Assembly (NCBI GenBank): GCA_902535365.1
Contig: CACATF010000001.1
Location: 132,077-196,076, forward strand
Origin: an uncultured SAR86 cluster bacterium
GTDB lineage: Bacteria > Pseudomonadota > Gammaproteobacteria > Magnimaribacterales > TMED112
Length of the DNA: 64,000 nt
Direction of reading: 5' to 3'
Part shown: piece after piece, positions 1-64,000 of the stretch
How positions within the stretch are numbered: position 1 is the first letter of the stretch
How the letters are laid out: the number at the start of each line of letters is the position of its first letter
The notes under the pieces: generated by a model
What the model was told of the DNA's origin: nothing
Database searches by the model: none
The model's input: only the letters and a program-made list of their open reading frames with translations
Translations under genes and position numbers: made by a program

Positions 1-1392
1 TTTTTTCTGTGAGTATTCTTCTACTTGAAGTTTCCAGTTATCTTTGATTACCACTTTGTTGTGTCCAGTTTTCCAAAAAATCGGCCTTTGATTAAGATCA
101 TACTCATCGGCAAATAGATCAATGCCATCAACACTATGTGTTAACTCTTCATTAATTAGCCCATGGATTGTTGGCATAATATCAATATGCATTGCTCTTT
201 GAGCAACTTCTTGCGATGCAATGCCATCCTTCCAAAATATAAGTGGCACTTTGATTCCACCTTCAAATAGTGTCAGCTTCCAGCCACGATAAGGAGAATT
301 AATGTATCTAAGACCAATATAGTTAGCACCACCATTATCGCTTGTAAATATAATCCAAGTATTATCGCTTAACCCATTGGCTTCTAACGATTCAACAATG
401 CGGCCTACGCTTCTATCAAGTGACATGATCATTGCTGCATAAACTCTTTCAATGTGGTTATCAATATGTGTTAGTTTGTCATAGTCAGATTTCAGTGCTT
501 GGAGAGGAGTGTGTACTCCCCAATGCGCAAGGTACAAGAAAAATGGTCTGTTTTTGTTTGCCTCAATGACCTTGAGTGCTTCATCAGTATAGTAATCTGT
601 TAAATAGCCTTTTGGCTCAAACCAATTATCTCTTTCAGAGCTTTCGTTAAATGAAGCTGCGTAATCTAAAATAGCCCATAAAAATTTATCAATCGGATCC
701 CATGGCAGATAAGCGTTTACTACATTAGGGTCATCTTCTGGAAGAAATAGACCACTAGCCATCATTAAGCTTTCATCAAAGCCTTGTGAAAGCGGTGCAA
801 AAACTGGGCCCCGCCCAAGATGCCATTTCCCTATATGAGCGGTATAGTACCCTGCATCTTTTAACGTTTCTGCAAAAGTAATTTCTTCTGCAGGCAAGCC
901 TTGATTATCAAATAAAGGATTGCTCTCAACATTCTCAGCCATATATCTTGTTTCTTCTGGGTTGAAAAGGTTGATAGCTCTCGCCATGCCATCTGGCACA
1001 GGAGTGAACTCATATCCAGTTGATGTTGCGTATCTGCCAGTCACAATCATCCCTCTTGATGGGGCACAAGTTGCACTGCCAGAATAGGCATTCTTAAATT
1101 TGATTCCTGAATTTGCAATAAAATCTATATTGGGCGTATCCATTGTGCCTGATGGATCAAGATCATCATAATCGGTCATATCATTGATCCCCAAATCATC
1201 AGCTACAATCACAATAATATTGGGCCTATCATCTGATCTTGTGTCAGGTCCTTGTTGCCAAACAATTTCTTGGTTAGGGCCAACATTATCCTTTGGAGCT
1301 GCAGTCTGAACTAATAACCAAAAAAGTACATCCTTCCAAAAAATAAGACCTAGCCCAAGCAAAGCCAAAGTAACTATTAGTATTTTTTTCAT
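1..1392 (-). CDS. Sulfatase (arylsulfatase-like), N-terminally membrane-anchored; 3' end truncated by window edge
   Basis: Minus-strand reading from ATG at 1392: MKKILIVTLALLGLGLIFWKDVLFW... PNIIVIVADDLG..., sulfatase motif CAPSR, GKWHLG; open to window edge. Not in ORF track because no stop in window. Confidence 0.9.
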   Translation of the reverse strand, partial: MKKILIVTLALLGLGLIFWKDVLFWLLVQTAAPKDNVGPNQEIVWQQGPDTRSDDRPNIIVIVADDLGINDMTDYDDLDPSGTMDTPNIDFIANSGIKFKNAYSGSATCAPSRGMIVTGRYATSTGYEFTPVPDGMARAINLFNPEETRYMAENVESNPLFDNQGLPAEEITFAETLKDAGYYTAHIGKWHLGRGPVFAPLSQGFDESLMMASGLFLPEDDPNVVNAYLPWDPIDKFLWAILDYAASFNESSERDNWFEPKGYLTDYYTDEALKVIEANKNRPFFLYLAHWGVHTPLQALKSDYDKLTHIDNHIERVYAAMIMSLDRSVGRIVESLEANGLSDNTWIIFTSDNGGANYIGLRYINSPYRGWKLTLFEGGIKVPLIFWKDGIASQEVAQRAMHIDIMPTIHGLINEELTHSVDGIDLFADEYDLNQRPIFWKTGHNKVVIKDNWKLQVEEYSQKK

Positions 1393-3107
1393 CGTCTTCT
1401 AAAAATAATAACAGCAATAACTGTAAGGATTAAAAATATTAAAAAGGCCAGTTGATAAATTGCACCAGCATTTCTTTTAAGGGTATTAGTCAGCATTTCA
1501 TCTGCCCAGTTATAATCTGGTGGCAGTTCAATAACGCCATTGGTTTCAACATATTTATCATATGCAGCTATGAGTTCCATTAGTTTTTCTGGCATATCAT
1601 TGGCCAGATTATTTGTTTCTCCAGGATCATCTGAAATATTAAATAGTTCCCACTTGTTGCTGCCATTTGGGGGTCGATTTCTAACAATCTTAAAGTCGCC
1701 TTTAAAAAGTGCAGAATTACCAGTCACTTCAAGACCGACTGCTTCAGAATCTGAGTAAACCTTCTCAGCTGATCCTGCAAGAGCATCACGAAGGGACTTG
1801 CCAATTATTCGCTCGTCTACAGTTCCATAGACTATATCGTTAAGAGTTGCTGCAATGTCAGTAACAAAAGTGAAATTTTTATTAAGACCGCTTTTTACAC
1901 CTGGGCCACTAATAATTAGAGGCACTCTTAAACCACCTTCTGACATATGGAACTTAAAAAGATGGCTTGGGCTCGCAGTAGCTTGGGCAAATTCAGTTCC
2001 AATAAACACATAACTATCCTCACCACCCAAAGTTTCATAATCGCGATTATAGGTTGTAGTTTTTAGCCAGTTGCGCCATGCTTCATGTTCGCTGGGGTCA
2101 TTACCTTCTGGGCCATTATCAGCGGTGACAATAAAGATAGTATTTTCATAGAGCCCTTGTTCTTTCAAATAAGCTATAAGTCTGCCAATATGAAAGTCCA
2201 TGGCATCAAGCATGCCTGCAAAAACAGCCATGCTTTTGACTAAAATCTTTTTATCTTCTTCGTTAATCTCAGACCAGCTATCAAAGGATGATAAAGAATC
2301 AACTATCTCTTTATCTGATGGGAAAATTCCATTCTCTATAGCTTGCTTCTTTCTCTTTTCCCTTAAATCATGCCATCCAGCTTTATATGTGTCTAAGTAC
2401 TTATCAATAAATTCTTGGGGAGCTTGCAAAGGAATGTGTTGAGCTTGAAAAGATACATATGAAAAGAATGGAGCTTCATTTGTTATATCCTCATCAATGA
2501 ATTCAATCATTTGATCTACAAAGAATTCACTGGAATAGAAATCTTTGGGCAATTCTGTTTCTTGTCCATTTTTAAACCAAGGCGATTCCGAATAATATGG
2601 CAAATATGAGTGGTGATTAAAATTATTGCCACCAGTAGCATCCAAAATGAATGTTTTATCAAAACCACGATTGTGGGGTAACGCTGCTGTTTCACGCCCC
2701 CCAAAGGCTAAATGCCATTTACCAGTCATATAGGTCTTGTAGCCAGCAGGCTTTAACATCTCAGCAATAGTCAAAGCATCATCCCGCAAGTAACCCTCAT
2801 ATCCAGGTGTGTCATGATATTTCCAAGGCAAAACTTCTGGAATCATTGGCAGTCCAGTGTTGTGGTTGTCCATACCAGTCAATAACATAGCTCTAGACGG
2901 CGCACACTCAGATGTGGTGTGATAATTGGTGAACATCATCCCCTCATTTGCTAAGGCATCCATATTGGGAGTGTCTATTTCACCTCCAAATGCTTGTAGA
3001 TCTGTGAGACCAAGGTCATCTATCAGAATCAAAACAATATTTGGTTTTTTGCTTTCCCCATGAATTCCCATAGCAAGCAAAAGTGCTGCTAATAGAAACA
3101 ATCTCAT
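1389..3107 (-). CDS. Sulfatase (arylsulfatase-like) with signal peptide and C-terminal TM tail
   Basis: PNIVLILIDDLG, formylglycine motif CAPSR, GKWHLAFGG; C-terminal LAFLIFLILTVIAVIIFRRR; 4-nt overlap with the next sulfatase. Confidence 0.93.
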   Translation of the reverse strand: MRLFLLAALLLAMGIHGESKKPNIVLILIDDLGLTDLQAFGGEIDTPNMDALANEGMMFTNYHTTSECAPSRAMLLTGMDNHNTGLPMIPEVLPWKYHDTPGYEGYLRDDALTIAEMLKPAGYKTYMTGKWHLAFGGRETAALPHNRGFDKTFILDATGGNNFNHHSYLPYYSESPWFKNGQETELPKDFYSSEFFVDQMIEFIDEDITNEAPFFSYVSFQAQHIPLQAPQEFIDKYLDTYKAGWHDLREKRKKQAIENGIFPSDKEIVDSLSSFDSWSEINEEDKKILVKSMAVFAGMLDAMDFHIGRLIAYLKEQGLYENTIFIVTADNGPEGNDPSEHEAWRNWLKTTTYNRDYETLGGEDSYVFIGTEFAQATASPSHLFKFHMSEGGLRVPLIISGPGVKSGLNKNFTFVTDIAATLNDIVYGTVDERIIGKSLRDALAGSAEKVYSDSEAVGLEVTGNSALFKGDFKIVRNRPPNGSNKWELFNISDDPGETNNLANDMPEKLMELIAAYDKYVETNGVIELPPDYNWADEMLTNTLKRNAGAIYQLAFLIFLILTVIAVIIFRRR

Positions 3108-3130
3108 CTTAGTATGGTAAAGTTTTTAGG

Positions 3131-4183
3131 TTGTTTGTAAAACAGTTGAATATGGATATAAAAAGATTGGAGCATGCGACTGAAAGACATAAAACCTCAT
3201 ACCTATCTTGTGGATCTGTCGACGCTCAACCCATCATAATGCTTCATGGCTGGCCAGACTTATCAATTGGTTGGGAAGAACAGCTAAAATTTTTTGGTGC
3301 TCAGGGTTATCATGCTATTGCGCCTGATATGAGGGGCTACGGTTCATCATCAATCCCAGAAAACCACAATGACTATTGTATGAAAGAAATAGTTGAAGAT
3401 ATGATCGAACTGCTTTCCTCTCTAGGTTACAAAGAGGCAATTTGGGTAGGGCATGATTGGGGCTCTCCTGTCGTATGGAATATTGCACTTCACCACCCAG
3501 AAGCAGTAAAAGGCCTAGTAAGTTTATGCGTTTCTTTTGGCTGGGGAGGCCACCCAAACAGTTACTTATCTACAGTTAATAGAGATGTATATCCCATAGA
3601 TGAATACCCATATGGCCAATGGGACTATATGTTTTTCTATTTAGATAATTTTGAACTTGTGCTTGACCAGATGGAGGAGGACTTAGAAAAATTTTTAGCT
3701 ATCACATTTAGAAGGCCATCAGACGAAACCATCAGCATGTTTAACACAGCCAAAGGTTATAAATCTCCAACAGCTTTAATTACAAAAAATGGTGGATGGT
3801 TTAGGCAAGATGGTTATGTGGGACTAAACTCCATGCCAGAAATTGGATTTGATAAACAAATCTTCTCAGGTGATAAAGCACAATTTTATATAGATACATT
3901 TAAAAAGAACGGATTGCGAGGTCCAAACTCATGGTATATGAATGGCTCAAAGAATGACGATTATGCAAAAGAGCTTGGGGGATTTACTCAGATAACTAAA
4001 CCTGTACTCTTCATTGCAGGCGAAAATGATTCTGTACTGACTCCAGAAACTAATTCACACAATGCGATGGCCTGTACCAACCTCACTGAAAGAAGTTTGC
4101 CAACTGGTCACTGGATGGCCATGGAAAAACCAGCTGAAGTCAATTCAATTATTCTTTCTTGGTTAAATGATAATTTTAAGTAA
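3131..4183 (+). CDS. Alpha/beta hydrolase (epoxide hydrolase-like)
   Basis: MLHGWPDLSIGW, APDMRGYGSS, WVGHDWGSPV nucleophile elbow, C-terminal GHW. Confidence 0.9.
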   Translation: MFVKQLNMDIKRLEHATERHKTSYLSCGSVDAQPIIMLHGWPDLSIGWEEQLKFFGAQGYHAIAPDMRGYGSSSIPENHNDYCMKEIVEDMIELLSSLGYKEAIWVGHDWGSPVVWNIALHHPEAVKGLVSLCVSFGWGGHPNSYLSTVNRDVYPIDEYPYGQWDYMFFYLDNFELVLDQMEEDLEKFLAITFRRPSDETISMFNTAKGYKSPTALITKNGGWFRQDGYVGLNSMPEIGFDKQIFSGDKAQFYIDTFKKNGLRGPNSWYMNGSKNDDYAKELGGFTQITKPVLFIAGENDSVLTPETNSHNAMACTNLTERSLPTGHWMAMEKPAEVNSIILSWLNDNFK

Positions 4184-4225
4184 GTTATAATAGAATTAAC
4201 GAACCAAAACAAAGGAGAATTAGCT

Positions 4226-4708
4226 ATGAATGAAAAGTATATACAAGCGTTAATTGTTGGCGGATTGATTGGCGGTGCAATTTTGCTGAATGGCCAATTA
4301 AACAAACCCGCACTTCCCCCAATACATGGTAAAGCTATGTTTATTACTGATGATAAAGAAATTTCCTGGAATGATGGTATGGAAGAAATACTAATTGAGA
4401 AACATGTTATGCCGCACCTAGAAATGCATACAGATAATGTTGATGTTAAGAAAAAAGGTCAAATCAAAATACTAAAACTTGACGATCAGGGCGAAGAGAT
4501 AGATATCAATATTGATATTGATGGAGATATTACAGATATCGAAAATCTGGGTGTCCTTGAACAACTTGAAGGCCTTGATATAGATACTGATGAGATAAAA
4601 AGAATAATTGTCAAAGCAACAGATAATATCTCGGTAATAGAACAAGATACCAGCGGCAAAGAACAAGAAGTCAAAGTCAAAGTTCGAGTTAAGAAAACTG
4701 AAGAATAG
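4226..4708 (+). CDS. Hypothetical single-TM protein with acidic Asp/Ile-rich segment
   Basis: ORF with RBS (aaaggagaa) upstream, N-terminal hydrophobic segment, IDINIDIDGDITDIENL low-complexity stretch. Confidence 0.7.
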   Translation: MNEKYIQALIVGGLIGGAILLNGQLNKPALPPIHGKAMFITDDKEISWNDGMEEILIEKHVMPHLEMHTDNVDVKKKGQIKILKLDDQGEEIDINIDIDGDITDIENLGVLEQLEGLDIDTDEIKRIIVKATDNISVIEQDTSGKEQEVKVKVRVKKTEE

Positions 4709-4746
4709 GCACTAAGATCCTAATTAAAACTTTATACTCCACTCTC

Positions 4747-4989
4747 TTGCTGCTTTATGGATTGTGGTTTATTTCTGCACTAATAATCATTAGTGAAGAT
4801 GGTTTTAGTGCTAGATATGATGTGCCTTGGTTTGTCTTATTTAGTACAATTCTTTCTATCTTTTGGGCAATTAAATATAAAGCTACAGGTGATAATAGAA
4901 TTTTCTTTTATCATGATATTTCAGATAAGCATCAAAGAATATACCTCTTTTTCTTTCTTATTTTTTCTACCACAATGGTGCTAGGTTAG
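4747..4989 (+). CDS. Hypothetical membrane protein
   Basis: Hydrophobic ORF just upstream of PepSY gene; start codon uncertain (TTG or an upstream alternative). Confidence 0.5.
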   Translation: MLLYGLWFISALIIISEDGFSARYDVPWFVLFSTILSIFWAIKYKATGDNRIFFYHDISDKHQRIYLFFFLIFSTTMVLG

Positions 4990-4992
4990 TTT

Positions 4993-5649
4993 ATGAAATT
5001 CGCAGTTCGCAAAATTCACAAATACTTAAGTTTTTTTATTTCTGTTCAGCTATTGTTATGGACAGTTTCTGGCATTTATTTTGCTTTTAATAAAATTGAA
5101 CAGATCAGAGGAGAGCAATATCGTGATCAAGAAGATATTTTTGTTGATTTAGCAGAATATGATTTTTCTTTGCCAGCTTCGGCAGCTACAAAGTTTTGGA
5201 ACAGAAATGGGGAAACTATAATGATTGTATCGACTGATCTTGGTACCAGATATCTCGATAAGAAAGGTGTTGATGTTAGCATGCTAACAGATGATGAAGC
5301 TATGCAAATTGTAAGTGCCAACACTAATTTAATGCCAAAGTCTGTAGAAATTATAGATGAAGAAAAAGCCGGCTCAGAATATAGGAACAGAACACTGCCC
5401 ATTTATAAAGTCATTACTGATAATGATAAGAATGATGAGATTAATGTTTATATCAATGTTTACTCAGGTGAGGTTTTAGCAATTCGCTCGGCAGCATGGC
5501 GTATTTGGGATTTAATGTGGGGCTTTCATATCATGGATTGGCAAGAGCGTGACAATATCGATAATATCCTTCTTAAGATTTTCTCAATACTTGCTTTAAT
5601 TAGTTCAATAACTGGTGTTTTATTGTTTTTTAGAGTCGACAACAAATAA
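4993..5649 (+). CDS. PepSY domain-containing membrane protein
   Basis: KIHKYLSFFISVQLLLWTVSGIYFAF and GFHIMDWQ..., PepSY-associated TM pattern. Confidence 0.75.
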   Translation: MKFAVRKIHKYLSFFISVQLLLWTVSGIYFAFNKIEQIRGEQYRDQEDIFVDLAEYDFSLPASAATKFWNRNGETIMIVSTDLGTRYLDKKGVDVSMLTDDEAMQIVSANTNLMPKSVEIIDEEKAGSEYRNRTLPIYKVITDNDKNDEINVYINVYSGEVLAIRSAAWRIWDLMWGFHIMDWQERDNIDNILLKIFSILALISSITGVLLFFRVDNK

Positions 5650-5656
5650 TAGTCTT

Positions 5657-6670
5657 CTAAATTTTAATTATTTGTTTTCCAAAGTTTTTGCCACTCAAGA
5701 CATCTCTTAAAGCTTGCGGAGCATTTTCAAAACCATCTGTAATAGTCTCACGATATTTTATGTCCCCGTTTTTAACATGGTCATGAAGCACCGATGTGGC
5801 TTCAACAAATTTATTCATCCACTCTGTAACAACAAAGAACCTATGTTCTGGCTTAGGCTTTAAAGCTCCCAGCACATGAAAGGGGGTTTCTTCAGAAGCT
5901 ATATCTGTAGAATTATATTTTGAAATAAATCCACACACCGGAACTCTGGCACCTTTATTTAGATACCTGGCTACGTTTCGTGTAATATCTCCTCCGACAT
6001 TTTCAAAATAAATATCAATGCCGTTTGGGCAGTATTCTTGGAGCTTGTCAGCAACATTTTCATTTTTATAGTCAATGCACTGATCAAACTCAAGCTCATT
6101 AGCAACATATTGTGATTTTTCCTGCCCCCCAGCAATACCAATCACTTTGCAGCCCATAAATTTGCCTAGTTGACCAACCACACTGCCTACTGCACCTGAG
6201 GCAGCAGAAACAACTAATGTTTCACCTGCTTTTGGTTTGCCCACATGGTTTAGGCCAAAATAAGCTGTCCTTCCTGGCATGCCTAATGTCCCTAAAAAAA
6301 CACTACTTGGTAAATTGCTTTCAGGAACCTTAATTATTGTAGGATCAGAGTCCTTAGCTTTTATATAAGTTTGCCAACCCTGATGGACAGTAACTAAATC
6401 GCCAACATTATAATTTTTGGATTTAGATTCAACTACCCGTCCCACACTTTCACCAACCATTACATCTCCTAGATTTACAGGTGCTGCGTATGAAAGCCCA
6501 GCATTCATGCGCCCACGCATGTAAGGGTCAATAGATAAGTACTCAGCCTCAATTAAGATCTCATTATTCTTTAAATCAGTTATGTTCTCTGTCTCTAATA
6601 TCCAGCAGCTATCGCTTGGCATGCCCTGTGGCCTTTCGTTCAATAAAAATTTTGTATTTACGTAATTCAT
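5657..6670 (-). CDS. NADP-dependent oxidoreductase, MDR superfamily (PTGR/curA-like)
   Basis: GMPGRTAYFGL, VSAASGAVGSVVGQLGK, YFENVGGD. Confidence 0.93.
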   Translation of the reverse strand: MNYVNTKFLLNERPQGMPSDSCWILETENITDLKNNEILIEAEYLSIDPYMRGRMNAGLSYAAPVNLGDVMVGESVGRVVESKSKNYNVGDLVTVHQGWQTYIKAKDSDPTIIKVPESNLPSSVFLGTLGMPGRTAYFGLNHVGKPKAGETLVVSAASGAVGSVVGQLGKFMGCKVIGIAGGQEKSQYVANELEFDQCIDYKNENVADKLQEYCPNGIDIYFENVGGDITRNVARYLNKGARVPVCGFISKYNSTDIASEETPFHVLGALKPKPEHRFFVVTEWMNKFVEATSVLHDHVKNGDIKYRETITDGFENAPQALRDVLSGKNFGKQIIKI

Positions 6671-6787
6671 AGTTAGCTTTTCAGTTTCTTTCTAGCTTGA
6701 GATTTCATATAAATATTGAGAAGAAATACCATCATTTTTGATGCGTAGGTGGCGAGGTGAATTTTTAAATTTTGCATTGCCCTTAAA

Positions 6788-6863
6788 TGGTGCCCAGAGG
6801 TGGAATCGAACCACCGACACAAGGATTTTCAGTCCTTTGCTCTACCAACTGAGCTATCTGGGC
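6788..6863 (-). tRNA. tRNA-Phe (GAA), 3' CCA encoded
   Basis: Reverse complement GCCCAGATAGCTCAGTTGGTAGAGCAAAGGACTGAAAATCCTTGTGTCGGTGGTTCGATTCCACCTCTGGGCACCA; full cloverleaf, anticodon loop CTGAAAA. Confidence 0.97.
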
Positions 6864-6878
6864 ACAAGAGTGAATATA

Positions 6879-8954
6879 TTACTGCTTAATATTTTTCAAA
6901 GCAAAGGATTGTTCGACAGAAAACAGCTTAATTCTTTTCCATTTTGGCATGGCCACACCATTGCCAGAACCATGTCCTGCTCTCAGAGCATCATAAAGCA
7001 TTACTGGATTATTGCAGCCCTGATATTCTTGCTGTCTTGCCGTAAATTTGTATGAGTGTGATGGTACTACACGGTCATCTCGACGAGCTGTTGTGGTTAA
7101 AGTCGGTGAATAACAGACCCCAATTTTTGTTTGGTGATATGGTGATATCTCTATGTTTCTATGGAAGTCTTCTTGGCTAAGAATTGGGTAGCCATAATCG
7201 CCTCTCCAACCCCAGCCCTCAGTAAATTCTGTAAACCTAATCATATCCATTACACCAACTGCTGGCAGTGCTGCGCCAAAGTAGTTTGGATTTTGGATTA
7301 GGGTTGCACCGACCAGTAATCCACCATTTGATCTTCCGCTAATCACTGTCGACTTCCTATTGCCAATAGCATTGCTCTCAAGAAACTTTGAGGCATATAA
7401 AAAATCATCAAACACATTTTGCTTTGTGCCCAATCTTCCAGCGTTGTGCCAAGCTTTACCAAATTCGCCGCCGCCACGAATATTCGCAACCGCTAACACT
7501 CCACCCATCTCAAGCCAAGCTACGTATTTTGGCGTAAATGATGGTCGAATAGAAATGTTGTAACCACCATAAGCATATAAGAATATTGGAGTATCTTTAT
7601 TTAGCTTAGTAGAGCTTTTATATGAGTAAGTAATTGGCACCACAGTGCCATCTTTGCTCTCATAATTAGTACTAACTTCCGTGTAATCATTAGGATTGAA
7701 GCCCGGAATGGCTTCCTCCCACAATAGTTCTAGTGAATTGTTTGTGAAATCAAAAGAGAAATACTGAACGGGCTGAGTATAGCTTGTTACACTGAACATT
7801 ATTGAGTCATCACCAACACCCTGGAACCCACCAATAGTGCCGCTCAAACTCTCCGGTAAAGTTACATCAAGCTGCTCACCTGAGTGATTGAAAAATACAA
7901 TTGCGGACCTCATGTCAGCGTGATCAATATAATCGGCAATTAAATAATCATTCACAAAAGAAACGCCCTTTAATGCAAAGTTATCTTCTGGAACTACTTC
8001 AACCATCTGGAAATCAGCAAACAATATTTTTACTAACCTGTAATTATCGGCTTCTAGGTTGGTTATAAAAAATAAACCGTCATCGTCGGCATGAACGTAG
8101 TTAAAACTTGCTTGATTGATAGGTGTTATGGGCTCAAGAGTTTCTAAGGAGTCTCCAAAAAGATAAAAATTTTCTTCTTCTGATCCAGTTATTACTTTAA
8201 TTAATATTTTTTTATCTTCACCAATAAAAGATACGGTGTAATTTTGTTCTGGATTGATTTGCCCATAGAAGAGTTTTTCCTCTCCCGTTCTAATGTCAGC
8301 AAAATATATAGCAGCATCATAACTTTGTTGGCTTAGCCTATTTTCTGGCAAAGGTTTTGGATATTTATTGTAGTAGAAGCCAGATGAATCATCTTTCCAA
8401 GCAATATCTGAAAATTTTACTTCGGTAATCTCAAGATCTAGCTTCTCATTCGTTTCTAGGTTTAAAATTTTTATTGTTCGCCAGTCAACACCACCATCTG
8501 TAACTGAGTAAGCTAAATACTTTTTATTTGGTGAAATTGATACCTTATCAAGATTAAGTGTTTGGTCATCTGACCAATTGTTTGGATCAAGAATGACTTT
8601 GTCTTCCTCACCCTTTTTCATATACAAATGATGTTCTTCAGCACCAGAGTTATAAAAATAGTATTCACTTTCAGGATTAAAATAGGCCAAAGAGTAGTAT
8701 TCAGAGCTATAAGCCTCAGTTAGAATTTTTTGTATATTCTCTATTTCTGATCCAGCTAAATAGGACTCAACTAAAGCATTTTGTTGATCAGACCATTCAA
8801 CAACATATGGTGACTCAAAATCTTCCATGTATTTATAGGGATCGATGACTGTAGTACCGTGTAAGTTATAATTTGATCGTTCTTTTTTTGGATTTGGGTA
8901 ATCAAAATCAGCTGAACATGAAGTAAGCAAAAAAACTATTAGTAAATATCTCAT
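6879..8954 (-). CDS. Prolyl oligopeptidase family (S9A), predicted lipoprotein
   Basis: LLTSCS lipobox, YPNPKKERSNYNLHGTTVIDPYKYMED, GRSNGGLLVG, DDRVVPSHSYKF, AGHGSG. Confidence 0.92.
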   Translation of the reverse strand: MRYLLIVFLLTSCSADFDYPNPKKERSNYNLHGTTVIDPYKYMEDFESPYVVEWSDQQNALVESYLAGSEIENIQKILTEAYSSEYYSLAYFNPESEYYFYNSGAEEHHLYMKKGEEDKVILDPNNWSDDQTLNLDKVSISPNKKYLAYSVTDGGVDWRTIKILNLETNEKLDLEITEVKFSDIAWKDDSSGFYYNKYPKPLPENRLSQQSYDAAIYFADIRTGEEKLFYGQINPEQNYTVSFIGEDKKILIKVITGSEEENFYLFGDSLETLEPITPINQASFNYVHADDDGLFFITNLEADNYRLVKILFADFQMVEVVPEDNFALKGVSFVNDYLIADYIDHADMRSAIVFFNHSGEQLDVTLPESLSGTIGGFQGVGDDSIMFSVTSYTQPVQYFSFDFTNNSLELLWEEAIPGFNPNDYTEVSTNYESKDGTVVPITYSYKSSTKLNKDTPIFLYAYGGYNISIRPSFTPKYVAWLEMGGVLAVANIRGGGEFGKAWHNAGRLGTKQNVFDDFLYASKFLESNAIGNRKSTVISGRSNGGLLVGATLIQNPNYFGAALPAVGVMDMIRFTEFTEGWGWRGDYGYPILSQEDFHRNIEISPYHQTKIGVCYSPTLTTTARRDDRVVPSHSYKFTARQQEYQGCNNPVMLYDALRAGHGSGNGVAMPKWKRIKLFSVEQSFALKNIKQ

Positions 8955-9029
8955 ATCTGTCTCCTTAGCTGCATTGAAGAAACTTCATAAATGCAGTATT
9001 TTCTATTTTTAAACCGGTAATCCATATTA

Positions 9030-10139
9030 ATGAATTTAGTTGAAAAAATAAAAGAATTGCATGCTTCAAAATATAAGTTTGTTATTGTTTCAAGTGGTGG
9101 AGGAAGTAATGCAATTGCATCTTTGCTAAAGGTGCCAGGCGCAAGCAATACAGTACTAGAAGCATACATACCATATGCAAAAGAATCATTAGATTTTTAT
9201 TTAATGAAGAAGCCTGATTTTTATGCTTCAAAGGATACTTCATTAAGAATGGCTGCTCGTGCATATAGTGCTGCTAAAAAAATTGATCAAGAATCATCGC
9301 TGAACCATCTGCTTGGAGTCTCAATTACTGCTTCATTAAGCACAACCTATGAGAAAAGAGGCGATCATAAATTTCATATTGCATTACAGACCCGAGACTT
9401 TTCAAAAAGCATTTCCTGCAAGTTAGAAAAAGGCAAAAGGACAAGAGAGGAAGAGGAAGAGCTTGTCACCGCTTTTGTAGTTAACTTACTTGCTGAGTGT
9501 AGTGAGCTTAAGTACGACTACCCCAAAATACCTGAAGAGGTAGTTTTTGATGAAGTAAAAGCCGAGAAAGGATGGGCAGAGCTAATGAGCAACAAGATTA
9601 ATTATGTTTTATCAGAAGATGTCTCTCCAGAATTAATTTTTCCAGGCGCTTTTTATCCGTATCATGACGGCCACAAAGCTATGAAAGACTTAGCAGAGCA
9701 AGAAACAGGTAAAAAAATATTTTTTGAAATTTGCATTCAAAATGTAGATAAGCCACCTATTAGTTACCACCAAATAAAAAAAACAGTCATGCAGTTTAAT
9801 GATTCTGAAAATTGGGTACTAACTAAGGCAGGAAAATTTTCAGAAAAATCAAAACTGTTCCCAAACTCCACATTTATCATAGGGGCTGACACTTTAGTTA
9901 GGATTATGGATGAAAGGTTCTATGAAAGCAGAAAAGAGATGCTCAAAGAACTTGAGATCTTCAATGAAAATAATAACCACTTTCTAGTGTTTGGCAGAGA
10001 ATATCAAGGAAAATTTACGACCTTATCCGACGTGCAATTGCCTGATAATATCAGCGCTAGGTTTAAGGGTTTTGATGAAGAAATTTTTAGAAAAGATATT
10101 TCGTCAACTAGCATTAGGTTAAGCAAAGAAGAGGATTAA
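9030..10139 (+). CDS. Fusion: CinA C-terminal-like (PncC-type) domain + NadD-like nucleotidyltransferase
   Basis: N-term VSSGGGSNAIASLLKVPGASNTVLEAYIPYAKESL resembles CinA-C; C-term IFPGAFYPYHDGHKAM (GxFxPxHxGH), FIIGADTLVRI and ISSTSIR motifs of NMN/NaMN adenylyltransferases. Confidence 0.75.
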   Translation: MNLVEKIKELHASKYKFVIVSSGGGSNAIASLLKVPGASNTVLEAYIPYAKESLDFYLMKKPDFYASKDTSLRMAARAYSAAKKIDQESSLNHLLGVSITASLSTTYEKRGDHKFHIALQTRDFSKSISCKLEKGKRTREEEEELVTAFVVNLLAECSELKYDYPKIPEEVVFDEVKAEKGWAELMSNKINYVLSEDVSPELIFPGAFYPYHDGHKAMKDLAEQETGKKIFFEICIQNVDKPPISYHQIKKTVMQFNDSENWVLTKAGKFSEKSKLFPNSTFIIGADTLVRIMDERFYESRKEMLKELEIFNENNNHFLVFGREYQGKFTTLSDVQLPDNISARFKGFDEEIFRKDISSTSIRLSKEED

Positions 10140-10402
10140 TCTGGTTTTACGAAACCGCTTGGTTTTTCGTAGTTTTCATTATTAAGGAATAATGACATCT
10201 GTTCATTTAACCATTTTCTATTTTCTTTAATAGAGAGATCAAGGTGTTTTTCATTTATTAGCATGGTTTGTAGGTCAACCCATGCATCCCACGCTTCCTT
10301 AGAAAAATTTTGCATAATTTTCATACCCTTTTCACCTGGTATTGGTGGAAAAGGCAGAGCATCTAGCTCTTTCTTATACTTTTTACAAAAAACTTTAGCC
10401 AT
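10136..10402 (-). CDS. yggX: Fe(2+)-trafficking / oxidative damage protection protein
   Basis: [26 protein letters not shown]...ISKEAWDAWxxxQTMLINEKHL-type sequence; start refined to 10402. Confidence 0.95.
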   Translation of the reverse strand: MAKVFCKKYKKELDALPFPPIPGEKGMKIMQNFSKEAWDAWVDLQTMLINEKHLDLSIKENRKWLNEQMSLFLNNENYEKPSGFVKPD

Positions 10403-11354
10403 CTTGTAATAATTTATCAGAAATTGGTTTTGGAAGGGCAATATTAGCTAAGTCTTTCTTTGAAAACCACTTGCCCTTCATGTCTGTTGGTAGGTTTGTT
10501 ATTTGTTTAAAACGAAAATGGATATGTCTGTGAGAAAGAGCATGCTTGTTAGTCGCATTAAACTTATTAACTATTTTTACAGGGGGCATCCATAGCTTTT
10601 TCCAGAAACCTAAAGCCTCTGTTTGTGCAAGAAAATATCTTGGACCATCTTTATACAAAGAAAACTCCAGATACACATCTTTCTTGATGGGTTTTTTTGT
10701 ACTAGGCAACCGAAAATCATTTTTTTTGAAAGCAAGACAGTTTTTGTTAAGTGGGCACTCAGGACATAGTGGTGCTTTTGGCGTGCATAAAGTTGCCCCA
10801 ATATCCATTATTCCTTGTTGATAAGAATATGGGTCGTCCTCATCTAAGCATTGGGCAGATAAGTTCCAAAATAAGCCTTCTTTAAAATCCTTCTTTAAAA
10901 ATAGCCGTGCTATTACCCTTTTTACATTAGCATCAAGTATGGGGAAGGGTTTTTGATAAGCAATGGATAATATAGCTCCAGCAGTCGAGCGTCCTATGCC
11001 TGGTAATGTTATAAGTTCATCATATGTGGCTGGAAATCTGCCATTGAAATCTAAGAATATCTTTTCTTTTGCTTGGTATATGAAGGAAGCCCTTCTGTAA
11101 TAACCAAGACCACTCCATAAACTTAATATGTCATCTTCAGTTGCCATTTTCATTGATGAAAGGCTTGGGTATTTCTTTAAAAATTTTCTGTAATAACTTT
11201 GAGCAGTTACAACTTGTGTTTGTTGCAACATCATTTCAGAGATCCAAACCTTATATGGTGTAACAGATTTTCGCCATGGCAAATTTTGTCTGCCATTTTT
11301 TTTGTACCACTGTGTTACTAAGGCACCTAGATTATGCTCTTGTGAATCGTCCAT
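10395..11354 (-). CDS. mutY: A/G-specific adenine glycosylase
   Basis: [31 protein letters not shown]-x6-C-x2-C-x5-C cluster ([17 protein letters not shown]). Confidence 0.97.
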
Positions 11355-11937
11355 CTATAAATTTATAAATGATGGGCTCACCAGTTGCAATTTCTAGTTT
11401 TAATATGTCAGTTTCGTTTAAGTCTTCAATAAATTTAACTAAAGATCTCAAAGAGTTACCGTGAGCAGCAATTAAAACATTTTTGCTGTCATTAAGTTCT
11501 GGCATTATGTCGGATTCAAAATAAGGAATAACTCGATCATAAGTATCTTTAAGGCTCTCACCGCCCGGTGGGGGCACATCATATGACCTTCTCCAAATAT
11601 GTACTTGCTCCTCGCCAAATTCAGCGCGAGCTTCGTCTTTATTCATGCCAGTAAGGTCACCATAGTCTCTTTCATTAAGATTAACTGACTTAATTGTTGC
11701 AAGATTTGGCTCATTTAGCTTCTCAAGGATTATCTCACCTGTGTTTTGAGCTCTTTTTAATTCAGAAGTGAACATGACATCGAAATTAAAACCCTGCTCT
11801 TTAAGTTTTTCACCGGTATTCTCAGCTTCGGAGACTCCTTGATCAGTTAAACCTGGATTCTTCCAGCCAGTGAATAAGTTTTTTCTATTCCAATCGCTTT
11901 GTCCGTGTCGTACAAGTACTAGATAATTAACTTTCAT
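11332..11937 (-). CDS. gpmA: 2,3-bisphosphoglycerate-dependent phosphoglycerate mutase
   Basis: [60 protein letters not shown]. Confidence 0.95.
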
Positions 11938-11989
11938 TTGTCCTTTAAAATAAATTCTATATTGTATAAGCTAACAACAAAATTGATAT

Positions 11990-12394
11990 ATGAATTTCTT
12001 CGATTTCTTAACAAATAACTGGTACGCCTCGCTACCACTTTTGATAATTCTTATTTCTTGGTATGTCTATGAAAGCAATAAGGGCGGCAAAAAGATTGAC
12101 CCTTCAGCTGCTGTGGCTATGGTAAATGCTGATCAGGCAATGTTTCTAGATATTAGAGACAAAGACTCATTTGAAACAGGCCACATTCATGGCTCAATTA
12201 ATATCCAAAAAGACAGTTTTGAAAAACAAGAACATTTGCTTAAAAAAGGCAAAGCAGTGATTGTGGTTTCTGAGAATGGTCTCGATGCTGGCTCAGCAGG
12301 CGTTGAATTAAAAAGAATTGGTGTCGAGGAAGTCTTTTTATTAAGAAATGGGTTAATTTCTTGGTATGAAGAAAGCCTTCCACTAATCAAGTAG
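11990..12394 (+). CDS. Membrane-anchored rhodanese-like domain protein (YibN-like)
   Basis: N-term TM, DQAMFLDIRDKDSFETGHIHGSINI rhodanese fold; active-site position is Ser (VIVVSENG). Confidence 0.85.
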   Translation: MNFFDFLTNNWYASLPLLIILISWYVYESNKGGKKIDPSAAVAMVNADQAMFLDIRDKDSFETGHIHGSINIQKDSFEKQEHLLKKGKAVIVVSENGLDAGSAGVELKRIGVEEVFLLRNGLISWYEESLPLIK

Positions 12395-12412
12395 AAGGCT
12401 CAAAAAAAATTA

Positions 12413-13396
12413 TTATTTGGTAAGTGTTCCCACGATGTGAGCAATAATTTTGTATGGATCTGCATTTGAAGCAGGTCTTCTGTCTTCAAGGTATCCATTT
12501 TTCCAATTATTCTCCACATTGGCGATAGGAATTCTGATGCTTGCACCTCTATCACTTATGCCATATGAGAATTTCTCAATGCTTTGTGTTTCATGCAAAC
12601 CGGTTAGTCTTTGGTCATTGTCTGAACCATACGCAGCAATTCCCTCTTCGTGGACTTCACCAAGCTTGTCACACATTGCTGAGAAAAGCTCTTCTGAACC
12701 GTTGGTTCTCATTTCTTCATTTGAGAAGTTTGTGTGCATTCCTGAACCATTCCAGTCACCAGTTTTTGGTTTTGGATGGATGTTAACACCAACGCCAAAC
12801 TCTTCTGCAATTTTATAAAGAAGGTAACGGCTTACCCATAAGTCATCGGCAGCTTTGATGCCTTTTCCAAAACACTGATATTCCCATTGGCCCAAAGCTA
12901 CTTCAGCATTGGTTCCTGTTAGATGAATACCAGCAGCCAAACATGCATCAAGATGTGCTTCAGAGATTTCTCTACCAGAAACATTGTCTGCACCAACACC
13001 ACAGTAATAGTCTCCTTGTGGTCTAGGCTCTCCCTTTTCCCAACCTAATGGTGAGCCATCAGGATTAGTAAAGAAGTATTCTTGCTCAAATCCAAACCAC
13101 CACTCATCTGTAACTACTTCTGCAGCAGCAGCTCTTGTATTTGATGGATGTGTTGTATGATCTGCTGACTGAACCTGACACATAACTAAATAGTCAGAAT
13201 ATACAGGGCTCTCATAAGTTTGCACTGGAAGTAAAAGACAATCAGAGCTTCCACCCTCTGCTTGTTGTGTTGACGACCCATCAAAAGACCAACCAGGTGC
13301 TGACTCTTCATCAGTAACCTTGATTTTGCTTCTCATGGAAGGCTCTGGTTGATAACCATCTAACCAGATGTATTCATATTTATTCAAATCACCCAT
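12413..13396 (-). CDS. glnII: Glutamine synthetase, type II (eukaryotic-type GSII)
   Basis: YIWLDGYQPEPSMRSK, PGWSFDGSSTQQAEGGSSDCLLLPV, WWFGFEQEYFF, NIHPKPKTGDWNGSGMHTNFS, GRRPASN-type (EDRRPASNADPY). Confidence 0.97.
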   Translation of the reverse strand: MGDLNKYEYIWLDGYQPEPSMRSKIKVTDEESAPGWSFDGSSTQQAEGGSSDCLLLPVQTYESPVYSDYLVMCQVQSADHTTHPSNTRAAAAEVVTDEWWFGFEQEYFFTNPDGSPLGWEKGEPRPQGDYYCGVGADNVSGREISEAHLDACLAAGIHLTGTNAEVALGQWEYQCFGKGIKAADDLWVSRYLLYKIAEEFGVGVNIHPKPKTGDWNGSGMHTNFSNEEMRTNGSEELFSAMCDKLGEVHEEGIAAYGSDNDQRLTGLHETQSIEKFSYGISDRGASIRIPIANVENNWKNGYLEDRRPASNADPYKIIAHIVGTLTK

Positions 13397-13455
13397 TATG
13401 GCTCCTTAATAAAAGTTAATAAAAATTTTATGCATTTTGTTCTGCAGGATTTTTT

Positions 13456-13480
13456 GAAGTTAAACTCGATCGTGTTTAAC
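13456..13480 (-). promoter_or_regulatory. Candidate riboswitch expression-platform hairpin
   Basis: Minus strand GUUAAAC-ACGAUCGA-GUUUAAC (perfect 7-bp stem) immediately 3' of aptamer; 3' arm can also pair with aptamer 5' flank AAGUUAAA. Confidence 0.5.
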
Positions 13481-13483
13481 GCA

Positions 13484-13533
13484 CGCGTTCCTTCGGCTTT
13501 CGCTTACTTCCGTCTTCTAGTAGAAGATGAACG
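13484..13533 (-). promoter_or_regulatory. Glutamine riboswitch aptamer (glnA RNA motif-like)
   Basis: Minus strand CGUUCAUCUUCUACUAGAAGACGGAAGUAAGCGAAAGCCGAAGGAACGCG: P1 CGUUC/GAACG, P2 UCUUCU-ACU-AGAAGA, conserved GGAAGUA and CCGAAGGAACG; lies about 90 nt upstream of glnII start. Confidence 0.88.
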
Positions 13534-13647
13534 ATTTTAACTTTATTACCCAATAGGGCCCCTTTTTAACCATGGAGTATGGTGCAAGTTATAAATGCTA
13601 ATTAATTTTAAACTGTTTTAAATTGTCTTTGCAACTGAAAGTAAGTT

Positions 13648-14223
13648 TTATGAGAAATGCTTGAGGATAATTGGAATTTTTGACTCAAGATCATCAAAAC
13701 TGTGAGAGCCTCCTTCATCAATTTCAATGTCGGCACCCTCAAAATATTTGGCTCCATAACGATAATCTAAGGTTTCATCGCCAGTTTGCAGCAGAACAAG
13801 ATATTTTGCTGGATCAGGGTTTTGAATAAATATTTCTTCAAGACTATCTACCCATTCTTGATCAATAAAATATGTTTCATTTGTGTTTGGATTTGTGTTT
13901 TCCCCTCTATCATTTTCAAAAATCTTATAAGCCCATACCGCTGGGTTAATCATTGCAGCTTTGATATTGTGTTTTTCTGCAAGAAAGCATGAAAAGTAGC
14001 CACCCAGTGAGCTGCCAATTAAATGAACGCTTCTTTCTTGTAATTCTTTATCAATGATTTGGCTTAGTTGCTCTATAGCTTCTCTAGGATGAGATTTTAA
14101 AGTAACAGACAATACCTCATAGTTATTATTATCTTTTAATTCACTAATCAGCAGCTCAGCCTTTCGAGCTTTTGCATGCGAATTCCATCCGTGCACATAA
14201 ATAATGAGATTAGGTTTTTTCAT
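13648..14223 (-). CDS. YqiA-family alpha/beta hydrolase (esterase)
   Basis: LIIYVHGWNSHAKARKAE, LIGSSLGGYFSCFLAEKH, INPAVWAY. Confidence 0.88.
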   Translation of the reverse strand: MKKPNLIIYVHGWNSHAKARKAELLISELKDNNNYEVLSVTLKSHPREAIEQLSQIIDKELQERSVHLIGSSLGGYFSCFLAEKHNIKAAMINPAVWAYKIFENDRGENTNPNTNETYFIDQEWVDSLEEIFIQNPDPAKYLVLLQTGDETLDYRYGAKYFEGADIEIDEGGSHSFDDLESKIPIILKHFS

Positions 14224-14626
14224 AGAAGTCATTAGTGAGAATCATATCAAGAACTTCAGTAAAAAACCGATTCTGTTGAGATTTTTCATCGACTGATTTT
14301 GGAAATTTTTCAAACTCGAAAGGAAATTGATTTGGTGAATAGCCATTGAATCGTGATACTTCACATAACTCAACATCATGATAAACATTTGCTTCGAAAA
14401 TTAATGAATTTAGAAGAGTAGTATCAAGATTAGAAAACCTTAACATCATATTTCCAGTATGTTTTGATAGCGCAATATACTCAAATTCTGCATTGAAGCT
14501 TGTTTCTTTGCTGGTAGATTTGAGTACCAGTTGAGAATTATTAAACTCACGGAAAATTTTTTTTATCCGGACATAATTTGCAGAACTAATTGCTAGTTGG
14601 TGGTTATTTTTTTTGTATTCATCCAT
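14210..14626 (-). CDS. DUF1249 (YqiB-like) protein
   Basis: NYVRIKKIF, VYHDVELCEVSRFNG typical of DUF1249; start refined to 14626. Confidence 0.8.
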   Translation of the reverse strand: MDEYKKNNHQLAISSANYVRIKKIFREFNNSQLVLKSTSKETSFNAEFEYIALSKHTGNMMLRFSNLDTTLLNSLIFEANVYHDVELCEVSRFNGYSPNQFPFEFEKFPKSVDEKSQQNRFFTEVLDMILTNDFYEKT

Positions 14627-15704
14627 GTTTGTAGGGTAAATATTTTTTTGAATCCTCAAAATATGAGTGAATATGTTGGGCTTCTTTGGCACAAAAATCA
14701 CCTATTGCATCTCTAAAGGCTTTTTCTGCGATCCAATGATACGACGTATTAATAACTGGCTCAAAACCCCTTTTTAATTTATGGTGGCCTTGGATACCAG
14801 GATCAAAAGTAAGGCACTCTCTCTTTATAGCAAGCTCAATTCCTTGGTAATAGCAGGCTTCAAAGTGAAGGAAATTAATATTTTCTCGTGCACCCCAATA
14901 TCTGCCATACAGCTTAGTATTTTTCTGAAAAAAAAGGGCAGCCGCAATTCTTTGACCACCTTTATGAGCAAAGAGGATAATTGGTTTTAGGCTTTTTAGG
15001 TCTTTAAAAAAGGCACTTGTAAGGTAAGGTCTTTGTCCTCTAACTGCATAAGTGATTGAATAGAACAAATAGAAGTCATTCCAGTCCTCATTTGTAATAT
15101 TCTCAATCACTTGAAACTCAATATTTAGTTTTTTGATATAGTCACGCTCTTTTTTAATATTTTTTCTGTGCCTAGATGTAAGGGAATTAAGAAAATCATC
15201 AAAAGAAAGGTAATTTTTATTCTGCCAAACAAAGTTACAATCAAGCCTCTCAATAAAATCTAATTCTTTGAAAATATTTCTTTGCTCTTGTCCAACAAAA
15301 AGCGCATGCAAAGAAGAGTAATTATTTTCATCAGAAAATTTTCTTAAATCCTTAAGTGCTTCTATCGCTTTATCATCGTCATCGGCATAAATTCTATTAC
15401 CTTCAACAGGTGTGAAAGGAATACTCATAACTAGTTTTGGATAATAATGGCGGCCATGATTATGGAAAGCATTTGCCCATGAATAATCAAAAACAAACTC
15501 CCCTTGGCTATTATTTTTTTCATAAAAAGGAATAAATGAATTATTTTTATGGTGAAAATAATTAGCTGACCAACCAGAATCTTCATCAAGGCAATTATTT
15601 TTTTCTAAAGAATTGAGAAATTCATAAGAAAAAAATGGATCAGATTGATCCTTTATGAATAAATCCGATAAGTTTTTGGAATTTTTCTCAATTGTATAGC
15701 CCAC
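14619..15704 (-). CDS. GNAT-fold peptidogalycan biosynthesis/recognition-like protein (COG3146/DUF482)
   Basis: SFLNSLEKN..., YYPKLVMSIPFTPVEGNRI, SRHRKNIKKER, YGRYWGA...LHFEACYYQGIE. Confidence 0.88.
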   Translation of the reverse strand: MGYTIEKNSKNLSDLFIKDQSDPFFSYEFLNSLEKNNCLDEDSGWSANYFHHKNNSFIPFYEKNNSQGEFVFDYSWANAFHNHGRHYYPKLVMSIPFTPVEGNRIYADDDDKAIEALKDLRKFSDENNYSSLHALFVGQEQRNIFKELDFIERLDCNFVWQNKNYLSFDDFLNSLTSRHRKNIKKERDYIKKLNIEFQVIENITNEDWNDFYLFYSITYAVRGQRPYLTSAFFKDLKSLKPIILFAHKGGQRIAAALFFQKNTKLYGRYWGARENINFLHFEACYYQGIELAIKRECLTFDPGIQGHHKLKRGFEPVINTSYHWIAEKAFRDAIGDFCAKEAQHIHSYFEDSKKYLPYKHG

Positions 15705-16536
15705 TTTGATTCTCTAAAAACAATATAACAGCAATAACTAATCCAACATGACTGTTTGATTTAAATGCGTCTAAATTTTTGCCTTCCTTCGATAGTTTGT
15801 TTTGAAAATATGCTTGGTATATCAAAAACAACACACCTATAGACATCATTTGAAGGTTATTAACCTTTGCAAAACAGATTACCAAAAGAATGAAACAGGT
15901 AAATAATAAAACGATTACTTTCCTTGTATCGTCTCCAAAAAATATGGGCAAAGAGTTAAGTTTCAATTTACGATCATCATCAATATCGCACAATGCATAG
16001 TAGCTGTCATACGCTACTATCCAAAAGACACAAGCTAAATAAAGCAACCATGCATCCATAGATATGCTTTCATTCACAATTGCAAAAGATATTGGTAGTG
16101 ACAGTCCAAATGTCAGTCCTAGGAACAATTGAGGGATTCCAAGAAACCTTTTCATTAGCGGATACAGGATAATCATTGGAATCGCGATGAATGCAACAAA
16201 ACAAATAACAAAAGCATTGGTTAATGACAAAAGATAAAGGCAACCTATGCCCAATAAGGCTGTAAAGATTATCCCCTCAGCAAGTGACAACTCGCCATTA
16301 GCCAATGGCCTGTCTTTAGTCCTATCAACCTCTCGATCATATTTATGGTCGAGAAGATCATTAATTGCACAGCCAAGTGATCTCGTTAGAAATGAGCCTA
16401 AAACTACAATTGTAAAGTGATCGATCTCAAAACTATTAGTTATAAATAGTCCCCAAAGCCCAGGCCACAGCAGAAGCCAAAAACCAATTGGATTATAGAA
16501 CCTAATTAATGACAGATAGGAGTTAACCTTATTCAT
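15688..16536 (-). CDS. ubiA: 4-hydroxybenzoate polyprenyltransferase
   Basis: LIRFYNPIGFWLLLWPGLWGL, NDLLDHKYDREVDRTKDRPLANG, AYDSYYALCDIDDDRKL. Confidence 0.95.
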   Translation of the reverse strand: MNKVNSYLSLIRFYNPIGFWLLLWPGLWGLFITNSFEIDHFTIVVLGSFLTRSLGCAINDLLDHKYDREVDRTKDRPLANGELSLAEGIIFTALLGIGCLYLLSLTNAFVICFVAFIAIPMIILYPLMKRFLGIPQLFLGLTFGLSLPISFAIVNESISMDAWLLYLACVFWIVAYDSYYALCDIDDDRKLKLNSLPIFFGDDTRKVIVLLFTCFILLVICFAKVNNLQMMSIGVLFLIYQAYFQNKLSKEGKNLDAFKSNSHVGLVIAVILFLENQSGLYN

Positions 16537-17005
16537 TGAATAAGAATACTTCAATTACCGAGAATTTTTGATTGTTGTAACTATAAATACACTTACGCCC
16601 CAAGAAGGTTTGGCCATCCAGCTCATAATCTGCAATATAAGTTTCATGTTTTTTGATGTTGCTATCTGAAAAGAGATATTTACCAAGAGGCTCTTCTTCT
16701 AAGCGACCAAATTTTGCAAATTCCTTGATAACATCCTGACTAAAAAAACTTTCCGCAAAAACAAGATTATGGTCTGACTTCAAAAGAATTTTTCTGAGAT
16801 TGCCAAGCACAGGTTCCGCTGACGTTTGCGCATCATGATGTTTGCAGATTTGCTCATCAAGCACAATGAGATCAATTTTTGTCTCAAGCAATCTTAACCT
16901 ATTCATCAATGAATTATCTTCTTCTACCCAGGATTTCATTTTTGGAAATGAAATCTCCAGATCAGGGATATAAAGATGCCAATTTGTTTTTATTTTTGGT
17001 GTCAT
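16529..17005 (-). CDS. ubiC: Chorismate--pyruvate lyase
   Basis: Adjacent to ubiA; UbiC-like pattern (R-LxL..., REVxL-type, LGxxLF: PLGKYLFSD). Confidence 0.8.
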   Translation of the reverse strand: MTPKIKTNWHLYIPDLEISFPKMKSWVEEDNSLMNRLRLLETKIDLIVLDEQICKHHDAQTSAEPVLGNLRKILLKSDHNLVFAESFFSQDVIKEFAKFGRLEEEPLGKYLFSDSNIKKHETYIADYELDGQTFLGRKCIYSYNNQKFSVIEVFLFNE

Positions 17006-17054
17006 AATTCAGTCAGGTGATTATAATACTACCCTTACTAAAAACACATAAATT

Positions 17055-17225
17055 ATGGAATTTAAAAAATGGGAATGCATCGTTTGTGGATGGATTTACG
17101 ATGAAGAAAAAGGCCATCCTGAAGAAGGGATAGAGCCAGGCACACGCTGGGAAGATGTCCCGCAAGATTGGGTTTGCCCTGAATGTGGTGTTGGTAAAGA
17201 AGATTTTGATATGATTGAGATATGA
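17055..17225 (+). CDS. Rubredoxin (56 aa)
   Basis: Read directly: MEFKKWECIVCGWIYDEEKGHPEEGIEPGTRWEDVPQDWVCPECGVGKEDFDMIEI; two CxxC knuckles. Absent from ORF track (under 60 aa). Confidence 0.96.
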   Translation: MEFKKWECIVCGWIYDEEKGHPEEGIEPGTRWEDVPQDWVCPECGVGKEDFDMIEI

Positions 17226-18487
17226 GTATCCTTTCAGCACCCAAGAATTTAACAAGAAATGTACTTATTGGAATGGGCCTTGGTGTGCTCATTGCAGCAA
17301 TTTTTCATTATCAGCAAGCTGCAATACCAACTATGCTTTTTGACTTTGTTGAAAAGTATGTTTTTAACCTTGGCGGCCAAATATTTAAAAACTTACTTAT
17401 GTTGGTGGTAGTGCCATTAGTTTTCTTCTCATTAGTATCAGGGATTTCATCGCTTTCAAACATGGTGAAACTAGGTTCAATTGCAACTAAAACGGTTGGC
17501 TTATATCTGTTCACAACAGGTTTAGCAGTTTCAACCGCATTAATCTTTGGATGGGTATTTAATCTATCAGGCTATGAGGGTGAGGTTGCCAGTTTTGCTC
17601 CTGTTGCCGGCGAGGCAAGTTTGTATGACACAGTCCTTAGAATATTTCCAAATAACATGTTCGGTGCTTTTGTTGAGAATAATATGCTCGGCATCGTATT
17701 TATAAGTATTTTATTTGGAATAGCTTTAAATCTAACTGATGAGCTTACTGACGGTCTATCAAAATCATTTGAAAGGTTTAATACAGTATTTTTAAAAATA
17801 GTTTTACTAATTATGAGTTTTGCACCTGTTGGAGTTTTTTGCTTGATGGGAAGCTATGTCATGGCCAAAGGTCTAAATATTTTTGGTGATTTAGCACAGT
17901 ACGTAATCTTATTAATCTTCGTGCTGCTATTTCATCTCACTGTGACCTACTCTTTGTTACTCAAGCTTTTTGCAAACTTAAACCCACTAATATTCTTTAG
18001 AAAAATGAGAAACGTAGCTCTATTTGCTTTTTCAACATCTTCATCTGCAGCAACAATCCCAGTCACATTGAAAACAGTTACCGATGATTTGGGGGTGAAA
18101 AAAGATGTTTCATCTTTTGTTGTACCAGTTGGAGCTACTATCAATATGGATGGAACAGCGATCATGCAAGGCTTAGCAACAATGTTTATCGCATCCACAG
18201 TGGGCGTAGATCTAACTTTTGCACAATATGCACAGATTGTTTTTCTTGCAATTATTACTTCAATAGGGACAGCGGCCGTTCCATCTGCTGGAACAGTTAC
18301 CTTGGCGTTAATTTTAGGTTCTGTGGGCTTACCTCTTGATGCAATCGGGCTAATACTCGCTGTAGATAGGATTTTAGATATGGTAAGAACTTCGGTAAAT
18401 GTTTGCGGAGATGCTGCAGTTTCCTGTATAGTAGCTAAATCCGAAAACGAATTAGACGAACAAACATTTAATAATAGGTTGGGATAA
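17222..18487 (+). CDS. Dicarboxylate/amino acid:cation symporter (DAACS family)
   Basis: SSSAATIPVTLK, INMDGTAIMQG, SIGTAAVPSAGTVTL, VDRILDMVRTSVNVCGD. Confidence 0.95.
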   Translation: MSILSAPKNLTRNVLIGMGLGVLIAAIFHYQQAAIPTMLFDFVEKYVFNLGGQIFKNLLMLVVVPLVFFSLVSGISSLSNMVKLGSIATKTVGLYLFTTGLAVSTALIFGWVFNLSGYEGEVASFAPVAGEASLYDTVLRIFPNNMFGAFVENNMLGIVFISILFGIALNLTDELTDGLSKSFERFNTVFLKIVLLIMSFAPVGVFCLMGSYVMAKGLNIFGDLAQYVILLIFVLLFHLTVTYSLLLKLFANLNPLIFFRKMRNVALFAFSTSSSAATIPVTLKTVTDDLGVKKDVSSFVVPVGATINMDGTAIMQGLATMFIASTVGVDLTFAQYAQIVFLAIITSIGTAAVPSAGTVTLALILGSVGLPLDAIGLILAVDRILDMVRTSVNVCGDAAVSCIVAKSENELDEQTFNNRLG

Positions 18488-18492
18488 AAATT

Positions 18493-20505
18493 ATGGAGAA
18501 CTTTATTATTGGTCCAATGACCCCGTGGGGTCCTTTTGTAACAGGCTTTGTTGGCCTGTTTTTTGCCTTTGTCTTGTACGGGTTAATTATGAAATACCCA
18601 GCAGGTAAAGATTCTGTTGTAAAAATTGGTGATCAAATACATTTAGGGGCAAAAGTCTTTATGCTCACTGAGTATAAGATCCTTGCTCCAGTAGTTGTGG
18701 CACTTGTCGTGGCTTGTGGCTTTTCACCTCTTGGGTGGTATACAGCTGCTGCAATAGCAGTTGGAGCATTATCTTCAGCAATCGCTGGTTTTATAGGTAT
18801 GTATGCAGCAACTCAAGCTAACGTTAGAACAGCAACAGCCGCAGAGGAATCAGGACAGGCACAAGCACTATCAATTTCGTTTTTTGGTGGCTCTATTATG
18901 GGTCTGTGTGTTGCTTCAATGGGATTAGTTGGACTAGGTGGCCTGTATTTCTACTTCACAGGCGCAATGGATGATCCAGATAAGATTGCAAAATCTCTTG
19001 AAGGTTTTGGAGTGGGAGCATCTGCAGTTGCTTTATTCTCAAGAGTGGGCGGCGGTATATTCACCAAGAGTGCTGACGTAGGCGCAGACTTAGTAGGAAA
19101 AATTGAAGCAGGGATACCAGAAGATGATCCAAGAAACCCAGGTGTTATTGCTGATAATGTTGGAGACAATGTGGGTGATATTGCTGGGATGGGCTCAGAT
19201 ATTTTTGAGTCATATTGTGGCGCAATGATTGCTTCAATAGCCATTGCAGCAACAGTAGGGAATTACGAGCTTATGTTCTTACCATTATGGTTGGCAGCAT
19301 CAGGCTTGTTTTGCTCTTTATTGGGTATTCTGATCGTTAGAACACAAGTATCACAATCTCCTGCTGTCGCTTTAAGATTCGGAACATTTTTCTCACCGAT
19401 TATATTTTTAATTTTTGCTGGGGTAAGTATTTATTACTCTCCTAGCATTGAAATGTCTGTCTTTTATTCAGTGTTAACAGGCGCTATTGGTGGAATATTA
19501 ATTGGCTTGATAACTGAGTATTACACAGGTGGAGAAACAGAAGATTCTCCGGTCGGTAAAATTGCTAAATCTGGTGAGACTGGTTCAGCCACTGTAATGA
19601 TAACTGGATTGAGTGTTGGTATGCAGTCAGTTGTATTGCCGTTGTTTGTGATTGCAGGAATCATTGGTATTTCAACTTACTTCTCAGGCTTGTATGGTGT
19701 TGGTATTGCAGCAGTGGGCATGTTAGCTACTGTCGGTATTACTATGGCAATAGATGCTTATGGTCCAGTTGCTGATAATGCTGGTGGTATTGCAGAAATG
19801 AGTGGCATGAAACCAGAAGTTAGAGAGATTACAGATTCTTTAGACGAGCTTGGTAACACAACAGCTGCAATTGGAAAAGGTTTTGCAATTGGTGCTGCAG
19901 CTCTAGCAGCCTTGGCAATTATTGCTGCTTACATGCTTGCAACAGGCATTGAAAACTTATCACTGAATGACCCAAGAGTTTTAATGGGCATGTTCATTGG
20001 CGGTTCAATACCGTTCTTAGTTTCATCTATTACTATGACAGCAGTGGGTGACGCAGCTTTCGAAATGATTGAAGAGATTAGAAGACAGTTCAGAGAGATT
20101 CCAGGTTTATTAGAAGGTAAGGCTCAGCCTGATACAGCTAAATGTGTTGATATCGCGACAAATGCAGCTCTCAAGAAAATGCTTCTTCCTGGAGCAATAG
20201 CTATCGGCTCACCAGTAGCAGTTGGTTTTATCTTAGGTCCGGTTCATTTAGGAGGCATGCTAGCAGGAGCACTGCTAGGGTGTGTGCTAATGGCCCTAAT
20301 GATGGCTAATGCTGGTGGAGCATGGGATAACGCTAAGAAATTTGTTGAGAAAGGTAACTTTGGCGGTAAAGGCACAGAAGCACACGCAGCAACTGTTGTA
20401 GGTGACACTGTCGGAGATCCATTCAAAGATACTTCAGGACCATCAATGAATATTTTGATCAATGTGATGGCTATTGTAAGTCTAGTAATAGCTCCGCTTT
20501 TATAA
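18493..20505 (+). CDS. hppA: Membrane-bound ion-translocating pyrophosphatase
   Basis: [70 protein letters not shown]. Confidence 0.97.
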
Positions 20506-20523
20506 AGAAAATAAATTAGTTTA

Positions 20524-20553
20524 AGGGCTACTGTAAAAGGTGGCCCTTTTTTT
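20524..20553 (+). terminator. Rho-independent terminator after hppA
   Basis: AGGGCTAC-TGTAAAAG-GTGGCCCT (8-bp stem with one G-U) followed by T-run. Confidence 0.88.
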
Positions 20554-20566
20554 ATATATTAAATTC

Positions 20567-20767
20567 ATGGAGATTTTCACTCTCGGAGGCGCAGTTTTTT
20601 TAGTCTCATTCGTTCTTTTTAAAGTTTCTGCTTTTCGCAAAACTAAAGCCAATGAAACCTGGTCAAAATTAGCATTGGTTGGTGTAGTTGATTATCTTGT
20701 TCTTGTAGCAGGCACCTTAGGCACAGGTATATTATTTATGACAATCTACTCAATGGCTCATGGTTAA
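20567..20767 (+). CDS. Small membrane protein, unknown function
   Basis: MEIFTLGGAVFLVSFVLFKVS...; two predicted TM segments; start refined past the terminator. Confidence 0.65.
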   Translation: MEIFTLGGAVFLVSFVLFKVSAFRKTKANETWSKLALVGVVDYLVLVAGTLGTGILFMTIYSMAHG

Positions 20768-20951
20768 CGAAACCCTTTTATCAGTAGCCTCAATGGCATT
20801 AAATTTGCTAGTAATTTTTGGTATTTGGGGAATTCTAGCTGAGGTGATTAGAAGAATTTTTAAACTTGAATGGAAAAGTCCTTTTATGTTCTTGCTAATA
20901 TGGCCAACCCTATATGCTGCGATATTTAGTTGGGATTATTTATTAGGTTAG
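20760..20951 (+). CDS. Small membrane protein, unknown function
   Basis: Overlaps previous ORF by 8 nt; hydrophobic 63 aa. Confidence 0.6.
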   Translation: MVNETLLSVASMALNLLVIFGIWGILAEVIRRIFKLEWKSPFMFLLIWPTLYAAIFSWDYLLG

Positions 20952-20955
20952 CCAA

Positions 20956-21765
20956 CTATTTGCCAAAAGACCCAGACTGGAAGTCTTCAATTGCTTGAAG
21001 AATCTCGTTTTTTGTATTCATTACAAAAGGCCCATATTGAAAAATTGGCTCAAAAAGCGGCTTGCCTCCTATTAATAGGAACCTAGATTGATGTTTGGTG
21101 GTGATCTTAGCTGATCCTGAAAAGCAGATGCCATTTCTTGAGGAAAGCGTTTCATCATTAACCTCTACTTCTCCTTCAAAAGGATAGAGAAAGTAGTTTT
21201 TCTTTTCATCACCAATAAATGAAAAAGCATCTTCGCTAATTGAAATATCAAAATAATCCAGCTCTGTTGTTAATCCTTGTATTGGGCCTTGATATTCTTT
21301 GTAATTGCCTGCAATTAATTTTATCCGTGTTGAGCCTTCTTCTATAGATATAATCTCGGAAGCTTTGATGTCTTTATAACGTGGTGGCTGCATTTTTTCA
21401 CTAGAAGGTAAATTAACCCAAAGTTGGAATCCTTTCATAAGACCATCTTTTTGTAATGGCATCTCAGAGTGCATGATTCCTCGGCCTGCTGTCATCCATT
21501 GGATTTCACCAGATTTCAATTCTCCACTGTTGCCCATACTGTCCTCATGTTTTAAGTGGCCTTCAATCATATAAGTAAAAGTTTCGAAACCTCTGTGTGG
21601 GTGCGAAGGAAAACCGCCAATGTAGTCATTTGGATTTTCTGAGCAAAACTCATCCAGCATTAAAAATGGGTCAAGTCTGACTTCTTGCGTATGGCCAAGA
21701 CTTCTGAAAATTTTTACTCCAGCCCCATCAGATGTTTCCAGTGCAGGTATTATTCTTTTATTCAT
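20956..21765 (-). CDS. Pirin family protein
   Basis: DPFLMLDEF, GFPSHPHRGFETFTYMIEGHLKHEDSMGN, WMTAGRGIMHSEMP. Confidence 0.95.
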   Translation of the reverse strand: MNKRIIPALETSDGAGVKIFRSLGHTQEVRLDPFLMLDEFCSENPNDYIGGFPSHPHRGFETFTYMIEGHLKHEDSMGNSGELKSGEIQWMTAGRGIMHSEMPLQKDGLMKGFQLWVNLPSSEKMQPPRYKDIKASEIISIEEGSTRIKLIAGNYKEYQGPIQGLTTELDYFDISISEDAFSFIGDEKKNYFLYPFEGEVEVNDETLSSRNGICFSGSAKITTKHQSRFLLIGGKPLFEPIFQYGPFVMNTKNEILQAIEDFQSGSFGK

Positions 21766-22691
21766 AAAGTATTAGGGCCTTTGGGAATAATTCTATATGG
21801 ATTTATTTGCTCATGGCTGTAATAGTAATGACGCTTAATGTGATCAATATTGCAAGTATCTTTAATCGCTGGAACTTCTAACATATCTTGCATGTATCTA
21901 TGTAGATTTTTGTAATCAACTATGCGCCTGATGTTGCATTTAAAATGCGTTACATAAACGGCATCAAATCTTAGCAAAGTCGGGATAAGTCTTAAATCAG
22001 CTTCAGTAATTTCATCACCAACTAAAAACTTGGAGTGAGTTAATTGTTCATCAAGATAATCCAATGTCTCAAATAACTTGGTTACCGCGTCATCGTATGC
22101 GCTTTGGGTTAACGCAAAACCTGATTTATAAACTCCGTTATTCACATTGTTATAGATCATGTCATTAAGCCTATCTATTTCTGTTCTTTTTTCTTGAGGA
22201 TAAAAATCAATATGATTGCCAGTTAGGTCGTTGAATGCTGTATTAAGAATTCGAATGATTTGTGAAGATTCATTGTTAACAATAGTTTCAGTTTTTTTGT
22301 CCCATAGAATTGGCACAGTGACACTTGTGGTAATTGAGGGGTCAGCTTTTTGATATATTTCTCTTAGAAATTTTTTTCCGAACAAATGGTCTTCAGTTGC
22401 AGCAGGGAAACTAGAATCAAAAATCCAGCCATCTTCCAGCATATCTGGATGCACAACACTAACACTGATGTGATCAGTTAGATCTTTAAGTTGTCTGTAT
22501 ATTAAAGTCCTGGTAGCCCACGGACAGGCGTAACTCACATATAAATGATAGCGTCCTAGTTCTGGCTGAAATATTGGATGACCATCTTCAATAGTATCTA
22601 AAAATGTTCTGGGGAGACGATCATAAGCTCCTGAATCATCGGTGGTTATAATGGATTTTACAATCCACTCGCCATCTATTAATTTACCCAT
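21762..22691 (-). CDS. Glutathionyl-hydroquinone reductase (GST family, YqjG/ECM4-like)
   Basis: RYHLYVSYACPWATRTLIYRQLK, TVPILWDKKTETIVNNESSQIIRI. Confidence 0.94.
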   Translation of the reverse strand: MGKLIDGEWIVKSIITTDDSGAYDRLPRTFLDTIEDGHPIFQPELGRYHLYVSYACPWATRTLIYRQLKDLTDHISVSVVHPDMLEDGWIFDSSFPAATEDHLFGKKFLREIYQKADPSITTSVTVPILWDKKTETIVNNESSQIIRILNTAFNDLTGNHIDFYPQEKRTEIDRLNDMIYNNVNNGVYKSGFALTQSAYDDAVTKLFETLDYLDEQLTHSKFLVGDEITEADLRLIPTLLRFDAVYVTHFKCNIRRIVDYKNLHRYMQDMLEVPAIKDTCNIDHIKRHYYYSHEQINPYRIIPKGPNTL

Positions 22692-22706
22692 GGAAGTATA
22701 TGTAGG

Positions 22707-24767
22707 TCAGACATCAGAAAGTTCAAGATGGGCTGGAAACCAGCGCTCAATAATCTTACGTTGCTCTTCAATTGGTAGTTGAATGATCTCATCTGCAATT
22801 CTATTTGCTTCGTTCTGCACTTCATCATTTGATATAAGGTCATAAAAAGTAAAGCTGGGTAAGCCGGTTTGAGATAAACCAAGAATATCTCCTGGTCCCC
22901 TAAGTTTTAAATCCTCTTCAGCAATATGAAAACCGTCATTAGATTCGCATATAATTTTTAGTCGTTTTTGTGAGAGTTCAGACAAACTGTCATCATGCAT
23001 CAAAATGCAATAACTCTCTTTTGAGCCACGACCCACACGACCACGAAGTTGGTGTAATTGAGCTAAACCAAACCGTTCAGAATTCTCTATTACAATAATG
23101 TTCGCATCAGGCACATCAATACCTACTTCAATGACAGTAGTCGCCAATAATATTTTTGTTTCCTTATTTTTAAAGCTCTCAAGAATCTCTCCCTTCTCTT
23201 TATCAGACATTTTGCCGTGCAGTATTTTGTAATCATCAGCAACAAACTCATCTTTTAGGATCTTCTCTAAATCTTCAATGCCGATCAATGCACTCTCACT
23301 TTCCTCAATTAATGGACATACCCAATAAACCTGGGAACCCGAACTGATAGCACTCTTAATTCTATTGATAAGTGCATCCCTTCTTTGATTGCTTAGTTCT
23401 GTGGTAACAATGGGCTTTCTATTTGGAGGTAATGACTTGATAGTTGATATATCTAAACCAGATAATACGCTCATTGCCATAGTTCTTGGAATTGGTGTAG
23501 CTGATAACAGCAATTGATGAGGGTACTCTTCAGCCTTTTCTTTTAGCTTTAGTCTTTGTGTCACGCCAAATCGGTGTTGTTCATCATATATAACAAGGGA
23601 CAAGGAGTTGTATTCAACGTCTTTCTGAAAAACAGCATGAGTTCCAATGATTATTTTGGTTCTTCCCTCTTTAATGTTCTCAAGTTTAGTTCTTCTTTCT
23701 TTTGCAGGAATTTTAGATGTGAGCAAATCAATATCACAACTGTCCCCAAACCATTCAGAAAAATTATTGAAGTGTTGTTTAGCTAATATTGTTGTTGGGG
23801 CAAGAACAGCTACTTGTTTGCCACTACTTACAATACTTGAAGCAATCAAAGCAGCTACGATAGTTTTCCCTGAGCCAACATCTCCTTGCAATAGTCTTAA
23901 CATGGGCGAGCCAGAAGCAATATCCCTATGAATTTCTTCATAAGCTGATGTTTGGTCAGTGGTAAGGCTAAAAGGCAGTGAAGATTCAATTTTATTTGCG
24001 AGATTTATCTCATTAAAAATTTCAGCGGGTTTATTTTTATTCTGATGCTTGATGGATAAGTAACTAATTTTATTTGCGACAACTTCTTCAAGCCCAATAC
24101 GTTTTCGGTATGGAGATTGTCCTCCAATTAAGTAATCCTCTATTTTGTCAGTTGGGTTTGGAGAGTGAATATTAACAATTGATTCCGATAAATTTTCAAG
24201 ATTATTAGCTGGTAAATAGTCGCACACACTAATCTTATGATTCTCAATCATATCGGTTGCTGCAGCGACAATTTTTCTTATTTTCTGATGAGTGATGCCC
24301 TTAGTAAGCCTATATTTTGGAAGAATTTGCGGCACAAACTCATCAGAACTTATGACCTCGTATTCTGGATGAATGGTTTCTAGGCCATATCGACCCAACC
24401 TTGAGGTGCCAGATATTTGTAGATTAGCGCCCTCTTTAAAAATATTCCTAAGACCTGGAAAATAATAGAAAAATCGTAAAAAAATATGTCCTGTATTATC
24501 TTTTACCTTCACCAACATCATTTTTCTGGGAACGAAGGTCTGAGAAACCTTCTCAACACTCCCTCTTATGACAAATTCCTTATCCGGTGTAAGTTCAGCT
24601 ATCTTATTAAGCTCAGTTCTATCTTGATAGCTTATAGGAAAATGAAATAAAAGATCCTCTATAGTGACAATTCCAAGCTTCTTGAGAGTAGAAGCAAGAC
24701 TTTCCCCTACTCCTCTAATAAAAGTTACTGGTAATGATGCTGCATCAATTTTTTGATCTGTGGACAT
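22707..24767 (-). CDS. recG: ATP-dependent DNA helicase RecG
   Basis: LLQGDVGSGKTIVA, APTTILAKQHF, DEQHRFGVTQR, LLLSATPIPRTMAM, QLRGRVGRG. Confidence 0.98.
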   Translation of the reverse strand: MSTDQKIDAASLPVTFIRGVGESLASTLKKLGIVTIEDLLFHFPISYQDRTELNKIAELTPDKEFVIRGSVEKVSQTFVPRKMMLVKVKDNTGHIFLRFFYYFPGLRNIFKEGANLQISGTSRLGRYGLETIHPEYEVISSDEFVPQILPKYRLTKGITHQKIRKIVAAATDMIENHKISVCDYLPANNLENLSESIVNIHSPNPTDKIEDYLIGGQSPYRKRIGLEEVVANKISYLSIKHQNKNKPAEIFNEINLANKIESSLPFSLTTDQTSAYEEIHRDIASGSPMLRLLQGDVGSGKTIVAALIASSIVSSGKQVAVLAPTTILAKQHFNNFSEWFGDSCDIDLLTSKIPAKERRTKLENIKEGRTKIIIGTHAVFQKDVEYNSLSLVIYDEQHRFGVTQRLKLKEKAEEYPHQLLLSATPIPRTMAMSVLSGLDISTIKSLPPNRKPIVTTELSNQRRDALINRIKSAISSGSQVYWVCPLIEESESALIGIEDLEKILKDEFVADDYKILHGKMSDKEKGEILESFKNKETKILLATTVIEVGIDVPDANIIVIENSERFGLAQLHQLRGRVGRGSKESYCILMHDDSLSELSQKRLKIICESNDGFHIAEEDLKLRGPGDILGLSQTGLPSFTFYDLISNDEVQNEANRIADEIIQLPIEEQRKIIERWFPAHLELSDV

Positions 24768-24797
24768 ATGTATTTATTATTATGTTTTAAGGCAAAA

Positions 24798-25532
24798 ATG
24801 AAAACTTTAATTTTTGGATACGGCAAAATAGGAGATAGGCTCATCACACAACTGAAAAGCGACTATTTAGTTTTAAAAAGAACAGAAACTAGCCTTCCCA
24901 GCTATGCCAAACAAGTAACATGCGATTATTCTGAAGCCATCCCAGAAGAAGCTAAAGATTATGATCCAGATTTGATTATTTTTTTCCCAAAAACAAATGG
25001 CACTACTGCCATTGATTACTATCAAGGATATTTAACTCAGATTATGAGTATTTATGATCTTTTTCCGAGAGCAAAAAAGGTATTTATCTCATCTACAAGA
25101 GTTTATGGCGGGCAAACAGGGCAAGTTGATGAAGAAACAATACCCGAACCAGCAGATGAACAAGGCGAAATTATAAAAAAATATGAAGATATTATTTTGT
25201 CAAAAAGCAATTCCACTGTTCTAAGGCTTGGCGGCATAATTTCTGAGGAATCTAACTACATCAAAAGTGGCTTGATCAAATTTTCAAGTGGAGAACAAGA
25301 TAATAAGTACATCAATGCAATTCATATTAAAGATGTTGTCTCCTTGCTGCTTAACATCATTGAAAATAGCAAGGCACAACCACTCGTTAATGGGGTAATG
25401 CCAGAGCTAATGACTTATTCGCAAATTAATATTGGTGATTCTGCTAAAAATCCTACTAACGCTGGAGTAAAATCTTTACACTACAACAGTATGGATTGCT
25501 TCCAATATAAATCACCAAAGGACCTTTTATGA
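24798..25532 (+). CDS. NAD(P)-dependent sugar epimerase-like (SDR) protein
   Basis: MKTLIFGYGKIGDRLI, VFISSTRVYGGQTGQVDE. Confidence 0.85.
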   Translation: MKTLIFGYGKIGDRLITQLKSDYLVLKRTETSLPSYAKQVTCDYSEAIPEEAKDYDPDLIIFFPKTNGTTAIDYYQGYLTQIMSIYDLFPRAKKVFISSTRVYGGQTGQVDEETIPEPADEQGEIIKKYEDIILSKSNSTVLRLGGIISEESNYIKSGLIKFSSGEQDNKYINAIHIKDVVSLLLNIIENSKAQPLVNGVMPELMTYSQINIGDSAKNPTNAGVKSLHYNSMDCFQYKSPKDLL

Positions 25533-26374
25533 AAAGCATGACGGGCTTCAGTGAATCCATGATTCTTGAGAAAGGAATTGAGTTCAAGTGCATCTCAAAG
25601 TCACTAAACAGCAGATTCTTAGAAATATCTATTAAGTTACCATCAGGCCTAAAAAGCAATGAAGGTTGGATTAGAGATAGCATCCAAAAGAACTTTTCCA
25701 GAGGCAAGATCGATTTAGAGATTTTTTATTCAGCACCTCAACAAAACCAACTAGCTATATCAGATGACTTAATTAAAGCTATTAAAAAGAATGAAGAGAG
25801 CATTAAGTCTAGAGGCTTGGATTTAGAAAAAGTTTCTTATTCAGAAATTTTAAAGATACGCGACGTTTTACAGAAAGATGCGGTCATCAAACCTGCAAAA
25901 CTTAAGACACTTGTGAACAATACTCTCAGCAAATTAAAGAAAAACAGAATTTCGGATGGTACTGCGACAAAAAAAGATATTTTAAAGCTTGTAAATAAGA
26001 TGCAGAAATCAATGTCAGCAATTAAGAAATTAGAAAAGAAAAATTCACTGCAGATGAAAAAACGTTTTCAGAGATATAAGAAAGAGCTTGATATAAAGGG
26101 CAAAGATCTCAATATGACAGAAATCTTCGCCACACTTGGCAAATCAGATATTAACGAAGAAGTTGTTAGATTTGATTCACATTTAGGTTTGGTAGCTAAT
26201 CTAATTAAATCAAAAAATAATATTGGAAAAAAATTAGATTTTTATACGCAGGAAATGCTTCGTGAAGCAAATACAATGAGCTCAAAAGCATTAATATCAG
26301 AAATAAAAAATGAAGCTGTTGATATTAAAAGCTCTATTGAAAGAATGAAGGAGCATGCACAAAACATTGAATAA
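25529..26374 (+). CDS. yicC: YicC family endoribonuclease-like protein
   Basis: MKSMTGFSES, KSLNSRFLEISIKLP, GKKLDFYTQEMLREANTMSSK. Confidence 0.96.
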   Translation: MKSMTGFSESMILEKGIEFKCISKSLNSRFLEISIKLPSGLKSNEGWIRDSIQKNFSRGKIDLEIFYSAPQQNQLAISDDLIKAIKKNEESIKSRGLDLEKVSYSEILKIRDVLQKDAVIKPAKLKTLVNNTLSKLKKNRISDGTATKKDILKLVNKMQKSMSAIKKLEKKNSLQMKKRFQRYKKELDIKGKDLNMTEIFATLGKSDINEEVVRFDSHLGLVANLIKSKNNIGKKLDFYTQEMLREANTMSSKALISEIKNEAVDIKSSIERMKEHAQNIE

Positions 26375-26948
26375 TAAACATGAAAATCTAGTAATTATTA
26401 CAGCTCCTTCAGGCGCTGGGAAAACCACTCTTATAAAAAATATCTTAGACCATGCTAACAGTCAGGATCATAAGGTCTTTTTATCAATCTCGCATACAAC
26501 ACGTCAACCAAGAGAAGGCGAGGAGAATGGTAAAGACTATTTTTTTATGGATGAAAATAAATTTAATGAGAATATTGCTTCCAATGAATACATTGAACAT
26601 GCTGTGGTGCATGGGAACCTCTACGGCACCCCACGCTCACAAATAGATAATTATCTGGCTGAAGATTATAAAGTTCTTTTAGAGATAGATTGGCAAGGCG
26701 CAGTAAGCGTTTTGGAGCAATACCCTAATGCTACAAGTATCTTTATTTCACCACCATCAATTGAAGAATTGAGGACAAGGCTTGAAAAGAGAGGTCTTGA
26801 TTCTCAAGAGGTTATCGAAAAAAGAGTGCAGGGAGCTAAATTGGAGATGGAAAAAGCTGCACAATTTAGACATCAAATAACTAATATTTCACTAGACATA
26901 GCGACCAAAAACCTTTTAAATATCATCTTCAGAGAAAACCATGGCTAG
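26355..26948 (+). CDS. gmk: Guanylate kinase
   Basis: [45 protein letters not shown]. Confidence 0.97.
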
Positions 26949-27183
26949 AGTTACAGTAGAAGATTGCTTAGAACAGGTCGAAAGTCGATTCGATCTTGTA
27001 TTAAAAGCAGCACACAGAGCACGAGATTTAATATCTACAAGTGCTGAGCCTTTAGTTGAGCCTGAAAACGATAAGCCTACTATCATCGCATTGCGAGAAA
27101 TAGCGGAAGGATTGCTTGATGAGGACTATACCTCTCCTAGTGACACCGACGAAGTTTTTCTCGATAATGTTGAAGAAGAGTAG
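26941..27183 (+). CDS. rpoZ: RNA polymerase omega subunit
   Basis: [30 protein letters not shown], between gmk and spoT. Confidence 0.97.
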
Positions 27184-27191
27184 GTTATTAA

Positions 27192-29339
27192 TTGTTTGAT
27201 TCGCTAAATTTTTTTAAAAAAAAGAAAACATCACAACTAGGGGTTGAGTTAGATCATTTATCCAACCTTTATTTAAACCCATTATCAAGTCAAAAAATTA
27301 AAAAAGCTGTTAGCTTTGCTGATAAAGCTCATCAAGGTCAATTCAGAAAAAGTGGGGAACCTTTTATTATTCACCCAATCAATGTTGGAATGATTCTTGC
27401 TTCACTAAAGATGGATGCAGATACAATCATCGCAGGATTGCTACATGACGTTGTTGAAGATTGCGATATCTCATTATCTGAAGTACGAAAAGAGTTTGGT
27501 AAAAATGTCAGTAAGCTTGTTGATGGGATGACAAAATTATTGCAACTTGACGAAAAGCTAAAAGATCAAAGCCAAGCTGAATATTTTCAAAAGATGGCTT
27601 TGGCCACAGCAGAAGACGTAAGAGTTGTAATAATTAAACTTGCTGATAGATTGCATAACCTTAAAACTATTGAACATCTCCCAAGACAAAAACAAATTAA
27701 AAAAAGTAAAGAAACATTAGATTTATATGCGCCTCTAGCCCATCAGATTGGAATGCATAAAATGGCAACAGAGCTTGAGGAGTGCTCATTCAAAACCCTT
27801 CACCCCATCAGATATAACCTTATAAAGGATGCCCTTAAAAAAAATGATCTCAACAGAAAAACTCTAATTGCTAAAGTTAAAAAATCATTATCAAATAAAT
27901 TTAAACAGGCAGGTATTGATGGAAAAATTACTGGAAGAGAAAAAAGAATATTCAGCATCTACCAGAAAATGAAAACAAAACACAGATCTTTCTCAGATAT
28001 ATATGATGTATTTGCATTCAGAGTTTTAGTCGATAATGCAGAGGATACTTATAGAGCCCTAGGTATTATTCATAATATGTTCACACCTATAACTGGAAAG
28101 TTTAAAGACTACATAGCTGTGCCAAAAACCAATGGTTACCAAGCTTTACATACTGTGGTCATGACATTTGATGGCGTGCCAATGGAAGTGCAAATACAAA
28201 CATCAGCAATGGAAACTTTTGCTAACTATGGAATAGCATCTCATGGCCTATATAAAACAAAAGTCAACGATGATTTGGTGCAAGCCAAGTCAAGACAGCT
28301 CGTTCAGAGATTGACTGACATGAGCAAAAGAAGTTCATCTTCAACTGAGTTTATGGAAAGCCTCAAAACTGACCTAAAAGGAAAAGAGGTTTATGTGTTT
28401 GCGCCAAATGGACGAATTTTCTCCCTAAGACAAGGCTCATCTGCTGTAGATTTTGCATATGCTGTGCACTCCAAAATTGGGAATTATGCATTGTCATGTG
28501 AAATTGATAAAAAATTAGCACCTCTATCGACAGTTTTAAAAAGTGGTCAGACTGTTGAAATCATTAAAAGCAAGAAGAAAACAGTAAGTCCAGATTGGTT
28601 GAATTATGCAATATCCTCTAAAGCTGTAACCGAGATTAAAAAAGAATTGAAGAGCATAAAAATTAGTGATGCACGTATATTGGGGAAAGATTTACTTGAA
28701 GACAGCTTGCATGATGCAGGTATTGAATTAAAAGAATACCCCAGTGAACAGCTCAAAGGAGTATTTAATATTCTTGGTGCAAGGTCACTCAACCAGCTAA
28801 TGGTTGATATTGGCTCAGGAAGGCGAAGAAGTAATGTTGTCTCACAGAGCTTTGCTGAGGGATTAAGAGGTCGTAAACAAACTAAAGATATCGGTGCTGA
28901 CTTAAGAATCGGTTCATCTAAGAAATATGGAGCCATACATTTTCCTGAATGCTGTTATCCTGTTTATGGTGATTCATGTTTGGCTGTTAATACCGAGAAA
29001 GGGATTACCATTCATCGACACGGTTGCCCAAATTTAAAAAACTTATTAAATAAGCCTGGTAAGTCTTCAAATGTTATATGGGATAAATCAGATGATTCTG
29101 AATATTTAAGCTCTTTAACCCTTGTGCTTAAGAATGAACCAGGAGTTTTAGCAGATATTTCAAAAATAATTTCGTCAAATGAATCAAATATACAAGATGT
29201 CAAAACAAAAACACTTGATGAGAATTTTATTGAGCTAGCAATAAAGATTAATGTTAAAGATTTGAGCCATCTTTCACTAATTCAAAGCCAGCTCAAGAGA
29301 AATAAAACAGTAACAAGCATTGATAGGCAGCTGACATGA
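27192..29339 (+). CDS. spoT: Bifunctional (p)ppGpp synthetase/hydrolase, TTG start
   Basis: HDVVED hydrolase motif, DVFAFRVLV, KDYIAVPKTNGYQALHT, TGS and ACT domains; gmk-rpoZ-spoT order. Confidence 0.97.
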   Translation: MFDSLNFFKKKKTSQLGVELDHLSNLYLNPLSSQKIKKAVSFADKAHQGQFRKSGEPFIIHPINVGMILASLKMDADTIIAGLLHDVVEDCDISLSEVRKEFGKNVSKLVDGMTKLLQLDEKLKDQSQAEYFQKMALATAEDVRVVIIKLADRLHNLKTIEHLPRQKQIKKSKETLDLYAPLAHQIGMHKMATELEECSFKTLHPIRYNLIKDALKKNDLNRKTLIAKVKKSLSNKFKQAGIDGKITGREKRIFSIYQKMKTKHRSFSDIYDVFAFRVLVDNAEDTYRALGIIHNMFTPITGKFKDYIAVPKTNGYQALHTVVMTFDGVPMEVQIQTSAMETFANYGIASHGLYKTKVNDDLVQAKSRQLVQRLTDMSKRSSSSTEFMESLKTDLKGKEVYVFAPNGRIFSLRQGSSAVDFAYAVHSKIGNYALSCEIDKKLAPLSTVLKSGQTVEIIKSKKKTVSPDWLNYAISSKAVTEIKKELKSIKISDARILGKDLLEDSLHDAGIELKEYPSEQLKGVFNILGARSLNQLMVDIGSGRRRSNVVSQSFAEGLRGRKQTKDIGADLRIGSSKKYGAIHFPECCYPVYGDSCLAVNTEKGITIHRHGCPNLKNLLNKPGKSSNVIWDKSDDSEYLSSLTLVLKNEPGVLADISKIISSNESNIQDVKTKTLDENFIELAIKINVKDLSHLSLIQSQLKRNKTVTSIDRQLT

Positions 29340-30226
29340 ACAAAATTGGAGCTATTGAAAACTTAAATAAAGATTTTGTTAATAATCTTTTCAAGGAGAC
29401 GAAAAAAATAAAATCTGAGTGGCCTGCTTTAGAGCAAGTTGGCAATAAAAAGACAATTTGCTTGCTCTTTTGGGAGCCAAGCACAAGAACAAAGCTATCT
29501 TTTGAGCACGCAGCAAAAGCTTTGGGTTTTAATGTTTTAGATTTTGCTCCTGATCAGTCTTCCATAGTAAAGGGCGAATCTTTTGAAGATACGATCAAGA
29601 CTTTGCTGGCATTAAAAGTTGATGGCTTCGTTATTAGGCACCCTGAAGATGAAATATCAAAAACAATTATAAAAATGCTTCCAGATGATGTTTTTTATAT
29701 CAATGCAGGAGACGGAAATTTTGCCCACCCCACACAAGCATTGCTTGATGTATTCACGATTTCAGAGAATCATGCAGATATCCAGAATGCCAAAATAACA
29801 ATCTTGGGAGATGTCGATCATTCACGAGTTATTCCATCTAAGTTAGAGCTATTAAAAATGCTTGAATGCTCAGACATTAGTTTTTTAGGACCAAAAAATC
29901 TTATCGCACAAAAATTTGCGCCACTCTACACAGAAATTAATGATAATTGTTTATCAGAAAGGGATTTTTTATATGTGCTAAGGGTGCAAAGAGAAAGGTT
30001 CAAAGAATCTGATAGTTTAGATGAGGCATCATTTATAGATAATTTTCAGGTCAATGATGATTTCTTAAATAAGTCTGGCTTTCAAGGTCACATAATGCAC
30101 CCGGGCCCAATGAATATTGGTGTAGAGATCACCTCTAACGTCGCTAATTCAGGGAAGTCTTTAGTTCTTCAGCAAGTCGAGAATGGTTTGTATCTAAGAG
30201 CTGCTTTACTTAGCTTGATCTCTTAA
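29336..30226 (+). CDS. pyrB: Aspartate carbamoyltransferase catalytic subunit
   Basis: WEPSTRTKLSFEHAAKALG, IRHPED, GDGNFAHPTQALLDVFTI, HPGPMNIGVEI. Confidence 0.95.
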   Translation: MNKIGAIENLNKDFVNNLFKETKKIKSEWPALEQVGNKKTICLLFWEPSTRTKLSFEHAAKALGFNVLDFAPDQSSIVKGESFEDTIKTLLALKVDGFVIRHPEDEISKTIIKMLPDDVFYINAGDGNFAHPTQALLDVFTISENHADIQNAKITILGDVDHSRVIPSKLELLKMLECSDISFLGPKNLIAQKFAPLYTEINDNCLSERDFLYVLRVQRERFKESDSLDEASFIDNFQVNDDFLNKSGFQGHIMHPGPMNIGVEITSNVANSGKSLVLQQVENGLYLRAALLSLIS

Positions 30227-30817
30227 TATTCTCTCAGTGGTTTCCACTATAGTGATTGTATTTTGATCAAATTCAAGATTTACTTGGTTTCCATAAACTA
30301 AATTATCTAGATTTGTTGCGCGAAGTGTTTCTGGAATGAGGTGAACAATAAACCTGCCCTCAGTTATCTCTCCTAAAGTTATGCTGCATCCATTGATACC
30401 TATATAGCCTTTTTCAAAAAGGAATTTACCCCAATCTGCTCCTGCATCAATAACAATATCTTTTGCATCGCCATGGATCTCCACCTGATTAACATGCCCT
30501 GTTGTGTGAATATGCCCAGACACAATATGGCCACCAACAGAATCATTAAACTTTAATGAAGGCTCAAGATTTACTTTTGTTCCTTTTGTGTAAGATTTAA
30601 TTAGTGTTTTGCTTAATGTCTCTGGCACTGCATCAAAAAACATTCTGTCTGATTCTGACTTTGTTAATGTTAGGCATACTCCATCCACAGCAACGCTATC
30701 TCCAACCTTTAAATCTTTTGTAAAATCTTCTGTTGCTTGCACCTCAAGAGTTACTATCTCCCCTGCTTCACTATTTGAAATAATAGTTCCAAGGCTTTGT
30801 ACAATACCGCTAAACAT
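30206..30817 (-). CDS. ribE: Riboflavin synthase alpha subunit
   Basis: MFSGIVQSLG, DSVAVDGVCLT, GGHIVSGHIHTTG. Confidence 0.95.
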   Translation of the reverse strand: MFSGIVQSLGTIISNSEAGEIVTLEVQATEDFTKDLKVGDSVAVDGVCLTLTKSESDRMFFDAVPETLSKTLIKSYTKGTKVNLEPSLKFNDSVGGHIVSGHIHTTGHVNQVEIHGDAKDIVIDAGADWGKFLFEKGYIGINGCSITLGEITEGRFIVHLIPETLRATNLDNLVYGNQVNLEFDQNTITIVETTERILRDQAK

Positions 30818-31448
30818 CTGTGCCTCTGTAATGAGATCTATACTCTTCTATTTTCTGCAAATCAGCTGATGATATTATCCCTTCTGCTGATAGCAGGTCA
30901 TCCAATGAGATTATTTCAAACACATTAATCCCATCATTTTTCAATTCTGAAGAAGCCATGAGATCACTATTTTGTCCCCTTTCTTGACGATTTAAAGTCA
31001 CCAAAGCCCCAACTATTTCAACATCAAATGGTTCAAGAAGTTTTAAGCTCTCTCTGATAGCCAAACCTGATGAAATAACGTCATCAACAACTAAAATTTT
31101 GCCTTCAGGTTTTGCCCCAATTAAATTGCCACCTTCACCATGATCTTTTATTTCTTTTCTGTTAAAGCATATTGGCATTGGCGATGTTTCGCTTAATTTT
31201 GTAGCTAACAATGACCCCAAAAATATCCCTTTATATGCAGGGCCATAGATCATGTCAAAATTTATACCTGCATCCTCGATCTTCTTAACAAAAAGATCAG
31301 CTAACATATTTAGTTCCCCATATTCGATAAGAGCAGAAGCATTAAAGAAGTAAGGGCTTTGTCGGCCTGATTTAAGAGTAAAGTCGCCTAACTTAAAAGC
31401 ACCTGACTCTATAGCTAGTTTAAGAAATTCTTTTTGGTAGTCTTTCAC
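30810..31448 (-). CDS. pyrE: Orotate phosphoribosyltransferase
   Basis: FTLKSGRQSPYFFN, YGPAYKGIFLGS, ILVVDDVISSGLAIRES. Confidence 0.97.
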   Translation of the reverse strand: MKDYQKEFLKLAIESGAFKLGDFTLKSGRQSPYFFNASALIEYGELNMLADLFVKKIEDAGINFDMIYGPAYKGIFLGSLLATKLSETSPMPICFNRKEIKDHGEGGNLIGAKPEGKILVVDDVISSGLAIRESLKLLEPFDVEIVGALVTLNRQERGQNSDLMASSELKNDGINVFEIISLDDLLSAEGIISSADLQKIEEYRSHYRGTDV

Positions 31449-32152
31449 CCGTTTTTAATAATCTCAGTTTGCAGCTTAAACAGATCTTTTATACCGCCCT
31501 CGGCAAGATCCAAAAGCCCATTAAACTCTTCCTTTGAAAATGATTTTTCTTCACCAGTGCCTTGAATCTCAATAAACTCAAGATCATCATTCATTACAAT
31601 ATTCACATCGCATTCAGCGTTGGAGTCTTCCTCATAATTCAGATCAAGAACAAGCTCACCTTTGTGAATGCCAACACTTATTGCCGCCACTAAATTATTT
31701 ATAGCATCTTCTTTACCAATCTTTTTTAATGCTTTACATAATGCGACTGTTCCACCTGTTATGGATGCTGTTCTAGTGCCCCCATCAGCTTGAATGACAT
31801 CGCAATCGATTGTTATTGTGTAGCCTGTTAGTTTTGTTAAATCAACAACTTGTCGCAATGACCTTCCTATTAGTCTTTGGATTTCCATAGTTCGGCCTGA
31901 TTGTTTTCCTCGATTGGCTTCTCTATTCATTCTTTCATTTGTTGATCTTGGCAGCATGCCATATTCAGCTGTTATCCAGCCTCTTTTATCATTTTGCATC
32001 CATCTGGGGGTAGCCTTTTCAATGGTCGCATTGCATACCACATGTGTGTTACCAAATTTAATTAATGCTGAGCCCTCTGCATGCATATTAAAATCTGGCG
32101 TTATGCTCACATCTCTCAGTTGATCGTTTTTACGTTTGTCAGTTCTTTGCAT
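31445..32152 (-). CDS. rph: Ribonuclease PH
   Basis: MQRTDKRKNDQLRDVSI, GWITAEYGMLPRSTNERM, DCDVIQADGGTRTASITG. Confidence 0.96.
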   Translation of the reverse strand: MQRTDKRKNDQLRDVSITPDFNMHAEGSALIKFGNTHVVCNATIEKATPRWMQNDKRGWITAEYGMLPRSTNERMNREANRGKQSGRTMEIQRLIGRSLRQVVDLTKLTGYTITIDCDVIQADGGTRTASITGGTVALCKALKKIGKEDAINNLVAAISVGIHKGELVLDLNYEEDSNAECDVNIVMNDDLEFIEIQGTGEEKSFSKEEFNGLLDLAEGGIKDLFKLQTEIIKNG

Positions 32153-32196
32153 AGGCAATTTTGTTGTTTACTATTATACATTCAAGGAAGAAAGAC

Positions 32197-33576
32197 ATGA
32201 TAAGAAAATCTATTTTAATATTGCTGGCTATTTTTCTTTTTGGTTGCACAGAGCAATCAGGAATTTTTACCCCAGAGCCAGAGGGGTCTATTACTAAATT
32301 TAGTGATGATACACATGGGACATATGCATCAACATATGAGCCGCTACCATCAGAAGAAACAGTCATTAGAAACGCGACTGTCTTCGATGGAAATGGAAAT
32401 AAATTTCAAAACTACGATGTTCACTTTGCGAATGGAGAAATAAAAGAAGTTGGTAGAGATTTAATCGTTGGAGACATTAAAGAAATTGATGGAACAGGTA
32501 AATTTGTTACACCTGGCATCATTGATAACCATTCTCATATGGGTGTTTATCCTGCTCCAGGAGTAAGAACAAGCAGTGATGGCAATGAGGCAACAAGTCC
32601 TGTAACGGCTGAAGTATGGGCTGAACATAGTGTTTGGGTTCAAGACCCGCAATACAAGCTTGCTTTGGCAGGTGGAATCACAACCTTTCATGTCTTGCCT
32701 GGCTCTGCAAATTTATTTGGTGGCAGAGGTGTCACATTAAAAAATATTTCGGCAAATACTGTGCCTGAAATGAAATTTCCTGGCGCACCGCATTCATTGA
32801 AGATGGCTTGTGGTGAAAATCCCAAGAGAGTTTATAGTTCAAGAGGCCCATCAACAAGAATGGGAAATGTTGCAGGCTACAGAAAGGCATGGATCGGTGC
32901 TGAAAATCATAGAGAACGTTTGGAGAGAGATCCAAGCCATAGAGATTTACAAAATGAAACATTAGTTGGTGTGCTGGATGGAGAAATTCTTGTCCACAAT
33001 CATTGTTATAGAGCAGATGAAATGGCAACAATGATTAACATTGGCGAAGAGTTTGGCTATAAAGTTTCGACTTTTCATCATGGGGTTGAGGCTTATAAGG
33101 TAGCTGATCTTTTAGCAGATGAAGGTGTCTGTGCAGCTTTATGGGCTGACTGGTGGGGCTTCAAGCATGAAGCTTATGATATGACAATTGCCAACATTGC
33201 TATTGTTGATCAGGCTAGAGATGGTACAGGTTGTGCCATTGTCCATTCTGATAGTGCTAGTGGTATACAAAGATTAAACCAAGAAGCTGCTAAAGCACTA
33301 GCTGCAGGCAGAAAAGCTGGTTTTGACATATCTGAGGGTCGAGCCATGACATGGATTACAAAGAATCCTGCTAAGTCATTAGGGATTCTTGATCAAACAG
33401 GAACTTTAGAACAAGGCAAAGACGCTGATATTGTCATATGGAGTGGCAACCCATTCAGCATTTACTCAAAAGCAGAAAAAGTGTTTATTGATGGAGCGCT
33501 TGCTTTTGATAAGGCAACTAACTTTATGCCACATACGGATTTTGATATCGGTGTTAAAGAATGGGAGGACAAATAA
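32197..33576 (+). CDS. Amidohydrolase family lipoprotein (imidazolonepropionase-like)
   Basis: ILLAIFLFGCTEQ lipobox; VTPGIIDNHSHMGVYPAPG metal motif; IQRLNQEAAKALAAG, GTLEQGKDADIVIW. Confidence 0.92.
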   Translation: MIRKSILILLAIFLFGCTEQSGIFTPEPEGSITKFSDDTHGTYASTYEPLPSEETVIRNATVFDGNGNKFQNYDVHFANGEIKEVGRDLIVGDIKEIDGTGKFVTPGIIDNHSHMGVYPAPGVRTSSDGNEATSPVTAEVWAEHSVWVQDPQYKLALAGGITTFHVLPGSANLFGGRGVTLKNISANTVPEMKFPGAPHSLKMACGENPKRVYSSRGPSTRMGNVAGYRKAWIGAENHRERLERDPSHRDLQNETLVGVLDGEILVHNHCYRADEMATMINIGEEFGYKVSTFHHGVEAYKVADLLADEGVCAALWADWWGFKHEAYDMTIANIAIVDQARDGTGCAIVHSDSASGIQRLNQEAAKALAAGRKAGFDISEGRAMTWITKNPAKSLGILDQTGTLEQGKDADIVIWSGNPFSIYSKAEKVFIDGALAFDKATNFMPHTDFDIGVKEWEDK

Positions 33577-33578
33577 TG

Positions 33579-34841
33579 AAATACATTAAATATTTATTGC
33601 TTCTTTCTTTTCTAGTAGCCGCTGATGCTGACGATATGATTGTGATCAAAAATGGCAACGTTTTTGTCGATGGTGAAGGCTTCGTTAAAAAAGATATTCT
33701 GGTCGATGAAGGCAAAATTCTTCTTGTGGAAGACATGATTGGTAATGTTGGTGCATCAACCATTATCAATGCACAAGGTAAATATGTTATGCCTGGTTTA
33801 ATAGTTTTTTCACAATTAGGGCTTCTTGAAATTGGTGCATTAAGTGAAACCAATGACTCATCTTCTGATATTTATAATGCAGGTTTTGATCCAACTTCTG
33901 CATATAACCCTTTCTCTCAAGCTGTCCGTTTGAATAGGTCAAAAGGAGTGACTTCAACAGTTCATGTTCCTGGTGCGTCCGGCTATTTCAGAGGCTTGCT
34001 GGGTTTTACCAAGATCAATGACGGCTATAAACAGAAGAAACAAGGCCCGCTAGGCTTGGTCACAAGGTATGGGCAATCTAGAAATGATTCCAGAGCTGCA
34101 GAGCTTATGTTTATGGAGGATTTATTTGCTTTGACTAGAGGCAGAGCTGATGAGAAAAAAGGCTATGAATCTGACAATATTCAGTTTTTCTTTGGCACAA
34201 ACAATGAATATAAATTTACAAAAAGAGATTTTGATGCGATTAGCAAAGTTTTAAATAAAGAAATTCCTTTAGTGGTAGAAGTAAATAAAGCGACAGATAT
34301 TCTTAATGTTATTAAGTTTGGTCAAACTCAAAATATTGATCTAGTGCTTTGGGGCGCGCATGAAGCTCACATGGTAGCAGATGAAATTGCCCGCGCAGGG
34401 ATTTCAGTTGTTCTCGATCCTTTAGATAATATTCCAGGCTCATTCGACTCACTTAATGCTACATATGAAAATGTAACTCGCCTTGACGATGCTGGAGTTG
34501 AGATGGCTTTTTATTACTCACAAGGGGCAGGATCGCACAATGCTTATTTAGCTCATCAATCAGCTGGTAATGCTGTTGCAATGGGGCTTGATTATAATGA
34601 AGCAATTCGAGCTATCACCTCAAATCCAGCCAGTATATTTGGTCTTGTTGATGTTGGTTCAGTTGCTCCAGGGTATGATGCTGATTTAGCCATATGGGAT
34701 GGCGACCCTCTTGAACTAATGTCAAATGTCGAGACTGTTCTTATTGATGGCAAGGTTGAAGATTTATCAAATAGGTACGAAGAGCTTACAAAACGTTATA
34801 CCGAAGATAGGGACAAGCCTAACTCTTATAGATCAAGATAA
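33579..34841 (+). CDS. Amidohydrolase-like protein, HxH motif replaced
   Basis: Signal peptide; VMPGLIVFSQLGLLEIG at the place of the HxH motif; GSVAPGYDADLAIWDGDPLE. Confidence 0.88.
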   Translation, partial: KYIKYLLLLSFLVAADADDMIVIKNGNVFVDGEGFVKKDILVDEGKILLVEDMIGNVGASTIINAQGKYVMPGLIVFSQLGLLEIGALSETNDSSSDIYNAGFDPTSAYNPFSQAVRLNRSKGVTSTVHVPGASGYFRGLLGFTKINDGYKQKKQGPLGLVTRYGQSRNDSRAAELMFMEDLFALTRGRADEKKGYESDNIQFFFGTNNEYKFTKRDFDAISKVLNKEIPLVVEVNKATDILNVIKFGQTQNIDLVLWGAHEAHMVADEIARAGISVVLDPLDNIPGSFDSLNATYENVTRLDDAGVEMAFYYSQGAGSHNAYLAHQSAGNAVAMGLDYNEAIRAITSNPASIFGLVDVGSVAPGYDADLAIWDGDPLELMSNVETVLIDGKVEDLSNRYEELTKRYTEDRDKPNSYRSR

Positions 34842-35273
34842 TAATTCTTTAACGAAGGAACTCGCTTCAGACATCTCAGCATTGGGGTGTTTGGATCTGA
34901 GTTCTTTCATCACATTACCCATATCCTGCATTCCTGAGAATCCACCAGCAGAAATAATTTCTTGGATAGCTGTTTTTAAAGCATCACCAGATAGTGCCTG
35001 AGGGAGATATTTCTCTAAAACATCAAGTTCATTTCTTTCAACTTCTTCAAGATCAGGCCTTCCACCATCAGCATATTGCTGAATAGAATCCTTTCTTTGC
35101 TTAGCCATTTTTTTTAAGATGTTTACGAGATCGTCATCTGTGGCCTCAACACGATTATCAACTTCAAATCTTTTTATCTCAGCAGTAACAAGACGCAAGG
35201 TATCACGCAAAAAAACGTTTTTATCAAACATTGCTTGCTTGAGTTCAGAATTTATTTGATCTTTGAGAGACAA
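34833..35273 (-). CDS. yqeY: GatB/YqeY domain protein
   Basis: LKQAMFDKNVFLRDTLRLVTAEIKR, AEMSEASSFVKELLS; next to rpsU. Confidence 0.95.
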   Translation of the reverse strand: MSLKDQINSELKQAMFDKNVFLRDTLRLVTAEIKRFEVDNRVEATDDDLVNILKKMAKQRKDSIQQYADGGRPDLEEVERNELDVLEKYLPQALSGDALKTAIQEIISAGGFSGMQDMGNVMKELRSKHPNAEMSEASSFVKELLS

Positions 35274-35274
35274 C

Positions 35275-35484
35275 TTACTTAAGTTTAGCGAAAGAATCTT
35301 TCATGACTCTTTTATAGTTTCTTTTAACTGCAGCTGCAGCTTTTCTCTTTCTTTCTTCTGTAGGTTTTTCAAAGAATTCTCTTTTTCTTACTTCAGTAAC
35401 GATACCTGCTCTTTCACAAGCTCTTCTGAATTTTCTTAAACCTACATCAAAAGATTCAGTTTCTTTAATTTTTATACTTGGCAT
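35275..35484 (-). CDS. rpsU: 30S ribosomal protein S21
   Basis: [48 protein letters not shown]. Confidence 0.98.
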
Positions 35485-35526
35485 AATGTAGTGTGTATTT
35501 TAAGGATAATTACAAAAGAATCAACA

Positions 35527-36531
35527 ATGATAGTGCTTGGAATAGAAAGTTCATGCGATGAAACAGGTCTTGCCCTCTATTCAGAAGAGAAAGGCTTAAT
35601 AAAGCATCTAGTAAATTCTCAAATTGATTTATTCACAGAATATGGCGGAGTAATTCCAGAAATTGCAGCCAGAGACCATAGTGTAAAGATTGTGCGGATC
35701 CTCGAGGAGCTTATTGAAGATACTGGTATTGGTTTAAATGATATCGATCTTATTGCCTATACAGCAGGCCCTGGTTTAATTGGTTCCTTGGTGGTTGGCG
35801 AAACGGTTGCAAAAACATTATCAACTCTTCTAGATATTGAGCTCCTGCCCATGAATCATCTTGAGGGTCATATTCTTGCTCCTGGTTTGGAAGAGGAAGT
35901 AATTGAGCCGCCATATCTATGTTTATTAGTTTCAGGAGGGCACACCCAAATTATTGAATGCAAGAACTATGGCGATTATCAAATATTAGGCGAGACTATT
36001 GATGATGCATGTGGGGAAGCCTTCGACAAAGTAGGAAAGCTACTTAATCTTGAATATCCTGGAGGTCCAAAAGTTTCAAAATTAGCAGAGAGTGGAGACT
36101 CACAAAGATTTAGCTTTCCAAGAGCTTTGATGAAAGAAAAAAATTTAAGCTTTAGCTTTAGCGGACTGAAGACTTCTGTTTTGTATGCATTGAATGACCT
36201 GAAAGAAGAAGACTATCCAGACGTAGCAGCATCTTTCCAAGAAGCAGTAATTGATGTGCTGACAAAAAAATTAGGATTTGCTGTAGAGCAGACTGGCATT
36301 AAAAAACTTGTGTGCTCAGGCGGTGTTGCTGCAAATAAATTACTAAGAGAGCGTCTAACCGAAATGGCTAATCAGTCAGGTTTGGAGGTAAGTTATCCAA
36401 GTATGGAATTTTGTACAGATAATGCAGCAATGATTGCATATGCAGGATTTATTAGAAAGAAATATAATCTAAAGAAGTACTCGACAGCATACGCCAGACC
36501 AAGATGGCCGCTAGGAGAATTGTATGATTAA
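35527..36531 (+). CDS. tsaD: tRNA t6A threonylcarbamoyltransferase TsaD
   Basis: MIVLGIESSCDETGLALY, NHLEGHILAP, LLVSGGHTQII, CSGGVAANKLLRE; start refined. Confidence 0.98.
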   Translation: MIVLGIESSCDETGLALYSEEKGLIKHLVNSQIDLFTEYGGVIPEIAARDHSVKIVRILEELIEDTGIGLNDIDLIAYTAGPGLIGSLVVGETVAKTLSTLLDIELLPMNHLEGHILAPGLEEEVIEPPYLCLLVSGGHTQIIECKNYGDYQILGETIDDACGEAFDKVGKLLNLEYPGGPKVSKLAESGDSQRFSFPRALMKEKNLSFSFSGLKTSVLYALNDLKEEDYPDVAASFQEAVIDVLTKKLGFAVEQTGIKKLVCSGGVAANKLLRERLTEMANQSGLEVSYPSMEFCTDNAAMIAYAGFIRKKYNLKKYSTAYARPRWPLGELYD

Positions 36532-36895
36532 GAAAGATCGCATATATGTTGAAGATTTAAGGGTTAAAGGTACGATTGGGATCTTTGACTGGGAAAAAAA
36601 GATCAAGCAAGAAATAAGCTTGTCTTATGAAATTGATCATGACAATTTGTCAGCTTCTAAAGAAGATAAAATTGAGGCTACAACAGATTACAAAACCATC
36701 ACTAAAAAAATCATCGCTTTTATTGAAGATAATAAATTTGAGCTAGTTGAAACGTTTGCTGAAAAGATTGCAGAAATGGTGATTACTGATTTTGATGTTA
36801 ACTGGATTAAGTTAAGAGTTTCCAAACCAGGAGCCTTGAGATTTTCTAAAGATGTTGGAGTCATAATCGAACGCACAGCATCTGATTATGAATAG
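36524..36895 (+). CDS. folB: Dihydroneopterin aldolase
   Basis: IYVEDLRVKGTIGIFDWEKKIKQEI; next to folK. Confidence 0.94.
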   Translation: MIKKDRIYVEDLRVKGTIGIFDWEKKIKQEISLSYEIDHDNLSASKEDKIEATTDYKTITKKIIAFIEDNKFELVETFAEKIAEMVITDFDVNWIKLRVSKPGALRFSKDVGVIIERTASDYE

Positions 36896-37292
36896 ATTCT
36901 ATATTCTGGTAGGTTCAAATATTGAGCCAGACATAAATGTAAAAAAAGGCCTTAATTTAATTGAAGAATCTACAGAAATTAATCTTGAAGCTGCTAGCAC
37001 TCCCTATACCTCAAAAGCAGTGGGCATGGATGGTGATGATTTCTTCAATCAAGCACTGCGTTGTACAACTGACCTTAGCTTCAAAGAAACATTATCTTTC
37101 CTAAAAGCTATTGAAGCGACTTGCGGCAGAGAAAGAGATCCAAATAATAAATTTACGCCTAGAACACTAGACTTAGACATTATTCACTGGAATGATTTTG
37201 ATGGCATTATGGAAGGATACAAACTTCCTGACCCTGATATAAAAAAACACGACTACATAAGTGTGCCTTTAGCTGAGGTATTTCAGGATTAA
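36888..37292 (+). CDS. folK: HPPK, 2-amino-4-hydroxy-6-hydroxymethyldihydropteridine diphosphokinase
   Basis: YILVGSNIEPDINV, FFNQALRC, CGRERDPNNKFTPRTLDLDII. Confidence 0.95.
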   Translation: MNRFYILVGSNIEPDINVKKGLNLIEESTEINLEAASTPYTSKAVGMDGDDFFNQALRCTTDLSFKETLSFLKAIEATCGRERDPNNKFTPRTLDLDIIHWNDFDGIMEGYKLPDPDIKKHDYISVPLAEVFQD

Positions 37293-38311
37293 TCCAGAGT
37301 TGCTCTAATTCTTTGTTGTTCTGTAAAAACAAATCTTTGGCTTAGTGGGTCCCAGAAGACAAAGGCTTCTTGTTGAGCAACTTTGCTTGCCTCCAAAGCT
37401 ACCTCTTTATTCATGACTCTTAAAGGCTGCTTCTTATCTTTTAGATACTTTAAATACACTTTTAGTGATGCTTTTTCGTAGTCGCTCATGGTGTAGTAGT
37501 AGTCGCTTTCAATAGTCATATAAGGATCAATGTCACTCATTATGGTTTCGTATTCAGCAACTGCTAAATCACCATAAATCTCAAAAAATTGAACTGCTTG
37601 ATCCTCCTCTATAGTTTTAACATTTGCTCCGTCTGAGAGCACCAAAGAAGCATAAATATCAAATGAATAACCCTTTTCTGTTAAACATTTAATAATGCCT
37701 GACTTGAGTACAAATGCTTTAATACTGTTATCAGCTGCCACATTGTCACCGATTGAAGATTTTTCACTTTCAGCCATAATCGCACCCAATAACACAGCTG
37801 GACCTATTGTGGCTGCCAATGAACTAGCTACTCCGCTAGCAGCTGAAGTACCCAGTGCTGCTATGGTGCCACTCGATGCACCTAGTGATCCAGCAATAGG
37901 GCCTAGTAATGCGATTGCTAAAATCCCTGCTGCTAATGCTCCTGTGCCCACAGCGGCTGCACCAGTTGCAACTACTTCTGCTGCGCCTCCAGCTTCCTCT
38001 TCTTTTTGTGCAATATACTCCTGGACAAATTCACTGTGATTCACATCATAGGTCAAACCAAAATCAGTGCACTCCTTCATATCAAGACCTATGCCAAATT
38101 TTTCTTGAGAAAAAATTGCTCCCTCAAAGCTTGGCAAAAGTTCAATTATGTATGGAGTGGAAAGGAGTAACTGGCGTTTTTCTTTTGGTGTTAAATCATC
38201 TCTGTAAGCCAGCTCATCAGCTTCAGATAATGAATTAGCTGGTGCTCTTTGGACAGGAGCAGGTGAACAAGCTGACAAGAAAATAATTAAAAAAGTACAA
38301 AAATAACGCAT
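37289..38311 (-). CDS. Hypothetical lipoprotein with Gly/Ala-rich hydrophobic core
   Basis: FLIIFLSACSPAP lipobox; long GAAAVGTGALAAGILAIALLGPIAGSLGASSGTIAALGTSAASG segment. Confidence 0.75.
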   Translation of the reverse strand: MRYFCTFLIIFLSACSPAPVQRAPANSLSEADELAYRDDLTPKEKRQLLLSTPYIIELLPSFEGAIFSQEKFGIGLDMKECTDFGLTYDVNHSEFVQEYIAQKEEEAGGAAEVVATGAAAVGTGALAAGILAIALLGPIAGSLGASSGTIAALGTSAASGVASSLAATIGPAVLLGAIMAESEKSSIGDNVAADNSIKAFVLKSGIIKCLTEKGYSFDIYASLVLSDGANVKTIEEDQAVQFFEIYGDLAVAEYETIMSDIDPYMTIESDYYYTMSDYEKASLKVYLKYLKDKKQPLRVMNKEVALEASKVAQQEAFVFWDPLSQRFVFTEQQRIRATLD

Positions 38312-38373
38312 ATATATGTTTAGATTGTAAACAAAATAATTAGTTCAAATCTATTGGTTGCTTAAAATACCCT

Positions 38374-39150
38374 CTATTTATTGGTACTTTCAAAGATCTT
38401 ATCAGCAGAGGTAGTTACAAAGCCTTGGTAGGTTTTGCCTGAGCTATCAGGATAACGCTTGGCAAATTCGTAATAGCAACTTGGTACTGTTTCTTCATTA
38501 GCACCAAATTTAACATTCATTTTGTCAGCCATAATTGATGATTGTTCCAATAGTTCTTCTTGGGTGCCCTTGACCTCACCTCCAGAACTATTGAGCGTAA
38601 AGCCATTCATCTTGAGCATATCATTGACCTCGGTTATGTCCTGATAAGCACTTAGGTGATTAATTGAAACTGTAAAATGATTTGGACAAAAGCCCCATAC
38701 GTAAAGCCATGAAGCATATTCTGATTCCTTTGAAAGTTTCTTATATATCTCAAAGTCTATGTCCCATGATCGGCCACCCATAAATAAATCTTTTTGTGAG
38801 ATGTCGATGGAATTAAAAATATTCTTAAAACAATCATTAAGTTCTGATGAAAACTTCTCCAGCATAAGTTCTGATAAGAATATTTTTGGTAGGTAGCTGT
38901 TTTCGTTCTCTAAGTGGATGGCATTTAGTTTTTTTTGTTCAAAATAATAATCACCACCAATCCTATAACCAAATTTAGATAAATAGTTTGCCTGTTTATG
39001 AATATTGCATGCCTCCAAATTCAAAGTTCTAAAAGCAATGTGATCGTTTACTATGTCCTCATCAAAAAGCTTGGCAATTTTAGCTGCTGATGGAGTATAT
39101 GAAATATAGCTTTCCCACATTTCATCTAGGAGTGCGTTGATAGTGCTCAT
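38374..39150 (-). CDS. DUF1338 family protein (HglS / 2-oxoadipate dioxygenase-like)
   Basis: NDHIAFRTLNL metal-site motif, SYLPKIFLSEL, HFTVSINHL. Confidence 0.78.
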   Translation of the reverse strand: MSTINALLDEMWESYISYTPSAAKIAKLFDEDIVNDHIAFRTLNLEACNIHKQANYLSKFGYRIGGDYYFEQKKLNAIHLENENSYLPKIFLSELMLEKFSSELNDCFKNIFNSIDISQKDLFMGGRSWDIDFEIYKKLSKESEYASWLYVWGFCPNHFTVSINHLSAYQDITEVNDMLKMNGFTLNSSGGEVKGTQEELLEQSSIMADKMNVKFGANEETVPSCYYEFAKRYPDSSGKTYQGFVTTSADKIFESTNK

Positions 39151-40181
39151 GATATTTTTTTGGCCTTCTCCCAACCTAAATCAGCAAACATTTTAGCGCG
39201 TTTACCCATCTGTATGGCAAAATCACTTGCAGCAGTGCCATCCCTTACTCTACCCAAGATACCTTGGCAAATACCAGCAACTTTAAAAAGAGAAAATATG
39301 ATGTAAAAATCCCACTCACTCTCTAATTCCATTTTTGTTCTCGACAAATATAGATCTAGGTATTCTTTTTCGGTATGAATGCCTAAATTTTTTGATGCCT
39401 CATCATCAATGTTTCCAATATGCCAAAGCAAGCAGTGATACCCAAAATCAGCAAGCGGATCACCTATGGTAGAAAGCTCCCAGTCGAGCATGGCCATATT
39501 CTTATCGTCATCGGTCATTACCACATTATCAAGTCGGTAATCACCATGAACTATGGAAGTGTATTTTTGTTCTGGTGTGCGGGCTGGCAACCAGTCAATT
39601 AGCTGATGCATTGAATCAATAACTTCAGTTTCTGAATCAAAATATTGTTTAGACCATCTCGATATTTGCCTTTCTATGTAATTCCCCTCTTTCCCAAAAT
39701 CTTCAAGCCCCAGCTTTTTGTAATCTTGTGCGTGGAGGGCGCTAATGCCAAAATTAAGTTGATCGAATATGCCCTTCCTTCTTTCAATTGAAGCCTCTGA
39801 TGCGACAGGATCCCAATAAATCACCCCATCGCAGTACTCCATGATATAAAAATCAGTTCCAATGATTTCTGGATTTTCACATAGGTGATAAGTTTTGGGT
39901 GTGGGTACTGGTGTATGTTCCAATGCGGTGATGACCTTGTATTCTCTGTCTACAGCATGCGCGCTTTTTAGAAGTTTGCCAGGAGGCTTTCGTCTCAAAA
40001 CATATTTTTGAGATTCTGCAGTTAATAAATATGTTGGGTTTGACTGACCACCTTTGAATTGCTTGTAAGAATTTATTTTTTCAACTTCTGGGCAAGCTGA
40101 TTCAAGATAAGAATTTAAATTATCTAAGCTAAATGCAAGATTATCGGCAACATCTTTTGTGCCGGAAAATTGATCACTCAT
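39147..40181 (-). CDS. Phosphotransferase (aminoglycoside phosphotransferase/ACAD10-like)
   Basis: QFKGGQSNPTYLL, YVLRRKPPGKLLKSAHAVDREYKV, IVHGDYRLDNVV, MLDWELSTIGDPLADFGY. Confidence 0.93.
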   Translation of the reverse strand: MSDQFSGTKDVADNLAFSLDNLNSYLESACPEVEKINSYKQFKGGQSNPTYLLTAESQKYVLRRKPPGKLLKSAHAVDREYKVITALEHTPVPTPKTYHLCENPEIIGTDFYIMEYCDGVIYWDPVASEASIERRKGIFDQLNFGISALHAQDYKKLGLEDFGKEGNYIERQISRWSKQYFDSETEVIDSMHQLIDWLPARTPEQKYTSIVHGDYRLDNVVMTDDDKNMAMLDWELSTIGDPLADFGYHCLLWHIGNIDDEASKNLGIHTEKEYLDLYLSRTKMELESEWDFYIIFSLFKVAGICQGILGRVRDGTAASDFAIQMGKRAKMFADLGWEKAKKIS

Positions 40182-40359
40182 TATTTTTCTTAGCGGAGGA
40201 ATTGATTATAAGTCTTTGATTATCTTGCTCTAAACGTTCAATTTTATTTCTCAATTCCATTATTGAATTACGCAAAGACTTAGATTCGGTCTTTAATTTG
40301 AAGTTTTGTTCTATAAGTTTGTCTACAAGACCTGATAATTTTTTAATTTTTTCGTGCAT
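40174..40359 (-). CDS. Small coiled-coil protein (ZapB-like / TIGR02449-like)
   Basis: 61-aa coiled coil, divergent from pepP as in the Pseudomonas-type pepP locus. Confidence 0.65.
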   Translation of the reverse strand: MHEKIKKLSGLVDKLIEQNFKLKTESKSLRNSIMELRNKIERLEQDNQRLIINSSAKKNNE

Positions 40360-40370
40360 AATATCTGTCT

Positions 40371-41666
40371 ATGACTGATTTAAACATTTCAATATTCAAA
40401 GAACGCAGAGCAAAAGTTGCTAGCCAGATGGAAAGTAACTCTATTTTGATGCTTTGCTCATCAAATATTGTCCCAAGAAATAATGATACTACATTTCCAT
40501 TTAGGCAAGACAGTAACTTTTATTACTTGACTGGTTTCAACGAGCCAAATTCTGTGATGCTGCTTAAAAGTGATGGTACAGCTTATATCTTTTGTAGGAA
40601 TAAAAACCCTGAATTAGAAAAATGGGACGGGTTTATGTGGGGATATCAGGCTGCAGCTGATGAATTTAATTTTGATGATGGTTTTGACATTAATGATATT
40701 GACCAATTAGCCCCTCAAATTATCAATGGCACATCAACAGTTTATGCCTTGGTTGGCAAAAACAAAGATTTTGACCAACAAGTCATTAAATGGATTACAG
40801 CAGCTAATTCAATGGAAAGACATCAAGGGAACATTGATTTAAAAAACTTTAGCAACCAGCTTGGAATGATGAGGTTAGTCAAAGAAGATTCTGAATTAAG
40901 TTTAATGAGAAAGTCATGCGAAATTGCAGCTTTGACACACAAAGCTGTCATCAGTAAAGCTAAGGTCGGAATGTCGGAATTTGATTTAGAAACGATGTAC
41001 CTAAACGAATTTAAAACACACGGATCTAAAGATATTTCTTATACCCCAATAGTTGCTGGTGGGGAGAGGGCTTGCATACTGCATTACATTGATAACAATC
41101 AACCTATTGCCGATGGCGAGCTTGTGTTGGTTGATGCAGGTTGTGAATGGGGCCTTTATGCCTCCGATATTACAAGAACATACCCTATCAATGGTAAGTT
41201 TAGTGCAGAACAGAGAGCAGTTTATGATGTTGTTTTAGAGGCACATAACAAAGCATGCGAAGCCATACAAATTGGAGCAAATTGCACAGACCCACAAAAA
41301 GCCTCAGAACTATCATTATCCCAAGGGTTAAAAGATCTAGGCTTTTTAACACAAAGCATGGATGAGATAATGGATAAACAGCTCTTTAGAGAGTTTTATT
41401 ATCACAAAATTGGCCATTGGTTAGGTCTTGATGTGCATGATGACTGTCCTTACTCAATTGGTGAAAAGGAAGTAACCTTCCAAAAAAATATGGTCATGAC
41501 AATTGAGCCAGGGATATACGTAAATCAGACTGCAAATGTTGATGATAAGTGGAAGGGCATTGGCATAAGAATTGAAAATGACATCCTGGCTACCGATACT
41601 GGATATGAAAACCTTACTTCTCTTGTTCCATCTAATGCAGATGAGATTGAGGGACTAATGCAGTAA
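40371..41666 (+). CDS. pepP: Xaa-Pro aminopeptidase
   Basis: FPFRQDSNFYYLTGFNEPNSV, LVLVDAGCEWGLYASDITRTYPING, HKIGHWLGLDVHD, MTIEPGIY. Confidence 0.96.
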   Translation: MTDLNISIFKERRAKVASQMESNSILMLCSSNIVPRNNDTTFPFRQDSNFYYLTGFNEPNSVMLLKSDGTAYIFCRNKNPELEKWDGFMWGYQAAADEFNFDDGFDINDIDQLAPQIINGTSTVYALVGKNKDFDQQVIKWITAANSMERHQGNIDLKNFSNQLGMMRLVKEDSELSLMRKSCEIAALTHKAVISKAKVGMSEFDLETMYLNEFKTHGSKDISYTPIVAGGERACILHYIDNNQPIADGELVLVDAGCEWGLYASDITRTYPINGKFSAEQRAVYDVVLEAHNKACEAIQIGANCTDPQKASELSLSQGLKDLGFLTQSMDEIMDKQLFREFYYHKIGHWLGLDVHDDCPYSIGEKEVTFQKNMVMTIEPGIYVNQTANVDDKWKGIGIRIENDILATDTGYENLTSLVPSNADEIEGLMQ

Positions 41667-42754
41667 TGCAGAAAGAAGTATTAATTGCTGGTGCTGGTGT
41701 CATAGGCTGCCTTTTAGGCAAATCCCTTAAGAAAAAAAATATCTCTTTTAAGATTCTTGAGAAAAACCCTCAACCTTTTAAAAACCCATCGAGAACAGTT
41801 GCCTTAACGTCAGATTCAATACGATTTCTTAATACGGTAGATAGCAAATTAGATCTTAATGCATGGGCTACACCGGTAAACAGTATGAATTTATTTCAAG
41901 ATGCAGCTCAAGCTCTGAGTCTTGATTCAGACCAAGAAAAAATTTCATCAATTTGTGCCTTGGATGACCTTCATGAAAAACTTCTAAATGATTTGAATGA
42001 TGATATCTCATGGGATACAGCGATTAATTCTATGAATAATGACAAGCTGATTGAAGTTAGCACATCAAATGGCAACTATTCAGGAAAAATAATTATTGCT
42101 TCGGACGGCACTAGCTCAAAAATAAGAGAACTTTCAGGTTGCAATGTTGAGGAGTGGTTCTATGGCCAAAAAGCACACGTATGTTTGGTCAAATGTCAGC
42201 ACAATAATGAAGCAAGACAATATTTTTCTAATTTTGGAACTTTAGCCTTGCTGCCATTGAACATTGAGGATGAAGAGCATTACTCGATCATTCTCTGCAC
42301 AAACATTACATCTGATCCAAAAACACAATTAGAGCACCTTAATGAAAAATATAATTTAAGTTTTGATCTAACCGATGTGAATTTCGGTGATGGTTTTGAG
42401 TTGAAGCACAGTAGAGCAACAAAATTATATGAAAACAATGTGATTCTGTGTGGTGACGCTGCAAATACTTTTCATCCAATGGCGGGACAAGGGCTAAACC
42501 TTGGCATTGGTGACGTCATGTTCATAAATGATAATTTAGATGACATTTTAAATTTAAACCAACCAACTTTAGATAGATACAGCAAAGAAAGAAGTATGCG
42601 AAACTTGCAAATGACCTGGATTATTCAAAGCCTTTATGGAGCTTTTGGAAATGCCAATGAACTTGGCAGTTTGCTGCTTAAAAGCGGCATGGGAATGTTA
42701 GACAAGATGCCAGTTGTTAAGCAAAAGATAATTGATTTTGCTAACAGAAACTAG
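41666..42754 (+). CDS. ubiH: FAD-dependent ubiquinone biosynthesis monooxygenase (UbiH/UbiF family)
   Basis: VLIAGAGVIGCLLG, VILCGDAANTFHPMAGQGLNLGIGD; downstream of pepP. Confidence 0.9.
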   Translation: MQKEVLIAGAGVIGCLLGKSLKKKNISFKILEKNPQPFKNPSRTVALTSDSIRFLNTVDSKLDLNAWATPVNSMNLFQDAAQALSLDSDQEKISSICALDDLHEKLLNDLNDDISWDTAINSMNNDKLIEVSTSNGNYSGKIIIASDGTSSKIRELSGCNVEEWFYGQKAHVCLVKCQHNNEARQYFSNFGTLALLPLNIEDEEHYSIILCTNITSDPKTQLEHLNEKYNLSFDLTDVNFGDGFELKHSRATKLYENNVILCGDAANTFHPMAGQGLNLGIGDVMFINDNLDDILNLNQPTLDRYSKERSMRNLQMTWIIQSLYGAFGNANELGSLLLKSGMGMLDKMPVVKQKIIDFANRN

Positions 42755-43323
42755 GCAAGCTTAAATTGGCGTAATAGTTCGTATGTCTCATGCATGGGCA
42801 GCCCTACAACATTTGTATAACTACCAGATATTGAAGTAATGTATTTGCCAGCTGGACCATGAATTCCATAAGCGCCTGCCTTACCAACGCCCTCTTCTGA
42901 CAATACATACTCTTCTATCTCATCCTCACTAAGTTCTTTAAATGACACAAGTGTTTTGCATGTTGTGATCAATGACTTCTCTGAGTTGCTAATCATTACA
43001 GTTGAAAAAACGCTATGCGTTTGATTTGAAAACTCATTTAACATCTGTCGTGAATGATCATGATCTTTTGGCTTTCCAACAATTTTGTTCGAAGGCGTAA
43101 ATACCAGTGTGTCAGCCGTCATAATAGGCGTGTCTTCATCATTATTTTTTAGGAGTTCGCGTGCGCTAATATTTTTGCCTTTAACTATTTGCTGTGAACA
43201 CTCAATAGGGTCTTGTGATTGTATAGAGTCCTCATCAAAATCTTGCGGAATTACTTTGTGCGTGATTTGCATTAAATCGAGAAGTTCAGTCCGTCTTTGT
43301 GAAGCCGAAGCAAGAAAAAGCAC
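42751..43323 (-). CDS. maf: Maf-family nucleotide pyrophosphatase
   Basis: FLASASQRRTELL, ADTLVF, AGAYGIHGPAGKYI, SGSYTNVVGLPM. Confidence 0.95.
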   Translation of the reverse strand: MLFLASASQRRTELLDLMQITHKVIPQDFDEDSIQSQDPIECSQQIVKGKNISARELLKNNDEDTPIMTADTLVFTPSNKIVGKPKDHDHSRQMLNEFSNQTHSVFSTVMISNSEKSLITTCKTLVSFKELSEDEIEEYVLSEEGVGKAGAYGIHGPAGKYITSISGSYTNVVGLPMHETYELLRQFKLA

Positions 43324-43559
43324 TATACTTTAATACCTTTGGCTCTTATGTCTTTAAGAACAGCATCAATACCATTTTTATCAATGATTCTCATGCCTTT
43401 TGTAGAAACTGTAAGTGTTACGAACTTATTTTCTGATTCTACCCAGAATTTATGTTTGTGAAGATTTGGCTTGAAAAGTCGTTTCACACGGTTCTTAGCA
43501 TGGGAAACATGATTGCCCACCATTGCTTTTTTGCCTGTTACGTCGCACACCTTACTCAT
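43323..43559 (-). CDS. rpmB: 50S ribosomal protein L28
   Basis: [41 protein letters not shown]; start refined. Confidence 0.97.
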
Positions 43560-43615
43560 AAGAACGAAGATAATAAAATAACAATGAATTTTATGCAATA
43601 ATTATCGCTTCAACT

Positions 43616-44068
43616 ATGAAACTTAAATACAAAATTCTCGACAATAGAATAGGCACTGAATTTGATATTCCAAGATATCAAACTGCAGGTTCGGCAGGCA
43701 TGGATCTTATAGCCTGTTGCGATGAATCAATTACCTTAAGCCCCAATGAATCAACAATAATTCCATCTGGAATTTCTATTTTTATTGAAGATAACAATTT
43801 CGCTGCGATAGTAATACCAAGATCTGGATTAGGAGCTAAAAAAGGTCTAGTTTGTGGTAATTTGCTTGGCCTTATTGATTCAGATTATCAAGGACCTTTG
43901 AGTATCTCATTATGGAATAGATCAGAAAGTGAAATTGTCATCAACCCTGGTGAACGTGTTGCACAACTAGTAGTAATAAGAGTTAACCAAGTTGAACTAG
44001 ATCTTGTAGATGAATTTACAAAAACTGAACGGGGTAATAAAGGTTTTGGCAGTACAGGGGTTGATTAA
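43616..44068 (+). CDS. dut: dUTP diphosphatase
   Basis: [52 protein letters not shown]. Confidence 0.97.
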
Positions 44069-44313
44069 CCCTTTTTACCAAACTTCTTCTCAAACCTTTG
44101 AACTCTACCACCTGTATCCATAACTCTTTGCTGACCAGTGTAAAAAGGGTGTGATGCAGAGGATGTTTCAATAATGAAATATGGATATGTTTTACCATCT
44201 TCCCATTCTTTTGTTTGAGTTGTTTCTAAAGTTGAATTAATAAGAAAATACTGATCCACAGCAGTATCATGGAAAAGTACTGGACGATATTCTGGATGTA
44301 AATTTTTCTTCAT
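44065..44313 (-). CDS. rpmE2: 50S ribosomal protein L31 type B (Cys-less)
   Basis: [53 protein letters not shown]; no cysteines. Confidence 0.95.
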
Positions 44314-44369
44314 AACTAATATTTAGAGTGTGAAATAATATCAAATAAATAATCTATTACAATAAATTC

Positions 44370-46340
44370 ATGAATTTTGTTGATGTCGCAATTCCAACCC
44401 CTTTACGAACTACATTTACCTATATCAACAAAACATCCCAAACCTTGTTGGGGAAAAGGGTTCTTGTTGAATTTGGAAGAAGAAAAGTAGTTGGAGTGGT
44501 AATCGATGAAAAAGCTGATCACAACAGTAAATATAAGCTTAAAGAGGTCTTAGAAATCCTTGATGATGTGACACCAACCTTCAATAAAACTGAAATAAAC
44601 CAAATAACCTCTATTGCCAAAGCCTATCTGCATCCAATTGGTGATGTGATTGATGCTTTTTTGCCAACTTTATTAAGAAAAAATAAATTTCAGTCAGAAT
44701 TAACAAAATATGAAAATGAGATTTGTGATCTTGAGATCAATGATTCTAGTTTTCATCATCTTACGAAAGAACAAGATGAATGCTTAGAACAGTTAAATCA
44801 GCCAACAACAAGCAAATCTTTAATTTTTGGGATTACATCATCAGGCAAAACCGAAGTTTATAAACATAAAGTCAAAACTGTCCTTAAATCAGGAAGTAGT
44901 GCTTTAATTCTTGTCCCTGAAATATTTTTAACTCCTCAAATTTATGAAAACTTTAAAAATAGTTTCGGCGACTCTGTTTATATTTTTCATTCCGGCTTAA
45001 CTGAATTGCAAAGATATAAGGTTTGGCTTGCTGCAAAGTCGGACAAGCCAAAAGTTATCATTGGTACCAGATCGGCAGTTTTCTTGCCAATTAAAAATTT
45101 AAAAACTATTTTCTTTGATGAAGAGCATGATCAATCTTATCGACAGCAAGATGGGTTTAGATATGATGCAAGAAAAATAATTGAATTCTTGCATAAAGAT
45201 AGAGCTCAAATTAATTTAGCCTCTGCTACACCATCATTAAGCACCTTGAACAAAGCTTATGCTGGCGATATTGGCATTAGTAAATTAACAAAACGAATAT
45301 CTAAAACACAAAAGCCTCAAATTGAAGTTGTCAGCATAAATAAAGAGAAATTAGATGGAGGAATTTCCTCGAAATTAATGCAAAAAATAAGTAAAAATTA
45401 CTCTGATGGCAATCAAACACTAATTTTATTAAATCGAAGGGGCTATGCTCCTGTTTTTTTATGTAATTCTTGTGGTTGGATAGCTAAAAGCAATTGTTGT
45501 GACTCTCCTTTAGTCCTGCACCAGAATGTAAAGAGATTAAAATGCCATAGATGTGAATCAGCCTGGGCCATTCCATCATCATGCCCCGATTGTGGCGAGA
45601 ATGATTTTGACTATAAAGGAGTTGGTACCCAACAAGTGGAAGAAGCATTGCACCAATATATTCCTGAAAGAGATGTTGTTCGTGTCGATAGAGATTCAAT
45701 ATCTGGGAAGACCAGAAGAGAAGATAATATAGAGTTACTGAAGAGTACTGATCCTAAGGTATTTGTTGGCACGCAGCTTCTCGCAAAAGGTCATGATTTC
45801 AAAAAGGTTTCTTTGATAGTGGTTCTAAATTTAGATTTTGGTTTATTTGGTGCAGACATTCACTTGCAAGAGCAAACAATTCAATTATTAATTCAGGTAG
45901 CAGGCAGAGCAGGTAGATCGGGTATTGAAAGTAATGTATACCTTCAATCTAGAGTTGCTGATCATCCCATGTTTGCGTTAATCAAAAGCGGAGACTTCGA
46001 AACAATTTCAAATGAGATTCTTAAAGAAAGAAAGCAATTGCAATTATCACCATTCATAAATTTAGCTTATTTAAAAGCTGAAGATTCTAACCCTTCAAGA
46101 CTTCGTAAATTTTTAGTTGAAGCAAAAAAAACCTTGTCGGTATCTGATATTGAGATTTATGGTCCGTTTGAAAGCCCTGTACAGAAAATTGGTCACAAAT
46201 TTAAGATGTTTTGCATTATTCAAAGTGCAAATAAAAATAAATTATTTATGGAACTTGACTCTTTTGTTAAGAAGGTTGATGAAAACAAAAAAGAAATATC
46301 AAACTGGGTTGTTGAGTTTGATCCCATCAATGCTGCCTAG
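44370..46340 (+). CDS. priA: Primosomal protein N' (PriA helicase)
   Basis: GITSSGKTEVY, DEEHDQSYRQQDGFRYDAR, zinc cysteines CNSCGW...CHRCES...CPDCGE, VAGRAGR. Confidence 0.97.
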   Translation: MNFVDVAIPTPLRTTFTYINKTSQTLLGKRVLVEFGRRKVVGVVIDEKADHNSKYKLKEVLEILDDVTPTFNKTEINQITSIAKAYLHPIGDVIDAFLPTLLRKNKFQSELTKYENEICDLEINDSSFHHLTKEQDECLEQLNQPTTSKSLIFGITSSGKTEVYKHKVKTVLKSGSSALILVPEIFLTPQIYENFKNSFGDSVYIFHSGLTELQRYKVWLAAKSDKPKVIIGTRSAVFLPIKNLKTIFFDEEHDQSYRQQDGFRYDARKIIEFLHKDRAQINLASATPSLSTLNKAYAGDIGISKLTKRISKTQKPQIEVVSINKEKLDGGISSKLMQKISKNYSDGNQTLILLNRRGYAPVFLCNSCGWIAKSNCCDSPLVLHQNVKRLKCHRCESAWAIPSSCPDCGENDFDYKGVGTQQVEEALHQYIPERDVVRVDRDSISGKTRREDNIELLKSTDPKVFVGTQLLAKGHDFKKVSLIVVLNLDFGLFGADIHLQEQTIQLLIQVAGRAGRSGIESNVYLQSRVADHPMFALIKSGDFETISNEILKERKQLQLSPFINLAYLKAEDSNPSRLRKFLVEAKKTLSVSDIEIYGPFESPVQKIGHKFKMFCIIQSANKNKLFMELDSFVKKVDENKKEISNWVVEFDPINAA

Positions 46341-46772
46341 GAAATCTTGATCGTGAGAATGAATTTTAGCTAATCTGCATTCAATCCTATCTTCAAGCTT
46401 TATATAAATTTCATTACCGATACCAAACTTCTCAATTTTTTCAGGCCACTCAACAAATAATATACCTCTCTTATTCTGGTTTATTTCAAGCCCCAACATG
46501 TCAAAATCATTTTGACCATCAAGTCTATACAGATCGGTATGAAATATATCAATTCCATTAATGTGATATTCCTCAAGAATGCTAAATGTTGGACTTTTAA
46601 CAGCCCCTGACCATCCCAGTGCCTTCAATATGCTTCGAACAAGGGTTGTTTTGCCTGCTCCAAGATTCCCACCCAAGTAAATAATATTGAAATCATTAGA
46701 TTTAACTAAAAAACTTGCAATGGCTTTTCCAAAAGCTTCTGTTTGCTCTAGTTTTGTGATGTTAATTTCCAT
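46299..46772 (-). CDS. tsaE: tRNA t6A biosynthesis ATPase TsaE
   Basis: YLGGNLGAGKTTLVRSIL, VKSPTFSILEEY, DLYRL, FVEWPEKIE; start refined. Confidence 0.95.
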   Translation of the reverse strand: MEINITKLEQTEAFGKAIASFLVKSNDFNIIYLGGNLGAGKTTLVRSILKALGWSGAVKSPTFSILEEYHINGIDIFHTDLYRLDGQNDFDMLGLEINQNKRGILFVEWPEKIEKFGIGNEIYIKLEDRIECRLAKIHSHDQDFLGSIDGIKLNNPV

Positions 46773-47425
46773 TAAAAAAATCCAGGAGCTAAATTGATGA
46801 ACTCTTTTCCAACAATCTCTTTTTTCAAACAATCAATTACTCTGGCCAAATCTAGTTTGTTAGCCATAAAGTCAACATTATCAACATTCAGAACTAAAAG
46901 AGGTGATTCAGAGTAATTGAAGAAGAATTCTGCATACTTTTCACATACATCCTCAAGATAATTTAAAGAGATACTGTCTTCATATGTGCGTCCACGTTTT
47001 CTTACGCGCTCAAATATCTGTTTTGGTGAAGCTTGTAGATAGATTAGTAGATCAGGTTTAGGGAAGGTTTCATAAAATTTTGTTTTTATCTCTTTAAAAA
47101 TATTTAATTCATCTGCACTAAGGTTCAATTCAGCAAATAAATCTTCCTTCTGAAAAATAAAATCTGAAACTATGGGTTTTTCTATTAAATCATCAGAAAA
47201 ATACATATTTATTTGCTGCGATCTTTGCATGACAAAATGCATTTGAGTGGCAAAAGCGTATTTTTGAGTATTTTCATAAAAAGAGTTTAAAAACGGGTTT
47301 TCATCAGGTTTTTCAAGACACAATTCATGCCCAAATTCCCGAGATATTTGTTTTGCAAGCGAGGTTTTACCTACACCAATTGGGCCCTCAATAGCTATGT
47401 ATTTTGGAATCCTATTTTTTTCCAT
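46772..47425 (-). CDS. Deoxynucleoside kinase family protein
   Basis: YIAIEGPIGVGKTSLAKQIS, VMQRSQQINMYF, DLLIYLQASP, RVRKRGRTYED. Confidence 0.93.
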   Translation of the reverse strand: MEKNRIPKYIAIEGPIGVGKTSLAKQISREFGHELCLEKPDENPFLNSFYENTQKYAFATQMHFVMQRSQQINMYFSDDLIEKPIVSDFIFQKEDLFAELNLSADELNIFKEIKTKFYETFPKPDLLIYLQASPKQIFERVRKRGRTYEDSISLNYLEDVCEKYAEFFFNYSESPLLVLNVDNVDFMANKLDLARVIDCLKKEIVGKEFINLAPGFF

Positions 47426-48632
47426 ATTTCTTAAAAGAATTTATTAACCTAACTTTTTTATCATAGTTTGCAGCCTTAAATTCTGTCCACCATTTTATTT
47501 TTTGACTAAGTGAAGGTTCTAAAGTTTCTCTTAAGAGGTAAAAATCATATGCAGCTCTAAAACGAATATTTTGTGTAAAGCTAATTGATTTTTTTCCAAT
47601 CCGATCAAATCTTATTTGGTGCATCCAAGTATCTTTAATAAAACTTGTGAATCTTCTCGGTATTGAAGTGATGGTTTGTTGTTTTCTGATAGATGAAGCA
47701 ATTATTTGGTAGAACTTCTTGAAATTTATTTTTTGGCCAATATTTGATTTGATGAAAATTGCTGGCCACAGCAAAGTAGCGTAAAGGAAGCCAATATTTA
47801 ATTTTTTTCCAATTTTTACTCTGTCATCAGTCTGGGCAAACGCCTTCTTATAAAAGTCATCAAAATTATCTGCGCTATTCTTCACGTGAGGAAAAATTAA
47901 ATCAAAAATGCCATGCTTTTGAAGTAGTATGTAAGAATTTAGTGCATGGCCAGACATAAAAAGTTTTATTACCTCTTCATAAAGTCTTGCCTGCGGCACT
48001 TGAAGCAGCTGATGTTTGTGATTATCAATTGCATCAGCAATAGCTTTGTCGATTGTGAAGTTTAATTTTGCTGCGAATCTGATGGCTCGTAAAATCCTTA
48101 CAGGATCTTCAATAATCCGCTTTTCTGCATCACCTATGAATCTTATTCGTCTTTCTTTTAGGTCCTTTACCCCATCTGTGTAGTCAATGATCTCTTTAGT
48201 TATTGGATTGTAGTAAATTGAATTGATGGTTAAATCTCTACGATAGGCATCTTCTTCCTGTGTGCCATAAATGTTATCGCTAATGATCCTGCCTTGATCA
48301 TTTATTTCGATTGATTCTGAATCAGTATTGATGCCAGACCTAAATGTTGTTGTTTCAACTATTTCATTAGGAAATGCAATGTGAACAAGTTTGAAACGAC
48401 GTCCAATAATTCTAGAGTTTTTAAATAATCCTCTAATCTTCTCAGGTTCGCAGTTGGTGACAATATCAAAATCTTTTGGCCCTAACCCTTTTATTAAATC
48501 TCTAATTCCTCCACCAACAATGAATGCATCAAAACCATTTTTATGTAGTCTTGAAATTATTGATAAGGCATTCTTTGAGATATCTGCTTGATTGATCCCA
48601 AATCTTTTGTCGTTATATATGCTGGGAATCAC
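47412..48632 (-). CDS. pcnB: Poly(A) polymerase
   Basis: FIVGGGIRDLIKGLGPKDFDIVTN, IIGRRFKLVHIAF-NEIVETTTFR (PAP-type), DPVRILRAIRFAAKL. Confidence 0.93.
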   Translation of the reverse strand: MIPSIYNDKRFGINQADISKNALSIISRLHKNGFDAFIVGGGIRDLIKGLGPKDFDIVTNCEPEKIRGLFKNSRIIGRRFKLVHIAFPNEIVETTTFRSGINTDSESIEINDQGRIISDNIYGTQEEDAYRRDLTINSIYYNPITKEIIDYTDGVKDLKERRIRFIGDAEKRIIEDPVRILRAIRFAAKLNFTIDKAIADAIDNHKHQLLQVPQARLYEEVIKLFMSGHALNSYILLQKHGIFDLIFPHVKNSADNFDDFYKKAFAQTDDRVKIGKKLNIGFLYATLLWPAIFIKSNIGQKINFKKFYQIIASSIRKQQTITSIPRRFTSFIKDTWMHQIRFDRIGKKSISFTQNIRFRAAYDFYLLRETLEPSLSQKIKWWTEFKAANYDKKVRLINSFKKYGKK

Positions 48633-49612
48633 GTATCCTTAAAATTTTGAAGGAGGTCTTTGTATCCTTCTATAGTGAGGCGTGGACTTTTCTCTTGAAC
48701 TATTCTTGACGATGCAAAATTGCCAAATCTACAAGCCTCAGCAAAATTTTCACCCTCTATAACCTTGTGCAATGCTGCGCCGGCAAAAATATCGCCAGCA
48801 CCATTTGAATCAATTGCATCGACTTTAAATGCATCGATTTTTGATATATCTGTGCCATCAAAGACAATGGAATTTTCTGCGCCATTAGTTACTGCAAAAT
48901 TTACAGCGATTTGTTTTAGCTCGTCAGCAAAATTTTCCCCAACAAGAGCTATGGCCTCTTCTCTATTGCAGAAAAGATAATCTATCTTTCTTGTAGCAAT
49001 AACTTTTTCAAACCTTTCTCTAAAACCTTGAACCACGCCTGGATCAGATAAACTCAGAGCAAATTTTACTTCCTTATTCATCTCACTTAGAACTCTGAAG
49101 AAAGCTTCAAAGTTTTCGTCAGAGGTAAATTGATATCCTTCAGAAAAGAGAATTTTTGAATTGTTGGCATGAGTAACAAAACTTTCATCAAAAACTAACC
49201 TTTCAGATGCGCCTAAGTATGTCCCCATTGTTCTTTCACTGGCAGGTGTAATAAATACTAGGCATCTACCTGTCCTGACATCTTGATGATAAAAATTATT
49301 CAAACTGTAAATGCCATTGTCTTTTAAATTTCGCTCATAGAGCTTTCCCCTATCATCATCAGAAAGTTGGCAGATATGCCCACAAATTGTTCCAAAATTT
49401 GAAGTTGCCACAAGACTATTAGTGGTAGAGCCTCCACACATGACATCAGGAGTTTCCCCACTTGGCAGTTTTGCCAGTATGGCTTCCTGATTTTCATATG
49501 AGATAGACTTAAATTGATTAAAAAATAAGTCTGTGCCTTCAAGAAACTCTTTTTCTACATAAAATGTTTCGTCCACCAGAGCGTTACCCAAGCCTAATAC
49601 ATCAAACTTCAT
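48629..49612 (-). CDS. PfkB-family carbohydrate/adenosine kinase
   Basis: FDVLGLGNALVDETF, CGGSTTNSL, SNGAGDIFAGAALH. Confidence 0.93.
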   Translation of the reverse strand: MKFDVLGLGNALVDETFYVEKEFLEGTDLFFNQFKSISYENQEAILAKLPSGETPDVMCGGSTTNSLVATSNFGTICGHICQLSDDDRGKLYERNLKDNGIYSLNNFYHQDVRTGRCLVFITPASERTMGTYLGASERLVFDESFVTHANNSKILFSEGYQFTSDENFEAFFRVLSEMNKEVKFALSLSDPGVVQGFRERFEKVIATRKIDYLFCNREEAIALVGENFADELKQIAVNFAVTNGAENSIVFDGTDISKIDAFKVDAIDSNGAGDIFAGAALHKVIEGENFAEACRFGNFASSRIVQEKSPRLTIEGYKDLLQNFKDT

Positions 49613-50897
49613 CTTTTATATCCTTTAAAACCTCAATTGCAGTTTTTGCTGCCTTTCTTATTTTATTTTCGTCATGCTGGCTTGAAATAAAACAACTTTC
49701 ATATGCTGAAGGAGGAAGATAAATATTTCTTTCAAGCATGCCCTTAAAAAATAAGCTAAACATTTCGATATTGCTATTGGTCACATCATCAAAATTTTTT
49801 GGAAGCGTCTCACTGAAAAAGAAACCAAACATTCCACCACGAGCAGAATATGAAAAAGGAATATTTTCTTTTTTACAATACTCACCAATCATGGTTAAGA
49901 ATAGGTATGCATTAGCTTCAAGTTTCTCATAGAGCGTTTTATCTTTTAACTGTTTTAACAAGGCAGTACCTGCACTCACCGCAATTGGGTTTCCTGAAAG
50001 TGTTCCAGCTTGATAAACAGGACCATCTGGAGAGATATTATTCATGATGGATGCTTTTCCTCCATACACTCCAACTGGCAAGCCACCACCAACAATCTTA
50101 CCTAAAGCAGTTAAATCAGCCTCAATGCCAGTTAGTTCTTGAACACCTCCACGTGCAACCCTGAACCCGGTCATGACCTCATCAAAAATAAGTATTGAAT
50201 TATTTTGGGATGTGACATCGCGAAGGTATTGTAGAAATTCTAGATCTGGTTCAATAAAGCCCATATTTCCTGCAATTGGTTCAACAATAATTGCAGCAAT
50301 ATCATCTCCATATTTCTCGAAAGCTTTTTTAACAGAATCAATATCATTGTAAGGAAGGGTAAGGGTTAGTTTGGATAGCTCTTCAGGAATGCCTGGGGAG
50401 TCAGGTACACCCAACGTTGCCAGGCCTGACCCGGCCTTAACAAGAAGTGAATCAACATGACCGTGATAACAGCCAATAAATTTAATTATTTTATTTTTGC
50501 CAGTGGTTCCTCTGGCCAGCCTTATGCAACTCATGGTTGCTTCGGTACCAGAGTTCACCATTCTAAGTTTTTCAATACTTGGTATATATGATTTTATAAG
50601 TTTTGCTATTTCAAGCTCATTTTTTGTTGGAGCGCCAAAACTTATTCCTTTGCCTGCCTGAGCTCTAATAGCTGAGATTACTTTTTCATTAGAGTGGCCT
50701 AAAACCATTGGCCCCCAAGACCCAACAAAATCTAAATATTTATTGCCATCTTCATCGTATAGATAGCAACCTCGTGATTTTTTAAAAAAAATTGGTGATC
50801 CGCCAACACTTTTAAATGCTCGCACTGGTGAATTGACCCCTCCAGCTATGTGGTGTTTTGATTTTTCAAATAATTGTTCTGAATTTTTTGTCTTCAT
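49602..50897 (-). CDS. hemL: Glutamate-1-semialdehyde 2,1-aminomutase
   Basis: HIAGGVNSPVRAFKSVGGSPIFF, NSGTEATMSCIRLARG, FDEVMTGFRVARGG, LGKIVGGGLPVGVYGG. Confidence 0.98.
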   Translation of the reverse strand: MKTKNSEQLFEKSKHHIAGGVNSPVRAFKSVGGSPIFFKKSRGCYLYDEDGNKYLDFVGSWGPMVLGHSNEKVISAIRAQAGKGISFGAPTKNELEIAKLIKSYIPSIEKLRMVNSGTEATMSCIRLARGTTGKNKIIKFIGCYHGHVDSLLVKAGSGLATLGVPDSPGIPEELSKLTLTLPYNDIDSVKKAFEKYGDDIAAIIVEPIAGNMGFIEPDLEFLQYLRDVTSQNNSILIFDEVMTGFRVARGGVQELTGIEADLTALGKIVGGGLPVGVYGGKASIMNNISPDGPVYQAGTLSGNPIAVSAGTALLKQLKDKTLYEKLEANAYLFLTMIGEYCKKENIPFSYSARGGMFGFFFSETLPKNFDDVTNSNIEMFSLFFKGMLERNIYLPPSAYESCFISSQHDENKIRKAAKTAIEVLKDIKDEV

Positions 50898-51028
50898 CTG
50901 ATATTTTTGGCCTCTAGAATCATCATTTGGTCTGTCATTATAGTTTTATGAAAACCAGTCTTCCACTAATTGTTTGTATATCTTAATTAATGATAGTTTT
51001 ATATGAATAAATTAGCTAATAGCAACAT

Positions 51029-51565
51029 TTATTCTTTAGAGAAACTTGCTTTGAGCTTTTTTGTGAATTCTTTGACTCTTTGCCAATCTGTGAATTCAAA
51101 TGTGCCATTTGTATCAGTTGGCCCTCCTGTAATCCACATAATAAATTTGATCATATGTTTGTCGATGAAATGGTACTTGGGATAATCAATTACCCCAGCA
51201 AACACATCGACTTCCTTTGGAGACCAGCCTGTTTTTTTTATAAATTTTTGTACGTAGGGATTGGTGTTTGGCCTATTTTTTTCGGTTTTACGAGCAACAG
51301 CATTAACACTAAAGAAAGCTGCGTTCTTACTTACGAGAACATCTCTATTATCTTTAATGAATCTCATTAATTTAGGCTGATGATTCCCATATCTTATGCT
51401 TGCACCAATAACAATATGATGATGAAGGTTTAAATCCTCCACAGTCGTATCGTCAACCTTTTTTAAAGTTGTATCACACTCATCCGCAAAGCCTGCCGCT
51501 ACTGATTGAGTTATTTTGTGAGTATGGCCATCAGTAGTGGAAAATATAAATAGGATTTTCTTCAT
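51029..51565 (-). CDS. hemG: Flavodoxin-like protoporphyrinogen oxidase (HemG-type)
   Basis: MKKILFIFSTTDGHTHKI, VIGASIRYGNHQPKL, ITGGPTDT; start refined. Confidence 0.87.
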   Translation of the reverse strand: MKKILFIFSTTDGHTHKITQSVAAGFADECDTTLKKVDDTTVEDLNLHHHIVIGASIRYGNHQPKLMRFIKDNRDVLVSKNAAFFSVNAVARKTEKNRPNTNPYVQKFIKKTGWSPKEVDVFAGVIDYPKYHFIDKHMIKFIMWITGGPTDTNGTFEFTDWQRVKEFTKKLKASFSKE

Positions 51566-51628
51566 TTCACTAGAATTATATGACATTCATATATTTTGAT
51601 AGAATTATTAATACATATATAAACAAAA

Positions 51629-51976
51629 ATGAGTTTTTCAGCACAAAAAGCCACACCATTTGAAGTTTCAAGCGAAGCTTTAAATAAGATTATTGATTTA
51701 AAAACCAATGAGGGCGCTAAATTTTTTAGAGTCTATGTTACAGGTGGTGGTTGTTCAGGCTTTCAATACGGTTTTAAGTTTGATGAATACGATGAAGATG
51801 AAGATACAAAATTAGATTTTGATCAAAATGTCACTATTCTTCTGGATGAACTGTCCTACCCATACATTCTGGGTTCAAAAGTTGATTATGTTGAAAATCT
51901 TATGGGCGCTAAATTTGTAATTGATAATCCCAACGCTAAAACAACTTGCGGCTGTGGGGCATCCTTCTCTATCTGA
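51629..51976 (+). CDS. erpA: Iron-sulfur cluster insertion protein ErpA
   Basis: LRVYVTGGGCSGFQYGF-type, LMGAKFVIDNPNAKTTCGCGASFSI. Confidence 0.96.
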   Translation: MSFSAQKATPFEVSSEALNKIIDLKTNEGAKFFRVYVTGGGCSGFQYGFKFDEYDEDEDTKLDFDQNVTILLDELSYPYILGSKVDYVENLMGAKFVIDNPNAKTTCGCGASFSI

Positions 51977-52940
51977 AAATTACACCTTTGTTGGCATAGG
52001 CTAAATAAGCAAAAGCACAAGCCTCCATATATCTTGAGTCAACCACTGAATCTGTGTTTGTAATGTTTGCACCTGTTTTTGTTTTAATGGATCTCATTAA
52101 GAATGTATTTCGAGTACCACCACCATGAAAAATAAGGTCTTTGGGTTTGTTACAAAAGCTATGAAAATTTGCAATCATTTCTGCGGTTATATCTGATAAA
52201 GTAAAAAGCACATCCTCCACTTTGCAGTCTTTAACAAGCCTGCTTTTAAGAATTGAAGTGTATGCAGAAATATCGTCAGCACGAGGGTAGCCATACTCTA
52301 AAAAAACCTTCATCAGGGAATCTTTCAGTTCAATAATAAGTTTGCCTTGAGAAGCCAGATTGCCATCCTTATCAAAGTCACCATGGCCATAAAAACTTGT
52401 TGCCATATCCATGAGACAGTTGCCAGGACCAATATCTGTGGCACATTGAATATTGCCATCAACCAACCAAGTACCATTTGATATACCACCAATATTTATA
52501 ACAGCGCTCTCTGCTCCATTTTGACCAAAAAGATACTTATGAAAGATTGGTATCAATGGAGCTCCCATCCCCCCATTAGCTATATCTTTGTTTCTAAAAT
52601 CAGACGAAACCTTTATGTGTGTTTTATTTGCAATTTCTTGAGGATCACCAGCTTGAATGCTTTTAGCATTTGTATGAGATATTGTTTGTCCTGAAAAGGC
52701 GATGAGCTCAATTTCAGACTCATCAATATTGCTCTCAGACAAAACAGTATTAACTAAATTAATTGTTTTTTGGGTAATTTCGGCATCAATTCTAGAGAGC
52801 TCTTCTTCATGTTTATAGGTCTGGCTAAAAGGGATCGTAATCGTTTGATGTATCTTCAGTTCAGGTTCAAATGAAACTAAACAACCATCGAGAGCATCAC
52901 GGCTTGTGCCTGACATCACGCCCAGATAAAGTGTGCTCAT
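51969..52940 (-). CDS. anmK: Anhydro-N-acetylmuramic acid kinase
   Basis: LGVMSGTSRDALDGCLV, GQTISH, VINIGGISNGTWL, DIGPGNCLMD, HGGGTRNTFLM. Confidence 0.96.
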   Translation of the reverse strand: MSTLYLGVMSGTSRDALDGCLVSFEPELKIHQTITIPFSQTYKHEEELSRIDAEITQKTINLVNTVLSESNIDESEIELIAFSGQTISHTNAKSIQAGDPQEIANKTHIKVSSDFRNKDIANGGMGAPLIPIFHKYLFGQNGAESAVINIGGISNGTWLVDGNIQCATDIGPGNCLMDMATSFYGHGDFDKDGNLASQGKLIIELKDSLMKVFLEYGYPRADDISAYTSILKSRLVKDCKVEDVLFTLSDITAEMIANFHSFCNKPKDLIFHGGGTRNTFLMRSIKTKTGANITNTDSVVDSRYMEACAFAYLAYANKGVIFR

Positions 52941-54172
52941 AAGCTAGAAATATTTTTGATAATATCTGTTCTCTCCTCTACTAACTTATCAAAATATTTT
53001 TTGTTGTAGGAATTTATTGATTGAGCATTTGGAGGCTCCACTTTCACTGGATCAGTATGTTTCCCATTGATATGAAATTCATAATGGAGGTGTGGCCCTG
53101 TAGCTAGGCCAGTAGAACCTACGTAACCAATGGTTTGCCCCTGTTCAACTTTTGCACCTTTTCTAATGCCTTTTGCAAACCCATTTAAGTGAGCATACCT
53201 CGTCATATATTTGTTGTAATGCATAACATCAATATAGTTTCCATATGAATTTGAAAATTTTGCTTCTTTAATAACCCCATCTCCTGTCACTTTAACTGCA
53301 GTTCCAGTTCTGGCAGCATAATCGGTGCCTTTGTGTGCTTTGATTGTATTCAATATTGGGTGTTTACGATTTGGATTATAGTGTGAGCTTATTCGAGCAA
53401 ATTCTATCGGGGTTCTAAGAAAAGCCTTCCTTACATTACTGCTGTCTGTAGTGTAGTAATCTTTTCTGCCTCTTTGTGTGAAGCGAATAACAAATAACTC
53501 TTCGCCTTTATTTGTAAATTCAGCAGCCAAAATATCGCCATGAGATACCAATCTACCATTTGAATAGATGTCCTCGTATAAGATTTTAACTTCATCGCCA
53601 TTTCTGATGTCATAGGCATAATCAATATCCCATCCAAAAATGTAAATTAAGTCACCTAAGACAGAATTTGGTACTTGTGCTTTTTTTCCAGAGGCATAAA
53701 GAGATTCTGTGATATTAAATTCTCGGAATTGAACAATTCTTTCGAGGTTATCCCTTTTTTTATCAAAATCGTACTCGCCATCAGCGATAGTCAGAACATC
53801 TATGTAAAAATCTTCATCAAATCTTTTTACCAAAAGATTGTTTTCGCTTTTTGAAATATACATTTCATCATTGATGCGCAATTTGATGAATTCCTTAAGA
53901 TCTTTATCTTTCGCAATTGTATTGATCAGGGTCGGGGACACTCCAAAACCAACCAGAGTAGAGTAAAATGTATCTCCTCTCTTAATGATCACTTTATTTT
54001 CTTCAGTGAGCAGAAGATCATCATCATTGTCCTTAATTTTAATTTCTGAAACAGTAATTTCCTGTTCACTCAGGAGGTTCCTATTTTCATAATCAGCTGC
54101 AATTAAAAATACAAATACACTCGGTACCAATAAAATGGTTAGAATTAATCTTAAATGAGAGCCTGTGTACAT
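52937..54172 (-). CDS. mepM: M23 family murein endopeptidase (MepM-like)
   Basis: RISSHYNPNRKHPILNTIKAHKGTDYAA, YAHLNGF, GYVGSTGLATGPHLHYEF. Confidence 0.93.
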   Translation of the reverse strand: MYTGSHLRLILTILLVPSVFVFLIAADYENRNLLSEQEITVSEIKIKDNDDDLLLTEENKVIIKRGDTFYSTLVGFGVSPTLINTIAKDKDLKEFIKLRINDEMYISKSENNLLVKRFDEDFYIDVLTIADGEYDFDKKRDNLERIVQFREFNITESLYASGKKAQVPNSVLGDLIYIFGWDIDYAYDIRNGDEVKILYEDIYSNGRLVSHGDILAAEFTNKGEELFVIRFTQRGRKDYYTTDSSNVRKAFLRTPIEFARISSHYNPNRKHPILNTIKAHKGTDYAARTGTAVKVTGDGVIKEAKFSNSYGNYIDVMHYNKYMTRYAHLNGFAKGIRKGAKVEQGQTIGYVGSTGLATGPHLHYEFHINGKHTDPVKVEPPNAQSINSYNKKYFDKLVEERTDIIKNISSL

Positions 54173-54197
54173 GTTCTGATATTATATATAAAGCTTT

Positions 54198-55397
54198 ATG
54201 AGTGATTTAAAAAAACAATTAGAAATTATAAAACAAGGAATTGAGGAAATCATTGGTGAGGATGATTTAGTTCAAAAGCTTAAAGACAATAAAACATTAA
54301 CAATTAAAGTTGGATTTGATCCAACTGCACCAGATTTACACCTAGGACATACAGTTCTTTTAAGAAAGATGAGGCAGCTTCAAGACCTTGGACATAAGGT
54401 CATATTTTTAATTGGTGATTTCACTGGAAAAATTGGTGATCCAACTGGGAAGAATAAGACAAGACCTCCCCTTACAGACAAAGAAATTGAAGAAAACGCA
54501 AAAACCTACCAAGATCAAGTTTTCAAGGTTCTTGATAAAGACAAGACAGTGGTTGATTTCAATTCAAGATGGGGTGACAAGATGTCTGGCGCAGATATGA
54601 TTAAACTTGCAGCTCAATCAACAGTAGCGCGCATGATTGAAAGAGATGACTTTTCAAAAAGATTCAAAAACAATCAACCAATATCAATCCATGAGTTTCT
54701 CTACCCTCTCATGCAAGGGTATGACTCAGTTGAGCTTGAAGCAGATATGGAGCTTGGTGGCACAGATCAAAAATTTAACTTATTGGTTGGAAGGGATTTG
54801 CAAAAGTCTGCAGGGAGCAAGCCACAAACAATAATGACACTTCCCCTGCTTGAAGGCTTAGATGGGGTAAAGAAGATGTCAAAAAGTGAAGATAACTACA
54901 TCGGCATAACCGAAAGTGCAGATCAAATTTTCGGGAAAACTATGTCCATTCCTGATGACGTGATGTTCAAATGGTTTGATCTATTAAGTTTTCGTTCCCC
55001 AGAAGAAATTGCATCATTAAAAAAAGAGATCGATAACGGTGCCAATCCTAGGGATGCAAAAATTATGCTTGCTCTTGAGTTAGCTGAACGCTTTACAAAC
55101 AACGCTGAAGCAGTGCAAGCACAAGAAAACTTTTCAAAAAAATTTGCAAAGAATGAATTGCCCTCAAATATTGAAGAGAAAGCTCATAAGATTGACCAAA
55201 TGCCAGCACTACCAAATTTACTGAAAGATCTCGGCATGGTTTCAAGCACATCTGATGCTATTCGCTTGATTCAACAAGGTGCAGTTAAGATTAATCAGCA
55301 AAAAGTTGAAGACAAAGATACTATTCTTGACTTAAACGAAAAAACGCTTCTGCAAGTTGGGAAAAAGAAGTATCTTTATGTCACTCTTAGTCAATAA
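54198..55397 (+). CDS. tyrS: Tyrosyl-tRNA synthetase
   Basis: [41 protein letters not shown]4 domain. Confidence 0.98.
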
Positions 55398-55417
55398 GAG
55401 AAAAACAAAGGGGAAAA

Positions 55418-56581
55418 ATGTCGAATGAAAATAAATATGACCTAATAATGTTTGGGGCCACAGGGTTTACAGGCAAATTGGTTTGCGAATACATAAATTC
55501 AAAATATTCTGATAGCTTGAATTGGGCTATTGCTGGCCGCAATAAAGAAAAACTTGAAAATGTTTCAAATGAGTTGGGTTTGAGTGTTCCGACTATTGAG
55601 CTTGATTCCAATAATAAATCTCATGTTGAGAATGTCTTAAAACAGACACGCTTAATCCTAACCACAGTAGGGCCTTACCAGCTTTACGGCAATGAAATAA
55701 TAAAAAAATGTGCAGAACTTGGAGTTCATTATGTTGATTTATCTGGCGAGCCAGGATGGATGCACTTAATGAATGAGCATAAAGCGCAAGCTCAGCAAAG
55801 CGGAGCAAAAATAGTTCATAGTTGTGGGTTTGATTCTATTCCGTCTGATCTCGGGGTGCTTTTTCTACAAAATGAGGCAAAAAACAAACATGGCAGACCT
55901 TATGCAAATGTGAAGTGCCGAGTAAGATCAATGAAAGGTGAGTTCTCTGGCGGAACTGCTGCATCATTAAGAGCAACACTTGGCTCACTCAAAACTAACC
56001 CAGAAATGTTTAATATTTTGGTAGATCCATTTACTTTGTGTGAGGGTTTTAAAGGCCCAGACCAACCAGTTGATAACAAACCTTATTATGATGAGGTGCT
56101 TCAACAATGGTCAGCACCATTTTTTATGGCGCCAATCAACACTAAAAATGTTCACCGATCAAATTACCAACTTAATTTTGCCTATGGCGAAGATTTTTTG
56201 TATGAAGAGATGTTTGCTTGCGGTGAAGGTGAAAAAGGAGAAGCAGCAGCCAAAGCGATAGCATCCTACAACCCAATGATGGGTGAGAATGTCCCCAAAC
56301 CAGGAGAGGGCCCATCAAAAGAATCACGAGATAATGGCAGTTATGACATGGCCTTTTATGGCGTAGTGGATGGAAAAGTTGAAATGACAGCATCTGTTAT
56401 CGGGCAAGGCGACCCTGGTTATTCATCAACCTCTAAGATGATTACAGAAAGTGCATTGTGCTTGCTCAACGATTGCGATGATTTGCCAGGCGGCATCTAT
56501 TCCACAGCATCATCCATGGGAACAAAGCTGATTAAGAGACTTGAAAAAAATGAAGTTATGTCTTTCAAGATAGAGAGTTAA
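55418..56581 (+). CDS. Saccharopine dehydrogenase-like / trans-acting enoyl reductase family protein
   Basis: LIMFGATGFTGKLVCEYI, TVGPYQLYG, CGFDSIPSDLGV. Confidence 0.92.
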   Translation: MSNENKYDLIMFGATGFTGKLVCEYINSKYSDSLNWAIAGRNKEKLENVSNELGLSVPTIELDSNNKSHVENVLKQTRLILTTVGPYQLYGNEIIKKCAELGVHYVDLSGEPGWMHLMNEHKAQAQQSGAKIVHSCGFDSIPSDLGVLFLQNEAKNKHGRPYANVKCRVRSMKGEFSGGTAASLRATLGSLKTNPEMFNILVDPFTLCEGFKGPDQPVDNKPYYDEVLQQWSAPFFMAPINTKNVHRSNYQLNFAYGEDFLYEEMFACGEGEKGEAAAKAIASYNPMMGENVPKPGEGPSKESRDNGSYDMAFYGVVDGKVEMTASVIGQGDPGYSSTSKMITESALCLLNDCDDLPGGIYSTASSMGTKLIKRLEKNEVMSFKIES

Positions 56582-56717
56582 TTTTTTCCTCTCTGCCACA
56601 ATTGTAAAAAAAACGTCACAAAAATTTTCATTGCGTTTACAGAAATTCAATTACCTGTAACAAATGGTAAATAGAATTGAGTCAATTTTTTAATTTTTTT
56701 ACTCGAGGAAGTAAACC

Positions 56718-59708
56718 ATGAAGAAATTTTATAATGCAATTGTCGTTGTTTTAACGACTCTTTTCGTTGCTGCTTGTGGTGGGGGGAGTTCGTCTCCTGC
56801 TCCAACGCCAGCTCCTACACCGGCTCCAACGCCGGCTCCAACGCCAGCTCCTACACCGGAGCCAACCCCAGAACCAACCCCAGAACCAACCCCTGCACCG
56901 GTTTCAGATTGTGCAGTAGGTGATGATTCAGGTGTTGATTATGCAGACTTTGATGGTCAGACTAAAAGCATTTGCGTTCTAAGTTTCCCAGCTGAACTAC
57001 CAATTACAGGAGAAGTGTCAATAAACAACGATGCTATTTATGCTCTGAATGGTGCAGTTTTTGTGGGTGCTGGAATTAATGCAGATGGTTCAAGTGCTGG
57101 TGAAAATGGAATACTCAATATTGCTGAAGGTACAACAATCATAGGTTCAGCAGGTGCAAATTATGAAGATGCAACTGCTCTAGTAGCCTCGTTTGATCCT
57201 GCTTTAGAAGTTTCTGATACAGACGTTGACTACTTAGTGGTAAGCCCAGGCTCACAACTTAATATTAGTGGTTCTTCTACAATGCCTGTAGTTATGACAG
57301 GTGCAAGTGATTTAACTGGTGAAGTTAATGATGGTGCTCAGTCACAATGGGGCGGTTTAGTTATATCTGGTTTAGCTACTCATAATAACTGTAATATCGA
57401 TGATATTGGTACTGCTGCATGTACTGCAGAAGGTGAAGGCGCCTCAGGATACTATGGCGGCACAGATGATGAAGACAACTCAGGTACAATGGCTTATTTC
57501 CAAGTTAAATATGCTGGTTACCTTTTCACAAATGAAGATGAGTTAAATGGTATTGCTTTCCAAGCTGTTGGTTCAGGTACTGATGTTTCTTATGTACAGG
57601 TTCATAATGGTTCGGATGATGGTATCGAATGGTTTGGCGGTACAGTCGGCATTAAGAATTTTGTTGTCACAGGAGCTTCAGATGATTCTCTTGACTGGAC
57701 AGATGGATGGAGAGGTTATGCACAATACGGAGTCGTTGTACAGACACTCTTCCCTGTAACTGATGCATCAAGATCTAAGGATAATACTATTGAGGCAGAC
57801 AACTTAGGTTCTGATATGGATAGAGCTCCAAGATCATTCCCGTCGATTGCTAATGTAACATTTGTTCAAGATTACGGTGGTGACAAACTTCAGCTCAGAG
57901 AAGGAACAGGAATCAATTTATGGAATTCAATTGTTTCTGGTAATCCTGAAGATTCAGACGGATGTGTTGACGTTGATGATGATGAAACATTTAGATTCAT
58001 GAGCGAAGAGAATGGTCTAAGTCTAGCTGGAACATTATTTGACTCTGTTAAGTGCGGTACATGGTACTTTGATGATGGTAATGGTAATGTTGAAGCAGGC
58101 GGTGGCCTCGAAGATGACAACGATGTTGCTGATGGTGGATTTGCCTTTGATGTAGCAGCGTACATTGAAGCTAACGCTAATGTTGGTGCAACAGGTCTTC
58201 ATGGCAGAATGAGAAATGCTGCTTACATAACACATCCACTTGTTGATTCATATTATGATGCAGCTGATGCTAATTCTATTGATCCAAGAGTTGAAACTGC
58301 TTCATTTATTGGTGGTGTTGAAAGCGAAGCAAATGACTGGACAGTTGGCTGGACATTTGGTTTGCATATGGATGAGTTTGAATGTCCATATGGTACAACA
58401 CTTGGCAACATGAAAGACGGTGCTGGTGCAGCGTGTGAACTTGTTGCTGCTCAATCAGAAGATAAGAACATAAGGCTTGTTGGTGGTGGTTTACCATATC
58501 TTATGAAAGAGCAAGTGAAAGTCGGTGATGGAACAAATGTTGGTGCTAAGTACCTACAGATTGATCCTGGTGTAACTATTTATAGTGACAGTGTCTTCGG
58601 TGAAGGTGCTACAGATGAGTATGATGCTATCGTTGTTCCGACATTCTCTAAAATTATGGCCAACGGTGCTCCAGGAGCTCCTGTAACAATGACATCAGGA
58701 CGTGAAGTTAGATATCCAAGTGGTGATAATGCTGTTTCAGTTAGCACCTCATCAGATTGGGGCGGTCTTGTAATTAATGGCTTAGCCACTCAAAACAATT
58801 GTAATGAAGCTGACCTAGGAACAGCAGCATGTACAGCTGATGGTGAAGGTAATTCAGGAAGTTATGGCGGTACGGATGATGCTGATAACAGTGGAAACCT
58901 TTTCTACTTAGTTCTTAAATACGCAGGTAGATTGTTTAATGCAGAAGATGAGCTTAATGGTATTGCATTCCAAGCCGTGGGAAGTGGTACAGAAGTTGAT
59001 TATGTTCAGACATTTAATACTTCCGACGACGGAGTAGAATTCTTTGGTGGAACTGTGAGCGCTAAGCATTTGCTAGTGATGGGTGCATCTGATGATTCTA
59101 TTGACTGGACTGATGGTTGGAGAGGTAATATACAGCACGCGATTGTCTGGCAAGACCAAGGTCAAAACTTTGGGAAGGACAGGTCTATCGAAGCTGACAA
59201 CTATGGCTCAGATATGGACAGATTGCCACGATCTAACCCACAAATTGCAAACTTAACTATTGTCAGTGATGATGGTCAAGCAATTCTGCTTAGAGAAGGG
59301 ACCGGATTAGGGTTATTCAACTCTGTTATCGCAGATGATTCAGGTGAGAGCACATGCTTGGATATTGATAATGTCACAACAGCAGACTTCAATGGTGACG
59401 GTACTGTTGGTGAAGGACATGATTATGTTGGTAGTTTATTTGCTTGTGCAACAGCAGCAGATGCTGGTACTGGCGAAGATGATGTATCTGGTGCAGACAC
59501 ATTGGCTCTAATGGAGGCAAATAGTACTGTTAGTGAAAATGGTGATTCACTAGATGGATACATCAATGGTTCAGTAGAAGCTGGCCTATCTCCAGCTGAT
59601 ACTTCATCAAATAGCTTCTTTGAAGCAACTGATCATGTTGGTGCCGTAGCATCAGCTGAGTCAGACTGGACATCAGGATGGGCTTACTTTCCTGAGTCAG
59701 AGGAGTAA
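56718..59708 (+). CDS. Large lipoprotein with PT-rich linker and two homologous WGG...TDGWRG modules
   Basis: LFVAACGGG lipobox; PAPTPAPTP linker; modules beginning [17 protein letters not shown] and [17 protein letters not shown]. Confidence 0.9.
56796..56900 (+). repeat. In-frame PTPAP/PTPEP tandem repeat (proline-threonine linker)
   Basis: Repeated CCAACGCCAGCTCCTACACCGGCT-like units encoding (PAPT/PEPT)n. Confidence 0.9.
57342..57717 (+). repeat. Intragenic module copy A
   Basis: [13 protein letters not shown]...[21 protein letters not shown]...[11 protein letters not shown]...TDGWRG, homologous to copy B. Confidence 0.85.
58752..59126 (+). repeat. Intragenic module copy B
   Basis: [13 protein letters not shown]...[21 protein letters not shown]...[11 protein letters not shown]...TDGWRG, homologous to copy A. 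Confidence 0.85.
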
Positions 59709-59746
59709 TTGCTTACCTCGCAGTTAGTAATTAACTCAGCCCTTTT

Positions 59747-59776
59747 AGCCACCTCTTCGGAGGTGGCTTTTTTTTT
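59747..59776 (+). terminator. Rho-independent terminator
   Basis: AGCCACCTC-TTCG-GAGGTGGCT perfect 9-bp stem with UUCG loop and T8-9 tract. Confidence 0.95.
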
Positions 59777-59850
59777 AAATTTTACAGTTTTGTAACATTA
59801 AAGATTCATACGCTTCTTACAATCACCAGATGTATTCAGGAGTCATGCAT

Positions 59851-62376
59851 ATGAAAAGATCAATTTTTTATACACTATTTTTAACAACATTTATCTTTGG
59901 ACAAGAAAGTTCAGAAGAACAAAACCAAAATGGGTCCATTGAAGAAGTTCTTGTATCTGTAAGTTTTATCCCAGATGAAAAAAGAGATACAAGTGAAATT
60001 TCAAGCACTCTATCATCAGAATCTATGAGTATAGCTGGAGATAGTGAAGCTGCCGATGCATTAAAAAGAGTAACAGGTCTAAGTTTGGTTAAAGGCAAAT
60101 ATGTCTATGTCCGAGGTTTAGGTGAGAGATATTCCTCTGCTTTATTAAATGGGGTTCTTTTACCAAGTCCTGAACCTTTAAAAAGAGTAGTGCCCTTCGA
60201 TATATTTCCTACCTCTATTTTAGAAAATGTTCTTGTTCAAAAAACATACTCTGCTCAATATCCAGGTGAGTTTGGTGGGGGTGTAATAGATATGAGAACT
60301 AAGCTTATACCTAATGAGGAGTTTTATGAGCTTGGTATTTCAACAACATATGATTCACTAGCAACAGGTACAGAGGGAGATATAATGCCTGGTTATGATG
60401 ATGATTGGACAGGGTTTGATACTGGCTACAGAGACCTTCCAAAATCACTAGGACCATTATATGAACAGGGAGATTTTATCTCTTTAGCAATAGCTTCATA
60501 TTACGATATACAATTTGCTGCTCAGGGGTTTCCTGGTCAATGGCTTCCTGAAAAAGAAAGCTTTAATCCAGATTATGGATTTGATTTTGCTTATGGTAAT
60601 TCTTATGACATGGGTGAGCTTGGAAACCTAGGTATAATTATTTCAGCAGGCTACGATGCTTCGAATGATTATCAACCAGATATTGAAAGGAAAAATTTTT
60701 CAAGAGGTACTGGCGATTCATTGGTGGCAATGGATCAGTATCAAGTAAAGAAAAGCAATAAACAGATCGATACAAATGTTTTAACAACGGTTGGATGGGA
60801 TATAGATAATTTCAATTATCTACAGTTTACTGGTTTGATTGTTCGTAAAACAGACAACAGGCTTACTATAAGTGAGGGCAGAAATATAGAAGCTGACTTT
60901 GATGAAAGAAGAACAAAAATGGAATGGGTTGAGAGATCAATTACATCCTCAACAATATCTGGAAAACATGACTTGGCTAGTGGATTATCAATTGATTGGA
61001 GAACAAGTTATGCAACTGGAAAGAGAAATTCACCATTTGAGAGAGAATACTTTTATGAGTTTCAAAATGGTGCCTATGAATTTTCACGTAGACAGGACAG
61101 TAATTACACAAACTTCTCTTGGTTAAATGATAATTCAACTGAAACTGCTATTGATTTTATGTATCCAATTGAAACTGACAATATCATTGCAAATTTAAAG
61201 TTTGGATTTAAGACACTAAACAAAGAAAGAAATACCGATGTTAAAAGGTATGCATTCTTACCAGATTTTACTAATGGTGCTTTATTCGCTGATCGTGAAT
61301 TTAGAAGACAACCCATAAATATAATTATGGATCCTCAAAACTTTAGATATGACCGAACCGGACTTGTGCTAACAGAGCTTTCTCTCAATACAGATAATTA
61401 TGAAGGTGATATGTCTGTTGATGCTTGGTACGTTTCTGTTGAGAGCGACATCACGGAGACATTGAGTATTAGTATCGGTGCTAGAAATGAAGATTCGCTG
61501 CTTGAAACAAATACGCGAACTTTTTTTGGTGGTTCTGACAATGTTCAATCTGTAGATGTATTGGATAAATTGCTTCCAGCCCTTACAGCAACATACCAAT
61601 TAAATGACAGCATGCAGATAAGATTTGGAATGAGTGAAACAATCTCTAGACCAATGTTCAGGGAAATGTCGCCTGTCTTGTTTGTTAACTTTGAAACTGA
61701 CAGATTAGAACGCGGTTTTTCTGGAATAGTCTCATCAGAAATTGAAAATCTAGATATCAGATATGAGTGGTATTTTGGTTTTGATGAATTTCTAACAATA
61801 TCTTATTTTGAAAAAGATTTTGTAAATCCAATTGAGCAAGTTTTGGAAGCTGCAGCTACAAGCTCTTATGTTAGTTATCGAAACGCATTATCTGCTGAGC
61901 TTCAAGGAGCTGAATTTGAATATCAAAAACAATTTGGTGAATTAATCCAGGGTTTTGATTTCTTTGGAAAGATAAACTACACAGTTACAGACTCAAATGC
62001 AGTAACTAATCCGGAATTTATTACCTTATCTTCTTATGATGATAGACCGCTTGTTGGGCAACCAGACGATATTTTAAATATCCAAATTGGTTATTATGGA
62101 TCAGATGATTCAAGGCTAAGCTTAATTTATAACGACGTTGGTAACAGAATAAGAGAGCTTGGATCAGATGTGATACCAAATGTTATGGAAGATCTTCCAG
62201 AAACCTTGGATATAGTTTACAAAAAAACATTTCAAGCCATTGATGGAAATTTAGATTTAACAATAAAGTTAAGAAATTTACTTGAGGAGCCTTATGAAGC
62301 ATTGCAAGGCAATGAAGTTTATGAAACTTATTCATCATCATCCTCAATTTCTATAGGCTTGAAGTACAGTTATTAA
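59851..62376 (+). CDS. TonB-dependent outer-membrane receptor
   Basis: Signal peptide, SIEEVLVSVSF TonB-box-like region, plug domain (ADALKRVTGLSLVKGKYVYVRGLGERYSSALLNG), C-terminal ISIGLKYSY. Confidence 0.93.
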   Translation: MKRSIFYTLFLTTFIFGQESSEEQNQNGSIEEVLVSVSFIPDEKRDTSEISSTLSSESMSIAGDSEAADALKRVTGLSLVKGKYVYVRGLGERYSSALLNGVLLPSPEPLKRVVPFDIFPTSILENVLVQKTYSAQYPGEFGGGVIDMRTKLIPNEEFYELGISTTYDSLATGTEGDIMPGYDDDWTGFDTGYRDLPKSLGPLYEQGDFISLAIASYYDIQFAAQGFPGQWLPEKESFNPDYGFDFAYGNSYDMGELGNLGIIISAGYDASNDYQPDIERKNFSRGTGDSLVAMDQYQVKKSNKQIDTNVLTTVGWDIDNFNYLQFTGLIVRKTDNRLTISEGRNIEADFDERRTKMEWVERSITSSTISGKHDLASGLSIDWRTSYATGKRNSPFEREYFYEFQNGAYEFSRRQDSNYTNFSWLNDNSTETAIDFMYPIETDNIIANLKFGFKTLNKERNTDVKRYAFLPDFTNGALFADREFRRQPINIIMDPQNFRYDRTGLVLTELSLNTDNYEGDMSVDAWYVSVESDITETLSISIGARNEDSLLETNTRTFFGGSDNVQSVDVLDKLLPALTATYQLNDSMQIRFGMSETISRPMFREMSPVLFVNFETDRLERGFSGIVSSEIENLDIRYEWYFGFDEFLTISYFEKDFVNPIEQVLEAAATSSYVSYRNALSAELQGAEFEYQKQFGELIQGFDFFGKINYTVTDSNAVTNPEFITLSSYDDRPLVGQPDDILNIQIGYYGSDDSRLSLIYNDVGNRIRELGSDVIPNVMEDLPETLDIVYKKTFQAIDGNLDLTIKLRNLLEEPYEALQGNEVYETYSSSSSISIGLKYSY

Positions 62377-62378
62377 TC

Positions 62379-62762
62379 GTGAATACAGTTTTGTTTGTTT
62401 GTGTTGAAAACGCATGCAGAAGTCAGCTAGCTGAGGCTATTGCTAATGCAAAATTTGGGGATTATTTAAAAGCTTTTTCAGCAGGCTCAAATCCTGCCAA
62501 AATAGTTAATCCTAAAGCAGTTAGTTCTTTAGCTAGAAAAGGCATTGTTTTAAAAAATAAAAGACCAAAAAATGTCCTTGCATATGAAGGTCATGACTTT
62601 GATTTTTGTGTAACCATGGGGTGTGGCGACGCCTGCCCAGCATTTCTATCTTCGGTTAAAATTGATTGGAACATCCCAGATCCAAAACATATGAATGATT
62701 TTGAATTTGATCAAATAAGAGACCTGATAGAAAAGAAAATCGTTGAAGATCTTATAAAATGA
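62379..62762 (+). CDS. arsC: Arsenate reductase, thioredoxin-type / LMW-PTP fold
   Basis: CVENACRSQLAEA (CX5R), CVTMGCGDACP, NIPDP acid motif. Confidence 0.87.
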   Translation: MNTVLFVCVENACRSQLAEAIANAKFGDYLKAFSAGSNPAKIVNPKAVSSLARKGIVLKNKRPKNVLAYEGHDFDFCVTMGCGDACPAFLSSVKIDWNIPDPKHMNDFEFDQIRDLIEKKIVEDLIK

Positions 62763-63400
62763 CAGCTTTAAGAAAAAAGATTTTTTCAGAGTTTTTAGGC
62801 ACAGCAGCATTGGTTGGAGTTGTAGTGGGCTCAGGGATAATGGCAGAGAATTTAGCATCAGGAAATATTGCTATAGCATTATTGGCTAACGCACTAGCAA
62901 CTTTTTGGGGGTTGTATTTCTTAATCACTTGTCTAGGTCAATTTAGTGCCCATTTTAATCCCGCAGTATCTTTAATATTTTTAATAAAGAAAGATCTCGA
63001 TATTAAAACTTTTCTATGTTTCATAGTTTTTCAAACTTTGGGAGCGATATGCGGAGCATTGTTAGCCAATGCAATGTTTGATTTGGATATTTTTCAAATA
63101 TCAGAAAAAATTCGTATAGGCTCTAACTTGTGGCTTAGCGAAATAGTTGCCACAGCAGGCTTGATCCTAATAATTTTACTTTCTCCAAAAGAAAAAACTG
63201 CAATTATGGTAGCCTCTTACATTGGGGCCGCATACTGGTTTACATCTTCCACATCTTTTGCAAATCCAGCAGTGACTATTGGAAGAGTTTTTTCAGATAC
63301 ATTCACAGGCATTGAGCCTTACAGTGCTATTTATTTTGTTCTATATCAACTGCTTGGTGCATTGGTGGGAATGTTAATTTTTTCATTTATGAAAAAGTAA
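62759..63400 (+). CDS. Aquaporin family protein (MIP; AqpS-like)
   Basis: Two NPA boxes HFNPAVS and FANPAVTIGR, six hydrophobic segments; overlaps arsC by 4 nt. Confidence 0.9.
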   Translation: MTALRKKIFSEFLGTAALVGVVVGSGIMAENLASGNIAIALLANALATFWGLYFLITCLGQFSAHFNPAVSLIFLIKKDLDIKTFLCFIVFQTLGAICGALLANAMFDLDIFQISEKIRIGSNLWLSEIVATAGLILIILLSPKEKTAIMVASYIGAAYWFTSSTSFANPAVTIGRVFSDTFTGIEPYSAIYFVLYQLLGALVGMLIFSFMKK

Positions 63401-63441
63401 CAATTCTTAATATTTTTTAAAAAAATCATTATGATGCATAC

Positions 63442-64000
63442 ATGAAGTTGCGTGCCTTTATTTTACTTTTAATTTCAATTCAATCTGCTGTACTAGCAGC
63501 AGATTACAATATTTCTCAATTAGGAAAGCGTTTTGATGATCCATGGAGTCTAGCCTTTATAAGTGAAGATAAGTTTCTTCTTGCAGAACTAACTGGTGAG
63601 CTCAAAGTAGTTAATTACACAACTGGTGAAGTTGAGGCGCTTATCTCAAATGTTCCAGAGGTAGTGTATGCAAGCCAAGGCGGTTTAGCAGATGTAATCA
63701 TTGATGATGCATTTGCTTTTACTCAACAAATCTACATGAGTTATTCGGCTAGAGATGCTGATCAAAATAACCAGATAACTTTATTTGTAGCTCGAGCAAA
63801 ACTCGTTGAAAATGCTCTTCAAGATGTCGAAGTTATCTTTAAAGCTCAAGCCCCTAGACGCATACCTATGCACCTTGGAGCAAAGATGGTTATTTTGACC
63901 GATGGCACTTTATTGATAGCTAGTGGAGATGGTTATGACTACCGTGAGGCCGCTCAATATCTTGATAATCATTTTGGAAAGATGATCAGGATTAATAAAG
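63442..64000 (+). CDS. PQQ-dependent sugar dehydrogenase-like (glucose/sorbosone dehydrogenase), truncated by window edge
   Basis: Read directly: signal peptide MKLRAFILLLISIQSAVLAAD, FDDPWSLAFISEDKFLLAELTGEL, GGLADVIIDDAF, HLGAKMVILTDGTLLIASGDG. Confidence 0.82.
   Translation, partial: MKLRAFILLLISIQSAVLAADYNISQLGKRFDDPWSLAFISEDKFLLAELTGELKVVNYTTGEVEALISNVPEVVYASQGGLADVIIDDAFAFTQQIYMSYSARDADQNNQITLFVARAKLVENALQDVEVIFKAQAPRRIPMHLGAKMVILTDGTLLIASGDGYDYREAAQYLDNHFGKMIRINK

Follow-up and report, generated by a model that had tools for sequence, protein, structure and literature searches.

The type I glutamine riboswitch (glnA RNA motif, RF01739) was reported in 2010 from marine metagenomes as an aptamer class that occurs in tandem copies and is linked to genes of glutamine synthetase (GS), GOGAT, PII, and ammonium transporters (Weinberg 2010, PMC2864571); tandem copies of glutamine riboswitches are counted in PMC9481103. 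A 2018 review describes the class as restricted to cyanobacteria and assigns the links with GS, PII, and amt to uncultured strains (PMC6316151). Every glutamine riboswitch that this review describes as tested is an ON switch, and the characterized cyanobacterial ones act on GS-inactivating proteins (PMC6316151). Glutamine-responsive control of GS and AmtB is also the task of the GlnD-PII-NtrBC-sigma54 chain acting on glnA, a protein cascade that senses glutamine through GlnD. In this Ntr system, high glutamine normally represses both GS and AmtB.

The window considered here, a stretch of 64,000 nucleotides from a bacterium of the SAR86 cluster, an abundant group of the ocean (family TMED112, which goes by the name CHAB-I-7 in PMC11582366), contains on its minus strand a complete type I aptamer, with P1, P2, P3, and both cores, ahead of a type II glutamine synthetase (GSII) gene. 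As in the marine metagenomes (PMC2864571), the SAR86 copies of RF01739 precede GS and ammonium-transport genes and occur in tandem, but they differ from the described members in that their host is gammaproteobacterial, that the platform downstream of the aptamer is conserved, and that the predicted sign is OFF. The cyanobacterial gifB / IF17 switch belongs to the same aptamer class and likewise places GS under the control of glutamine; however, it activates a GS-inactivating protein, whereas the SAR86 switch would act directly on GS. With the Ntr cascade, the locus shares the task but not the machinery, which is absent from the window's genus. The element is probably a glutamine-repressed (OFF) riboswitch that replaced the GlnD-PII-NtrBC-sigma54 control. 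The element itself belongs to a known aptamer class; what a specialist would find surprising is the regulatory exchange. If an RNA of ~50 nt has taken the place of a nearly universal protein network, as it apparently has, the case would illustrate regulatory streamlining cleanly, and metagenomic glutamine riboswitches so far without a host would gain one. A search of the open-access literature yielded no paper that treats glutamine riboswitches or the loss of Ntr in SAR86.

The identity of the aptamer is directly established. In a cmscan search of the 64 kb with all Rfam 15 models, RF01739 matches positions 13482-13535 (minus strand) with a score of 62.2 bits (gathering threshold 35; E = 2.3e-11), and no other riboswitch exceeds its threshold in the window. 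The first-pass annotation, which had suggested such a covariance-model scan, assigned the element to the glnA/Downstream-peptide RNAs; the glnA type is borne out, whereas the type II glutamine riboswitch (Downstream-peptide, RF01704, Glutamine-II), despite its related aptamer core, falls short of its cut-off (16.5 of 33 bits). The minus-strand sequence quoted there is found letter for letter, and the arms of the three helices are as it gave them: P1 at 13533-13529/13490-13486, P2 at 13527-13522/13518-13513, and P3 with its GAAA loop at 13503-13502/13497-13496, with the core CGGAAGUA at 13512-13505 and GAAG at 13494-13491 (all on the minus strand). The A/C mismatch that it noticed at the base of P3 (A13504 and C13495) is real and occurs in 1 of the 21 related leaders, the window's own, the remaining ones having A-U, G-C, or G-U at this position.

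In the covariance-model alignment, every strongly conserved aptamer position agrees with the consensus, the departures being confined to P2 and P3, and the binding-core segments GACGGAAGUA and GAAGGAACGC are identical to the RF01739 consensus. Folding energy is uninformative (minimum free energy z = 0.55 for the single sequence) and would not flag the element, so the evidence consists of the covariance model and comparative covariation. RNAalifold recovers P1, P2, and P3 unaided from 21 non-identical leaders. Changes on both sides affect 5/5 pairs of P2 and 3/3 pairs of P3, while P1 is invariant; none of 500 shuffles reaches these eight compensated aptamer pairs, and all slid versions score lower. 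That the element is a genuine type I glutamine riboswitch aptamer is essentially certain, and its ligand, by analogy with the known RF01739 family, is presumably L-glutamine.

The GSII gene (12413-13396, minus strand) encodes 327 amino acids and is identified by Pfam (Gln-synt_C/N), NCBIfam, PDB relatives, and its position in the GSII tree. Its best NCBIfam match is GlnII with 382.6 bits, under the curated cut-off of 500 bits and far above all other GS models; among proteins of solved structure, its closest relatives are without exception glutamine synthetases of the same length class (344-423 residues), most of them of the eukaryotic type. The first-pass annotation had thus named the enzyme type correctly, and its other statements on the locus agree with the data as well: the distance to the ATG (13396), estimated at ~90 nt, measures 85 nt from the 3' end of the aptamer; the supposed gammaproteobacterial host is a SAR86 bacterium, as are the nearest named GSII loci; and the co-occurrence with GSII, for which it had proposed a survey of relatives, is conserved, the riboswitch lying upstream of 21 of 76 distinct GSII proteins (20 distinct GSII leaders). 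A Shine-Dalgarno sequence of GSII, AAGGAG, is located at 13402-13407 (minus strand). Further upstream on the same strand, a dyad ACCAU-ACUCC-AUGGU (13569-13583), 5' of the aptamer, is kept in most GSII leaders according to the alignment of the 5' flanks and could constitute a promoter element or part of the leader RNA. A possible sigma70 promoter, TTGCAA-18-TAAAAT (13605-13634, minus strand), is no better than chance (1 found, 0.9 expected in shuffles). Neither the sigma54 motif TGGCAY-N5-TTGC nor NtrC dyads are visible in the window's leader sequence. The upstream neighbor is a UPF0227 gene (13648-14232, minus strand), which serves as a marker of the slot in relatives.

The exchange of the riboswitch with sigma54/NtrC sites is observed directly in this slot. 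Among the relatives, the UPF0227-GSII intergenic region contains the riboswitch in some cases and a sigma54 promoter accompanied by NtrC-like boxes in others, but in no case the two together; the promoter signals of the Ntr cascade persist at the same place in related SAR86. Of the 61 GSII upstreams without the riboswitch, 22 have the sigma54 motif (0.07 expected) and 34 carry NtrC-like TGCAC dyads (0.12 expected), against 0/18 riboswitch upstreams in both cases. As the UPF0227 neighbor flanks all 22 sigma54-GSII loci and 16 of the 18 riboswitch-GSII loci (the other two end at a contig end), the control region has changed at the same slot.

The leader also stays in place when the enzyme under it changes, an argument that the leader is the functional control element. 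In one genome (G008), the GSII protein falls into a distant clade and appears to be horizontally acquired, while its leader (L014) is of the usual kind; in two others (G007 and G020), a GS of type I, as judged by its N-terminal sequence, follows the leader. The riboswitch-GSII genes are scattered over several places of the GSII tree, and a single origin is rejected, since the tree needs several label changes. As GSII seems to be horizontally transferred, the age of the switch cannot be read from the tree of this gene. Eight loci labeled Pelagibacteraceae or Pelagibacterales (L064, L066, L077, L087, L098, L101, L102, and L111) encode GSII proteins ~81-83% identical to that of the window; these genes seem to lie directly 3' of a PII-like gene and might reflect horizontal transfer or mislabeled genomes.

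The protein chain to which these promoter signals belong is missing from the genera in which the riboswitch precedes GSII. RpoN, full-length NtrC, and GlnD are absent from 12/12 genomes of the window's genus (each at least 80% complete, with G006 and G012 in single contigs) and from 7/7 genomes of genus g10, i.e., 19/19 in total; PII is absent from 12/12 and 6/7, respectively (18/19). Genus g10 also has riboswitch-GSII. The 70 other genomes of families f2 and f3 contain GlnD in 66, RpoN in 63, and full NtrC in 63 cases. Incomplete genomes could hide genes, but four independent absences in 12 genomes make this unlikely. The coincidence of loss and riboswitch in two lineages is strong by number of genomes, with few independent events; the sequence comparisons thus leave the proposed replacement of Ntr control well supported, but correlational. 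In family f4, genera g4, g7, g8, and g12 have lost RpoN or retain a DNA-binding fragment of ~80 residues; NtrC is kept in g4, g7, and g12, and in g8 it is a protein of 258 amino acids without the AAA+ domain. NtrC of these four genera may work without sigma54.

The place of the aptamer before nitrogen-assimilation genes extends beyond GSII. A second RF01739 copy in the same genome (G000:C2:44429-44484; 1501-1556 in L002; L003), scoring 57.3 bits, precedes genes of a Gcw_chp porin and an ammonium transporter (Ammonium_transp). The leader of this copy differs from the GSII leader: it contains a AAGGUUUGACCC motif and, in some relatives, a U-run, possibly a terminator. RF01739 exceeds its cut-off in 30 of 41 close relatives and in 48 of 116 genomes of the order, often in tandem. 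Beyond the order the element is rare: of 275 sampled genomes of the class, 3 exceed the cut-off, and two of these belong to the window's genus. The third (G389) represents another small-genome lineage, in which the switch stands ahead of both glutamate synthase genes. In this gammaproteobacterial genome, the riboswitches (L145 and L148) are located before gltB-like and gltD-like genes and are followed by a strong hairpin, CACCAAACUUU...GAGUUUGGUG. Three tandem glutamine aptamers lie ahead of a porin gene of the ammonium-transport type in two genomes (L126 in G067 and L128 in G063), and a tandem glutamine riboswitch precedes a gene resembling TonB-dependent receptors in L127 (G067) and L139 (G034), which suggests a receptor for a nitrogen-rich substrate. 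In L146 (1501-1637) and L153 (1304-1440), the aptamer departs from the usual form by a long P3 region that separates the conserved halves by ~79 nt, while its core is intact; this variant scores 42 bits with permissive filters and 28-34 bits, below the cut-off, with fast filters.

One leader type is common to GSII, type I GS, ammonium-transport porins, and the TonB receptor. In this type, P1 is followed on the 3' side by the block CGUUAAAC-N-CGAGUUUAACUUC and then by UCCUGCA...UGCA. Leader alignments delimit in the window a conserved switch region, GUUAAAC-N8-GUUUAAC-UUC (13456-13480, minus strand), and the conserved UCCUGCA...UGCA element between it and the start codon (13431-13449, minus strand). 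The GUUAAAC and GUUUAAC arms form a hairpin (13480-13474/13465-13459, minus strand) that is 100% paired in 21/21 leaders, with G-U pairs as the sole changes. Alternatively, the aptamer strand GAAGGAAC (13494-13487) can take the 3' arm of the hairpin plus CUUC as its partner, which would open P1. This alternative helix is 99.4% paired and almost invariant across the 21 leaders, so covariation neither proves nor refutes it; in 13 to 14 of the 21 leaders its energy is below that of the bound fold, and in about a third it is the less stable structure. The hairpin with the bound fold and the alternative helix are mutually exclusive, as a riboswitch requires, and the alternative helix is the predicted switching partner.

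Two readouts were considered and rejected, which counts against an OFF switch: sequestration of the Shine-Dalgarno sequence, the accessibility of which is nearly equal in the bound and free folds (mean 0.27 vs 0.28 by folding of 20 leaders), and an intrinsic terminator, none being found in the window's leader. The UCCU of the UCCUGCA element could pair with the Shine-Dalgarno sequence; a general UCCU:AGGAG anti-SD helix is nevertheless rejected, with UCCU missing from leaders L012, L014, L017, L018, L023, L027, and L095.

In the proposed model, plentiful glutamine, the product of GS, would bind the aptamer and lock P1, and production of GSII would be lowered; the second copy would exert the same OFF control on the porin-AmtB operon of ammonium uptake. 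When glutamine is scarce, P1 would open and the strand GAAGGAAC would pair with the downstream GUUUAACUUC, allowing GSII and AmtB to be made. In the window's genus, the RNA would thereby stand in for the lost glutamine-sensing chain of GlnD, PII, NtrBC, and sigma54. The OFF sign is predicted because the regulated genes, GS and AmtB, are normally repressed at high glutamine.

A genuine riboswitch might also act in the opposite sense, with glutamine raising GSII as in the cyanobacterial gifB and Prochlorococcus cases. Activation is what the review describes for the tested members (PMC6316151), and the equal accessibility of the Shine-Dalgarno sequence and the lack of a terminator provide no derivable OFF readout. 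Still, an increase of GS and of ammonium uptake in the presence of ample glutamine would be poor control logic, the cyanobacterial ON switches drive a GS inhibitor rather than GS, and many small-peptide genes of SAR86 carry a platform (SD-pairing hairpin) different from that of the GS/Amt group; we regard an ON switch at GSII as unlikely. Nor is it probable that the riboswitch constitutes only an added layer, with GSII mainly under a regulator bound at the 5' dyad ACCAU-N5-AUGGU and Ntr not replaced: the riboswitches examined in the Ntr-keeping genera lie on genes other than GSII, none of the 18 riboswitch-GSII upstreams contains sigma54/NtrC sites, and a non-exhaustive search found no replacement regulator, even though both leader types of the window's genus have kept the dyad and many SAR86 genera keep GlnD, NtrC, and RpoN alongside glutamine riboswitches on other genes. 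A degenerate or chance look-alike without ligand binding, to which the P3-base mismatch unique among 21 leaders might point, is highly improbable for an element that scores 62.2 bits with all core residues intact and is strongly conserved inside an otherwise diverged intergenic region. The preferred reading, an OFF riboswitch in place of the Ntr cascade, predicts that the sign is OFF, that the RNA is the only glutamine sensor, and that sister lineages encode peptide inhibitors of GS.

A wider version of this reading has about an even chance of being correct: in streamlined SAR86, the riboswitch would have replaced the whole cascade at the same slot more than once, as an OFF switch, while other SAR86 would switch ON small putative GS-inactivating peptides with the same aptamer. 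A second platform type in SAR86 relatives is an SD-pairing hairpin, GCAUCUUUUUAAAAGGAGAUG, ahead of basic peptides of 43-54 amino acids. These peptides (L028, L029, L121, L122, L134, and L125, the last with 43 residues) follow tandem glutamine riboswitches, and several end in KKDVFFPYYL or a similar sequence; the three that were scanned match no Pfam family, and a role as GS-inactivating factors is possible. A division into OFF switches on GS/Amt and ON switches on inhibitor-like peptides is attractive, although putative. The pairing of a riboswitch with DUF4278 in SAR86 relatives is that of the GS-inactivating IF17 family in cyanobacteria. There are seven such riboswitch-DUF4278 pairs, in which DUF4278-like peptides with YRG repeats, ~52-56 amino acids long where read, are encoded just 3' of glutamine riboswitches; DUF4278-like peptide loci are L124, L131, L137, L146, L152, and L153 (genomes G078, G087, G023, G074, and G041), along with loci in G042, G043, and G091.
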